From contig JANXYP010000242.1 in assembly GCA_025355955.1 (NCBI GenBank), forward strand, positions 1-47,508: DNA of 47,508 nucleotides. Direction: 5' to 3'. How positions within the stretch are numbered: position 1 is the first letter of the stretch; each line of letters begins with the position of its first letter. Below, one piece after another: positions 1 to 47,508 of this stretch. Source of the stretch: Chloroflexota bacterium (lineage in GTDB: Bacteria > Chloroflexota > Chloroflexia > QHBQ01). The position numbers and the translations under genes were made by a program. Below the pieces are notes generated by a model. That model made no database searches, had not been told where the DNA came from, and saw only the letters and a list, made by a program, of their open reading frames with translations.

Positions 1-1
1 G

Positions 2-88
2 TCGCACGGCCTGTTCCGCCGCGGTCAGCCCCGCCATGCGGTCGAGTGGGCTAGCCTGATGCTGGGCTGGTTCGATAAGTATCTCTAA
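2..88 (+). CDS. 3' end of an S9 (prolyl oligopeptidase-like) peptidase, truncated by window edge
   Basis: Frame 2 reads SHGLFRRGQPRHAVEWASLMLGWFDKYL*; VEW..LMLGWFDKYL resembles the C-terminus of S9 peptidases. Not in the ORF track because the start lies outside. Confidence 0.55.
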   Translation, partial: SHGLFRRGQPRHAVEWASLMLGWFDKYL

Positions 89-3000
89 GCTGAAGGGCGG
101 CCATCACCACCAGAGTAAGCAGCAGCGCAGGCAGCAGTTGGTCAGTAAAGTAGGGGAAGCGGTAGTACGATAGCTGTGTAACGCTCTGCGGCTGGATGTA
201 GCCATGCGCTACCCAGCGGAAGGCGTTTAGGATCAGTGAGTGCTGCACCGAGAACTCCACCTGTTGATCCCAGGCAATGCCTTCCTGATCCCGTCCGTAT
301 ATCCAGGTACGGATCAAGAGCAGTGTTATTATGATGGTCGGCGCGTAGATGGCGAAGAATGGGCGATTACTCTGTAGCAGCAAGGCGAGGGCAACTGCAA
401 GCAGGATACATAATAGGATGCCGAAAAGCTGCACCCGCCTGCCAGTAAGTGGGAAGAAGCTGAAAGCTAGCAGCACAATTGCGACCAGGTAAATACCTGC
501 TGCCAGTCGAGGTCGGCGAAATCGGAGATGCTGGCAGGCGGCACCGCTGGTTCCAGCTTCAACCACTCAGAAATCACCCCCTTCGGCCAGAACACCATGC
601 TGCTAACCTGCTCCGGGACATTGAAGCTAAGGTTCAGGCCGCCGCCCTGGAACACGCCTTGGTCCAGCCGCCAGCGATACCACTGGTTGCTTTGGCTCAA
701 GCGCACTGGCGACAATACGTAATCGTTGGCCTCCACGATCAGCGTAACCACCCGCCCTTTGGCAACGTCACTTCTTCCCCCGCCGCCGGTATAGACGCTG
801 AGAGTGAGTGGGTAGCTAGCATTGATACCTGATAGGTAGATGCTGCTGTTGCCGTGCAGCCAGCGCATACTACGGTTTTGGTCGGCACGGGTGAGACGGC
901 TAGGTCGGCATACGCACGAAAGGTGCGTCGTTGCCACCTACGTTCAATTGATAGGTAATTGGTTGCTGGTAGGCCCACACCCAGCGCCGCCGCCCAACCC
1001 GCCAGCACGATGACGAGCAGCCAGTAACGCGGCTGTTGCAGCCAGGCGAAATCCCGCATAACCGTGCTTGTTGAGACTCTCACGTTCAAGCAACTACACT
1101 TTCCTAAATTAATGGAGCTAAACACCACCCGCCGCACCGCCGTTCCCGCCTCACCGCTCACCCGCAGGCGTAGCTTGTTCATCCCAGCTTGCCAGTGCTG
1201 ATGGCTGATCATCACTGCCTGAGTTTGCCAGCCATCACCAGTTAGAGGCACACTGGCTGACGCGCTAGCCTCGTCGTTCAGGTAGATATTGAGGGTATGC
1301 CCTGTGCTGGTCGGACGTAGCATTACGGTTACGGTGTAGTCGCCCGCCGCTCGTACCGGCGCGAGTATCTCTGCTTCTGACCCGCTCATCTGCACGTAGT
1401 TGAACCCTCCTGCTTTGTCTTCAAGGGGGGTATCCTCCCAGCCACGCAGTCGGAACATTCGACTGGCCTGTGCCGCCAATTCCAGATCGCTGAACTCCGC
1501 CAGCGGCTTAACCTCATCGGTACGCACCCGATAGACTACTGTGCTGGCCTTCTGCGTATCAGGGTCGTTGCTGTACACCTGCTCCAGCGGCAAGGTGGCG
1601 CTGAGGAAGCGCAACGCCCCCACTGGCATTGCCGCTGGATGGGTCACGATGTAGCCAATGTCCAGGTAGTATACCAAACGTGCCGCATCGAGTCGGTAGA
1701 AGTTTAGCGCTTTGGTGTTGGATAGCACAGCTTGCAAGGCTATGCCCGCCTGTTCGCGGCCTTGCGCTAGTGAACTTAGCGCATTGAGGAACTCCTCACT
1801 CTGGTAATAGGTGGCGAAGTCGGGTAGTGGGCGCGAAATGTAGGCAGCGAGGATTTTCTTATGGTGCATGGTCTGTTCGTACATCGCCAACGGCTCCTCC
1901 TGTATATTACTGTTGCTGTATGCAGGTAGGTCAAGCACCGCGAAATCGCCCGGCGTGGCGGCAATCTGGTCGAAGATGGCGGGGTGGGTCAGATCAACGC
2001 CTTTGGTGCTCAGTGGCAGGGTTAGGTGCTCGATCAGCATCAGTGGGGTAATCAGGACAAGGAGCAGACCCGCCAGAGTTGCCGGTCGCACTCGCATTCG
2101 GCGCGGCAGCCAGCCGAGCATCGCCCGTACCGTATAACCGACCAGCACACCAGCGGCGAAGGTGATGAGCAGATCGAAGCGGGCGGGTATGCGTGCGTTG
2201 TTTAGCAGCGGCACCGCTGCCCACAGGGCATACGGGCCGGGTATTGGCAGAACCTTACCGAAAATGTGCGGCTGTGGCCCCAACGCAAATAGAAAGCAGA
2301 GCAGCAAGAAGGCCAGCCAGAAGCGAAAATCAGTCAGCCGTCGCGCCAGCCGCCATGTGCCGATCGCCACCAGCACTATGATCGACCAGCCCGCGTATAC
2401 CAGCGATTCAATGCCGCCGCTGTGAATAATCGGCCCGTTTGCCTCTTTCAGCCAGGGGATAGCGGTAAATAGCTTGGAGGCTGGTACGAAAAACCCGGCT
2501 ATATCGGCGTAAAAAACGTCCTCCCCACCCCACTTCACATAGTAGCCATCCCTGATGTCAACAATATCAGCGAATAGAAGAGGCGATGCGATCAGCGCGA
2601 ACACGCCTGTCAGCACCGTCAGCCGTGTCCCTAGTGAGAGCCAGGCGGCGCGGTTGCCGACTCGTCGCCCTGCCGATGCGCTCTTCTCTGCCTGCTCACC
2701 ATCTCTTCCCAGCAGGTAGTAGACGAGATAACAGAGCGAGAAGAAGATCGCGTAGACAGTTTGATAGTAGTCAGTAAGCAAGATGAAACTGAGACTTAGA
2801 CCAGCAAAGGAAGCGTAGCGCAACTGTCGGGCTGGCTCACGCAGCATCTTAATGAAAAAGAGAACATAAAGTGGGAAGAACTCGGTACTGATAATATGCA
2901 AATGCCCGCTGGCCTGATAAAACTTGAATGTCGAAAAGGCAAAGACGATGCCACCGAGAAATGCGGCCCGTTGGTCGCGCACCAGGTAGTTGACTAGCAG

Positions 3001-3414
3001 GTACATGGCAAAGGCGGAGATTATGAACGAGGCGAGGATAGCAAGATTGTATGCGGTTTCCGGCCCCCAGATGCTTGTTATCGGAGTGGACAAAAGGGTA
3101 ATCAACTTGGTATCAGCCTGAAGCGCCAGGCGGGTGCCGAAAGGATAGAATATCACATCGGTGGCGAATGGTGAAGCGTGCAAATCCTGTAGAGCGTAGC
3201 GCATCCACCAGAAGTTCCAGACGAACTGGTACTCATCTATGCCGCCGAACAGAAGATAGCGGCTGAACAAGTTGCCCGCCAGCGGCCAGGTCATCACCAC
3301 GCTAATCAGCGTATAGATTAGCAGAACGCCACTATCCACCACTCGCGATCGCGGCACACTTTTTCGCCCTTTACTGCTCGACGGGGCATCGCCTTCTGTG
3401 CTGGTTATATTCAT
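51..3414 (-). pseudogene. GT-C-like polytopic membrane protein, apparently split by two frameshifts (ORFs 739-3414, 467-937, 51-566)
   Basis: 739..3414 has many TM helices; its tail becomes low-quality after ...RAYADLAVSPVPTKT while frame 467..937 continues plausibly (RADQNRSMRWLHGNSSIYLSGINASYPLTLSVYTGG...), and frame 51..566 carries the last TM helices (IYLVAIVLLAFSFFPL...). Confidence 0.6.
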
Positions 3415-5051
3415 GGTGCAAGCAGCGCGTTGGCGCTGGGAAACTCCTTCAGCGTATTGCCAATGAAGCGAAAGTAGTAGCTAGGCATATCGCCAGGCTG
3501 GGTCAGCGCGGCAGCGAAGCGGCTGGCATCGTAGCCCGGCCCACCACTTGCGTATACCTGTAGGCTGGGGTCGGCGTAGGCTAGTTGCACTGCCGTGACC
3601 GCGCCAGTGTTCAGGATGCTGGCGCGGCGATAGCTGAGTGGCGGGTCGGCGATGAAGAAGCGACTGCCCGGCGGCACACTGGGGTGGTCAGCCTTTAGCT
3701 GGGTCAGAAAGCTGCGCGTGACCTCACCCGCCACCCGCCACTCGTCGTTATGCGCGAGCGTCGCCAGGCTGCCATAGCCGATCAGCAGGATGGTGATCAT
3801 AGCGGCTACGTAAGTTTTGAGTTTTGAGTTTTGAGTTTTGAGTTCAGTGCGGCGGATTTTGGAATTGGAGTATGCGTCGCGCACTGCGGACCCACCCCCA
3901 GCCCCTCCCGGTGGGAGGGGAACAGTACTTCGCAATACCTTGCCGATTATCGCGGCCAGCAGCAGGGCGAAGCCAACGCTGGGCAGGTAGGCATAGCGGG
4001 TGGCAAGGTCGTTGGCGGGGATGTTGACGAAGGGAGCCACGCTCAGGAACATCCAGGCCAGCCCAAACCAGGCCAGCTTGCCCGCCCAGATTGCCAGCGC
4101 CATTGCCGCGAACAGGAAGCCGCCCAGCAAGGCGAATGCGACCCCGCCTTGTATCCCCGCGATGATGGGAAGACCGAGCAGCATCCCCAGATATCCCGCC
4201 AGGTTGTCTACAATGCTGCCTCCACCGCTGCCCCCATAGCCGAGCATTAGCAGGTGATTGGCATTGAGCCAGAGGCGCAGCAGTAGATAACCGCCGCCCA
4301 GCAGCATGAACGGCGCGTGCCGTCGCAGCTTGGCTCCAACAAATATCGCAAAATCAATTCTGTAGGGGCGGGATTTATCCCGCCCTGTTATGATTCCAGG
4401 TTGCGGTCCGTAGGGGCGGGATTTATCCCGCCCTGGTGCAATGCCCGGCTGCGGAAAGAACAACAGGTCAGCTAGAAGCAGCAGCGCGGGTGCAGTCAAT
4501 CCAATCTCTTTGGCGAGGATGGCAAGCAGCAGCGCGATCAAAGCCAGCGCATACCAGCGGCGGCGCTGCGTCTGCATATACAACACGAAGGCGGTGACGC
4601 AAGCGAGATACATCACCGTCGCCAGCGCATCGAAGCGCCCGTCAATCCAGGTGATGCTGCCGGGATGTGCTGGCTGCACCACGAAGATTAGGGCGGCCAG
4701 TGCTGCAACCAGCGACCCGCGCAGGCGGTAGGCCAGCAGCCAGACTAGCGCAACGCAGGCCAGATTGATGAGCAGGTTGGTCAGCCGCCACAGCGCGGGG
4801 TTGGCCCCCCACAACTGATAATCGGCAACGAAACTGAGCCAGGTGAGTGGTCGATAGAAGCCATTACCCCGCGCCAGATTGAAGAAATTGAGGATTTGCG
4901 GCCATTCCTTCTTCACTACAAAGTTGAAATCATCTGCCGCCCAGTAGTAGCCGAGCGTGGGCAGGTAGAGCAGCAAGGTGAGCGCCAGCGCTGCTCCCAG
5001 CCCCAGCCATGCCCATCGCCACTCCTGTCTCGCTGCTACTTGCGCCTCGAT
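3411..5051 (-). CDS. GT-C-like polytopic membrane protein; track start 4976 is probably too short
   Basis: Multiple TM helices; ATGA overlap with the downstream gene. In-frame upstream codons encode IEAQVAARQEWRWAWLGLGAALALTLLLYLPTLGYYW, a complete first TM segment. Contains repeat-derived peptides. Confidence 0.65.
   Translation of the reverse strand: MEAQVAARQEWRWAWLGLGAALALTLLLYLPTLGYYWAADDFNFVVKKEWPQILNFFNLARGNGFYRPLTWLSFVADYQLWGANPALWRLTNLLINLACVALVWLLAYRLRGSLVAALAALIFVVQPAHPGSITWIDGRFDALATVMYLACVTAFVLYMQTQRRRWYALALIALLLAILAKEIGLTAPALLLLADLLFFPQPGIAPGRDKSRPYGPQPGIITGRDKSRPYRIDFAIFVGAKLRRHAPFMLLGGGYLLLRLWLNANHLLMLGYGGSGGGSIVDNLAGYLGMLLGLPIIAGIQGGVAFALLGGFLFAAMALAIWAGKLAWFGLAWMFLSVAPFVNIPANDLATRYAYLPSVGFALLLAAIIGKVLRSTVPLPPGGAGGGSAVRDAYSNSKIRRTELKTQNSKLKTYVAAMITILLIGYGSLATLAHNDEWRVAGEVTRSFLTQLKADHPSVPPGSRFFIADPPLSYRRASILNTGAVTAVQLAYADPSLQVYASGGPGYDASRFAAALTQPGDMPSYYFRFIGNTLKEFPSANALLAP
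4362..4435. repeat. two tandem palindromic repeats inside a CDS
   Basis: GTAGGGGCGGGATTTATCCCGCCCTG at 4362-4387 and 4410-4435, 48 bp apart. Confidence 0.9.
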
Positions 5052-5226
5052 GCTCGACGCTCCTTATCTATCGCTATAACTTGCCCTGATGGTTGCAGCA
5101 GCGGCAATTATACATTGCGGCTGGGTTTCAGGCAACCGCGATGGGTGTTGTACATCAAATTGCAACGTATGTATGGTGTAGGGGCGGATTGCGTCCGCCC
5201 TGGTGTGGATCGCAAGATGGTGAACT

Positions 5227-5255
5227 TTGCAAGCGGCCCGCTTTTGGGTTATAAT
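5227..5255 (+). promoter_or_regulatory. sigma70-like promoter, TTGCAA-17-TATAAT
   Basis: TTGCAA 5227-5232, 17-nt spacer, TATAAT 5250-5255, upstream of the PaaA-like gene. Confidence 0.55.
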
Positions 5256-5376
5256 ATAAGCACACTTTTCCACCCGCGAACCCCTAGCCACAATGGGGTG
5301 GTGCGGCCAGTTCTGGTCGCATTATTTAAGCATGATTACGCGCCGCAGCGATGCGGCCACGCGAAGGAGGCAGCAA

Positions 5377-6243
5377 GTGGATACGCAGGTACGTGAAACG
5401 GTAGTCACTGCCCCGCCGGCTCAGGAGTTCGTTCCCGAAGCCCAGGTGCGGGAGCGGCTTACCGAGGGCAGGGAGATTGAGTCGCGCAGTGAGATGAGCC
5501 AGAGCTATTACGATAACCTGGTCAACCTGCTTCGCCAGCAAGCGGACAGCGAACTGGCGGGCGGCATCGGCTACGTTCCCTGGATCGCCAAGGCTCCCAA
5601 CATCGAGGAGAAGCTAATCGTCGCCCAGATCGTCAAGGACGAGATGCGCCACGCCAAGGCTTGCTACAAGCTGCTGGAGGGGTTGGGCATCGATGTTGAC
5701 AGCATCATCGCGGCGCACGATTACACCATGCGCGTGCAGGCCGAGGGCGCGGAGCTAGGCACTCAGCGGGTCAGTGACGATAAGCGCGTCAATATGTTCT
5801 ACTACACGATTGATACCTGGACCGACTTTATCATGTTCAACTTCTGTATGGACCGCGCCGCTGGACACCAACTGTGGGACGTGGAGCATAGCAGCTACGC
5901 GCCGTGGAAGCGGGCGATCGCCCAGATCGCCAAGGAAGAAGTCGTCCACATCCATCATGGCGACACCTGGGTACGCAAGCTGGCGCTCGACCCCGCCACC
6001 AAAGCCGAGGTACAGGCTGCGCTGGACAAGTGGTATCCGCGCACTATGAACATTTTCGGTCGCCCCGGCACCAAGCGCAACGCCCTCTATCAGCAGTACG
6101 GCCTCAAGCAGCGCGACAACGATGCGGTGCGGGCCGCGTTCAAGGCCGAGGTAGAAGCGGTGGTCAACGAGGTTGGCCTACGGATGCCGGAGTGGGTAGC
6201 CGATTGGGAGAATAACACCACCCCGGAGCGGTTCGGCGCGTAG
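5377..6243 (+). CDS. PaaA-like ferritin-fold di-iron protein (phenylacetic acid catabolism family)
   Basis: ELAGGIGYVPWI..., ...VKDEMRHAKACYKLLEGLG..., AKEEVVHIHHGDTWV. GTG 5377 preceded by AAGGAGG; the ORF track starts at 5293. Confidence 0.75.
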   Translation: MDTQVRETVVTAPPAQEFVPEAQVRERLTEGREIESRSEMSQSYYDNLVNLLRQQADSELAGGIGYVPWIAKAPNIEEKLIVAQIVKDEMRHAKACYKLLEGLGIDVDSIIAAHDYTMRVQAEGAELGTQRVSDDKRVNMFYYTIDTWTDFIMFNFCMDRAAGHQLWDVEHSSYAPWKRAIAQIAKEEVVHIHHGDTWVRKLALDPATKAEVQAALDKWYPRTMNIFGRPGTKRNALYQQYGLKQRDNDAVRAAFKAEVEAVVNEVGLRMPEWVADWENNTTPERFGA

Positions 6244-6270
6244 CCGCGACTAGCGTCGAACAATCTAAAT

Positions 6271-6306
6271 GCAAAAAGCCCCCAACTCCCACTGGGGGCT
6301 TTTTGC
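6271..6306 (+). terminator. rho-independent terminator (symmetric)
   Basis: Perfect 13-bp stem GCAAAAAGCCCCC / GGGGGCTTTTTGC with a 10-nt loop. Confidence 0.85.
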
Positions 6307-6328
6307 CCCGCCGCGTGGAGATCAAGCT

Positions 6329-7234
6329 GTGAACACTCAAAACTCAAAACTCATAACTCAAAACTTCACTACGCTCGGCATCGTCGGCAGCGGCACGATG
6401 GGCGGGGGCATCGCCCAGATTGCCGCGCAACACGGCTTCAGCGTCATCCTCTACGACATCAACACGGAGATTGTAACCCGCTCAGTTGGTCGCTTGCAGG
6501 CGATGCTGGACAAGCTGGCGGCCAAGGGCAAGTTGAGCGGCGATGATGTAGCCGCTACCATCAGCCGCATCCGCGCCACCGCCACACTTGAAGAGCTGGC
6601 CGCCGCCGATTTTATCATCGAAGCCGCGCCGGAGGACATAACCCTCAAGCGTGACATCTTTTCGCGGCTCGATGCTGCCTGCCCACCCACCACTATCCTC
6701 GCTAGCAACACCTCGTCGCTATCCATCACCATCCTGGGGGGCGCAACCAGGCGGCCCGCGCAGGTGGTGGGGATGCACTTCTTCAATCCCGTGCCGCTGA
6801 TGGGGCTGGTCGAGGTCATCGTCGGGCAGTATACAGATGAGGAGACCGTCAACTCCACAGTGGCGCTGGCCCAGCAGTTGGGCAAAACCGCAGTGCGTTG
6901 CAACGATACCCCCGGCTTCATCGTCAACCGCGTGGCCCGCAACTTCTATGGCGAGGCGCTGCGTATCGTGGGCGAGCAGGGCGCGACCGTGGAGCAGATC
7001 GACCAGTTGGCCGAGCAGGAGGCAGGCTTTCGCATGGGGCCGTTCCGCCTGATGGATTTGATCGGCATTGACATCAACTTCGCGGTGACGCAATCGGTTT
7101 TCGCCGCCTACTTTGGCGAACCGCGCTATCGTCCCCACCCCATCCAGCAGCGCATGGTGGAGGCGGGCGCGCTTGGGCGCAAGGCAGGGCGCGGTTTCTA
7201 CGATTATAGCAGCGACAAGGAGGCAGCCAAGTGA
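6329..7234 (+). CDS. 3-hydroxyacyl-CoA dehydrogenase
   Basis: LGIVGSGTMGGGIAQIAAQHGFSVILYD Rossmann motif and 3HCDH C-terminal domain. The ATG at 6269 lies at the edge of the terminator hairpin; in-frame GTG 6329 is preferred. Confidence 0.85.
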   Translation: MNTQNSKLITQNFTTLGIVGSGTMGGGIAQIAAQHGFSVILYDINTEIVTRSVGRLQAMLDKLAAKGKLSGDDVAATISRIRATATLEELAAADFIIEAAPEDITLKRDIFSRLDAACPPTTILASNTSSLSITILGGATRRPAQVVGMHFFNPVPLMGLVEVIVGQYTDEETVNSTVALAQQLGKTAVRCNDTPGFIVNRVARNFYGEALRIVGEQGATVEQIDQLAEQEAGFRMGPFRLMDLIGIDINFAVTQSVFAAYFGEPRYRPHPIQQRMVEAGALGRKAGRGFYDYSSDKEAAK

Positions 7235-8055
7235 ACAGCGTGCTGATTGCCGCGCCGCTGGCCGATGTCGCCCCCGGCACCCTGGCGGGCGAACTGGCTG
7301 CCGCCTGCGTCGCCGCCAACTACGATGTTACTCTCTACTGCCCGCCAGTCGCCTCCGACCCTGCAGACGAAGGCTCGATCGTCAAAGCCTTCACCCTGCT
7401 GCGCGAACCAGGCGAGTTGCACGAGCCCGCCGCCCAATCCGCCCACTACATTCTCGACCTGTTCGACAATGGGCCGAACGGTTGGCGCGAGCAGAAGCAG
7501 CGGGCGCTGGCTGATCTGCACCGCTTGCCCGACGGTGTGCCGCTACTGACCACCTGCGTGAGCGGCAGCGCCACCGACGCGGCGGCGATGTTCGCTCGTC
7601 CGTCACAGGTGATCGGCTTCGCGGCGGTGCTGCCTTTCGATGCGGTCAACACCATCGAACTGCTGCTGCCCATGCAAGGTGATGCCGCACTGCTCGAACC
7701 GGCCCGCGCCTTCTTCCAGACCATCGGCAAGCAGACGCTGCAAGTGGCCGACGGCCCCGGCGGGGTAATGCCCCGCATCCTGGCGATGATCGTCAACGAG
7801 GCGGCCTACGCGCTGCAAGAGGGGGTCGCTAGCGCGGCGGATATTGACACCGCGATGCGCCTCGGCGCGAACTACCCCTACGGCCCCCTTGCCTGGGCTG
7901 ATATGTTGGGCCTCGATCTGGTTCACGCCACCCTGTGGGCGCTGCAGCTAGAGTTGGGCGACGACCGATACCGGCCCTGCCCGCTACTGGCGCGGATGGT
8001 GCGGGCGGGGCTGCGCGGCAAGGCGAACGGGCGAGGGTTCTATAGCTACGAATGA
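7231..8055 (+). CDS. 3-hydroxyacyl-CoA dehydrogenase-like protein with degenerate NAD-binding motif
   Basis: GTGA overlap with the preceding gene; C-terminal domain conserved (NEAAYALQEGVASAADIDTAMRLGANYPYGPLAWADMLGLD), N-terminus lacks GxGxxG. Confidence 0.75.
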   Translation: MNSVLIAAPLADVAPGTLAGELAAACVAANYDVTLYCPPVASDPADEGSIVKAFTLLREPGELHEPAAQSAHYILDLFDNGPNGWREQKQRALADLHRLPDGVPLLTTCVSGSATDAAAMFARPSQVIGFAAVLPFDAVNTIELLLPMQGDAALLEPARAFFQTIGKQTLQVADGPGGVMPRILAMIVNEAAYALQEGVASAADIDTAMRLGANYPYGPLAWADMLGLDLVHATLWALQLELGDDRYRPCPLLARMVRAGLRGKANGRGFYSYE

Positions 8056-8156
8056 TTACTGGATAAACAGAGCTTTGTTGGCATTGTAGACCTACCCCCT
8101 TCCCCTCATGGGGAGGGGAGAACAGCAAATCTTTGTTTGCACGATAATGCACGATA

Positions 8157-8471
8157 ATGATTGAAGGGGAAGCGAGCTTGGAACATCAGAGCGACAGCAA
8201 TGGTGATCAGCAGGTGATGCAAACCTGGCTGCGCGACACCGGCAAGTTGCTGCTGGACGAGCGGCAGCGCAGCCGCGATCTGGAAGCGGCATTGTTGGAG
8301 AGCGAACGGCAGGAGCGCGAACTGGAGAGCCGAAACTGGCTGCTGGCGCAGACGGTGGCGACATTGAAGCAGGAGTTGCGCGATCTTGCCGCCCGCTATG
8401 ATGCGCTGCAGCAGGAGGTGGATGCGGTTACGGCAATCACTCTACCACCTGCGCCTCTACTTCGGACTTGA
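8157..8471 (+). CDS. small coiled-coil hypothetical protein
   Basis: 104 aa, heptad-rich (LLDERQRSRDLEAALLESERQERELESRNWLLAQTV). Confidence 0.45.
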   Translation: MIEGEASLEHQSDSNGDQQVMQTWLRDTGKLLLDERQRSRDLEAALLESERQERELESRNWLLAQTVATLKQELRDLAARYDALQQEVDAVTAITLPPAPLLRT

Positions 8472-8958
8472 CGGCGCTGCCACTGCGCTGCGTCGCCTGG
8501 CGGTAGAGCAGGCTGACAGGGGTGAGCAGCAGCCCCGCCAGGGTGAGCGCGGCACGTAGCCCCCAGCCGTTGCCCACTGCGCCGACCACCGGCCCGCCTG
8601 CCACCTGCCCCAGCGCGTTTAGCTGGCTGCTGAATGACAGCACGGTGGCCCGCACTTTGGGGTCGAGGTTCTGGTTTAGCCACGCGCTGTACAGCGGCCA
8701 GTTGATGGTGTCGGCTATCACCTTCAGCCACAGCGCCACTACCGCCAGCGCAAAGTTGCCCACCAGCGCGAAGCCGATCACGCACCCGCTAGTCAGCACG
8801 TTGACCATCATCAGCACGCGGGTCAGTCGCGCCGTGTTGCTGATGTCGGTGCGGCGCACGAACAACTCGGTGGTGATGAAGCTGATGATAGTGCTGACCA
8901 CGCTGATGATGCCAAACCAGTCCTGCGGCTGCAGCGCACCCACGATGGGATACAGGGG
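8437..8958 (-). pseudogene. MFS transporter C-terminal fragment
   Basis: 168-aa ORF corresponds to the last TM helices of an MFS protein; coding continues in frame to about 8958 (PLYPIVGALQP...) and stops at a repeat element. Confidence 0.6.
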
Positions 8959-9193
8959 GTCTGGGGGTAAGCCCCCAGCTGCTGAATTGCATAAATGCTG
9001 GGTTCGAGTAGTACGGTTGGCAGTGCGGCAGTTGCTAGCCGGTGTTTACGAGTAGCACAAATAATACCAATTAGCTATGGTGTCGCTATAGTTTGGGCCA
9101 GGGCGAACAACGGCTCGCCACTACAGAATTGTAGCATCTCCTTAGCGAACTGGTATAAGTTGCAGCATCTGGGGGCTTACCCCTAGACTTCCC
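8955..9193. repeat. inverted-repeat element, about 240 bp, with a nested 93-bp element
   Basis: GGGGGTCTGGGGGTAAGCCCCCAGCTGCTGAA... at left; reverse complement of right end GGGAAGTCTAGGGGTAAGCCCCCAGATGCTGCAA. Confidence 0.65.
9064..9156. repeat. 93-bp inverted-repeat element, copy 1
   Basis: ATACCAATTAG...CTGGTAT with internal GAACAACGGCTCGCC palindrome; aligns with copies at 45290 and 46865. Confidence 0.7.
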
Positions 9194-9448
9194 TGAGTCG
9201 TACTCGACTTTCGTCTTATTTTGATGCCAATGGGCGGCTGTGTAGGGCTTCACCCTTATTGACCCTGGGCGGACGTGTTGGGGCGCACCGATGTGCGCCC
9301 TGATGGTGACAGTGTTACCGAGTATTAAAAGCAGGTTAGAAGCCGCCCGCCAGAGAAACTTTGTCTGGTGGGCGGTGTAATTTAGGGCAGAGATAACTCC
9401 GTGCCAAACCCAATGGCAATTGTATCAAGAGAGATGGAGAGCAAGCGA

Positions 9449-11704
9449 ATGAATACAGCGCTCAAATGGATAATCGGCATCGTGGTGGTAGCCGCCGTCG
9501 TGGTGGGCGGGTTCTTCCTGTTCAAGGGACAGCAGAACAACGCCAGCGCCGCCGCTACCGTCAATACCGCGCAGGTAACCCGCGATACAATCCAGGCCAC
9601 GGTCAGCAGCAACGGCGCGGTGCAGCCCAATGCCGACCTTAACCTCGCGTTCGGCTCGAGCGGCACCGTTGCCCAGGTCAATGTCAAGGCGGGCCAGCGA
9701 GTCAAGACTGGCGATGTGCTAGCCAAGATTGACGACAGCCAGTTGCAACTGGCGGTTACGCAGGCTCAAGCGGGCCTGGCTTCGGCACAGGCCAACCTGG
9801 ACACCACCAAAGCAGGCGCAACCCAGAAGGACCTCACCGATGCTCAGGCCACCCTGAACTCGGCTAAAGCCAGCTACGACAAGGCCAAGACTGGCGGCTA
9901 CACTGCGGGCGACATTGCCAACGCTAAGGCCCAGCTTGCCTCAGCCCAGGCCAAGCTAGCCCAACTCAAGGTTGGCCCCACTGCTACCGACATCGCTAGC
10001 GCTAAGGCGACCCTCGACTCCGCCAGGATCAAGCTAGATCAGGCCCAGCATGGTAACGCCACCACTGCGGACATCGCCAGCGCCAAGGCCGCGCTCGACT
10101 CCGCCAAGATCAAGCTGCAGCAGGCCATCAACGGCAACGCCACTGCCAGCGATATTGCCACCGCCCAGGCCGCGCTCGATGCCGCCAAGGCCAAGCTGGC
10201 TACGGTGCAGGCTGGCCCCACCCAATCGACGGTCAGCGCTGCCCAGTTGAAAGTGACGGACGCGCAAACCTCGTTGGACAAGACCATCTCGCAGCAGCAG
10301 GCCAGCGTAAACGCCGCCCTCGATGCCCGCAACCAGGCCGACAATGCGGTGCGTAACGCCCAGGATAATCTCAACACGGTGTTTGCCCAGACCCATGATA
10401 GCAACGGCAACTTCAGGAGCGATCCCACTAACTCGCCCAACCACTTTGAGGATTTGTACGCCACGGCCCAGCGCACCCTGGCCGATGCGGTCAGCAGCCA
10501 GGACAAAGCCGCCACCGCTTACAGTGATGCACTGGTGCAGCAGCAAAACAGCGTGCAGGCGGCGCAGTCCGCCCTCGCAGATGCCAAGCAGCAGCTAACC
10601 GATACCCTCAAACCCCCCACCGCTGCTTCGGATCTAGCCTCGGCCCAGTCGGCAGTGGTTTCGGCGCAAGCCAGCCTCGACAAGCTGACCAAAGGCAGCA
10701 CTAGCAGCGACATCCAGACGGCGCAACTGGCGGTGGATCAGGCCCAGGCCAGCTACAATAAGCTGACCCAGGGCAGCACTGCTTCTGACATCAAGGCGGC
10801 GCAGGATGCGGTAACCCAGGCGCAGGCCAGCTACGACAAGTTGTTTGTTGCCGCCACTCCCGACACGATTGCCGCCGCCCAGGCGGCGGTAGTCTCGGCC
10901 CAGGCCAGCTACGATAAGATCGTCAATGGCGGCACTGCCGACGACCTTGCCACCGCCCAGTCGCAGGTGGATCAGGCGCAGGCTGCGCTTGATAATCTGA
11001 AGGCGGGGCCAACCCAGCAAGCCCTCAGCGTCTCGATGGCAAGCGTGGAGCAGGCTCAGGCCACCCTCGACCTCGACAAGCTGAAGCTGGTTGATGCGGT
11101 AATCACCGCCCCGTTCGGTGGCGTGGTAAACGCGGTCAACGTGGTATCGGGGCAGGTAATCGCCAGCGGCGCCGCCGTCGAATTGATTGACGATAGCAGC
11201 TACCATATCGACATCAATGTAGGCGAGGCGGATGTATCCAAGCTGGCGCTGGGTGAGGACGTAAACATTACCTTCGATGCAGTGCCAACCGCGACCGTGA
11301 CCGGCAAGCTCACCTTCATCGCCACCAAGAGTACGGTGTCTTCAAACGTAGTCAGCTACCTTACCACCATCACCATAGACTCAAAAACCGCTGCGGCAGC
11401 GGGGGTGAAGGCGGGGATGACCGCCAACGCGAACATCATCTACTTGTCGCACGCCAGCGTGCTGCTGGTACCCAACCGCGCGATTAAGACAGTGAGCGGG
11501 CAGAAGACCGTAACCGTGCGTAGCGGGGGGGTCAACCATGACGTTGCCGTGCAGACCGGCCTGAGCGACGGCACTAACACGGAGATTACCAGCAGCGACA
11601 TCGCTGAGGGCGATACGGTGGTGATTAACGCAACCACGACGACTACGAACGGTGGCGGTGGCGGCGGTGGTCGTGGTGGTTTCGGCGGCGGCTTCGGCGG
11701 CTAA
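9449..11704 (+). CDS. HlyD/MacA-type efflux adaptor with very long repetitive coiled coil
   Basis: N-terminal TM; QPNADLNLAFGSSGTVAQVNVKAGQRVKTGDVLAKIDDSQL lipoyl-like domain; C-terminal beta-barrel region. ATG 9449 with GGAGA upstream; ORF track starts at 9401. Confidence 0.85.
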   Translation: MNTALKWIIGIVVVAAVVVGGFFLFKGQQNNASAAATVNTAQVTRDTIQATVSSNGAVQPNADLNLAFGSSGTVAQVNVKAGQRVKTGDVLAKIDDSQLQLAVTQAQAGLASAQANLDTTKAGATQKDLTDAQATLNSAKASYDKAKTGGYTAGDIANAKAQLASAQAKLAQLKVGPTATDIASAKATLDSARIKLDQAQHGNATTADIASAKAALDSAKIKLQQAINGNATASDIATAQAALDAAKAKLATVQAGPTQSTVSAAQLKVTDAQTSLDKTISQQQASVNAALDARNQADNAVRNAQDNLNTVFAQTHDSNGNFRSDPTNSPNHFEDLYATAQRTLADAVSSQDKAATAYSDALVQQQNSVQAAQSALADAKQQLTDTLKPPTAASDLASAQSAVVSAQASLDKLTKGSTSSDIQTAQLAVDQAQASYNKLTQGSTASDIKAAQDAVTQAQASYDKLFVAATPDTIAAAQAAVVSAQASYDKIVNGGTADDLATAQSQVDQAQAALDNLKAGPTQQALSVSMASVEQAQATLDLDKLKLVDAVITAPFGGVVNAVNVVSGQVIASGAAVELIDDSSYHIDINVGEADVSKLALGEDVNITFDAVPTATVTGKLTFIATKSTVSSNVVSYLTTITIDSKTAAAAGVKAGMTANANIIYLSHASVLLVPNRAIKTVSGQKTVTVRSGGVNHDVAVQTGLSDGTNTEITSSDIAEGDTVVINATTTTTNGGGGGGGRGGFGGGFGG

Positions 11705-11783
11705 TGCGGACGGCCTGGTTGTTCCCAACCCAATGTAGGGGCGGGATTTATCCCGCCCTGACCCAGCGACACAGGAGCAAGTA

Positions 11784-12578
11784 ATGAGCAATCGTGTAGT
11801 TATCGAAGTAGACAGGCTGGTGAAGACCTATGAGATGGGCGATGTGCTGGTCAACGCCCTGCGCGGGGTCAGCTTCACCATCACCCAGGGCGAGATGATT
11901 GCGATTATGGGGCCATCCGGCAGCGGCAAAAGTACGCTGATGAACCTGCTCGGTTGCCTGGATGTGCCAACCAGCGGCATCTACAAGCTGGATGGCGATG
12001 AGGTTGGCAAGTTGAGCGGCGCGGCGCTAGCGAAAGCCAGGAGCAAGAAGATCGGCTTCGTCTTCCAGCAATTCAACCTTCTATCGCGCACCTCGGCACT
12101 GGAAAACGTCGAGTTGCCGATGATGTACGCGGGCATCAGCAGCGCTAAGGAGCGGCGTGAACGTGCGGTTGCCGCGCTTACCGCAGTCGGTCTCGCTGAT
12201 CGCCTGCATCACCGCCCCAACGAGCTATCTGGCGGCCAGCAGCAGCGGGTCGCGATCGCCCGCTCCCTGGTCAACAGCCCGACAATCATGCTGGCCGACG
12301 AGCCTACTGGCAACCTCGATAGCCGCAGCAGCGAGGAGATTATGGCAATCTTCCAGCGGCTGAACTACGAGCAGGGCATCACCGTTATCTTCGTCACCCA
12401 CGAGCCAGAAATTGCCGCGCACACACGCCGCATCCTACGCATCCGCGACGGTCTGCTAGCTAGCGACGAGCCGGTACTCAGCCCAGTCATCATCGGTGTG
12501 CCTACCAAACAAGAGCCAGACAAAGCGCAGCTCAACGGCCAGAGCGAAATATTGCCCATCGCGGCGGGCGTGGCCTGA
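11784..12578 (+). CDS. ABC transporter ATP-binding protein (MacB/LolD-type)
   Basis: Walker [10 protein letters not shown], signature [15 protein letters not shown], Walker [13 protein letters not shown]. Confidence 0.95.
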
Positions 12579-12592
12579 ACCAGGAGAACGTT

Positions 12593-13870
12593 ATGGGACT
12601 TCTACAGAGTATTCGGGTTGCCAGCCGCAGCCTGATGGGGAACAAACTCCGCACCATCCTGACCATGTTGGGCATCATCATCGGTGTGGCTGCGGTCATC
12701 GCCTTGATGGCCCTGGGCAGTGGCACCACTGCCAGCATCAACGCACAGCTGCAGGCGAACGGCACCAACCTGCTAACCGTCCGCGCAGGCGGTGGCGGCT
12801 TCGGGCCAGGCGGCCCTGGCGGCGGGGTGGGTAGCGCAGCCACCCTTACTTACGAGGATGCAGTCGCGCTTGCCGATGCTGCCAACGTGCCGGATGCGGC
12901 AGCGGTGGTGCCAGAGTTGGACGGCAACGCCCAGGTGGTCTACGCGGGCCAGAACAACAACTATCGCATCATCAGCACCACGCCAAACTATGGCGACGTT
13001 CACAACGATGCCACCAGCGAGGGTAACTGGTTCGACCTGACAGCGGTGAACGCTTCGCAGAATGTCGCGGTCATCGGCGCAACCGTGGTCACTGACATCT
13101 TCAACGGCACTGACCCGATCGGGCAGAGCATCCTGATCAACCGCCTCAGCTTCCGGGTGATCGGCGTGCTGGCAACTAAAGGCGGCAGCGGGTTCGGCAG
13201 CGTCGACGACCAGGTGTTCGTGCCGATCACCACGGGCTTCACCAAGCTGTTCGGCAAGCGGGCTGCCGTTGGCATCAAGGGTCACAGCGTCAGCAACATC
13301 ACCATCCAGGCGAGCGGTGCGAACACCACCAGCCAGGTGACTACAGAGGCAACCGATGTGCTGACTACCCGCCACAACATCGTGGTTGGTGGCACCAACG
13401 ATTTTAGCATCATCAACCAGGCATCCTTGCTCACCACCCTGGACAACATACTGGGCGCGATCACCGGCTTCCTGGGGGCAATCGCCTTCATCGCCTTGCT
13501 GGTGGGTGGCATCGGCATCATGAACATCATGCTGGTCAGTGTTACCGAGCGCACCCGCGAGATCGGTATCCGCAAGGCGGTGGGCGCAACCGAGGGCAAC
13601 ATCCTCACCCAGTTTCTGGTCGAAGCGATCATGGTCAGCGTGTTCGGCGGCATCCTCGGCATCGGGTTGGGGGCGCTGATCAGCTTTGTGGTCAGCTCAT
13701 TGGGCGGGCGGCTGTCGCTATTCGGTGGCACCACCATCACCGCCCAGATTGACCCCAGTGCGGTGTTGCTGGCAGTCGGTTTCAGCGTCGCCATCGGTTT
13801 GTTCTTCGGCATATACCCGGCCCGCCGCGCCGCACGGCTCAACCCGATTGACGCGCTGCGCTACGAGTAA
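12593..13870 (+). CDS. ABC transporter permease (MacB/FtsX family)
   Basis: N-terminal NKLRTILTMLGIIIGVAAVIALMALGSG; C-terminal VGGIGIMNIMLVSVTERTREIGIRKAVGAT. Confidence 0.95.
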   Translation: MGLLQSIRVASRSLMGNKLRTILTMLGIIIGVAAVIALMALGSGTTASINAQLQANGTNLLTVRAGGGGFGPGGPGGGVGSAATLTYEDAVALADAANVPDAAAVVPELDGNAQVVYAGQNNNYRIISTTPNYGDVHNDATSEGNWFDLTAVNASQNVAVIGATVVTDIFNGTDPIGQSILINRLSFRVIGVLATKGGSGFGSVDDQVFVPITTGFTKLFGKRAAVGIKGHSVSNITIQASGANTTSQVTTEATDVLTTRHNIVVGGTNDFSIINQASLLTTLDNILGAITGFLGAIAFIALLVGGIGIMNIMLVSVTERTREIGIRKAVGATEGNILTQFLVEAIMVSVFGGILGIGLGALISFVVSSLGGRLSLFGGTTITAQIDPSAVLLAVGFSVAIGLFFGIYPARRAARLNPIDALRYE

Positions 13871-13874
13871 AGCA

Positions 13875-13991
13875 GTTGAAAGTGAAAAGTGAAAAGTTGA
13901 AAGTAGGAGTTGTCGGCTACCTAGCACGGTATCTCCCACTTTCCACAAAACTCTCAGTTTCAGCTTTCAACTTTCAACTTTCAACTTTCAA
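13875..13991. repeat. inverted pair of heptamer arrays (GTTGAAA)4 / (CTTTCAA)4
   Basis: GTTGAAA GTGAAAA GTGAAAA GTTGAAA at 13875-13902; four CTTTCAA at 13964-13991. Confidence 0.85.
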
Positions 13992-14012
13992 CTAAAGCAA
14001 GGAGAAACAACC

Positions 14013-14678
14013 ATGTCAACCGATTACAACAAAAACCCCCTACCCCCCATGCCAATGCAGCCTGCGCCACTGCCGCCGGTAGAGCAGGTGCAGGTGAAAA
14101 AGAAGAGCAGCGGAGTGAACATCCCTACCTTCATCGTCAGCCTGGTGGTGGTTGCCGCGCTGGCAGGCGCAGGTGGCTGGTTCCTCGGCAACAACGGCGG
14201 CTACAGCAACGCGCAAAGCGACTTCCGCAATGATGCAAGAACCTTTGCCCAGAATGCGGGAGGCGCTGGTGGCTTCGGTGCGTTCGGCGCAGGCGGTGCG
14301 GGCGGCGCAGGTGCGACTGGCACACCCGGCGCGCGGCGCGGCACAGGTGCGGGTGGCTTCGGTGGTGGCGGCAACACCGGCAAAATCACGGCAGTCAACG
14401 GCAACAGCATTACCCTGGAGACCGCCAATAGCACCATCACCGTCAACACCGATAGTAACACCAAGGTCATCAACATAGGCACCGGCACAGTTGGCGACCT
14501 GAAGGTGGGCCAGCGCGTGACTGTGACGGGCGCAACCACCGGCAGCACGCAAACGGCTACCAACATCCTTATTGGCAATATCACCGGCCTGTTCGGCCGG
14601 CCCGGCGGCACTGGCGGTACTGGTGGCACTGGTGGCACTGGCGGCACAGGTAGTGGCGCGCCCGGTGGCAATGGCTAA
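14013..14678 (+). CDS. membrane-anchored glycine-rich protein with DUF5666-like domain
   Basis: Single TM (VSLVVVAALAGAGGWFLG), ITAVNGNSITLETANSTITVNTDSNTKV...LKVGQRVTVTGATTG, Gly/Thr-rich tail; follows the exporter operon. Confidence 0.65.
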   Translation: MSTDYNKNPLPPMPMQPAPLPPVEQVQVKKKSSGVNIPTFIVSLVVVAALAGAGGWFLGNNGGYSNAQSDFRNDARTFAQNAGGAGGFGAFGAGGAGGAGATGTPGARRGTGAGGFGGGGNTGKITAVNGNSITLETANSTITVNTDSNTKVINIGTGTVGDLKVGQRVTVTGATTGSTQTATNILIGNITGLFGRPGGTGGTGGTGGTGGTGSGAPGGNG

Positions 14679-14701
14679 TCTCAATATCCAGCTTATAGTC
14701 G

Positions 14702-14740
14702 AGCAGCCCCAGCGACGACTCGCGGGGCTGCTTTGCTGTT
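14702..14740 (+). terminator. terminator of the exporter operon
   Basis: AGCAGCCCC / GGGGCTGCT stem followed by TTGCTGTT. Confidence 0.6.
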
Positions 14741-14741
14741 G

Positions 14742-14833
14742 AGGGTGCGCGTCACGTTCTTGCATAACCGACCGGGGCGAACCGTTGTTAGCCCCTACGG
14801 ACGTTTGCCTTGCAAGAATGTGACGCGCACCCT
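14742..14833. repeat. 92-bp inverted-repeat element
   Basis: Ends AGGGTGCGCGTCACGTTCTTGCA and TGCAAGAATGTGACGCGCACCCT: 23-bp terminal inverted repeats, one mismatch. Confidence 0.75.
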
Positions 14834-14955
14834 TCTCTGTTCAGGTGCGGTTTGTCATAGCTTGATGCCTGGGGTCGGATGCAATCCGCCCCTACGACAT
14901 TTCCAAGCTGCAATTTGATGAACTGCAACCCACCCCACCTTCCACCTTCTGCCCT

Positions 14956-16602
14956 CTACCTTCTACCCTCGGCATACTCACTCCAGCCGCCCTCGAACTG
15001 GCGCAGGCTGCCGTCGCGTAGCTCCCAGATGCGATCGGCTACACGATCGAGGAAGTAGCGGTCATGGGAGATGACGATGACGGTGCCGGGGTAGTCGTCA
15101 AGGGCGCGCTCCAGCACCTCAGCGCTCTGGATGTCGAGGTTGTTGGTTGGCTCATCGAGCAGCAGGCAATTCGCCCCCCCCAGCATCAGGCAAGCCAGTT
15201 GCAGCCGTGCCTTCTCCCCGCCGCTGAGGGTGCTAACTAGGCGGCCCGCCTGCTCGTAGCCGAACATGAAGCGGCCGAGGAAGCCGTAAGCCTGCTGCTC
15301 ATACATCGGCTTGAGGTCGCGGATGGTCTGCGCCAGGGTCTTGTCCATGTCTAGCGATTGATGCTCCTGGGTGTAGAAGCCGGGCGCGATGCTGGGGCCG
15401 ATCCACACCTCACCGCTGCTGGGTTGCAAATCACCTGCGATCAGGCGGAACAGCACCGACTTGCCCGCCCCGTTCCCCCCCACGATACCAACGCGCTCAC
15501 CATGCCGCACCAGCCCATTTAGCCCGTGTAGCACGCTGACCTCACCATAGCCGTTGGCGGCGAACGACTTACTAACCTCGCGTAGCTCCACTACCTTCTG
15601 CCCGCCCCGCGACATGGGGTGCAACGCCAGCCCCATGCGGCGACGTTCCAGCACCGGCTTGTCTACCCGCTCGATGCGGTCAATCCGATGCTGAGTGGCC
15701 CGCGCCTTACGCATCAGTTTCTCTTTAGCGGCGGTACGGCTGGCCCAATCCTTGAAGCGGGCGACCACCTGCTCTAGCCGCTGAATCTCCTTCTGCTGGT
15801 CCTGATAATTCGCCATCTGCTGCGCCTGGGTCAATTCCTTCTGCACCGCGAACGCCGAGTAGTCGCCGTCGTACAGCTTCAGCCGCCCGTCTTCCAGTTC
15901 GGCGATCTGCGTGACCGTCTCATCTAGTAGATAACGGTCATGGGAGATGACGATCACTCCACCCGCGAAGTCGCGGATGACCGCCTCCAGTCGCGCCTTG
16001 CCTTCCAGGTCGAGATGGTTGTCCGGTTCGTCGAGCAACAGCAGGTCGGGGGCGGCCAGGATACAGCGGGCGATATGAGCCAGCTTCTTCTGGCCGCCGC
16101 TCATCGTCGCCAGCAATTCGCCAAACTCTTCGTCGCTGAAGCCAAGTTCGCGCAGCAGGCCGATGGCCTGGTTCAGCAGGCGCGGTCCGCCAGCAGCTTC
16201 GTATTCTTCGAGCAGGCGGGCGTGTTCCGCGCTGGTTTGTTCTAGCGCGGCCATGTTCTCGTACACAGCGGGGTCGGCAAAGGCGGCTTCGACCCGCTCG
16301 ATCGCCGCGCTGATGTGGGCCAGCTCAGGCTTGGCTTGCAGGGCAATCGCCAGCGGCGTGCTGCTCTCTGGCACCGGCACCTCCTGCGGCAGATAGGCGA
16401 TCCGCAACCCGCGCCGCGATACGACCTGCCCCTCGTCGGGTGATTCCAACGCGGCCACCAGCCGCAGCAGGCTCGACTTGCCCGCGCCGTTCGGCCCCAC
16501 CAGGCCGATGCGCTCACCCTCACCGATCTGCCAGGACAGATTCTCGAATACGGGCAGCGTACTGTAGTACCGCGCCACCTTCTCCACGCTCAAAAGCAAC
16601 AC
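14956..16602 (-). CDS. ABC-F family ATPase
   Basis: Two ABC domains (GPNGAGKSS..., GGNGAGKSV...), MSGGQKK and LSGGEKARLQLA, no TM. Confidence 0.92.
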   Translation of the reverse strand: MLLLSVEKVARYYSTLPVFENLSWQIGEGERIGLVGPNGAGKSSLLRLVAALESPDEGQVVSRRGLRIAYLPQEVPVPESSTPLAIALQAKPELAHISAAIERVEAAFADPAVYENMAALEQTSAEHARLLEEYEAAGGPRLLNQAIGLLRELGFSDEEFGELLATMSGGQKKLAHIARCILAAPDLLLLDEPDNHLDLEGKARLEAVIRDFAGGVIVISHDRYLLDETVTQIAELEDGRLKLYDGDYSAFAVQKELTQAQQMANYQDQQKEIQRLEQVVARFKDWASRTAAKEKLMRKARATQHRIDRIERVDKPVLERRRMGLALHPMSRGGQKVVELREVSKSFAANGYGEVSVLHGLNGLVRHGERVGIVGGNGAGKSVLFRLIAGDLQPSSGEVWIGPSIAPGFYTQEHQSLDMDKTLAQTIRDLKPMYEQQAYGFLGRFMFGYEQAGRLVSTLSGGEKARLQLACLMLGGANCLLLDEPTNNLDIQSAEVLERALDDYPGTVIVISHDRYFLDRVADRIWELRDGSLRQFEGGWSEYAEGRR

Positions 16603-16630
16603 CTGTGGTCATCTCCTTGCTGTAATATGC

Positions 16631-16669
16631 CCAACGTCCGCGCTATGTTAGCATAAGCGCGGACGTTGG
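16631..16669. promoter_or_regulatory. strong hairpin between the DUF151 and ABC-F genes
   Basis: Perfect 14-bp stem CCAACGTCCGCGCT / AGCGCGGACGTTGG, 11-nt loop. Confidence 0.6.
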
Positions 16670-16695
16670 CAATCAGTCATTGGATGTAGAGATGC

Positions 16696-17247
16696 TTATT
16701 TCTTATCGCCAATGTCGTCTATGTCAAGGGTGTTGATGAAGTCGCGGAAGACAGCCAGACCCTTATCAGTGGCCGTATCGTGAGCCTGGGCAAGGCCCAC
16801 ATCGTCAGCAATGCGATCGACATCGCTGATCGGGTTGCCTTCAATCGTCATGCTAGCGTGATCCATCACCGCATCCTCGACCAGGATGGGGGCATGGACG
16901 CGCACAGCAAGGGCAATTGCGTCGCTGGAGCGGCTGTCCACCTCGACGTGGCGACCGCCGACATCCAGCACGATGCGGGCATGGTAGACCTCATCGTGCA
17001 TCTCGCTAATCAGAATATGAGTGACTTGACCGCCCAGTTCGATGATGATATTTCGCATCAGATCGTGGGTTAGCGGGCGCGAGAACGGCACTTGTTGCAA
17101 CTCCTGGGCAATTGCATCCGCCTCATAAGGGCCAATCCAAATTGGCAGGTAGCGTTCGCGGTTGACATCACGGAGGATTACCACCCGCTGCTGGGTTACC
17201 AGGCTGACACGGATGCTTTCTATTCTAGTTTCAACCATTTTACACAC
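16696..17247 (-). CDS. bifunctional nuclease family (DUF151) protein
   Basis: LPIWIGPYEADAIAQELQQVPFSRPLTHDLMRNIIIELGG...VDSRSSDAIALAVRVHAPI. Confidence 0.88.
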   Translation of the reverse strand: MCKMVETRIESIRVSLVTQQRVVILRDVNRERYLPIWIGPYEADAIAQELQQVPFSRPLTHDLMRNIIIELGGQVTHILISEMHDEVYHARIVLDVGGRHVEVDSRSSDAIALAVRVHAPILVEDAVMDHASMTIEGNPISDVDRIADDVGLAQAHDTATDKGLAVFRDFINTLDIDDIGDKK

Positions 17248-17381
17248 CCTCCTTCAGGGGCAACGCGAGTCTGGTTACGCCCGTGTGCAAAGGATAAGGA
17301 ACAGGGCAGGCAACGCTGCCTGCTAGCCAATTCTATTTTACAACCTTTCGCCCCATTTGCCAAATACCCTGGGCGTTTGGG

Positions 17382-17465
17382 GGGTGTTACGAGTTATTGG
17401 GTAAACGTAGGGGCGGGCCACCGCCCGCCCTGGTGAGCGAACAAGCTACCCAATAACTTTATCAC
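17382..17465. repeat. inverted-repeat element with palindromic core, flanked by direct repeats
   Basis: AGTTATTGGGTA...TACCCAATAACT around GTAGGGGCGGGCCACCGCCCGCCCTGG; ACCCTGGGCGTTTGGG at 17366-17381 and 17466-17481. Confidence 0.7.
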
Positions 17466-17835
17466 ACCCTGGGCGTTTGGGTAGGGAGGTGGCAAAGTCG
17501 GCACCCTGGGCCGGATAAATCCCCTCCCCTACAAGCACGAAACCGATGTAGGGGTGCAATAAATTGCGCCCTGATGAGCGTGCCAGTTCCTTGAATTAGC
17601 GCCATCGCTTAGTAGCGCTGCAACGATCGGAGCTTCGCTCCCAGCCCTCACTAACCTGGCGGCGTGCCGCTATTCCCCAGAGCGGTTGCACAGTCGGCAT
17701 ATTTATAGGTTGATTACGGCGCAGCCAGCGGTGGCACAAACATTGCCCATAGTTTTAGCGGCGAACGTTGGCTCATCCACGCAGCAGCCACAATTTAAAA
17801 TCTAAAATCTAAAATCACAAGAGGGAGACAAACTA

Positions 17836-18459
17836 ATGGTTAGCCATGCAACAACGAAGCGCGGCAATAGTAACGGTAATAACGAGGCGCAGCCGATCCT
17901 CAATCAGCGTGGGCGGGAGCTGCAGAAGTACGGCACCCTGCGCGACCTGCCCATTGGCATGGATCGCAAAGTGCGTGGGGAAAGTTGTGAGCTACTTAAC
18001 CAGATTTTGGCCGATACGGCTATTCTGTATAATCTGTACAAAAAGCACCACTGGCTGGTGGCAGGCCACACCTTCTACCAGTTGCACCTGCTGTTCGACA
18101 AGCACGCCGAGGAGCAACTGGAATTGGTAGACCTGCTGGCCGAGCGGGTGCAGTCGCTGGGCGGCATCGCAGTCAGCGACCCGCGCCACGTGGCCGAAAT
18201 CACCAAGATCGAGCGACCACCGAACGGCGCAGAGGAGGTGCCGGAGATGATCTCGCGGCTGCTAGAGGCCCACGAGATCATCATCAAGGAGACGCGCGCG
18301 GCGGTTGAAAAGACCGAGGAGAGCAAGGACTGGGGCAGCAACGACATCCTGATGAGCGATGTGCTGCGCCGCAACGAACTGCAGGTATGGTTCGTCGCCG
18401 AACACCTGGTGGACGCGCCGCTGGTGCATGAAAGCGGCAACAGTAGCAGGGAGAGATAA
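17836..18459 (+). CDS. Dps-like ferritin-family protein
   Basis: LYKKHHWLVAGHTFYQLHLLFDKHAEEQLELVDLLAERVQSLGG. Confidence 0.88.
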   Translation: MVSHATTKRGNSNGNNEAQPILNQRGRELQKYGTLRDLPIGMDRKVRGESCELLNQILADTAILYNLYKKHHWLVAGHTFYQLHLLFDKHAEEQLELVDLLAERVQSLGGIAVSDPRHVAEITKIERPPNGAEEVPEMISRLLEAHEIIIKETRAAVEKTEESKDWGSNDILMSDVLRRNELQVWFVAEHLVDAPLVHESGNSSRER

Positions 18460-18502
18460 AGGCTGGTTCGTCCTCGCCTAATTTTCCCTCATCACAATAA
18501 GT

Positions 18503-18536
18503 GCGGGGCGCGCCATTGGTGCGCCCCGCTTTAATT
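18503..18536. terminator. terminator between convergent dps-like and flippase genes
   Basis: GCGGGGCGC-GCCATTGGT-GCGCCCCGC followed by TTTAATTTT. Confidence 0.8.
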
Positions 18537-19805
18537 TTGCCCGACCACATGATAGATCCGCGCCGCGTAAAACGCCAGCGTCAACGTTTCGGCTAGCGCC
18601 AACGCGGCCGCCGCACCTGACGGTCCGCCCCACACCACCAGTGGACCGACCAGGGCGACGCGCAGAAGCAGGTTGCTGGCCTGAATGACGTTGACGTAAC
18701 GCTCGTCCTGGTTGGCGTAGAGATAGTAGGAGCAGGCGGCGTTGAGCAATAGGGGGAGATTGACCCAGACCATCAGGCGCAGGATTTGGGCGCTGTACTG
18801 ATACTGCGGGCCGAAGGTGTAGTAGACAAGCGGCGAGCTGATCAGAGCGGTGAAGCCTGCAGCGAGGCAGGCGTAGCCTGCTAGCAGCAGCAGCGAACGA
18901 CGCAAAGTGGCAGTAGCTTCGCGGCGGCTAGTGGCGGCCCGCTGCGCCAGGGTGGGCAAGAGCGCGCCGAAGAAGGCGTTGGGTGGCAGGCGCATCGCAT
19001 CGAAGAACTTGAGGTTGACCGCATACAGCCCTGCCGCTGACGCGCCACTGATCGGGTAGATGTAGAACAAATCCACTCGTGTGCCGAGCGTACTCAAACC
19101 CCCGGCCAGCGCGAAAGGCAGCGCCCGCCGCAGCAGCGACTTTAGCACAATGCCCTCTTTGTCAGGTGGTGGGGCGAGGCGGCGGTAGAGCAGCCAGGCC
19201 GCCAGCGCCTGTAGCGACTGCCCGATGCTGAACACCAGCAGCAGGTGGGCCAGACTACCTCCCAGCAGGATAACCGCCCAATAACCCGCCAGCATCAAGC
19301 TGAGGGTGCCAAGCGACAGACCCAGCACGATGTCCATCCGCTGCCAGCCGCGAAACAGGGCGATGAAGACGCTGTTGAACTGCAAGGGCAGCACCGCTAG
19401 CGCCGCCATGCGGAGGCCATCTTGCACCGCGCTGCTCTGGGACAAATTCGGCGCTAGAAGCAGCAACCCGCCTGCGATAAGCGCCGCGATGACCAGTTTG
19501 ATGCGTAGCATCAGCTCGACGTAGGGGCGACTGCGGCGCGGCACGGCGGCAACATCGCGGGTGAGCAAACTGTCCAGTCCCACCTCGGCGGCGATGTCAA
19601 TCGTGCTGAGGATGGCGGTGATGAACACGTAGTCGCCGAAGCGGGCGCTGCCCAGCCCCCGCCCGATAATCAGGCTGATCAAGAAGCCGATGGTCGCCCC
19701 GCCCAGGTTGGAGACTAGCAGGATCGCCGAGCCAAACGCCAGCTTTGCGTCTGCTCCCAGTCGTTTGTGTAGCGATACGCCAATCGCGGCCAGCCACTGC
19801 CTCAC
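18531..19805 (-). CDS. polysaccharide flippase (Wzx/MATE-like)
   Basis: 424 aa, about 12 predicted TM helices; FGDYVFITAILSTIDIAAEVGLDSLLTRDVA. Confidence 0.82.
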   Translation of the reverse strand: MRQWLAAIGVSLHKRLGADAKLAFGSAILLVSNLGGATIGFLISLIIGRGLGSARFGDYVFITAILSTIDIAAEVGLDSLLTRDVAAVPRRSRPYVELMLRIKLVIAALIAGGLLLLAPNLSQSSAVQDGLRMAALAVLPLQFNSVFIALFRGWQRMDIVLGLSLGTLSLMLAGYWAVILLGGSLAHLLLVFSIGQSLQALAAWLLYRRLAPPPDKEGIVLKSLLRRALPFALAGGLSTLGTRVDLFYIYPISGASAAGLYAVNLKFFDAMRLPPNAFFGALLPTLAQRAATSRREATATLRRSLLLLAGYACLAAGFTALISSPLVYYTFGPQYQYSAQILRLMVWVNLPLLLNAACSYYLYANQDERYVNVIQASNLLLRVALVGPLVVWGGPSGAAAALALAETLTLAFYAARIYHVVGQN

Positions 19806-20794
19806 CCATCACCGTCTTTGTAGGCGAAGACAATGGGGAAGGTTGGTGGCTCACCCCTGCGGCGCAGCCGCTGCATCAGCCCACCCCACCATGCGCCCAC
19901 GCTAACCGCGCCCTTGCGCCACTGTCCACGCCAATCGATGCGCCCCAGACCGGCGGCGGTCGACGCTTCGGCGAAGCGCTGATAGCTGAGGAAGCTGCCC
20001 GCCGCGTCGGTCGGCTGGTGATAGCGGCGATACGCCTCGCGCCGCGCCGCCACCATCTGCTCACCAGCGGCCAGGTCGCTGAAGAACGGGCTATCCAGTG
20101 TGATCAACACCCCTCCGGGGCGCAACACCCGCGCCGCCTCGCGCAACGCCGCATCAAGCGCTGTGGTATAGTGCAGGCTGGCGTTGGCAATGACCGCATC
20201 GAACTGCCCATCCTGCAAGGGTAGGTTCGCCATTTCGCCCTCGGCGCGGGCGAAGCGGGTTGCCTGGCGATTGAAGTAGACGCGAGCGACTGGCAGACCA
20301 TCGGCAGGATGCATATTGATATCCACCGCGCAGACTGCGTGGCCCGCCTCAGCCAGCCGCCGACTCATCCAGCCATTGCCTGCCCCCAGATCGAGGATGC
20401 ATAGCGGAGCAGGATAGCGACTGTCCAGGTGCGCGACCATTGCGCGGTAGTTGCGCCCGCGCATCTTCCAGGTGGCGTTGTACAGCCCACTCAGATCGTA
20501 ATCGGGCAGGGCCAGGTAGTAGGCGGCATTAGCGTCGAGGTCGGAGTCCGGCTCAGGCCGCGCCCAGCCCTCCGCCTCGCGCACCTTCGTGTATGCCTGC
20601 AGAAACCGCGCCTGCTGCTGCCGCCCTGCCATCGACAACAGCAGCCAGATACCATCCTGCTGCCCAAAGCGGTGGCCGCTAGCGCAGGCGAGCTGTTCCC
20701 CATCTTGCGTGAGCGGGGCGTGACATTCGGGGCAGCGATAGGCGAAGACCGGGATGGCCTTCGCCTTAGTTTCTTTATGAATCTGGTTGGTCAT
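19802..20794 (-). CDS. class I SAM methyltransferase with N-terminal zinc ribbon
   Basis: CPECHAPL...CASGH; ILDLGAGNGWMSRRLAEAGHAVCAVDI; RVLRPGGVLITLDSP. ATGA overlap with the flippase. Confidence 0.85.
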   Translation of the reverse strand: MTNQIHKETKAKAIPVFAYRCPECHAPLTQDGEQLACASGHRFGQQDGIWLLLSMAGRQQQARFLQAYTKVREAEGWARPEPDSDLDANAAYYLALPDYDLSGLYNATWKMRGRNYRAMVAHLDSRYPAPLCILDLGAGNGWMSRRLAEAGHAVCAVDINMHPADGLPVARVYFNRQATRFARAEGEMANLPLQDGQFDAVIANASLHYTTALDAALREAARVLRPGGVLITLDSPFFSDLAAGEQMVAARREAYRRYHQPTDAAGSFLSYQRFAEASTAAGLGRIDWRGQWRKGAVSVGAWWGGLMQRLRRRGEPPTFPIVFAYKDGDG

Positions 20795-20815
20795 ATAATG
20801 ATCGGCGCTTCATGG

Positions 20816-22018
20816 TTAGGGCGTGGGGGTACGGCGCGGACGGCGGGTAGAACGCGGCCTGGGATTGCTGCCGGTGCCACCACTGCTGGCGTTGGCGGTG
20901 GTGTTGCCCCAGTCGGTGTTGAAGGTCTCGCTCAACTTGGTAACGATGTTTGCATCGTTCATGATGATACCTGCCTCGCGGTTCTGATCCAGAGAGGCAG
21001 AGGAGATGTTCTCCGAGCCGATCCAGCCAATCTGGTTGTCGACCACGAAGATCTTGGCGTGCATATATAGGCTGCTGCTGAAGCCAACCTGCACGCCTCC
21101 CTGGGTAAGCGTGGCAATGCCGGAACTGTTGCTGTCGCTGCTGCTGGTTGGTTTGTTGGTGATTAGCTGTACCTGCACCCCGCGTCGTGCTGCACTGACC
21201 AGCCGATTGACCACATCGGGATCCTGCGTTTCTTCGCACTCCACATACAGGGTTTGCTTGGCGCTGTCGATCAAATGGTCGAAAGTGGCCCGCGAATTGA
21301 TTGGACTCCAGACCAGGTTGGCGTGGCTGAGATCGGGTTGGGCGCGCTGCCAGTCGGCATCGAACACCGTCGCTACCTCGCGCACATCGGCGGGGTTGGT
21401 GTCAATCACGCCATACTCGCGGTTTTTGATGAAGGCCGAGTGGGTGGCATTGGCGGTGGTGATAATCGCGGCGCTATCGTCAATCACAAAGCTCTTCTGG
21501 TGGGTGAGCGCGAAGGTGGGGTTGGACCAATTTACCTGGATGCCCGCATTCTTTAGTTGGCCGTAAACCGTGTTGGTGTTGCCGCCCCCGCCAAATGGAT
21601 GCTGCTCCAACATCACCCGCACGCTGAGACCGCGATTCTGTGCGGCAATCAGTTCGTTGATGATGTCGCGCTCGGTGAGCAGGTACATCACCATGCGGAT
21701 TGACTTGCGGGCGTTGCGTAGCTGGTCGACTATGGGCTGGTCACCGTCGTCGGGGGTGATGAACAGGCTGAGGGAGCCGCCACCACTATTTGAGCCAACG
21801 TTGCCAAAGCCATTATTGTTGTTGCCATTATTCGCAGCGGTGGTGGGGATTGCGCCGTAGACGGTGCCGCCGCTACCGCTGTTGTTGTTGCTACCACTGT
21901 TGCTGCCGCTGTTGCTGCCGGGGCTGGAGTTGCCAGAGAGGTCACAACCTGCCATTATCAGGCAGGCGCAGAGGAGCAGCAGGGCGATAATTGGTCGGTT
22001 CCTCCTGGTATTCATCAA
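20816..22018 (-). CDS. phospholipase D-like lipoprotein
   Basis: Lipobox LIMAGC; two HxK(x)4D motifs (HQKSFVIDD, HAKIFVVDN); Asn/Gly/Ser-rich linker. Confidence 0.85.
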   Translation of the reverse strand: MMNTRRNRPIIALLLLCACLIMAGCDLSGNSSPGSNSGSNSGSNNNSGSGGTVYGAIPTTAANNGNNNNGFGNVGSNSGGGSLSLFITPDDGDQPIVDQLRNARKSIRMVMYLLTERDIINELIAAQNRGLSVRVMLEQHPFGGGGNTNTVYGQLKNAGIQVNWSNPTFALTHQKSFVIDDSAAIITTANATHSAFIKNREYGVIDTNPADVREVATVFDADWQRAQPDLSHANLVWSPINSRATFDHLIDSAKQTLYVECEETQDPDVVNRLVSAARRGVQVQLITNKPTSSSDSNSSGIATLTQGGVQVGFSSSLYMHAKIFVVDNQIGWIGSENISSASLDQNREAGIIMNDANIVTKLSETFNTDWGNTTANASSGGTGSNPRPRSTRRPRRTPTP

Positions 22019-22482
22019 TTACTATCTCCTTTGAGGAAATCGCTGGCGCTAACCCGCCCGCTGTTATCAGCAGCGGTAGGCTGCGCGGAAGGAGCAATCG
22101 CAGGCGGTACAGGACGCGGGTTGCTAGCATGGGCGATGCCGCTGACAATGGGGCGACCAGCAGCGAGGCGATCGATGTCGGGCAACAGGGTGGTAATGTC
22201 GCTGGCATCCTGCAAGGTGGTAGTGAGATTGACCGTTAGCTGCCCCTGCTGCACGATGGTGTAGGTCATATTGCCTGCCTGCTGGCGCTGCTCACTTTCA
22301 TCGCCACCCGACGTAATCTGAGCGCGCACCGCCCCGCCACTATCAATGAACAGCGTCACCACCTGGCTGCCGCGATCGAGGCGCGCCTGTATCAGGTTCG
22401 GTTCACCACCCACCAGGTCGTAGCCTGCCTTTTGCAATGCCCCACTAATTGTGCTGCGGTCGGTGTTCAGGTTAATTGCCAT
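22015..22482 (-). CDS. hypothetical protein
   Basis: 155 aa, overlaps the start of the PLD gene by 4 bp. Confidence 0.6.
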   Translation of the reverse strand: MAINLNTDRSTISGALQKAGYDLVGGEPNLIQARLDRGSQVVTLFIDSGGAVRAQITSGGDESEQRQQAGNMTYTIVQQGQLTVNLTTTLQDASDITTLLPDIDRLAAGRPIVSGIAHASNPRPVPPAIAPSAQPTAADNSGRVSASDFLKGDSN

Positions 22483-22550
22483 CGCTGCCTCCTTTGTGGG
22501 GAGAGTGCCATCTGCCCCACGAACGTTTTATGGACAAATGCCAACTGCTC

Positions 22551-23009
22551 CTACGGATGTTTCTCAATGCCGCTTACATACCAGAGGTCGGTGCTGAAGG
22601 TGGTGGTGATAAGCAACCCTGGTCCGCCACTCACCGTAAGGCTGACGTATAGGTTGGTCGCCGAGGGCGATGTTGCCATTGTGTCCGCAACTACCGTGCC
22701 AACAGCATCCTTTACGCTCACCCCGCTGTACTGGGGGTTGGCCTGAGTCACGCCCAGCCTGGCCCGTTCGCCATCGAAGTAGGTGTTGTCGAACACAGTC
22801 TGCTTGAACTGATCAGGGTCGCGCAAGGCCCGCGCCCGATCGTAGTCTTTGTCGGCAATGGCGGAAACGTAGTCGGTCGCCGCGCCCGCTGCCGTGTGCG
22901 ACCCCTTGTTCGCCTCCATGCCACACCCCGCCACGCTCATCGCCAGCGTGATAATCACCAGTGCCAGGCCAGCAACCCTCAGCCTCGATTCAATGCCCCA
23001 TTGTCGCAA
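22551..23009 (-). CDS. hypothetical lipoprotein
   Basis: Signal peptide with lipobox SVAGC. Confidence 0.6.
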   Translation of the reverse strand: MRQWGIESRLRVAGLALVIITLAMSVAGCGMEANKGSHTAAGAATDYVSAIADKDYDRARALRDPDQFKQTVFDNTYFDGERARLGVTQANPQYSGVSVKDAVGTVVADTMATSPSATNLYVSLTVSGGPGLLITTTFSTDLWYVSGIEKHP

Positions 23010-23158
23010 TCTTCGCTCCCCAGTTTGATAAGGCCGAACAACGGTTCGCCCCTACAGAATGACCACACCCTGGTGGCAACTGCGTAACTGCTAAGGGCGA
23101 ACCGCGGTTCGCCCCTACGAATCACGGAACGGTTTAACAGACACCAACTCAAAACACA

Positions 23159-23635
23159 TCACTTTTTCACCAGAGCCTTCTCCAACTCCTCGGCGTGCTG
23201 GGTCTGGTGAATGGCAATGACCTTGAAGATGCCGCCTACAGTGATTGGCTTGACCACTGGATGCACGGTGGGGAAGGCCATCTGCTCGTCGCTCACCTCA
23301 TCGAGGAAGCTGAGAGTGGCAGCCCGTACCGCATCGAGTTCAGCCTGAAGCTGGGCCACACTCTTGTCGGCTTGCTTGCGGGCCTGGCCCTGGTTGTAAC
23401 GGTGGAGGTCGAAGTCGTCAGGCATAGTGGGTGGTTGGCCCGCCGCGCTGCGTTTCGCGTTGAAGATCATGCCGCGCTCGGCGCTCATCAAGTGGCCGAG
23501 CATATCGCGGGCCACCCAGCCCTCTTCGCCGGTGATGAGCGTGTTCCACTCCTCGTCGCTCAGTTGTGCAGCGGCCTCGTGGTATCGCACCATGCTGCGC
23601 TCCAGGCTGGCCCGCAGTTTCTCCTTGTCCGCCAT
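23159..23635 (-). CDS. DinB-like protein
   Basis: WVARDMLGHLMSAERGMI... and HQTQHAEEL; typical 158-aa four-helix bundle. Confidence 0.75.
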   Translation of the reverse strand: MADKEKLRASLERSMVRYHEAAAQLSDEEWNTLITGEEGWVARDMLGHLMSAERGMIFNAKRSAAGQPPTMPDDFDLHRYNQGQARKQADKSVAQLQAELDAVRAATLSFLDEVSDEQMAFPTVHPVVKPITVGGIFKVIAIHQTQHAEELEKALVKK

Positions 23636-23650
23636 ATAAACTCCTTTTCG

Positions 23651-24715
23651 CTAGTTACCGCTAGGTGGTGCCTGAATATTGAAGGGGCCGTTGAGGTTGC
23701 TCCACTTGATGGTCAGATTGGTAGTCTTGTCGGTTGTGATCACCTTCATTTGACAGACGCGCGAGCCGTCGGTCGCCGCCCAAAGGTCGACGGTTCCGCT
23801 AGCGCTGCCGCTGCCCGCGCTGAGGCCGGATAGATCGTTAAGGCCAGTGCTGATGTGTTTGCAACTGCTGCCGTCAATCGTATCAGTGGTGGGGCTACCG
23901 TCCTTGAGCTTGTCCTTGACCTGGTCTATACTGCTGCTGTTGAGGCTGCTCCACATTGCGGTAAACTGGTTTAGGCCACTGGTGATGCTTGCCGCGGAGC
24001 TACCTGCATTGGTGAACGTTGTGCCGTTATCAGTGCTGACATAACTGTTGCTGCCAACCGAGATAACCTGAACGCTCTGACCTGCGGTACTAACGGTCAG
24101 GCTGCTCTTGTTGTTGGTAAGGTCGAGATCACCAACCATGGTCAGGGCTGTGCCAGATGTAGTGCCGTTCACGTCGAGATGGTAGCTCTTCGCTCCCTGC
24201 ATATTGGCGACTGCCTGCTTCAGCAGATCGGCGTTGCTAGAGCTAGCGCCATTGCCGTCATTGCCGTTATTGCTATTGCCATTATCGGTCGAGGTGGCCG
24301 TAGCTTGTGCGATGCCACCCCCATTGCTCGGTGGGTTCGAGGCCGTGTTGTTGGCCTTGCCGCTATTGTTGAGCAGCAGCACCGTGACCACGGTGATGAC
24401 TACCAACAGCGCAACTATCCCGCCGATAATCAATGGCAGCGGGCTGCTGCGCCTGGCCTGCACGGGTGGCATAGCGTTATATATTGGCGGTGGGGGATTA
24501 TAAGCCGGTGGTGGCGCGATTGGGCCGCCAGTCTGGTATGGTGGCTGGCTTTGGTATGACGGCTGGTTGACCGTTGGTGGTGGGGTGATAAAAGGTTGGC
24601 TGGTTACGGGCGGCTGGCTGGCGATTGCGGGCAGCGCCGCACCGCATTCACCGCAGAACTGCTCACCAGCTTGCGCGGGCGTGCCGCAGTTGGCGCAGAT
24701 CCTCTGATTTTGCAT
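23651..24715 (-). CDS. zinc-ribbon, single-TM protein with LppX/LprG-like C-terminal domain
   Basis: CANCG...FCGECG; TM LPLIIGGIVALLVVITVVTVLLL; MQGAKSYHLDVNGTTSG. Confidence 0.7.
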   Translation of the reverse strand: MQNQRICANCGTPAQAGEQFCGECGAALPAIASQPPVTSQPFITPPPTVNQPSYQSQPPYQTGGPIAPPPAYNPPPPIYNAMPPVQARRSSPLPLIIGGIVALLVVITVVTVLLLNNSGKANNTASNPPSNGGGIAQATATSTDNGNSNNGNDGNGASSSNADLLKQAVANMQGAKSYHLDVNGTTSGTALTMVGDLDLTNNKSSLTVSTAGQSVQVISVGSNSYVSTDNGTTFTNAGSSAASITSGLNQFTAMWSSLNSSSIDQVKDKLKDGSPTTDTIDGSSCKHISTGLNDLSGLSAGSGSASGTVDLWAATDGSRVCQMKVITTDKTTNLTIKWSNLNGPFNIQAPPSGN

Positions 24716-24798
24716 CTTTCCTCCTGTGTAGCTTTAACTCTGATCGTCACTTATAATTTGCCTCGCTCTGATTATACACCAAGCGTCGGATATAGCAA

Positions 24799-24828
24799 AG
24801 CGGGGGCGCACAACCGCTCGCCCCCGCT
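24799..24828 (-). terminator. hairpin downstream of the lipoprotein gene
   Basis: AGCGGGGGCG / CGCCCCCGCT, 10-nt loop. Confidence 0.55.
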
Positions 24829-24840
24829 TCTGTCTCCACC

Positions 24841-25677
24841 CTACGGAGTAGGCGCGGTGATGGTAACTTGTTTGTTGAAATCGCTGTAATTGGCTTCGAC
24901 CTGGTAGGCAACCTGCCCGCCAACGCTGGTGGTCAGGTTGATACGCAGCACGGCGTTGTCGCGCTTGCTCACCCAGCTATCCACCAGCAAGCTACCCGCC
25001 TGGCCGGGCTGCCCACCTGGGATGCTAGCGGTATCGGCTACTGTGGCGCTGGCCCGCAGATGGGTGACTGCTGTGCCACCAAGCTGTTCGTCGCCCACCA
25101 ATGTCACCCCGTTGACGGCCAGTAGCATACTCCACAGCTTCGCCAGGGCCAGCAGGGTGCTGGCATCCACATCGCTCTTGGCCCAACCGCTGCCTGAGTT
25201 GAGGTATACATCGCTGCCGATTATGATCTGTTGCACGGTGCTACCACCCAGCGCGGTTTGCACGCTGAGGCGGTCGGGGGCAACATAGTCGCCCGTGATG
25301 GTGGTGGTCTGGCTGGTATCGGTGGTCACTACGGTGAAGTGGTAGCTCTTGTAGCTCTGCATCTGAGCAACCGCCGCCTGGGCAATTGGCACCGCCCGTG
25401 GGTCGGAGGTAGGGGTTGGCCCGGCTGCTGACAATGACGTGGGGCTGGGGTTGCCTATCGGCGCAGGTGGCGGGGGTGAGACGAGCGGCTTAGGGTTGGT
25501 GGCAACAATGCTGGGTGATAGGATAACACCCACCGTGGTAGTCAGCGCGGCTGCAGGCGTTGGGGTTGACACCACTGGCGTGCTATCGCTACCGCACCCT
25601 GCCAACAATGCGACCAGCAGCGCAATCGCCGCGACTGCTGTCCAATGATGATTTGCCATGCCTACTCTAACCATCAT
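24841..25677 (-). CDS. LppX/LprG-like lipoprotein
   Basis: Lipobox LLAGC; AQMQSYKSYHFTVVTTDTSQTT parallels the upstream paralog. ORF extension to 25947 runs through tRNA genes; start taken at 25677 (or 25659). Confidence 0.7.
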   Translation of the reverse strand: MMVRVGMANHHWTAVAAIALLVALLAGCGSDSTPVVSTPTPAAALTTTVGVILSPSIVATNPKPLVSPPPPAPIGNPSPTSLSAAGPTPTSDPRAVPIAQAAVAQMQSYKSYHFTVVTTDTSQTTTITGDYVAPDRLSVQTALGGSTVQQIIIGSDVYLNSGSGWAKSDVDASTLLALAKLWSMLLAVNGVTLVGDEQLGGTAVTHLRASATVADTASIPGGQPGQAGSLLVDSWVSKRDNAVLRINLTTSVGGQVAYQVEANYSDFNKQVTITAPTP

Positions 25678-25710
25678 CTTTAATCTCTCATCTTGATTTT
25701 TGACTCGCAT

Positions 25711-25743
25711 AAAAAACGCCGACTTCGCTGAAAAGTCGGTGTT
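25711..25743 (-). terminator. terminator after tRNA-Tyr
   Basis: Minus strand ACCGACTT...AAGTCGGCGTTTTTT. Confidence 0.8.
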
Positions 25744-25747
25744 GAGG

Positions 25748-25830
25748 TGGACGGAGTAGGATTCGAACCTACGAAGGGTTGCCCCAGCAGGTTTACAGCC
25801 TGCCCCCGTTGGCCGCTTGGGTATCCGTCC
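25748..25830 (-). tRNA. tRNA-Tyr(GUA)
   Basis: GGACGGA/TCCGTCC acceptor, anticodon loop CTGTAAA (GTA), long variable arm, GGTTCGAATCC T-arm. Confidence 0.93.
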
Positions 25831-25851
25831 GGGTGTATATATAAAGCTGGG

Positions 25852-25923
25852 AGCCGACGATGGGAATCGAACCCGCAACCTACTGTTTACAAAACAGTTG
25901 CTCTGCCGTTGAGCTACGTCGGC
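25852..25923 (-). tRNA. tRNA-Thr(UGU)
   Basis: GCCGACG/CGTCGGC acceptor, anticodon loop TTTGTAA (TGT), GGGTTCGATTCCC T-arm. Confidence 0.93.
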
Positions 25924-26125
25924 AATCATCATCGCGCTGCGTGCCACATTATAACCAATGCGCCTGGCTTTGTCAAGGCTGCATTATGTTGATATGTTGA
26001 GGGTGATGTTCCCAGTATTGCGATCCCCCCAAGGTGAACGCTATCCGCCCATACAGATCAAGCTAAGAAAACAGGTTAGCCCACCTGATGCTGATTTGAG
26101 CTTAGTGGCAATCTCTCACTGGCGG

Positions 26126-26275
26126 TCTGGGGGTTCAGTCCCCAACTGCTAACCTAACGCAATGGGGTGGGTTGGCTGTATCCCTGGCCGTGCCGCGCCG
26201 CCAGCGGGGTGGCATACGATGGGCATTGATGCGCTTAAGCCGCTGAGGGCTGAACCCCCGACCCCCAGGCTCATC
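26126..26275. repeat. inverted-repeat element related to the 8955 element
   Basis: TCTGGGGGTTCAGTCCCCAACTGCT at left; reverse complement of right end GTCGGGGGTTCAGCCC. Confidence 0.5.
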
Positions 26276-26523
26276 CCCTACTTTCTTAGCTTGATGCCCA
26301 TGGGCGAACGTCATCCGTCCCTACATCAACTATGCAATTGCAATTGGATGAACTGCACCCTCTTGCTGACAACAACCACTACCTTCCTTCCCAGGGTGGT
26401 TGCTAAACCTGCACAACGGGCGGGATAAATCCACGCCCAGACATGGGTTTCGTACTTATACGGGCGCAATCTCATTGCGCCCAGGCCGACTTTGCAACAG
26501 TCCTAATTTCCCACCATATTTGC

Positions 26524-26552
26524 TTGCAGGATATACGGAATCCTGCTATAAT
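26524..26552 (+). promoter_or_regulatory. sigma70-like promoter, TTGCAG-17-TATAAT
   Basis: TTGCAG 26524-26529, TATAAT 26547-26552. Confidence 0.55.
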
Positions 26553-26627
26553 CCTAACAATCGGCCAGCCGTAAGCGATGGTCGTGGTGTAACGTGGAAG
26601 CCCATCCTGCTGATAAGGAGTGAAACG

Positions 26628-26987
26628 ATGTTTACCGAAGCGAACGTGACGGTGATGGTTACTGACCTCGACCGTGCGGTACAGTTCTACACTGAGGTGC
26701 TGGGCCTGGCGCTGAAGCAGCGAATGGGAGATGGCTGGGCGGAAATTGAAGCGCCCGGCCTGACCATCGGGCTACACCCAGCCAACGCACATGGGCCGCA
26801 ACCGGGGCAGACGGGCAGCCTCTCGATTGGCTTGGGCGTAGCCGCGCTAGAGCCAGCAATGGTTGCACTACAGGCTAAAGGGGTGGTGTTTGCTCCACGT
26901 ATCTCCGAGGATGGTCCAGTACGCCTCGCGTTCTTCAGCGACCCCGACCGCAACCCGCTATATTTGAGCGCCCCCAAGCAGGGCTGA
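26628..26987 (+). CDS. VOC/glyoxalase-family protein
   Basis: TVMVTDLDRAVQFYTEVLGLALKQRMGDGWAEIEAPGLTIGLHP; ATG 26628 with AAGGAG upstream (track start 26400). Confidence 0.85.
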   Translation: MFTEANVTVMVTDLDRAVQFYTEVLGLALKQRMGDGWAEIEAPGLTIGLHPANAHGPQPGQTGSLSIGLGVAALEPAMVALQAKGVVFAPRISEDGPVRLAFFSDPDRNPLYLSAPKQG

Positions 26988-27065
26988 ACTCCACGCAGCG
27001 GTAAGGCTGCGCCCAAACAAACGCCTCTGCCTGCGGGTGGGGGCTTCACCTTTACAGGAGCGACC

Positions 27066-27914
27066 ATGAGCGAAGTCTCGCCGCCCCAGTACGAGCAATC
27101 CCCTCTTAGTTGGAAGCCGAGCAGCGCGGCGCACATCGCCAACCTGGGTAGCCAGATACGCATCAGCAGCCTCTCCGTCTTCTTCCCCGACTACAACGAT
27201 GGCGGCACCATCGCCAGCATGGCGCTGTCCGCACTGAAGGTCTGTGAGCAGGTGACTGACGACTACGAGGTGATCGTGGTCAACGATGCCAGCACCGACT
27301 ATAGCCAGGAGGTGTTGGACGACCTTGCTGCTAACCACCCCCACTTTCGCTACATTCGCCACCAAACCAATCGCGGCTACGGCGGGGCGCTGCGTAGCGG
27401 GTTTGCGGCGGCTACCAAGGAGTGGGTATTCTACACCGATGGCGACGCGCAGTATGATCCTCACGAACTGGTCAAGCTGATCGCCGCGCTGCGTCCCGGC
27501 GTGGATATGGTCAACGGATACAAGATCGCCCGCTCCGACCCCTTCTTTCGCATCATCATTGGCAGGTTGTACCACCATGGGGTCAAGCTGATGTTCGGCC
27601 TGCGCCTGCGTGACACCGACTGTGACTTTCGCCTGATCAGCAAAACGGCACTGGACCACATCAAGCTGACCTCGAACACCGGCATGATCACGGTGGAGCT
27701 ACAACGCAAACTGCAGGATGCGGGCTATAAGTTTGCTGAAGTGCCGGTGCATCATTATCACCGCGCCTACGGCCAGAGCCAGTTCTTCAACTTCCCGCGC
27801 ATCTTCCGCACCCTCACTGGCTTGCTTGGTCTGTGGTGGCGGCTGGTGATCAAGGGAGAAAGCCGTCGCGCCCGCGCCTCGGCCCGTCGCCGTAGAAGCC
27901 AGCCAACCGAATAG
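27066..27914 (+). CDS. family 2 glycosyltransferase
   Basis: SVFFPDYNDGGTIASM, EVIVVNDASTDYS, FYTDGDAQYDPHEL. Confidence 0.92.
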   Translation: MSEVSPPQYEQSPLSWKPSSAAHIANLGSQIRISSLSVFFPDYNDGGTIASMALSALKVCEQVTDDYEVIVVNDASTDYSQEVLDDLAANHPHFRYIRHQTNRGYGGALRSGFAAATKEWVFYTDGDAQYDPHELVKLIAALRPGVDMVNGYKIARSDPFFRIIIGRLYHHGVKLMFGLRLRDTDCDFRLISKTALDHIKLTSNTGMITVELQRKLQDAGYKFAEVPVHHYHRAYGQSQFFNFPRIFRTLTGLLGLWWRLVIKGESRRARASARRRRSQPTE

Positions 27915-27953
27915 AACCTCTCCCCCGAAGGGGGAGGCAGGGAGGGGGAGCGC

Positions 27954-29096
27954 GTGCATTCAGTAACCGATAGCGATATAAACCTGGCTGACTATCTAAG
28001 CGTCTACGCAGGCCGCCATGTGATGATCACCGGCGGCCTCGGCTTCATTGGCAGCAACCTGGCCCATCGCCTGGTCGAAATCGGTGCGGACGTGTTGCTG
28101 GTGGATTCGCTGGTTCCCAGCTATGGTGGCAACCTGTTCAACATCGCCGCTATTAAAGATCGGGTGCGGATCAACATCGCCGACATCCGCGATCGCAGTG
28201 GGATGAACTATCTGGTGCAGGGGCAGGATTACATCTTCAACCTGGCCGGGCAGGTCAGCCATCTGGACAGCATGGCTGACCCACTCACCGACCTTGAGAT
28301 AAACTGCCACGCCCAGCTAACCCTGCTGGAAGCCTGCCGCAGCAACAACCCCAGCGTCAAACTGGTTTATGCTGGCACCCGCCAGATCTACGGCAAGCCT
28401 GACTATCTGCCTGTGGACGAGCGCCACCTGGTTCACCCCACCGACGTGAACGGTATCAACAAGCAAGCGGGCGAGTTGTACCATATCGTCTACAACAACG
28501 TCTACGGCTTGCGGGCCTGCTCCCTGCGCCTGACCAACACCTACGGCCCCCGCCAGTATCTGCGCGATGCGCGACAGGGCTTTATTGGCTGGTTCGTGCG
28601 CCTGGCGGTCGAGGGCAAAACCATCAACATCTACGGCGACGGTGAGCAGTTGCGTGACCTCAACTACGTTGACGACGTGGTGGATGCCTTCCTGCGCGTG
28701 GGCGCTACTAATGAGGCCAACGGCAAGATCTTCAATCTGGGCGGCGCACCGATCAACTTGCTGGAACTAACCAAGCTGATCGTCGAACTGGCGGGGCAAG
28801 GCGACTACCAGCTAATCCCCTGGCCCGCCGAGCGCAAGCCGATTGACATCGGCGACTACTATGGCGACTACGGCAGGCTGCAGCGCCTGACCGGCTGGCA
28901 ACCACACACCACCCTACGCGACGGCTTGCAGCGGGTGATCGACTATTATAAAGAGTATGGGGCGGAACACTACTTTGACGTAGGGGCAGCAAAATCCCCT
29001 CTCCCAGTGGGCTTATCGGTAGGTATGCGATCAACCGTGAAAGTTGCCGGATTTGTACTCAGCGCGGCAGCGCAGTTTGTGCGTAATCACGGTTGA
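27954..29096 (+). CDS. NAD-dependent epimerase/dehydratase
   Basis: MITGGLGFIGSNLAHRLVEIGADVLLVDS; SLRLTNTYGPRQ; 3' end is repeat- and element-derived. Confidence 0.9.
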   Translation: MHSVTDSDINLADYLSVYAGRHVMITGGLGFIGSNLAHRLVEIGADVLLVDSLVPSYGGNLFNIAAIKDRVRINIADIRDRSGMNYLVQGQDYIFNLAGQVSHLDSMADPLTDLEINCHAQLTLLEACRSNNPSVKLVYAGTRQIYGKPDYLPVDERHLVHPTDVNGINKQAGELYHIVYNNVYGLRACSLRLTNTYGPRQYLRDARQGFIGWFVRLAVEGKTINIYGDGEQLRDLNYVDDVVDAFLRVGATNEANGKIFNLGGAPINLLELTKLIVELAGQGDYQLIPWPAERKPIDIGDYYGDYGRLQRLTGWQPHTTLRDGLQRVIDYYKEYGAEHYFDVGAAKSPLPVGLSVGMRSTVKVAGFVLSAAAQFVRNHG

Positions 29097-29109
29097 TCGC
29101 ACACCTACC
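29018..29109. mobile_element. 92-bp MITE-like element with 8-bp flanking direct repeat
   Basis: TIR GGTAGGTATGCGATCAACCGTGA / TCACGGTTGATCGCACACCTACC (one mismatch), flanked by GGCTTATC at 29010-29017 and 29110-29117. Confidence 0.8.
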
Positions 29110-29488
29110 GGCTTATCGTTACCCACACATAAAAGGTGCAATAGTACGATGCGACAAGAAAGCCTGCCGCGTGCCGAGTTACTGGGGGTTGGGGGCGTAG
29201 CCCTTGCCTGCCACCTCACCATGCCTATCGGCTGCTTACCTGCCATCGAGTTTATCGCGCGGTTTTGGGTAGCCACGTACCAACCCCTTTGCGCTGGGCT
29301 TATCTCGCACCATGCCAGCTATACAACTGCTACCAGCATCGGTACATTTACCCTTTCAATAAGCAATTGTGCGCTTGCCAGTAGGGAGCTACGCTGCCAA
29401 CCCTCGGTAACTCGGCAAGCGGTGGGCTATTCCCACCACCGGAGCAATTCCAATCGTTTCGCTACCGGCTCTCATCTTCAGTGCGCTG

Positions 29489-29710
29489 GTGACAAATCCA
29501 CCTCCTGCAGTGGTGCGCTGGATAATTACTCTGCCGGTGGTGGCGATTATTCTGGTGGGGATGTTTAACAGCACAAGGGCGCTAATCAGTGTACGCCAAT
29601 CGGGCCGTCCAGGTATAACTATACTTATCGGCATTGTCGGCCTGCTAATCGCGGCTTTGCTGCTGGTGCTGGCAGGCGCAATTGTGTTTGGCATTGTGGT
29701 GGTGGGTTAG
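29489..29710 (+). CDS. small two-TM hypothetical protein, possibly a gene remnant
   Basis: 73 aa, hydrophobic; plausible coding continues upstream in frame without a standard start. Confidence 0.35.
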   Translation: MTNPPPAVVRWIITLPVVAIILVGMFNSTRALISVRQSGRPGITILIGIVGLLIAALLLVLAGAIVFGIVVVG

Positions 29711-29912
29711 TCACGATCGGCATTGATGCGCTTCATCATGGGCGAACGCCATGCGCCCCTACACGGTTGCATATCGCAACACGATTGCCATTGCACGAAA
29801 GGGCTTATGCCATGCGCCAATGGGTCAGGAAGCCTTGACAGCGCGGGCGTAATCCCACCCAGTGGTATCCAGGCTCTTGTAGTTTTCGAGACGCACGCAC
29901 CTGAAAGTTGCG

Positions 29913-31253
29913 CTACGCCAGTGGCACCGGGTTCGACGGCCGCGTGGGGAATAGAATGTCGAGCAGCACGGCGGCGGCAGGGTTGGCGTAGCAGTCGGGA
30001 TAGATGTAGTTCACCTCGGCAAGCGTGCGGTGGCCCATCAGCACATGGAGGAAAGTCAAGTCGGGGAAGCGGGCATCGCCGTCTTCCACCTGCTTTGGGG
30101 TGAAGGTACCGACTTCGGTGAGCCTGCCACCGCTGAAGACCAGGGTCATTTGTTCGCGATAGAAGTTTAGCCGTAGCGTGCCGCTGTGTCCCGCCATCAC
30201 GCTGCCCGCCAGTCGCCGTTCCAGCACCGGCGCGATGTGGCGCACGAACGCGGGTAGGTCGGGTACGCGGATGTACCAGGCATAGCCGGGGCGATATCCC
30301 TCAAGCAGTTCGCCCAACGCTGTATACGCCGAGTGGTGCGGCCCCAGGTTCAGCGCCAGGCTGGTCAGTGGCTGTTCGCGGGTCTTGTTCAACTCATCAA
30401 TCTGGGTCTGGAACTCCTGCCCCAGAAACTCGGCCACCGCCCGCAGCGAATGGCCGGGCAACGCCGCCATCTCGTTAATGTTGAGCACCTGCGCTCCGGG
30501 ATTTTGGCTGCCTTCGTTGAACTTTGCTTCGGCATAGCCCACTGCCGCGCCACCAACGTCCTCTGCGATCCAGAACTTCTTATGAGCTAGTTCGTAGCGC
30601 CATTGCGCTGCATCGCGCAGCCGCACCACCATGCCGTTGCTACAATGGATGGCGTATAGCCGTGCCAGTATGGGAATGTCGTCGGGTGTCGCGGGGCGGG
30701 GGCGGTAGACATCTGGTTGATCCGGTTTGCGTGGCGGGATGCGGAACGGCAACCAGCGGCGGCTGCCACCAAGCGCCAAGGTCATCTCGTAGCCATATTG
30801 ACGATAGTACCAGGGGATACCAGTGATCGCCTGCAACAACTCGCCCCGCCCCGCGCTGCGGGCATGGATGGCGGCGAATTGCGCCCGCACCAACCCACGG
30901 CGGCGATAGGCTGGGTCGGTGCTGACGATCTCCGGGCGGCCCACCTTGAAAGGGATCTCCTCATAGGCCCAGGTCTGCGAAATCAGGCATAGGCTGGACA
31001 CGATTTTGCCACCATCGCGCTCATCCACCACCACAGTGAAGTCGCCAGCGCCAGTGGTAGGGTGGTCGCCGCGCATCAGGTCGCGGGTCCAGCCCCGCAG
31101 CCATTCATCCGGCGCATTGGGGTTGTCACTCAGGTGGCGAACGTTGTGTTCGGCGATCGCCTCGCTATCTGCGGGAGTGGCCCAGCGCAGGGTCAGACCG
31201 TTCCCCAGATCGCGGGGCAACCCGGCGTTTTCATCAAGGTGTGGATTGGTCAA
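29913..31253 (-). CDS. GNAT-family (Eis-like) acetyltransferase
   Basis: LRWATPADSEAIAEHNVRHLS; VGRPEIVSTDPAYRRRGLVRAQFAAIHARSAGRGELLQAITGIPWYYRQYGYEM. Confidence 0.8.
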   Translation of the reverse strand: MTNPHLDENAGLPRDLGNGLTLRWATPADSEAIAEHNVRHLSDNPNAPDEWLRGWTRDLMRGDHPTTGAGDFTVVVDERDGGKIVSSLCLISQTWAYEEIPFKVGRPEIVSTDPAYRRRGLVRAQFAAIHARSAGRGELLQAITGIPWYYRQYGYEMTLALGGSRRWLPFRIPPRKPDQPDVYRPRPATPDDIPILARLYAIHCSNGMVVRLRDAAQWRYELAHKKFWIAEDVGGAAVGYAEAKFNEGSQNPGAQVLNINEMAALPGHSLRAVAEFLGQEFQTQIDELNKTREQPLTSLALNLGPHHSAYTALGELLEGYRPGYAWYIRVPDLPAFVRHIAPVLERRLAGSVMAGHSGTLRLNFYREQMTLVFSGGRLTEVGTFTPKQVEDGDARFPDLTFLHVLMGHRTLAEVNYIYPDCYANPAAAVLLDILFPTRPSNPVPLA

Positions 31254-31279
31254 TCAGGGTGTCTCCTTCTTAACCGCAA

Positions 31280-32536
31280 CTACAACTCCACCAGCTCATC
31301 CCTAACCGCCATCTCCCCATCAGCAGCCCCACCCTTCCCGACTAGCACGCCGCCAGGGGCGAAGAAGGCGAAGTCCCAGGCCGCCTTATCGCCGCCAACC
31401 TTGCCCGGCACGGGGAAGAGGCGGGCGGTCAACGGCTTGTTCAGCTTCAGCGCCAGCGCGGTCATATCCAGCAGGATGCCGGTCAGTTCCGCTGCGCTAA
31501 TGTCGCCCGGCAGCGGCACGGTGTCCAGCCCCAGCCCGCAGACTGCCGAGTAGAGCAGCAGGCTGTCCACATTGTATAGCCCCACCTCCATGCTGCGTTG
31601 GGCCAGGGTGCTATCCTCCAGCACCGGCAGCATCAGCCCGCTGTAGCCGCAGCGCGGCAGCTTGACCGCCGCCAGCGCCGAGGTGAGCAGCGCGGCGCTG
31701 AACAACGTGCCGCTCATACCGAAGCGGGGGGCGACCCCCAGTTGCTCGATGGCGTTGCCGATGCTACTCTCCGGTGCAGGGAACGGCGCAGTGGAGAAGT
31801 CCAGCCCATTGAAACGGTAGCGTGGGTTAAGCCCCTGCAACGCCTGCAATGCCTGGTTACCCTCATGCTCCAGCGCGTCGACCAGCCGCTGCTTGGCTGT
31901 TTCAAGGTTGGGCGCATCGTTGAAGGCAGCCACTGCCAGGTCAGCAGTCTCCAGCGCCAGACCGTAGCTACCGCGCTCACCCTCGCCCTGTGGTGCATAG
32001 TAGGCGACCGGAAAGAAGGGGATGTTCGCCGCACAGTTGGCGATTGCCGCGAAGTTCAGGTTGGCGAAGCCATCGTTGCCGCGCTCGGCCAACGCCCTGA
32101 TCACCTGCGCTGCCGCCCGCGCTGCCCGCACGTTGACCATGCGCCGCCCATTCAGCATCGCGCCGGTTTGTACGGTGGCGAATAGCCCCTCGCCCTGTTC
32201 CAATATCTCCGGCAACGCCTCGATCAACGGATAGGTGTTAGCATCGGGCGGGATCGCCAGCACAGGTCCCAGCGACACGTAGTTGAAGCCCGCCGCCTGC
32301 GCCGCCCGCGCCAGCGACCCAGCGTAGGTCATCGCCGCGACCGCGACATCCGCAGCGCCTACTCCTGCCAGCACGCTGCTGAGGGGTGGCGCGGCCAGGC
32401 GCATAGTCTGCACCTCTAGCCCCGCTGCCTGTAGCGCATCCTTCACCTGCGCGGCAAAGTCACCCGCCGCGTCAATCATCTGGCCGCTAACCTCGGCGGT
32501 AAGGGGCAGGCCGATGGTAATCGAACGTACCTTCAT
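31280..32536 (-). CDS. DUF711 family protein
   Basis: MKVRSITIGLPLT... with LVDALEHEGNQALQAL and VGLYNVDSLLLYSAVCGLGLDTVPLPGD. Confidence 0.8.
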   Translation of the reverse strand: MKVRSITIGLPLTAEVSGQMIDAAGDFAAQVKDALQAAGLEVQTMRLAAPPLSSVLAGVGAADVAVAAMTYAGSLARAAQAAGFNYVSLGPVLAIPPDANTYPLIEALPEILEQGEGLFATVQTGAMLNGRRMVNVRAARAAAQVIRALAERGNDGFANLNFAAIANCAANIPFFPVAYYAPQGEGERGSYGLALETADLAVAAFNDAPNLETAKQRLVDALEHEGNQALQALQGLNPRYRFNGLDFSTAPFPAPESSIGNAIEQLGVAPRFGMSGTLFSAALLTSALAAVKLPRCGYSGLMLPVLEDSTLAQRSMEVGLYNVDSLLLYSAVCGLGLDTVPLPGDISAAELTGILLDMTALALKLNKPLTARLFPVPGKVGGDKAAWDFAFFAPGGVLVGKGGAADGEMAVRDELVEL

Positions 32537-32542
32537 CGTTGC

Positions 32543-33079
32543 TCAGTCCAGTTCTTGCGCTAGCGGCGTGCCGAGGCCCAGCTTGGCAATCTCCGCGTCA
32601 ATCTGTTCCATACCTGGCAGGTCGCGCTTGTTGTCACCCACGTACATCCAGCGGATCACTTCAGCCTGGTCAATCAGAAAGCAGGCGGGATGGGTGGTGT
32701 GCGCCCCGCTACGGCTGAGGATCAAGGCTTCAGGGGCAAACTCGCGCAGTAGACCATACTCACTGATTACTTTCGCATGAGTGTCCAGCAGATAGGGATA
32801 ACTAATCGGTTCGCGCTTGAAATAGCCTGCCACGATGTCGACCCGCTGGTGGGCAATGCCCAGCACCTGGACACCAGCGGCTTTGAGGCGTGGGTAATGA
32901 GCTTCGAGCGCGGCCAGGTAGGTGCGGCAATCAGGACACCAGGTGCCGCGAAAGAAAAAGAGCAGCACTGGGCAGCCTTGCAGCTCCGCGCTAAGTTGGT
33001 GCGCCTCACCCTGCACATCGGTCAGGGTGAAGTCGGGCGCGGGTTCGCCGATGTGAAGTTTGGTTACACTGAAGGGCAT
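32543..33079 (-). CDS. peroxiredoxin/AhpC-TSA-like protein
   Basis: APDFTLTDVQGEAHQLS, FFFRGTWCPDCRTYL; start placed at MPFSVTK (33079). Confidence 0.85.
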   Translation of the reverse strand: MPFSVTKLHIGEPAPDFTLTDVQGEAHQLSAELQGCPVLLFFFRGTWCPDCRTYLAALEAHYPRLKAAGVQVLGIAHQRVDIVAGYFKREPISYPYLLDTHAKVISEYGLLREFAPEALILSRSGAHTTHPACFLIDQAEVIRWMYVGDNKRDLPGMEQIDAEIAKLGLGTPLAQELD

Positions 33080-33173
33080 CGCTTGGTCTCCTCTGGGCAG
33101 GCGTTCCACCACCGCCTGCCCTTTGCACTTGCATAACTGATAGCCAAAATACAATTCAACCTCTCGTCGAGGG

Positions 33174-33698
33174 TTAGCTCTGTGCTTCACCCAGGCCCAG
33201 CCTGGCAATCTCCGTCTCGATCTGCTCTGCGCTCGGCAGGTCGCGTTTGCTATCGCCCACGTATATCCAGCGAATAATGCCGCTTTGATCAATGAGCAGG
33301 CACGCGGCGTGGGTGGTCTGCGGCCCATTGCGGCTGAGGACAAATGCCCCTATTACAAAGTCGCGGTGTAGGCCATATTCAGTGATAACCTTCATGTCGC
33401 TGTCAATCAGGTAAGGATAGCTTATCGGCTCACGTCGGAAGTAGCTAATCGCAATGTCGCGCCGCTGGTGCGCTATCCCTAGCACCTGGACACCGATCGC
33501 TTTGAAGTGTTCGTAGGGCGCTTCAAGCGCGGTAAGGTAAGCGCGACATTCATCGCACCAGGTACCCCGAAAGAACACCAGCAGCGCCGCGTTGCGCTTC
33601 AGCGTCTCGCTTAGTTGATGGCTTTTGCCCTGCACATCAGGCAGCGTAAAGTCCGGTGCATGGTCGCCAATATGGAGCTTCGTTTCGCTCAGGGGCAT
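33174..33698 (-). CDS. peroxiredoxin/AhpC-TSA-like protein, tandem paralog
   Basis: APDFTLPDVQGKSHQLS, FFRGTWCDECRAYL; closely similar to the neighbour. Confidence 0.85.
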   Translation of the reverse strand: MPLSETKLHIGDHAPDFTLPDVQGKSHQLSETLKRNAALLVFFRGTWCDECRAYLTALEAPYEHFKAIGVQVLGIAHQRRDIAISYFRREPISYPYLIDSDMKVITEYGLHRDFVIGAFVLSRNGPQTTHAACLLIDQSGIIRWIYVGDSKRDLPSAEQIETEIARLGLGEAQS

Positions 33699-33876
33699 CT
33701 ATGTAATCTCCTGGTAGCCAAACTACGATAGGCATTGATGCGCTTCACCATTACCCCTCACCCAGCCTCTCCCGCAAGGGGAGAGGGGCAAATCCACTAC
33801 CCCTCACCCAGCCTCTCCCGCAAGGGGAGAGGAGCAAATCCACTCAGCACTCAGCACTCAAACCTCAGCGCTCACG

Positions 33877-35367
33877 CTAATCTCGCAGTAGCGGCATGGT
33901 CATGCAGCGGGGGCCACCACGGGCGCGGGACAGCTCCTCGCCGCTGATCTGCAGCGCGTACTTCTTGCTGTAATCGTCGAAGTCCACCATAGTCGCGGCT
34001 GTGGCGCTGAGGCGGGGTTGGCCATCCGGCCCATCCTCCAGCAACGCACCAGCGGGGATGATGGTATAACCGTGCTGACTCAAGACCTCGTAGGTGCGCT
34101 CGTTGCGCTCGTAACCGACGATCAGGCCGGGGCGCAGGGTGAAGACATTGGCACCATCGGTCCACTGTTCGCGCTTCTGGTACAGCGCCGACTCGCCACC
34201 GCAGTGCAGCGCGGTCATTGCGCCCTCGTCGCCATGCAACTCGCGGCCCACCACCGCAACTAGCCCGGCCTCCTCTTCGTGTACCTCGGCTTCACCATTT
34301 CGCATCTCGATGCGTAGCAGGGCGCTGTGTTCGCTAGCTGGCAGGTGCTTGCTATGGCTGGTCAGCGGCGTGATCAGTGGCGGGTATACGAGACATTCAT
34401 ATTCGCTGGGCAGGGTGAAGATGGTGTCGAGGTGCATGGTGGCTCGCTGGCGGGGCATCAGCAGCACGTAGATGCGCCGCACTGGGCCACCGCGCTGCGC
34501 GAAGTTGCGGGCCAGTTCGTCAATCCCCTCGCGGCTGGTGCGTTCGCTGCAGCCCACAATCAGCACGTCCTCTTTCAAGATAATCACATCACCACCCTCG
34601 ATGGTCTGATGATCGGGTACGTCCCAGTGTGCTTCCTCAGCCAGAAGTTGGCTGTTCAGACGGTCGAACCACAGCGGCGGCGGGCCATCGGCGTTCCACA
34701 GGCGCGGCGAGTAGGTATAGGCGTAGCGCAGCAACAGCGGTTCGCGCCGCCGCGCTTGCCGCGCCATGTTGCTGATAATCACCCCATTGCCGCTAACCGC
34801 CGCCGGATCGCGCATGAACAGCAGGTTGGGGGTGGGAGCTAGCAGGAAGGGGCGCGACTCATCCGCCTCATAACCGTCGCCGAAGCCGTCGCCATCCTGG
34901 TCAGCGACATCGCTGTGACCGCCAATTAGAGTGTCCAGCAGTTCATCAACGCTAGCTTGATGCAGCAGCTTATACAGCACGGTACGCTCATGGTGTTCCA
35001 GCACCGCAGTCGTTTCGGTAGTTGCGCCCAACGCTACCAGCGCAGCTGGGTTCGCACTGGACTCCAGCGCGCAGACATCGCAGATCAGCCGGTCGCGCAC
35101 CTCATTGTCGTGCAGTACCTCGCGCAGTACATCGGTGAGCAAAATCGTCTCCGCCCCGCCGATGCCAAGCAACGCACGAAAGGCAGCGTGTTCCCGTTGC
35201 GCTTTCTTCACGAATAGAATATCGTCGAACAGGAACTCATCCTTGTTCTCCGGGCTAATCATCATCAATTCGCGCCCTGGCGCGTGCAACAACACCCGCT
35301 GCAACCGCCCGAACTCCGATGTTACATTCAGCGACCCACTACGCTGGGGGTCTATTTGGTAGGTCAA
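33877..35367 (-). CDS. arcA: arginine deiminase family protein
   Basis: PNLLFMRDPAAV, HLDTIFTL, C-terminal GGPRCMTMPLLRD with the expected Cys motif. Confidence 0.88.
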   Translation of the reverse strand: MTYQIDPQRSGSLNVTSEFGRLQRVLLHAPGRELMMISPENKDEFLFDDILFVKKAQREHAAFRALLGIGGAETILLTDVLREVLHDNEVRDRLICDVCALESSANPAALVALGATTETTAVLEHHERTVLYKLLHQASVDELLDTLIGGHSDVADQDGDGFGDGYEADESRPFLLAPTPNLLFMRDPAAVSGNGVIISNMARQARRREPLLLRYAYTYSPRLWNADGPPPLWFDRLNSQLLAEEAHWDVPDHQTIEGGDVIILKEDVLIVGCSERTSREGIDELARNFAQRGGPVRRIYVLLMPRQRATMHLDTIFTLPSEYECLVYPPLITPLTSHSKHLPASEHSALLRIEMRNGEAEVHEEEAGLVAVVGRELHGDEGAMTALHCGGESALYQKREQWTDGANVFTLRPGLIVGYERNERTYEVLSQHGYTIIPAGALLEDGPDGQPRLSATAATMVDFDDYSKKYALQISGEELSRARGGPRCMTMPLLRD

Positions 35368-35390
35368 CTTTGTCCTCCGCTTTCTTGTTC

Positions 35391-35498
35391 ATTATGAATG
35401 TTGAATTGTGAATTAGGCCCGCGTGTGGTCGTGTCTGATATGGATGCTGGCTGCTAGCTTGCTATCCCCAATGCATAATTCAACATTATTCATAATTG
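35391..35498. repeat. inverted pair of TGAATNN-type heptamer sequences
   Basis: ATTATGAATGTTGAATTGTGAATTA at left; reverse complement of right arm CAATTATGAATAATGTTGAATTATGCAT. Confidence 0.7.
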
Positions 35499-35500
35499 CC

Positions 35501-37732
35501 TTACATGGATTCCGGTGCGGCGATGCCCAGCACGGTGAGGCCGTTGCGTAGCGTTTGCTTCGCGGCATGGGTCAGGGCCAGGCGGGCCTGCGTCAGCGCA
35601 GGCGTTTCCGCTTTGATGATTGGACAATTATGGTAGAAATTGTTGAACGCATCGGCCAGGTCGAACAGGTAGATGCAGATGTTGACTGGTCGATACAGCT
35701 CCGCCGCTTTCGCGATCTCGTCAGGGTAGCGCCCGATCAGCTCCAGCAGCGCGGTCTCCTCGCCAGTCAGGATGGTGAAGTCGTAGTCGGACCCTCTCCC
35801 AGCCTCCCCCACCGGGGGAGGAGTCAGGTTAGTCTCCCCCGTTGAGTATGTAGGGGCGAACGGTTGTTCGCCCTGGGCAGCCACCGCCGTTGAGTATGTA
35901 GGGGCGAACCGTTCGCCCTGGGCAGCTTTCTCCAGCACGCGGCAGGCGCGGGCGTGGGCATACTGGATGTAGGGTGCGCTCTGGCCCTCGAAGTTTAGCG
36001 CGGTGTCCCAATCGAAGACGATCACCTTGTTCAAATCCTTGTTCAGCATCTCGAAGCGCAGCGCACCGAAGGCGACCTGCTCGGCAATGTCGCGTTTGGC
36101 GATGTCGTCGAGTTCGGGGTTCTTCTCATTGATGATACTCAGCGCCTTATCCACCGCGCCAGCGGCAATGTCCTCATAAAACAGCACGTTGCCCTTGCGC
36201 GACGACATCGCCCCCCCCTTCATTGTGACCATCTCGTAGCCCAGGTGGGTGAAGCGGTCGACGTTAGGGAAGCCGAGCAGCTCAATCAGCTTGAACACCT
36301 GCTCGAAGTAGAGGCTCTGGCGTACATCCACACAATAAACTAGCCGATCAGCGTGGAAGTCGGCTAGCTTGACGCGAGCGAGGGCGATATCCTTGCTGCC
36401 ATAGAGGCTGGTGCCGTCGCTGCGAAGCAGCACAATGGTGCGCCACACCTCTTTCGGCGAACCGTCGGGGTTCTTCGCGTTCAGTTGCCTGGCATACTTG
36501 GCCGCCAGTTCAGGGTTCTTGCGTAGCTGCTCGTCAATCTTGACGAAGACGGTGCCGGTAGGTCGCTCGTCGGTGGCAATGCCGCGCTTGATTAGCTCCT
36601 CGGTCAGCGTTACCCCTTCTACCTCTACCTCGCTCTCGAAGAACCATTGGTCGAACTGCACGTTAAGCTGTTGATAGATGCGGTAAAACTCCTCCATGCT
36701 CCACGCTTTGGTGCGTTGCCAGAGCGCGATCAAGTCGGGGTCGCGAGCCTCCCACTGCCGCCACAACGCAGCCTGCTCTGCCTTCCAGCCGTCTACCTGC
36801 GGCCACCAGTCCATATGCGCGTCCAGCCTGGCGTACTCCGCCCGATCCTCTGTGTCAACATCAGACGTTGGCAACCACTCGCCCAGCCGCGCCCACGCCC
36901 CAAGTAGGAGGTCGTGATCGGCGAACGCGCCGTAGTCAGGCCTATCCTTGCTGGGTAGCGAACTGATCAAATAGCTGGCATCAGGGTGGTGGGCGCTTGC
37001 CTCTTGCAGATAGTCGAATGCCGCTGCCTTCGCACCAGCATGGTCACGCACCAGTCGCTGGCTGAGTGCCAGCACCTCATTCTTGTATTCGGTGCGGGCG
37101 TTACCCTCGACGTAGACGCGGTTCAGCCAGATGCCGCGCTGGTGGGGCGGCTCTTCGTCCTTGTGGAAGCGCAGATAGCACCACAGGCTTTTAATCACGT
37201 GTGCGCCCATGTCGCCAATATAATTCGCGCCAATCACCTCGAAACCAGATGCGCGCAGGATATTGACCACGCTGCTGCCCAGGCAGGCATTGCGTAGGTG
37301 GCCGACATGGAACGCCTTGTGCGTGTTCGGCTGCGAGAACTCCACCATGATGCGCTCGTTCCTGGTGGGGCCGTTGCCGTAATAATCACCCTCATTGTCT
37401 ACTGCCGCGATTACCTGATTGGCGAACCACGAGGTGTTCAGATAGACGTTGATGTAGCCATTCATCGCCTCGACCCGTGCCACTTCGCGGCGGGTGGGCA
37501 ACGCGGCGACAATGCGCTCGGCTAGCTGCGCCGGATTGGTCGCCGCCTGCTTCGCAAGCTGGAAGCTGACGCTGCAGGCATAGCCCCATTTACCTGCGAA
37601 CTGGCCGGACAGCGGCTTCAATTCGATATTCTCTGGGGCGTTTAGCCCAATCGCGCTGATTGCTGTTATTATATCGCTGGCAAGCTCACTGCGGATGTCG
37701 TTGTACATATCGCTCAATCCCCAATCAGTCAA
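35501..37732 (-). CDS. argS: arginyl-tRNA synthetase with repeat-derived insertion
   Basis: FSQPNTHKAFHVGHLRNACLG, MKGGAMSSRKGNVLFYEDI, DALRA-type C-terminal domain (ALLELIGRYPDEIAKAAELYRPVNICIYLFDLADAFNNFYHNCPI). Confidence 0.93.
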   Translation of the reverse strand: MTDWGLSDMYNDIRSELASDIITAISAIGLNAPENIELKPLSGQFAGKWGYACSVSFQLAKQAATNPAQLAERIVAALPTRREVARVEAMNGYINVYLNTSWFANQVIAAVDNEGDYYGNGPTRNERIMVEFSQPNTHKAFHVGHLRNACLGSSVVNILRASGFEVIGANYIGDMGAHVIKSLWCYLRFHKDEEPPHQRGIWLNRVYVEGNARTEYKNEVLALSQRLVRDHAGAKAAAFDYLQEASAHHPDASYLISSLPSKDRPDYGAFADHDLLLGAWARLGEWLPTSDVDTEDRAEYARLDAHMDWWPQVDGWKAEQAALWRQWEARDPDLIALWQRTKAWSMEEFYRIYQQLNVQFDQWFFESEVEVEGVTLTEELIKRGIATDERPTGTVFVKIDEQLRKNPELAAKYARQLNAKNPDGSPKEVWRTIVLLRSDGTSLYGSKDIALARVKLADFHADRLVYCVDVRQSLYFEQVFKLIELLGFPNVDRFTHLGYEMVTMKGGAMSSRKGNVLFYEDIAAGAVDKALSIINEKNPELDDIAKRDIAEQVAFGALRFEMLNKDLNKVIVFDWDTALNFEGQSAPYIQYAHARACRVLEKAAQGERFAPTYSTAVAAQGEQPFAPTYSTGETNLTPPPVGEAGRGSDYDFTILTGEETALLELIGRYPDEIAKAAELYRPVNICIYLFDLADAFNNFYHNCPIIKAETPALTQARLALTHAAKQTLRNGLTVLGIAAPESM
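35791..35934. repeat. repeat cluster inside argS
   Basis: GTTGAGTATGTAGGGGCGAAC..GTTCGCCCTGGGCAG twice, 48 bp apart, plus CCTCCCCCACCGGGGGAGG. Confidence 0.9.
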
Positions 37733-37818
37733 AGTTCAAGTTAATCTAATTATACCATATCTAACTCCTCGTAGAGATAGCTGCATCTTGAAAACGGCAC
37801 GAGATGGGTTATAAAAGT

Positions 37819-37836
37819 TACCTTATCGGTAAGGTA
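37819..37836. promoter_or_regulatory. short perfect inverted repeat TACCTTA-TCGG-TAAGGTA
   Basis: 7-bp arms, 4-nt loop, in the divergent argS/receiver intergenic region. Confidence 0.45.
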
Positions 37837-37920
37837 GGGACGGATAGGCAAGGTCGAGCAGGCCAGCTTCATAACGAGGCTGGCTCTTTCTCTTCCCCCG
37901 GCCTCCTGTTCCTGGTTGCT

Positions 37921-37987
37921 CTTAACAACCCCTTAACAAACTCTTTACTTACCGTTAAACTGAACTTAAACCGAGTTTAATCCCCCT
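37921..37987 (+). promoter_or_regulatory. Pho-box-like array: six 11-bp repeats of CTTAAC type
   Basis: TTAAC/TTTAC/TTAAA-type pentamers begin at 37922, 37933, 37944, 37955, 37966, 37977; -10-like TATACT at 37992-37997. Confidence 0.75.
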
Positions 37988-38165
37988 CGCTTATACTACC
38001 CCTGCAACCATGAAGCAACGTCAACCCAGCGGCAAGCAGTACCCAGCAATTTTCGTTCTCTATATCTTCCACCTCACTACCCCGCCTCAGTTATCCCCTC
38101 GCTTGGCAGCCAGTGCGCCCCCCGCGCTGTGCTGCTTGGGGAAAGAGAGCAGGACTGACGTTAAT

Positions 38166-38606
38166 ATGAGTGCAATCTTGCTAATCCAGGACGATACCAG
38201 CGTGCAGCGGGCGATCAGCCGTCCGTTGGAGCGGGCGGGCCATCGCGTGGTGATCCTGGAAGAGCCGCTGCTGGCTATTGATCTGCTGGATTACCCCAAC
38301 ATCCACTTCGACCTGATCATTGCCGATGTCGCCAGCTTCCGCTATGCTCACCACCAGAATACGCTGGGCCTGCTTTATCGCCGCGCCAGCGCAGTTGGCA
38401 GCCAGGTGCTGGCCTGCACTACCCGTGGCGACCTGCGCCTCTGCGGTCGCTACAGCAACTTGCCCAATCCGTTGCTTACCACCCGCTTTCTGCGCCTGGT
38501 CAGCGCCCTGGTCGCTCCCGATGCGCCACTGGCCGATACGTCAGATATGCCGCCAAGCGAGGTTGCACGGTCGGAAGCCTATACCTGTCTGGGTAGCGGC
38601 AAGTAG
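38166..38606 (+). CDS. receiver-domain-like protein without output domain
   Basis: ILLIQDDTSVQRAISRPLERAGHRVVILEEPLLAIDLL...FDLIIADVASFR; conserved Thr present but KP motif replaced by NP. Confidence 0.65.
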   Translation: MSAILLIQDDTSVQRAISRPLERAGHRVVILEEPLLAIDLLDYPNIHFDLIIADVASFRYAHHQNTLGLLYRRASAVGSQVLACTTRGDLRLCGRYSNLPNPLLTTRFLRLVSALVAPDAPLADTSDMPPSEVARSEAYTCLGSGK

Positions 38607-38638
38607 CCTAATTCGTGATTAGCTGAATACAAAATGTG

Positions 38639-38667
38639 TTTACTTATCAGCGGTCTGGATGTATAAT
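38639..38667 (+). promoter_or_regulatory. possible promoter TTTACT-17-TATAAT
   Basis: TATAAT 38662-38667 upstream of the acidic-protein gene; -35 is weak. Confidence 0.4.
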
Positions 38668-38752
38668 TGCAGCGCAGGGGCAATCCGATGGCAATGCCAC
38701 CCGCCCCCACCTGCAACCTTATACGTTTTCTATTGAAGAGGAGGAAGTCCAG

Positions 38753-39085
38753 ATGACCGCTTTCACTTTTCCCACCGTAGAGCCGCCCTATCGCCCCGCT
38801 CTCATCCCGCTGCTCGGCAATCTCTCATTGGCCGATGAAGCCATACCTGCCGAGGAGTTGGAGGACGAGGAGTTGGATGACGAAGAATTGGATGACGAGG
38901 AGTTGGACGACGAGGATGACGATCTCGACGAGGACGATATTGACGGCGATGACCTCGACGATGATGACGACGAAGAGTTTGAGGAGCTGGACGACGATGA
39001 CCTCGACGATGAGGACGACGAAGAGTTTGAAGACGACGAAGACCTCGACGATGAGGAAGAGGACGTAGTAGCCGAGGGTCAGTAA
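38753..39085 (+). CDS. ultra-acidic Asp/Glu-rich protein
   Basis: ATG 38753 preceded by GAGGAGGAAG; ELEDEELDDEELDDEELDDEDDDLDEDDIDGDDLDDDDDEEFEELDDDDLDDEDDEEFEDDEDLDDEEEDVV. Confidence 0.65.
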   Translation: MTAFTFPTVEPPYRPALIPLLGNLSLADEAIPAEELEDEELDDEELDDEELDDEDDDLDEDDIDGDDLDDDDDEEFEELDDDDLDDEDDEEFEDDEDLDDEEEDVVAEGQ

Positions 39086-39152
39086 GCGGCTCGCCATCGT
39101 TATTTTGCAGATGGGCGGGCTGATTGTAAGCGCAAAGAAAGGCGATACTACT

Positions 39153-40238
39153 ATGCCCGCCCATCTAGGCCGCCCCTTGCGGGCTGCCAGCTTCACCACG
39201 ATTGTCAGCATCTTCCTGATAATAGCTACTTTGGCTAGTTGTGGTGGGGATAGCGCCACCACTGCGACTCCTACCACAACCACCAACTCCACCCCTGGCG
39301 CTACCCTCTCTTCTAGCAGCACGCAAGCCCCCCCGATCAGTAGCACCCCCACCAGTAGCGCCTCGCCAACTGCCACCAGCAATAGCCCGATCAGCAGCAC
39401 CCCCTCTACCATGCCTGTTACCAGCACGGCGGCGATTTCCAGCAGCGGCAAGACCACCATCACCAGCGTCGGCTCGACCGCGCTCTACCCTTTGATTGTC
39501 GAGGCGGCCAAGCAGTTTAAGGTGCTGCGCCCCGATATCGAGGTGCTGATCGACATTGGCGGCAGCGGCGCGGGCCTCACCCGTGTCGCCGCTGACGAGG
39601 TGAATATCGGCAACTCAGATATATACGCCGAAGATCGGGCGGGCATTGATGCAAGCTCATTGGAGGATCACCAGGTCTGCGGCCAGGGCTTCGCGGTCGC
39701 GGTCAATAACGATGTCAAGGTTGACAATCTGACTCGCCAACAGGTAGTAGACATCTTTACCGCAAAGGTCACTAACTGGAAGGATGTTGGCGGCCAGGAC
39801 CTGAAAATCCAGATTATCGCCCGCCCCAAGGGCAGTGGCACGCGCACCACCTTCGACCGCCTTGCCCTCAACAATGCCAAACACAATGGCTCTGTAAACG
39901 AGGCCAACGGCATCAACCTGACTCAGGACTCGAACGCCACCGTCGCCAAAGCCATCGCTAGCACTCCTGGTGCGATCGGCTATCTCGGCCTCGCCTATCT
40001 CAACACCAGCAACGCAGTCAAGAAGGTGAAGTACAACGGCGTAGATGCGACCACCGACAACATCATCAACGGCAGCTATCCGATCTGGTCCTACGGCCAT
40101 ATGTACACCAAAGGCACGCCTGACCTCGCCTCGCAAGCCTTCATCACTTTCATCCTCAGCGACAAGTTCCAGAACGAAACCGTTGGCAAGTTTGACTACA
40201 TCCCTATCAGCAAGTTGCAGAACGTGAAAGCGCCATGA
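39153..40238 (+). CDS. pstS: PstS-like phosphate-binding lipoprotein
   Basis: Lipobox LASC; Ser/Thr/Pro linker; TITSVGSTALYPLIVEAAKQF, IDIGGSGAGLTRVA, ARPKGSGTRTTFDR. Confidence 0.85.
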   Translation: MPAHLGRPLRAASFTTIVSIFLIIATLASCGGDSATTATPTTTTNSTPGATLSSSSTQAPPISSTPTSSASPTATSNSPISSTPSTMPVTSTAAISSSGKTTITSVGSTALYPLIVEAAKQFKVLRPDIEVLIDIGGSGAGLTRVAADEVNIGNSDIYAEDRAGIDASSLEDHQVCGQGFAVAVNNDVKVDNLTRQQVVDIFTAKVTNWKDVGGQDLKIQIIARPKGSGTRTTFDRLALNNAKHNGSVNEANGINLTQDSNATVAKAIASTPGAIGYLGLAYLNTSNAVKKVKYNGVDATTDNIINGSYPIWSYGHMYTKGTPDLASQAFITFILSDKFQNETVGKFDYIPISKLQNVKAP

Positions 40239-40323
40239 CAGTTGCATTAAGCAGACTGGTGTTGGTCGCAGGTGGAATAGCGGCTCTGTCCTTCTCTAAA
40301 TCAGGTTACTCGGAGCAAACCAC

Positions 40324-41949
40324 ATGGCTCGGTATCTACAACGCCTGGGCATTCGTCTTTCGGTCAAGCTGGCGATTAGTTCCATTGCAGTAACCTCTCT
40401 GCTCATCATCATCAGCGTGGCGATTGCCTTTGCGCTTGCCAGCGCTACTGGCAGCATCAACCACTTTCAGATCCTGAATCAGGAAATCGTTTACTCCACC
40501 CAGCTTAACTTCGCGCTAAACTCGGCGATTGATGCCAGCCAGCGCTTGCAGCAGCAGGATCAGCCCACTGTAGCTAACCGCGTGGATTACTATGCTGCAC
40601 GCAAGCCGCTGACCGATGCACAGAGCCAATTGCAGAAGTTGACGGGGTTGCGGGCCGACCCCCAGTGGCAGCAACTAAGCGGCAAGATTGATGAGTTGCT
40701 AGTCGTCCTGGATCAGATTGCCACTCTTGCCCCCACCAATGTGTTCAAGGCCCGCGATCTGTGGAATGTCTCCGCCTTCGACCTCGGCAACGACGCGAAG
40801 GCCCGTGCCTCGTCCTTCAATACTGCCATTCTCGATGAATCAAGTCACACCCGCCAGGACGCACAATCGGGGATTACGCTCGCTGCCAGCGTCCTTGCCA
40901 GCCTGGCGCTAGTCGCAGTCATCGTCAGCATCCTGTTTGGGGTGCTGAACAATGCGGTGTTCGTGCGCCCAATTCGTAGCATCAAGTATGAGCTGGAGCG
41001 CATCGCCGCTGGCGATCTCACTCACCAGTTGAACGTGGACAACAACGACGAGCTTGGCGACCTGGTGCGTACCTTCAACCGCACCGTCTCAGAACTGCGC
41101 GGGCTGATTACCGAACTGAAGCACCAAACTGGCGACATCGAAGGCGCGTCGGTGCAGGTGACTGCCATCTCCCGCCAGCAGTTGGCGGGTAGCCACGAGC
41201 AGGTGCTGGCCCTAACCAGCGCAACCCAACTGGTGGGCGAAATGAAGGCGGCGGCAGCCTTGATCGATCGTAATGCCTCGTCGGTTGCCAGCGCCGCTCG
41301 TCAGGCGTTGGACAGCGCGGCGGCTGGCAGCGAGTCGATCACCGCCAACCTCGTCAGTATGCGCCAGATCGAGGGTAAGGTCTACAACATCAACGCCGAG
41401 GTCAAAGCGCTGAACGAGGGGCTGACCCAGGTGGGCCGCATCCTGGAGCTTATGGACGACCTGGCAACCGACAGCGAGTTGCTGTCGTTTAATGCCTTGA
41501 TTGAAGCAAGCGGTGCCGGGCCGCACAGCCGCCGTTTCGCCATCGTTGCTACTGAACTGAGCAGCCTGGCGCAGCGTTCCAAGGATGCGACCAAAGAGGT
41601 GCAGGACATTATCACCTCGGTGCAGGCGGCGATGCGTAGCTCGCTCGATGCCACCCAGGAGGGCTTGCGGGAAGTGGCACGTGGCACTGAATTGTCGCGC
41701 CGCAGCGAGGTTGCCACCCGCGAAATCGTCAGCGCTGTCTCGCATACTGTTGTGCTGGCCGATAGCATTCTCAATAGCACCACCAAGCAGCACAATGCCA
41801 GCGAACAGGTTGCCAGCACCATCCAGGCGGTCAACCTGGTGGCCGCCAATAACCTCGGCACCAGCGACAAAGCGGCCTGCACCGCCAGCCGCCTCACCGT
41901 CATCGCTAGCCAGCTACGCGATGCCGCTGGCAACTTCGAGGTAAACTAA
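40324..41949 (+). CDS. MCP-like protein (TM sensor, HAMP, signalling domain)
   Basis: Two TM segments, VRPIRSIKYELERIAAGDLTHQLNVDNNDELGDLVRTFN HAMP, ELLSFNALIEASGAGPHSRRFAIVATELSSLAQRSKDATKEVQDII. Confidence 0.82.
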   Translation: MARYLQRLGIRLSVKLAISSIAVTSLLIIISVAIAFALASATGSINHFQILNQEIVYSTQLNFALNSAIDASQRLQQQDQPTVANRVDYYAARKPLTDAQSQLQKLTGLRADPQWQQLSGKIDELLVVLDQIATLAPTNVFKARDLWNVSAFDLGNDAKARASSFNTAILDESSHTRQDAQSGITLAASVLASLALVAVIVSILFGVLNNAVFVRPIRSIKYELERIAAGDLTHQLNVDNNDELGDLVRTFNRTVSELRGLITELKHQTGDIEGASVQVTAISRQQLAGSHEQVLALTSATQLVGEMKAAAALIDRNASSVASAARQALDSAAAGSESITANLVSMRQIEGKVYNINAEVKALNEGLTQVGRILELMDDLATDSELLSFNALIEASGAGPHSRRFAIVATELSSLAQRSKDATKEVQDIITSVQAAMRSSLDATQEGLREVARGTELSRRSEVATREIVSAVSHTVVLADSILNSTTKQHNASEQVASTIQAVNLVAANNLGTSDKAACTASRLTVIASQLRDAAGNFEVN

Positions 41950-42117
41950 TAGGCTGTCTGATAACTCAGTTGACCGTGCCGGGCAGCAGCGCGGGCCACC
42001 GCCCGCCCCTACGTGTAGCCCAATCCGTTTATCCGTTTTTACAATCCGTTGGCTAAAATCCGCTGGCCGTCCCACCCCTTGACATAACCCTCGGCACACG
42101 TCTATACTGCCCCTATC

Positions 42118-44718
42118 ATGAGCGATAATCAGCCGCCTGTGTCACCCGACAATCTACCTAAACGCAGCATCACCTTTTCTCTTGCTGCACCAGATGAACC
42201 AATGGGGCCGAAGCAAGATACGGTGGCACCTGCGAAGCCAGGACGGGATAAATCCCCCTACTACATCGTGCTGATCGTCGCCTTGTTGCTGTTTGCAGCG
42301 GCAATCGGTGGTGTGGTTGTCTATACGCAATCTGGTAGCAATCCCCCGCCGATTCAGCATACCAGCGTGCCGGGCGATGGCGCGAAAGGCGCAAACAGTG
42401 TGGCATTGCCGACCGCGCCGCCTGCCCTCACCCGACAACCGACCCTCGAGCCAACTGCCGCCGCGTTCGTGAGTTATTACGATGCAGCGGTTAATCGCCC
42501 CGACCGCGACCCTGCTTTGCTGCCTACCGATGCCTACGACCAGCGCCTCAGCGTGGCTTACCACAGCTTGCAGCTTAACGGTCACTGGGAGCAGGCGGTC
42601 AACGAATACCGCACTATTATCGCCGACCCTGCTGCATCGCTGGCCGCCCGCCGCGAGGCGTACTGGCGAGTGGCGCAGTGCAATTTCCTGGGCGGCAGCT
42701 ATGCGCGGGCGATTGATGCCTATGCCCAGTTCCAGCAGCAGTGGCCTACGGACGAGCGCAGTTATCGCGCCGATTATATCATCGCCGATGCCTACAACTA
42801 CCTCACCGATTATGGTAATGCGGTCAAGCATTGGCAGGCGTATCTGGTCCACAGTGGGCCGCTCTACAGCTTCACCCTGCTCCGCATCGGCGCGGCCCAG
42901 GTCTACCTCGGCCAGTACGATGCTGCCCGCCACACCTACAGCGATGCGGTCAATCGCCAGCAGAGCAGCGACCGCGAACGCAGCGAAGCTCTGGAGGGGG
43001 TTGCCAGCATGGCCGCCGCACAGCATGACTACGGCAACGAACTGGCCGCCTACGAGTCGCTGCTCACCATCGCCACCGACAAGGACTACCGTGCCGACCT
43101 CGAATATCGCGCCGCCGTCGCCATGCTACACAACGGCGACCGCAGCGGCGCGTTCAACCGCTTCCTGGGCGTGGTTCATAACTATCCCGACAACTACCGT
43201 ACTTACGGCGCGCTGCAGTCAATGCTGCAGATCAATTCCACCCTATTCGATCAGGGGATACTCGATCGCTACACCGCTGGCCGGCTGGCCTACAACGTGA
43301 ACAGCTACCAGGAGGCGATTGGCTACTTTGCCGATTACCTGAACAAGCAGGATGGCGCGCACCATGCCGCCGCGTTGCTCTACGCTGGTCTCAGCTACCA
43401 GAACCTCGGCAACGACGACCGCGCCCTCACCAACTACAGCGTGCTGCTGCGAGATAGCCCCACCAGCCCCGAAGCGGTCAGCGCCCACTATCGCATCGGC
43501 GAATTGGCCGAGCGACGCGGCGCGTGCAGCACGGCGGTGAACGATTACGCGGCTGCCGCCAGCCATCAAGACCTCGAAGATGGTCGCAGCGCTGGGTTCC
43601 ACCTCGGCCTCTGCCACTATAAGCTGGGCGACTATGGCGCGGCCAGCGATGCCTGGCAGTCGCTCACCGCTGCCAGCCTGCCCGCCAATGTGCGTTCTAA
43701 GGCATACTTCTGGCTGGGTCGTGATGCTGCCACCACCACCAACGATGCCACCGCTCTCTACAAATCGGCGATCGCCGCGCAGCCCGGCGGCTACTACGGC
43801 TACCGCGCCTCCGCCAAGTTGGCGGGCGAGGATAAGGCGGGCGCGATGGTTAGCCCGGCGCGGCTGCCCAGTGTGGATTACAGCGCAATGTTGGTGGATG
43901 CCGCCAGCGAGGAGGTGCATCAGCAGGATTACGCTACCTGGCTAGCTGGCTGGGCGCAAACGCCACTGACTGCCAGCCTGGTGATTATCGACCCCACTGC
44001 CCTGGCCAACCCCGATGCAGTGCGCGCCCTGAGCATCGCCCGCGTCGGCGAACGCATCTACGCCAAGCAGGAGCTTGATTACGTGCTGCCCCGCCTGGTC
44101 GCCAGCGGTGATGCCTTCACTCTGGCGCAGATGACCCTGTATTATCGCTATATTGACGAGCCTTACCTGTCGCTGCTGGTTGCCAGCAAGCTGGCGGCAA
44201 TGTCGCCAGACCCTACCCCCAGGCTGCCCACCCTGCTGGGCCGCAGCATCTACGCCACGCCCTTCACTGCGGCAATGATTGAGGGTGCAGACCAGGCGCA
44301 TACCGCCCCGCTGCTACTCTACGCCATCACCAAGCAGGAGAGCTACTTCAACCCGCTGGCCGACAGCAGCGCCGATGCTCGTGGCCTCACTCAGGTGTTG
44401 CCCTCTACCGCCGCCGGTATCGCCGCTAACCTCGGAGATACTGGCTTCACCGCCTACGACCTCTACCGCCCCTATGTGGCCGCCCGTTACGGCGCGGCCT
44501 TCCTTGCCGACAGCCTCGCCAACCAGAACGGCAGTGTGCTACGCGCCCTGGCCGCCTACAACGCTGGCCCCGGCAGCCTACCGCAATGGAGTAACGGTGC
44601 AGCGGCCAGCGATGGCGACCTGTTCGTGGAGAACATCAGCTTTGCAGAAACCGCCGATTATGTTAGAATTGTCTACACCAACTACGCCGCTTATCTCGAT
44701 CTCTATAGCCAGCGGTGA
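42118..44718 (+). CDS. lytic transglycosylase with N-terminal TM and TPR-like repeats
   Basis: C-terminal ITKQESYFNPLADSSADARGLTQVLPSTAAGIA...AAYNAGPGSL; TPR-like middle. Confidence 0.9.
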   Translation: MSDNQPPVSPDNLPKRSITFSLAAPDEPMGPKQDTVAPAKPGRDKSPYYIVLIVALLLFAAAIGGVVVYTQSGSNPPPIQHTSVPGDGAKGANSVALPTAPPALTRQPTLEPTAAAFVSYYDAAVNRPDRDPALLPTDAYDQRLSVAYHSLQLNGHWEQAVNEYRTIIADPAASLAARREAYWRVAQCNFLGGSYARAIDAYAQFQQQWPTDERSYRADYIIADAYNYLTDYGNAVKHWQAYLVHSGPLYSFTLLRIGAAQVYLGQYDAARHTYSDAVNRQQSSDRERSEALEGVASMAAAQHDYGNELAAYESLLTIATDKDYRADLEYRAAVAMLHNGDRSGAFNRFLGVVHNYPDNYRTYGALQSMLQINSTLFDQGILDRYTAGRLAYNVNSYQEAIGYFADYLNKQDGAHHAAALLYAGLSYQNLGNDDRALTNYSVLLRDSPTSPEAVSAHYRIGELAERRGACSTAVNDYAAAASHQDLEDGRSAGFHLGLCHYKLGDYGAASDAWQSLTAASLPANVRSKAYFWLGRDAATTTNDATALYKSAIAAQPGGYYGYRASAKLAGEDKAGAMVSPARLPSVDYSAMLVDAASEEVHQQDYATWLAGWAQTPLTASLVIIDPTALANPDAVRALSIARVGERIYAKQELDYVLPRLVASGDAFTLAQMTLYYRYIDEPYLSLLVASKLAAMSPDPTPRLPTLLGRSIYATPFTAAMIEGADQAHTAPLLLYAITKQESYFNPLADSSADARGLTQVLPSTAAGIAANLGDTGFTAYDLYRPYVAARYGAAFLADSLANQNGSVLRALAAYNAGPGSLPQWSNGAAASDGDLFVENISFAETADYVRIVYTNYAAYLDLYSQR

Positions 44719-44808
44719 TATGACTCCCCTCCCGCCGGGAGGGGTTGGGGGTGGGTCCATGCCACCAGCAAAACCTTGTTTTCAGTAATTAGGAGTTTCC
44801 ACTTACCG

Positions 44809-45279
44809 ATGCCCATTTATGAATACCACTGCGCCGACTGCAAGCGCAAAGTCAGCGTCTTCTTTCGCAGCTTCAGCGCGGCGGAGGATGCTACATCCGT
44901 AGCCTGCCCCCGCTGTGGCGGCTCCAACCTCAGCCGCCGCCCCTCCAGGGTGCGCGTCCTCAGACACGGTGGCGCATCGGCCAGCAACGATTTCGCCGCC
45001 GATGACGATCTCGGTGGCGACGATGAAGATTTTGGCGATATGGATGGCCTGGGTGGGGTGGGTGGTATGGGGGGGATGGAAAAGATGATGGCAGGCGTGG
45101 ATGAGAATGACCCGCGCAGCATCGCCCGCTTCGCCCGCCAGGTGCAAGCCCAGGGTGGCGAGGACATGGATGCCGAAATGGATGAGGTGCTCACCCGCAT
45201 CGAACATGGTGAAGACCCCGACAAAGTGCTGGAAGGCTTCGAGGAAGCCGATGCGCCGATGGATGACGAGTTCGACTAG
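44809..45279 (+). CDS. FmdB-family zinc-ribbon protein with acidic C-terminus
   Basis: MPIYEYHCADCKRKVSVFF...CPRCGG; start at ATG 44809. Confidence 0.85.
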   Translation: MPIYEYHCADCKRKVSVFFRSFSAAEDATSVACPRCGGSNLSRRPSRVRVLRHGGASASNDFAADDDLGGDDEDFGDMDGLGGVGGMGGMEKMMAGVDENDPRSIARFARQVQAQGGEDMDAEMDEVLTRIEHGEDPDKVLEGFEEADAPMDDEFD

Positions 45280-45289
45280 CTCTGCTTTT

Positions 45290-45382
45290 ATACCAATTAG
45301 GCGAAGCGATGCTATAGTTCTGTAGGGGCGAACCGTTGTTCGCTCTGGCTCAAACTATAGTGACACCACCGCTAATTGGTAT
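45290..45382. repeat. 93-bp inverted-repeat element, copy 2
   Basis: ATACCAATTAG...CTAATTGGTAT perfect 11-bp ends, inner GCTATAGTT/AAACTATAG, core GTAGGGGCGAACCGTTGTTCGC. Confidence 0.85.
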
Positions 45383-45424
45383 TACTTTAGTTTGATCAAC
45401 CCTTGCAGCTTTCGTAAGCACGGT

Positions 45425-45925
45425 TTAATACCAACCGAAGAAGTAAACGAGCAAGACTACCGCCAACGCCATGCTACTCAACTCCAGCCCAGCGTTATGC
45501 TTAATCGGTGTTCGACCGGCACTGCGGGCCGCCCGCGATTGGAAGAAGGCGAGGGTGCCGAGCATAAAACCCAGTAGCGACAAAGCAAATATCACCATCC
45601 CCACCGGGCTGAATACTATTACATGGATGGTAAATTGTCCCCTGTTAAGATTAATAATACTTGGCAAAAACAGACCCGCCAATGCGATAACGCCGCATAC
45701 ATAGCTGATATTGGCCCAACTCTGGGCTTTGTTCAAGCTAGAGCCAGCCTGGGTTCGGGTGATGTCAGGTGCTTCCTGTTTAGCTTCAGGTAGCACAGTG
45801 TTCTGCCATGCCTGCGGTATAGCTGTTGGCAATACTACACCAGGGCCACGATAGTCCTCAATCACTACCCGCTCCGGGCGGCCAGCAACATCAGCATCGC
45901 TATCGTGGTCGGTCTGATTAAGCAT
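45425..45925 (-). CDS. small DUF4190-like membrane protein
   Basis: C-terminal TM segments separated by a Ser/Arg-rich loop (GTLAFFQSRAARSAGR). Confidence 0.5.
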   Translation of the reverse strand: MLNQTDHDSDADVAGRPERVVIEDYRGPGVVLPTAIPQAWQNTVLPEAKQEAPDITRTQAGSSLNKAQSWANISYVCGVIALAGLFLPSIINLNRGQFTIHVIVFSPVGMVIFALSLLGFMLGTLAFFQSRAARSAGRTPIKHNAGLELSSMALAVVLLVYFFGWY

Positions 45926-45942
45926 TCCTCACCGCTAACTCC

Positions 45943-46290
45943 TCACTGTATCACCAGCACCGTCTGTGCCTTGCTCCACAGCCGTTCCAGAGTGTAGTAT
46001 TCGCGCTGTTCGGGGGCGAAAATGTGGACGATTATATCGGCATAGTCGATCAGCACCCAGAGCGCTTCGTGCAAACCCTCGGTGTTACGGGCGTGGATGC
46101 CCTGCTTGCTCATTGCCTCATCCAACGCCCCGGCCAGCGCCTTCACCTGGCGGTCGCTGGTTCCCGTGCAGATCACGAAGTAATCAGCGATTACCGACAC
46201 GGCGCGAATGTCGAGTACAATTATATCCTCAGCCTTTTTGTCCGACAGAATCTGCGCGATCTCGCGGGCTATCTCATTTGGTTCCAGAAT
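45943..46290 (-). CDS. rsfS: ribosomal silencing factor RsfS, apparent ATT or CTG start
   Basis: ILEPNEIAREIAQILSDKKAEDIIVLDIRAVSVIADYFVICTGTSDRQVKALAGALDEAMS; AAAGGAG 5 nt upstream of ATT 46290. ORF track starts at internal GTG 46200. Confidence 0.8.
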   Translation of the reverse strand: MLEPNEIAREIAQILSDKKAEDIIVLDIRAVSVIADYFVICTGTSDRQVKALAGALDEAMSKQGIHARNTEGLHEALWVLIDYADIIVHIFAPEQREYYTLERLWSKAQTVLVIQ

Positions 46291-46410
46291 CGCTTCTCCT
46301 TTAATTTGACGCTAATCACAGCTTTTATTGCTTTCGGCTGCTTATCAAGTATAATGTAATTATAACCTGAACCGCCCGCCATTTCAAGCCTTGCGCTTTG
46401 GTGATTGCTA

Positions 46411-46860
46411 ATGAGTAACCCACCCCCGTCGCGCCGCAACCCGGTGCTGATTGGCGCAACCGTTGCCATCGCTGCGCTAGTTGTAGCTGCGCTGGTCAGC
46501 GGCTATATGCTGTTCTCCTACGTCGGCGACTACGGCCAGCGTGTGGCTGCACCGCTGGCAACGGCGGCTGCCGCGTTGACTACCCCTGCCGACTTGCCCA
46601 GCCCCGCGCCTGCTTACGACCCCAGCATCACGCCGGTAGTCACCCAGCTAATCGGCAGGCCGGTAATTGCCCGCAGCAATGTAACCCTGCTGGTTGGCCC
46701 GTTCACCGATGCGCCGCCGGTAAAGGCCAGCGATGGCACACTCGTCACCGTCGCCCAGGGCCACGGCGCAATCGCGATCGCTAGCACCAGCGATGGCTGG
46801 CAGATGCTGCACCTCGACAATGGGGCCGAGGGCTGGGTGCCACCCGACGCGCTAAAATGA
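46411..46860 (+). CDS. membrane-anchored protein with SH3-like domain
   Basis: N-terminal TM; ARSNVTLLVGPF...GHGAIAIASTSDGWQMLHLDNGAEGWVPPDALK. Confidence 0.65.
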   Translation: MSNPPPSRRNPVLIGATVAIAALVVAALVSGYMLFSYVGDYGQRVAAPLATAAAALTTPADLPSPAPAYDPSITPVVTQLIGRPVIARSNVTLLVGPFTDAPPVKASDGTLVTVAQGHGAIAIASTSDGWQMLHLDNGAEGWVPPDALK

Positions 46861-46864
46861 TGAT

Positions 46865-47023
46865 ATACCAAATAGCTTTGGTATGAGTGTAAGTTGGGCG
46901 AAGGCGAACAACGGTTCGCCCCTACAGAAATACGCCACCTCCTGAGTTAATTGGTGTAAGTTGGGCGAGGGCGAACAACGGTTCGCCCCTACAGAAATAC
47001 GCCCCCCTTGGTTAATTAGCATT
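46865..47023. repeat. 93-bp element copy 3 plus tandem partial copy
   Basis: ATACCAAATAG...TTAATTGGTGT (46865-46957), then AAGTTGGGCGAGGGCGAACAACGGTTCGCCCCTACAGAAATACGCC repeated. Confidence 0.8.
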
Positions 47024-47164
47024 ATATTCTTCTTGTTTTTCATCTGATTTTAACCAAATATCCTCCTTCTTCTCTTATGGTGGCACGCATCTTGATATAC
47101 GTAATACACCAGCGGCTTTTAACCAGAAGGGCGCGAACTGCCTGGCTTCTACCCAGAAGAGGGC

Positions 47165-47193
47165 TTGCAAAAGATGCTCACTTCATGTATAAT
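47165..47193 (+). promoter_or_regulatory. sigma70-like promoter TTGCAA-17-TATAAT
   Basis: TTGCAA 47165-47170, TATAAT 47188-47193. Confidence 0.6.
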
Positions 47194-47271
47194 CAACAAA
47201 GGTACTTGATTGACCTGCAAAAGGGTCTTAGTAGGGACCGAAGGGTCCACACAAAAGAGGAGGCTTTACCG

Positions 47272-47508
47272 ATGGTACAGCAACACAATGAGACACACGC
47301 ACAGGCTGGCGAACTCAACGAGGGTGACTACATGAGCATCAGCCAGGCAGCCGCCCAACTCGGCCTCACCCAGAGCGCCATCCGCCAGGGTGTCCGCAGT
47401 GGCAAGGTACACTCGGTTACCCACAAGTGGGGGATGCGCGTGCTACGCAGCGATGTCGAAAAGCTGAAGGAGACCGCCCCGGCCGCCAGCAACAAGCCGA
47501 TCGTCCAT
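47272..47508 (+). CDS. helix-turn-helix (excisionase/MerR-like) protein, 3' truncated by window
   Basis: ATG 47272 after AAAGAGGAGG; open to window end: MVQQHNETHAQAGELNEGDYMSISQAAAQLGLTQSAIRQGVRSGKVHSVTHKWGMRVLRSDVEKLKE. Confidence 0.75.
   Translation, partial: MVQQHNETHAQAGELNEGDYMSISQAAAQLGLTQSAIRQGVRSGKVHSVTHKWGMRVLRSDVEKLKETAPAASNKPIVH

Follow-up and report, generated by a model that had tools for sequence, protein, structure and literature searches.

Results

Gene organization of the locus

The window, that is, the whole stretch of 47,508 nucleotides that was analyzed, carries on its forward strand an array of 11-bp-phased repeats (37921–37981), followed by a TATACT −10 element (37992–37997) and a series of open reading frames. 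From the position of the −10, transcription is predicted to start at 38004, about 7 bp downstream. The first ORF (38166–38606, +) encodes 146 residues, has an additional in-frame ATG at 38010 and gave no Pfam match. Receivers were among the best fold matches of its single-sequence structure model (mean pLDDT 67.8); as this model is of low confidence, the receiver-like fold is suggestive only. The position of the conserved lysine is apparently replaced (NPLL). The leader contains no RNA element matching Rfam up to E = 1.

Further downstream on the same strand lie a very acidic, low-complexity ORF of about 110 residues counted from its ATG (38753–39085), a gene for a phosphate-binding protein of the PstS family (39153–40238; TIGR02136, 240 bits for a cut-off of 206.6) and a gene for a transducer-like protein with HAMP and MCPsignal domains (40324–41949). 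A sigma-70-like promoter, TTTACT-17-TATAAT, is found upstream of the acidic ORF (38639–38667, +) and matches the consensus at 10 of 12 positions; by chance alone, 2.4 matches of this kind would be expected over the scanned stretch. On the + strand, nothing resembling a terminator was found between the array and position 42079, where a strong promoter (TTGACA-18-TATACT, 42079–42108) separates the MCP-like gene from an SLT-domain gene. The transcription unit therefore likely spans 38004–41949, with the MCP-like gene as its probable last gene, and includes a second start that may be independent of Pi.

Just upstream of the array, a terminator-like hairpin is present on the + strand (37861–37885), with the sequence GGCCAGCTTCATAACGAGGCTGGCT followed by CTTTCTCTTC. 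No ORF obviously ends there; the hairpin may form the end of a small RNA transcribed from the + strand, or it may have arisen by chance.

The gene set at 38166–41949 (receiver-like ORF, acidic ORF, orphan PstS without pstCAB and HAMP-MCP transducer) was not seen in the relatives and may serve in the sensing of phosphate or in taxis. Searching 60 relatives with the receiver-like ORF returned no ortholog of this ORF or of the locus, only weak matches to receiver domains of other proteins. As no relative carrying the locus was found, the window array itself is without phylogenetic confirmation. Among named genomes, the best match of the window PstS is a Chloroflexi record, and many of the next ones are from Gemmatimonadetes; on this basis, the genome probably belongs to the Chloroflexota.

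The array contains six units in 11-bp phase

The array reads CTTAACAACCC CTTAACAAACT CTTTACTTACC GTTAAACTGAA CTTAAACCGAG TTTAAT (37921–37981, +). Its units begin with CTTAAC, CTTAAC, CTTTAC, GTTAAA, CTTAAA and TTTAAT, only the first 6 bp being given for the last one, and follow the pattern (C/G/T)TTWA(C/A/T). Their pentamers start at 37922, 37933, 37944, 37955, 37966 and 37977, a spacing of exactly 11 bp. The array thus has the make-up of a Pho box, a conserved core repeated directly every 11 bp. Its four-unit core pattern is matched exactly only once in the window, where 0.04 are expected even with up to 3 mismatches allowed.

We scored the units with a position weight matrix built from 70 units of 20 other arrays, the window array being left out. 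Units 1 to 6 obtained 13.4, 12.2, 8.5, 8.2, 8.3 and 5.1 bits. Their sum of 55.7 bits compares with 18.9 bits at the best other position or strand of the window, and with maxima of −13.4 when the whole window was dinucleotide-shuffled 60 times and 6.1 when the intergenic region was shuffled 5000 times. The slots immediately flanking the array score below −20 on both sides, so the array comprises exactly six units. The sixth (TTTAAT) is the weakest, and only five of the units satisfy the strict TTWAM definition. Direct reading and the comparison with shuffles bear out what the sequence-only reading had described, namely six units in 11-bp phase followed by a TATACT without a good −35.

The −10 element is locked in register with the array

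No good −35 is found 17 bp upstream of TATACT (37992–37997). The −10 starts 15 bp past the start and 10 bp past the end of the last pentamer. In 37 arrays, we measured how far −10-like hexamers (NANNNT, at least 4/6 matches) lie from the point where the last strict pentamer begins. Two arrays upstream of GT4 glycosyltransferase genes were left out of this count because the pattern used to find them already contained a −10. Such a hexamer lies at exactly 15 bp in 18 arrays, and the register of 15, 26 or 37 bp holds one in 26 of the 37, against 1 to 7 arrays for each of the ten other registers. Counted from the sixth unit (37977), the window −10 lies at 15 bp, and counted from the last strict pentamer (37966), at 26 bp; it is therefore in register either way.

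A regulator that stands in for the −35 contact requires such a fixed distance between array and −10. In E. coli, pho boxes sit 10 bp upstream of TAN3T/A (PMC1906773), and strict spacing is a topic of discussion in PMC10294691. The window array likewise occupies the place of the −35 at a fixed distance from a TANNNT −10. Its proposed location at the −35 position, adjoining the −10, is upheld by the register found across arrays.

The same motif precedes phosphate genes in the genome

The pattern TTWAM-N6-TTWAM-N6-TTWAM occurs at five sites in the 5.15 Mb of the window's own genome and once in the reversed control. On contig C45, an array of seven slots, six of them filled, lies upstream of a pstS-(637-aa PBP)-pstC-pstA-pstB-phoU operon, in which pstS, the PBP protein and phoU were named by profile, and pstC, pstA and pstB by position and sequence. 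The 637-aa protein (8862–10772 of locus L060, contig G000:C45), encoded between pstS and pstC, has a C-terminal PBP_like_2 domain. Other arrays are found upstream of genes for a secreted Type I phosphodiesterase (C60), a UgpA-like permease (C247) and tatA (C258), the last one with a larger distance to its −10. The motif is thus present before the pst operon and before other phosphate genes of the same genome.

A search for two units followed by a −10 at the right spacing brought in two GT4 glycosyltransferase genes (C47 and C242) and also matched on C230 and C303, with no clear phosphate gene downstream; its control gave two matches. Glycolipid synthesis is common among responses to Pi starvation, and we infer that it may tie the GT4 glycosyltransferases to this response.

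Arrays recur before phosphate genes in relatives

The relatives found belong at best to the same class. In these genomes, arrays precede pstS at five loci (L021, L035, L037, L038, L110), genes for UgpA-like permeases (L020, L032, L089, L104), UgpB (L046), PhoX (L028, L102, L103), a PF00245 alkaline phosphatase (L019), a 5′-nucleotidase (L036) and an ExeM/NucH-type nuclease (L041), and phnC (L106). Association with Pho genes is therefore seen in related organisms as well, and the enrichment whose absence had been named as a refutation of the Pho-box reading is present both there and in the window's own genome. At L106 (G011:C29), the arrays are divergent, one facing phnC and the other facing a HAD-like hydrolase gene. 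Some arrays lie upstream of genes without an obvious link to Pi (tatA, a cation symporter and a TPR-like protein), and those of the AT-rich family f3 count less because many reversed-control matches occur there.

Four strict units are matched in 11 of 160 class genomes. Outside the window, 16 such places were found, 10 before the kinds of phosphate genes listed above, while the context of the other 6 is unclear or unrelated to phosphate. In a single genus, two genomes (L111 and L105; G015:C58 and G019:C337) share the location of a four-unit array that is followed, in register, by a TAGGAT −10; downstream there is no clear gene, only a convergent lipoyl synthase-like ORF, and this locus is a candidate Pi-regulated small RNA.

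Among 399 genomes of the phylum, five strict units occur only in the window and in one other genome, of about 0.9 Mb, where the array (L203, G282:C19) stands between a gene for a PhoR/PnpS/WalK-like kinase and mgsA (methylglyoxal synthase)-pstS. The arrangement of PhoR-like kinase, array and pstS is found for two arrays in relatives.

We also scanned 80 loci of named genomes, mostly from other phyla, collected by their related PstS, with units defined as TTWAH, slightly looser than TTWAM. Runs of at least three units were found at two loci only, L180 (Bacillota) and L188 (Deltaproteobacteria), and two phased units upstream of 3 of the 10 loci from Chloroflexi-type records (L130, L163 and L169).

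A candidate regulator

The genome encodes about 15 OmpR-type regulators. Contig C73 carries both the best match to the PhoB model (TIGR02154, 249 bits against a cut-off of 296) and the best match to the PhoR model (TIGR02966, 259 bits against a cut-off of 334), each thus falling short of its cut-off; the two genes lie on opposite strands, some 4.6 kb from each other. Among solved structures, the one closest to the PhoB-like regulator is RegX3, which forms with SenX3 the Pi-responsive pair of M. smegmatis (reviewed in PMC4415409). The C73 regulator scores higher against the YycF and MtrA models than against PhoB; as its PhoB score also falls short of the cut-off, sequence does not settle its identity. 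Near its gene, no array was seen. Judging by gene company, which includes the PhoR/PnpS-like kinase encoded on C73 as well, this RegX3/PhoB-like gene (C73:9653–10630) is the best candidate for the regulator.

Discussion

We propose, with a probability of about 0.92, that the array is a Pho box, the extended operator of a Chloroflexota response regulator of the PhoB/PhoP/SphR type. The same array, at the same distance from the promoter, precedes phosphate-uptake and phosphatase genes in its own genome and in distant relatives, and is thus almost certainly the operator of a phosphate-starvation activator. These shared occurrences and the register-locked −10 support the Pho-box interpretation first made from the sequence.

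The PhoP box of Bacillus subtilis is made of TTAACA-type repeats; its half-site is very similar to that of the window array, while phylum and number of units differ. A parallel that extends to the targets comes from Synechocystis, in which SphR binds at least three direct repeats of CTTAACCT-N3 (PMC1906773). The two boxes share the CTTAAC half-site, the 11-bp period and similar targets (sphX, pst, phoA and nucH; PMC1906773), but the SphR box has three units, the window array has six, and the phyla differ. The fixed −10 spacing is what we saw in our own set of arrays. The E. coli PhoB box also consists of 11-bp direct repeats in place of the −35, with a TAN3T/A −10 following after about 10 bp (PMC1906773, PMC4415409). 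It is built, however, of two 11-nt CTGTCAT units with a TGTCA half-site, whereas the window array has TTAAC and more units; multiple boxes are known at E. coli ugp (PMC4415409). The Streptomyces coelicolor PhoP operator of pitH2 has four core and two ancillary 11-nt DRu's under a 64-nt footprint (PMC7866108) and shares with the window array six 11-nt direct repeat units, some of them weaker, although its half-site, GTTCACC (PMC4415409), is unlike that of the array and the phyla differ. The sequence-only reading had called six units longer than usual. This holds for the phylum, three or four strict units being usual in our sample, but six units have a precedent in the pitH2 operator.

Under Pi limitation, a phosphorylated regulator of the PhoB/PhoP/SphR type would occupy the array head to tail, with one DNA-binding domain per 11-bp unit and thus three dimers on the six units. 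As the promoter-proximal unit takes the place of the −35, the bound regulator would bring RNA polymerase of the sigma-70 type to the −10 at 37992. Transcription would then be activated from near 38004, entering the receiver-like ORF first and reaching the acidic, pstS and MCP-like genes by read-through. The sequence-only reading had predicted control of all these genes alike. Control of the receiver-like ORF is likely; that of the other three is less certain because the sigma-70-like promoter lies in between (38639–38667), and would require read-through past it.

Another OmpR-family regulator that binds direct repeats (WalR/YycF-, MtrA- or RpaB-like) might use the array as its operator, the Pho genes being part of a wider stress regulon. 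The number of OmpR-type regulators, the preference of the best PhoB candidate for the YycF and MtrA models and the few arrays upstream of non-phosphate genes would fit this explanation. We consider it improbable, since phosphate acquisition accounts for most identifiable targets, a whole pst-phoU operon included, and since two arrays in relatives stand between a PhoR-like kinase gene and pstS. A chance or structural repeat acting without any regulator, for instance as a phased bend, is more improbable by far. TTAA-rich phased tracts can bend DNA, but the phase is strictly 11 bp and not the helical 10.5 bp, shuffles never approach the score of the array, and neither its recurrence before Pho genes nor the register of the −10 would be expected.

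A question of scope is whether the array controls the receiver-like ORF (or a leader transcript) only, the acidic ORF, pstS and the MCP-like gene being transcribed from 38639–38667 and not regulated by Pi here. This is compatible with a Pho box, and we regard it as a possible, if less likely, arrangement. The 10/12 match of TTTACT-17-TATAAT speaks for it. Against it, pstS is a typical Pho target, the + strand from the array to 42079 is free of terminator-like sites, and consensus matches alone are weak promoter evidence at the rate expected by chance.

With the array taken as a Pho box, a broader and tentative picture, which we think rather doubtful as a whole, is that the Chloroflexota have a distinct Pho-box grammar: long arrays of three to seven 11-bp CTTAAC units, of which the last keeps a fixed distance of 15 bp to the −10, while the length of the array tunes how strongly, or at what threshold, induction occurs. 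In this picture, the window array would drive a module specific to its lineage, and the degenerate receiver, the acidic protein, PstS and the MCP-like transducer of this module would link the binding of phosphate to signalling or taxis.

We found no paper on a Chloroflexota Pho box in the open-access collection searched, and such work may exist elsewhere. The window array is well supported, from genomic evidence, as a putative instance of a familiar type of switch in a little-studied phylum. It provides a testable consensus for the phosphate-starvation regulon of Chloroflexota: CTTAAC(A/C)NNNN repeated every 11 bp, followed by a −10 whose first base lies 15 bp downstream of the first base of the last TTAAC. 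This consensus allows phosphate genes to be recognized by their promoters in uncultured genomes, and it ties some unannotated genes to phosphate starvation.
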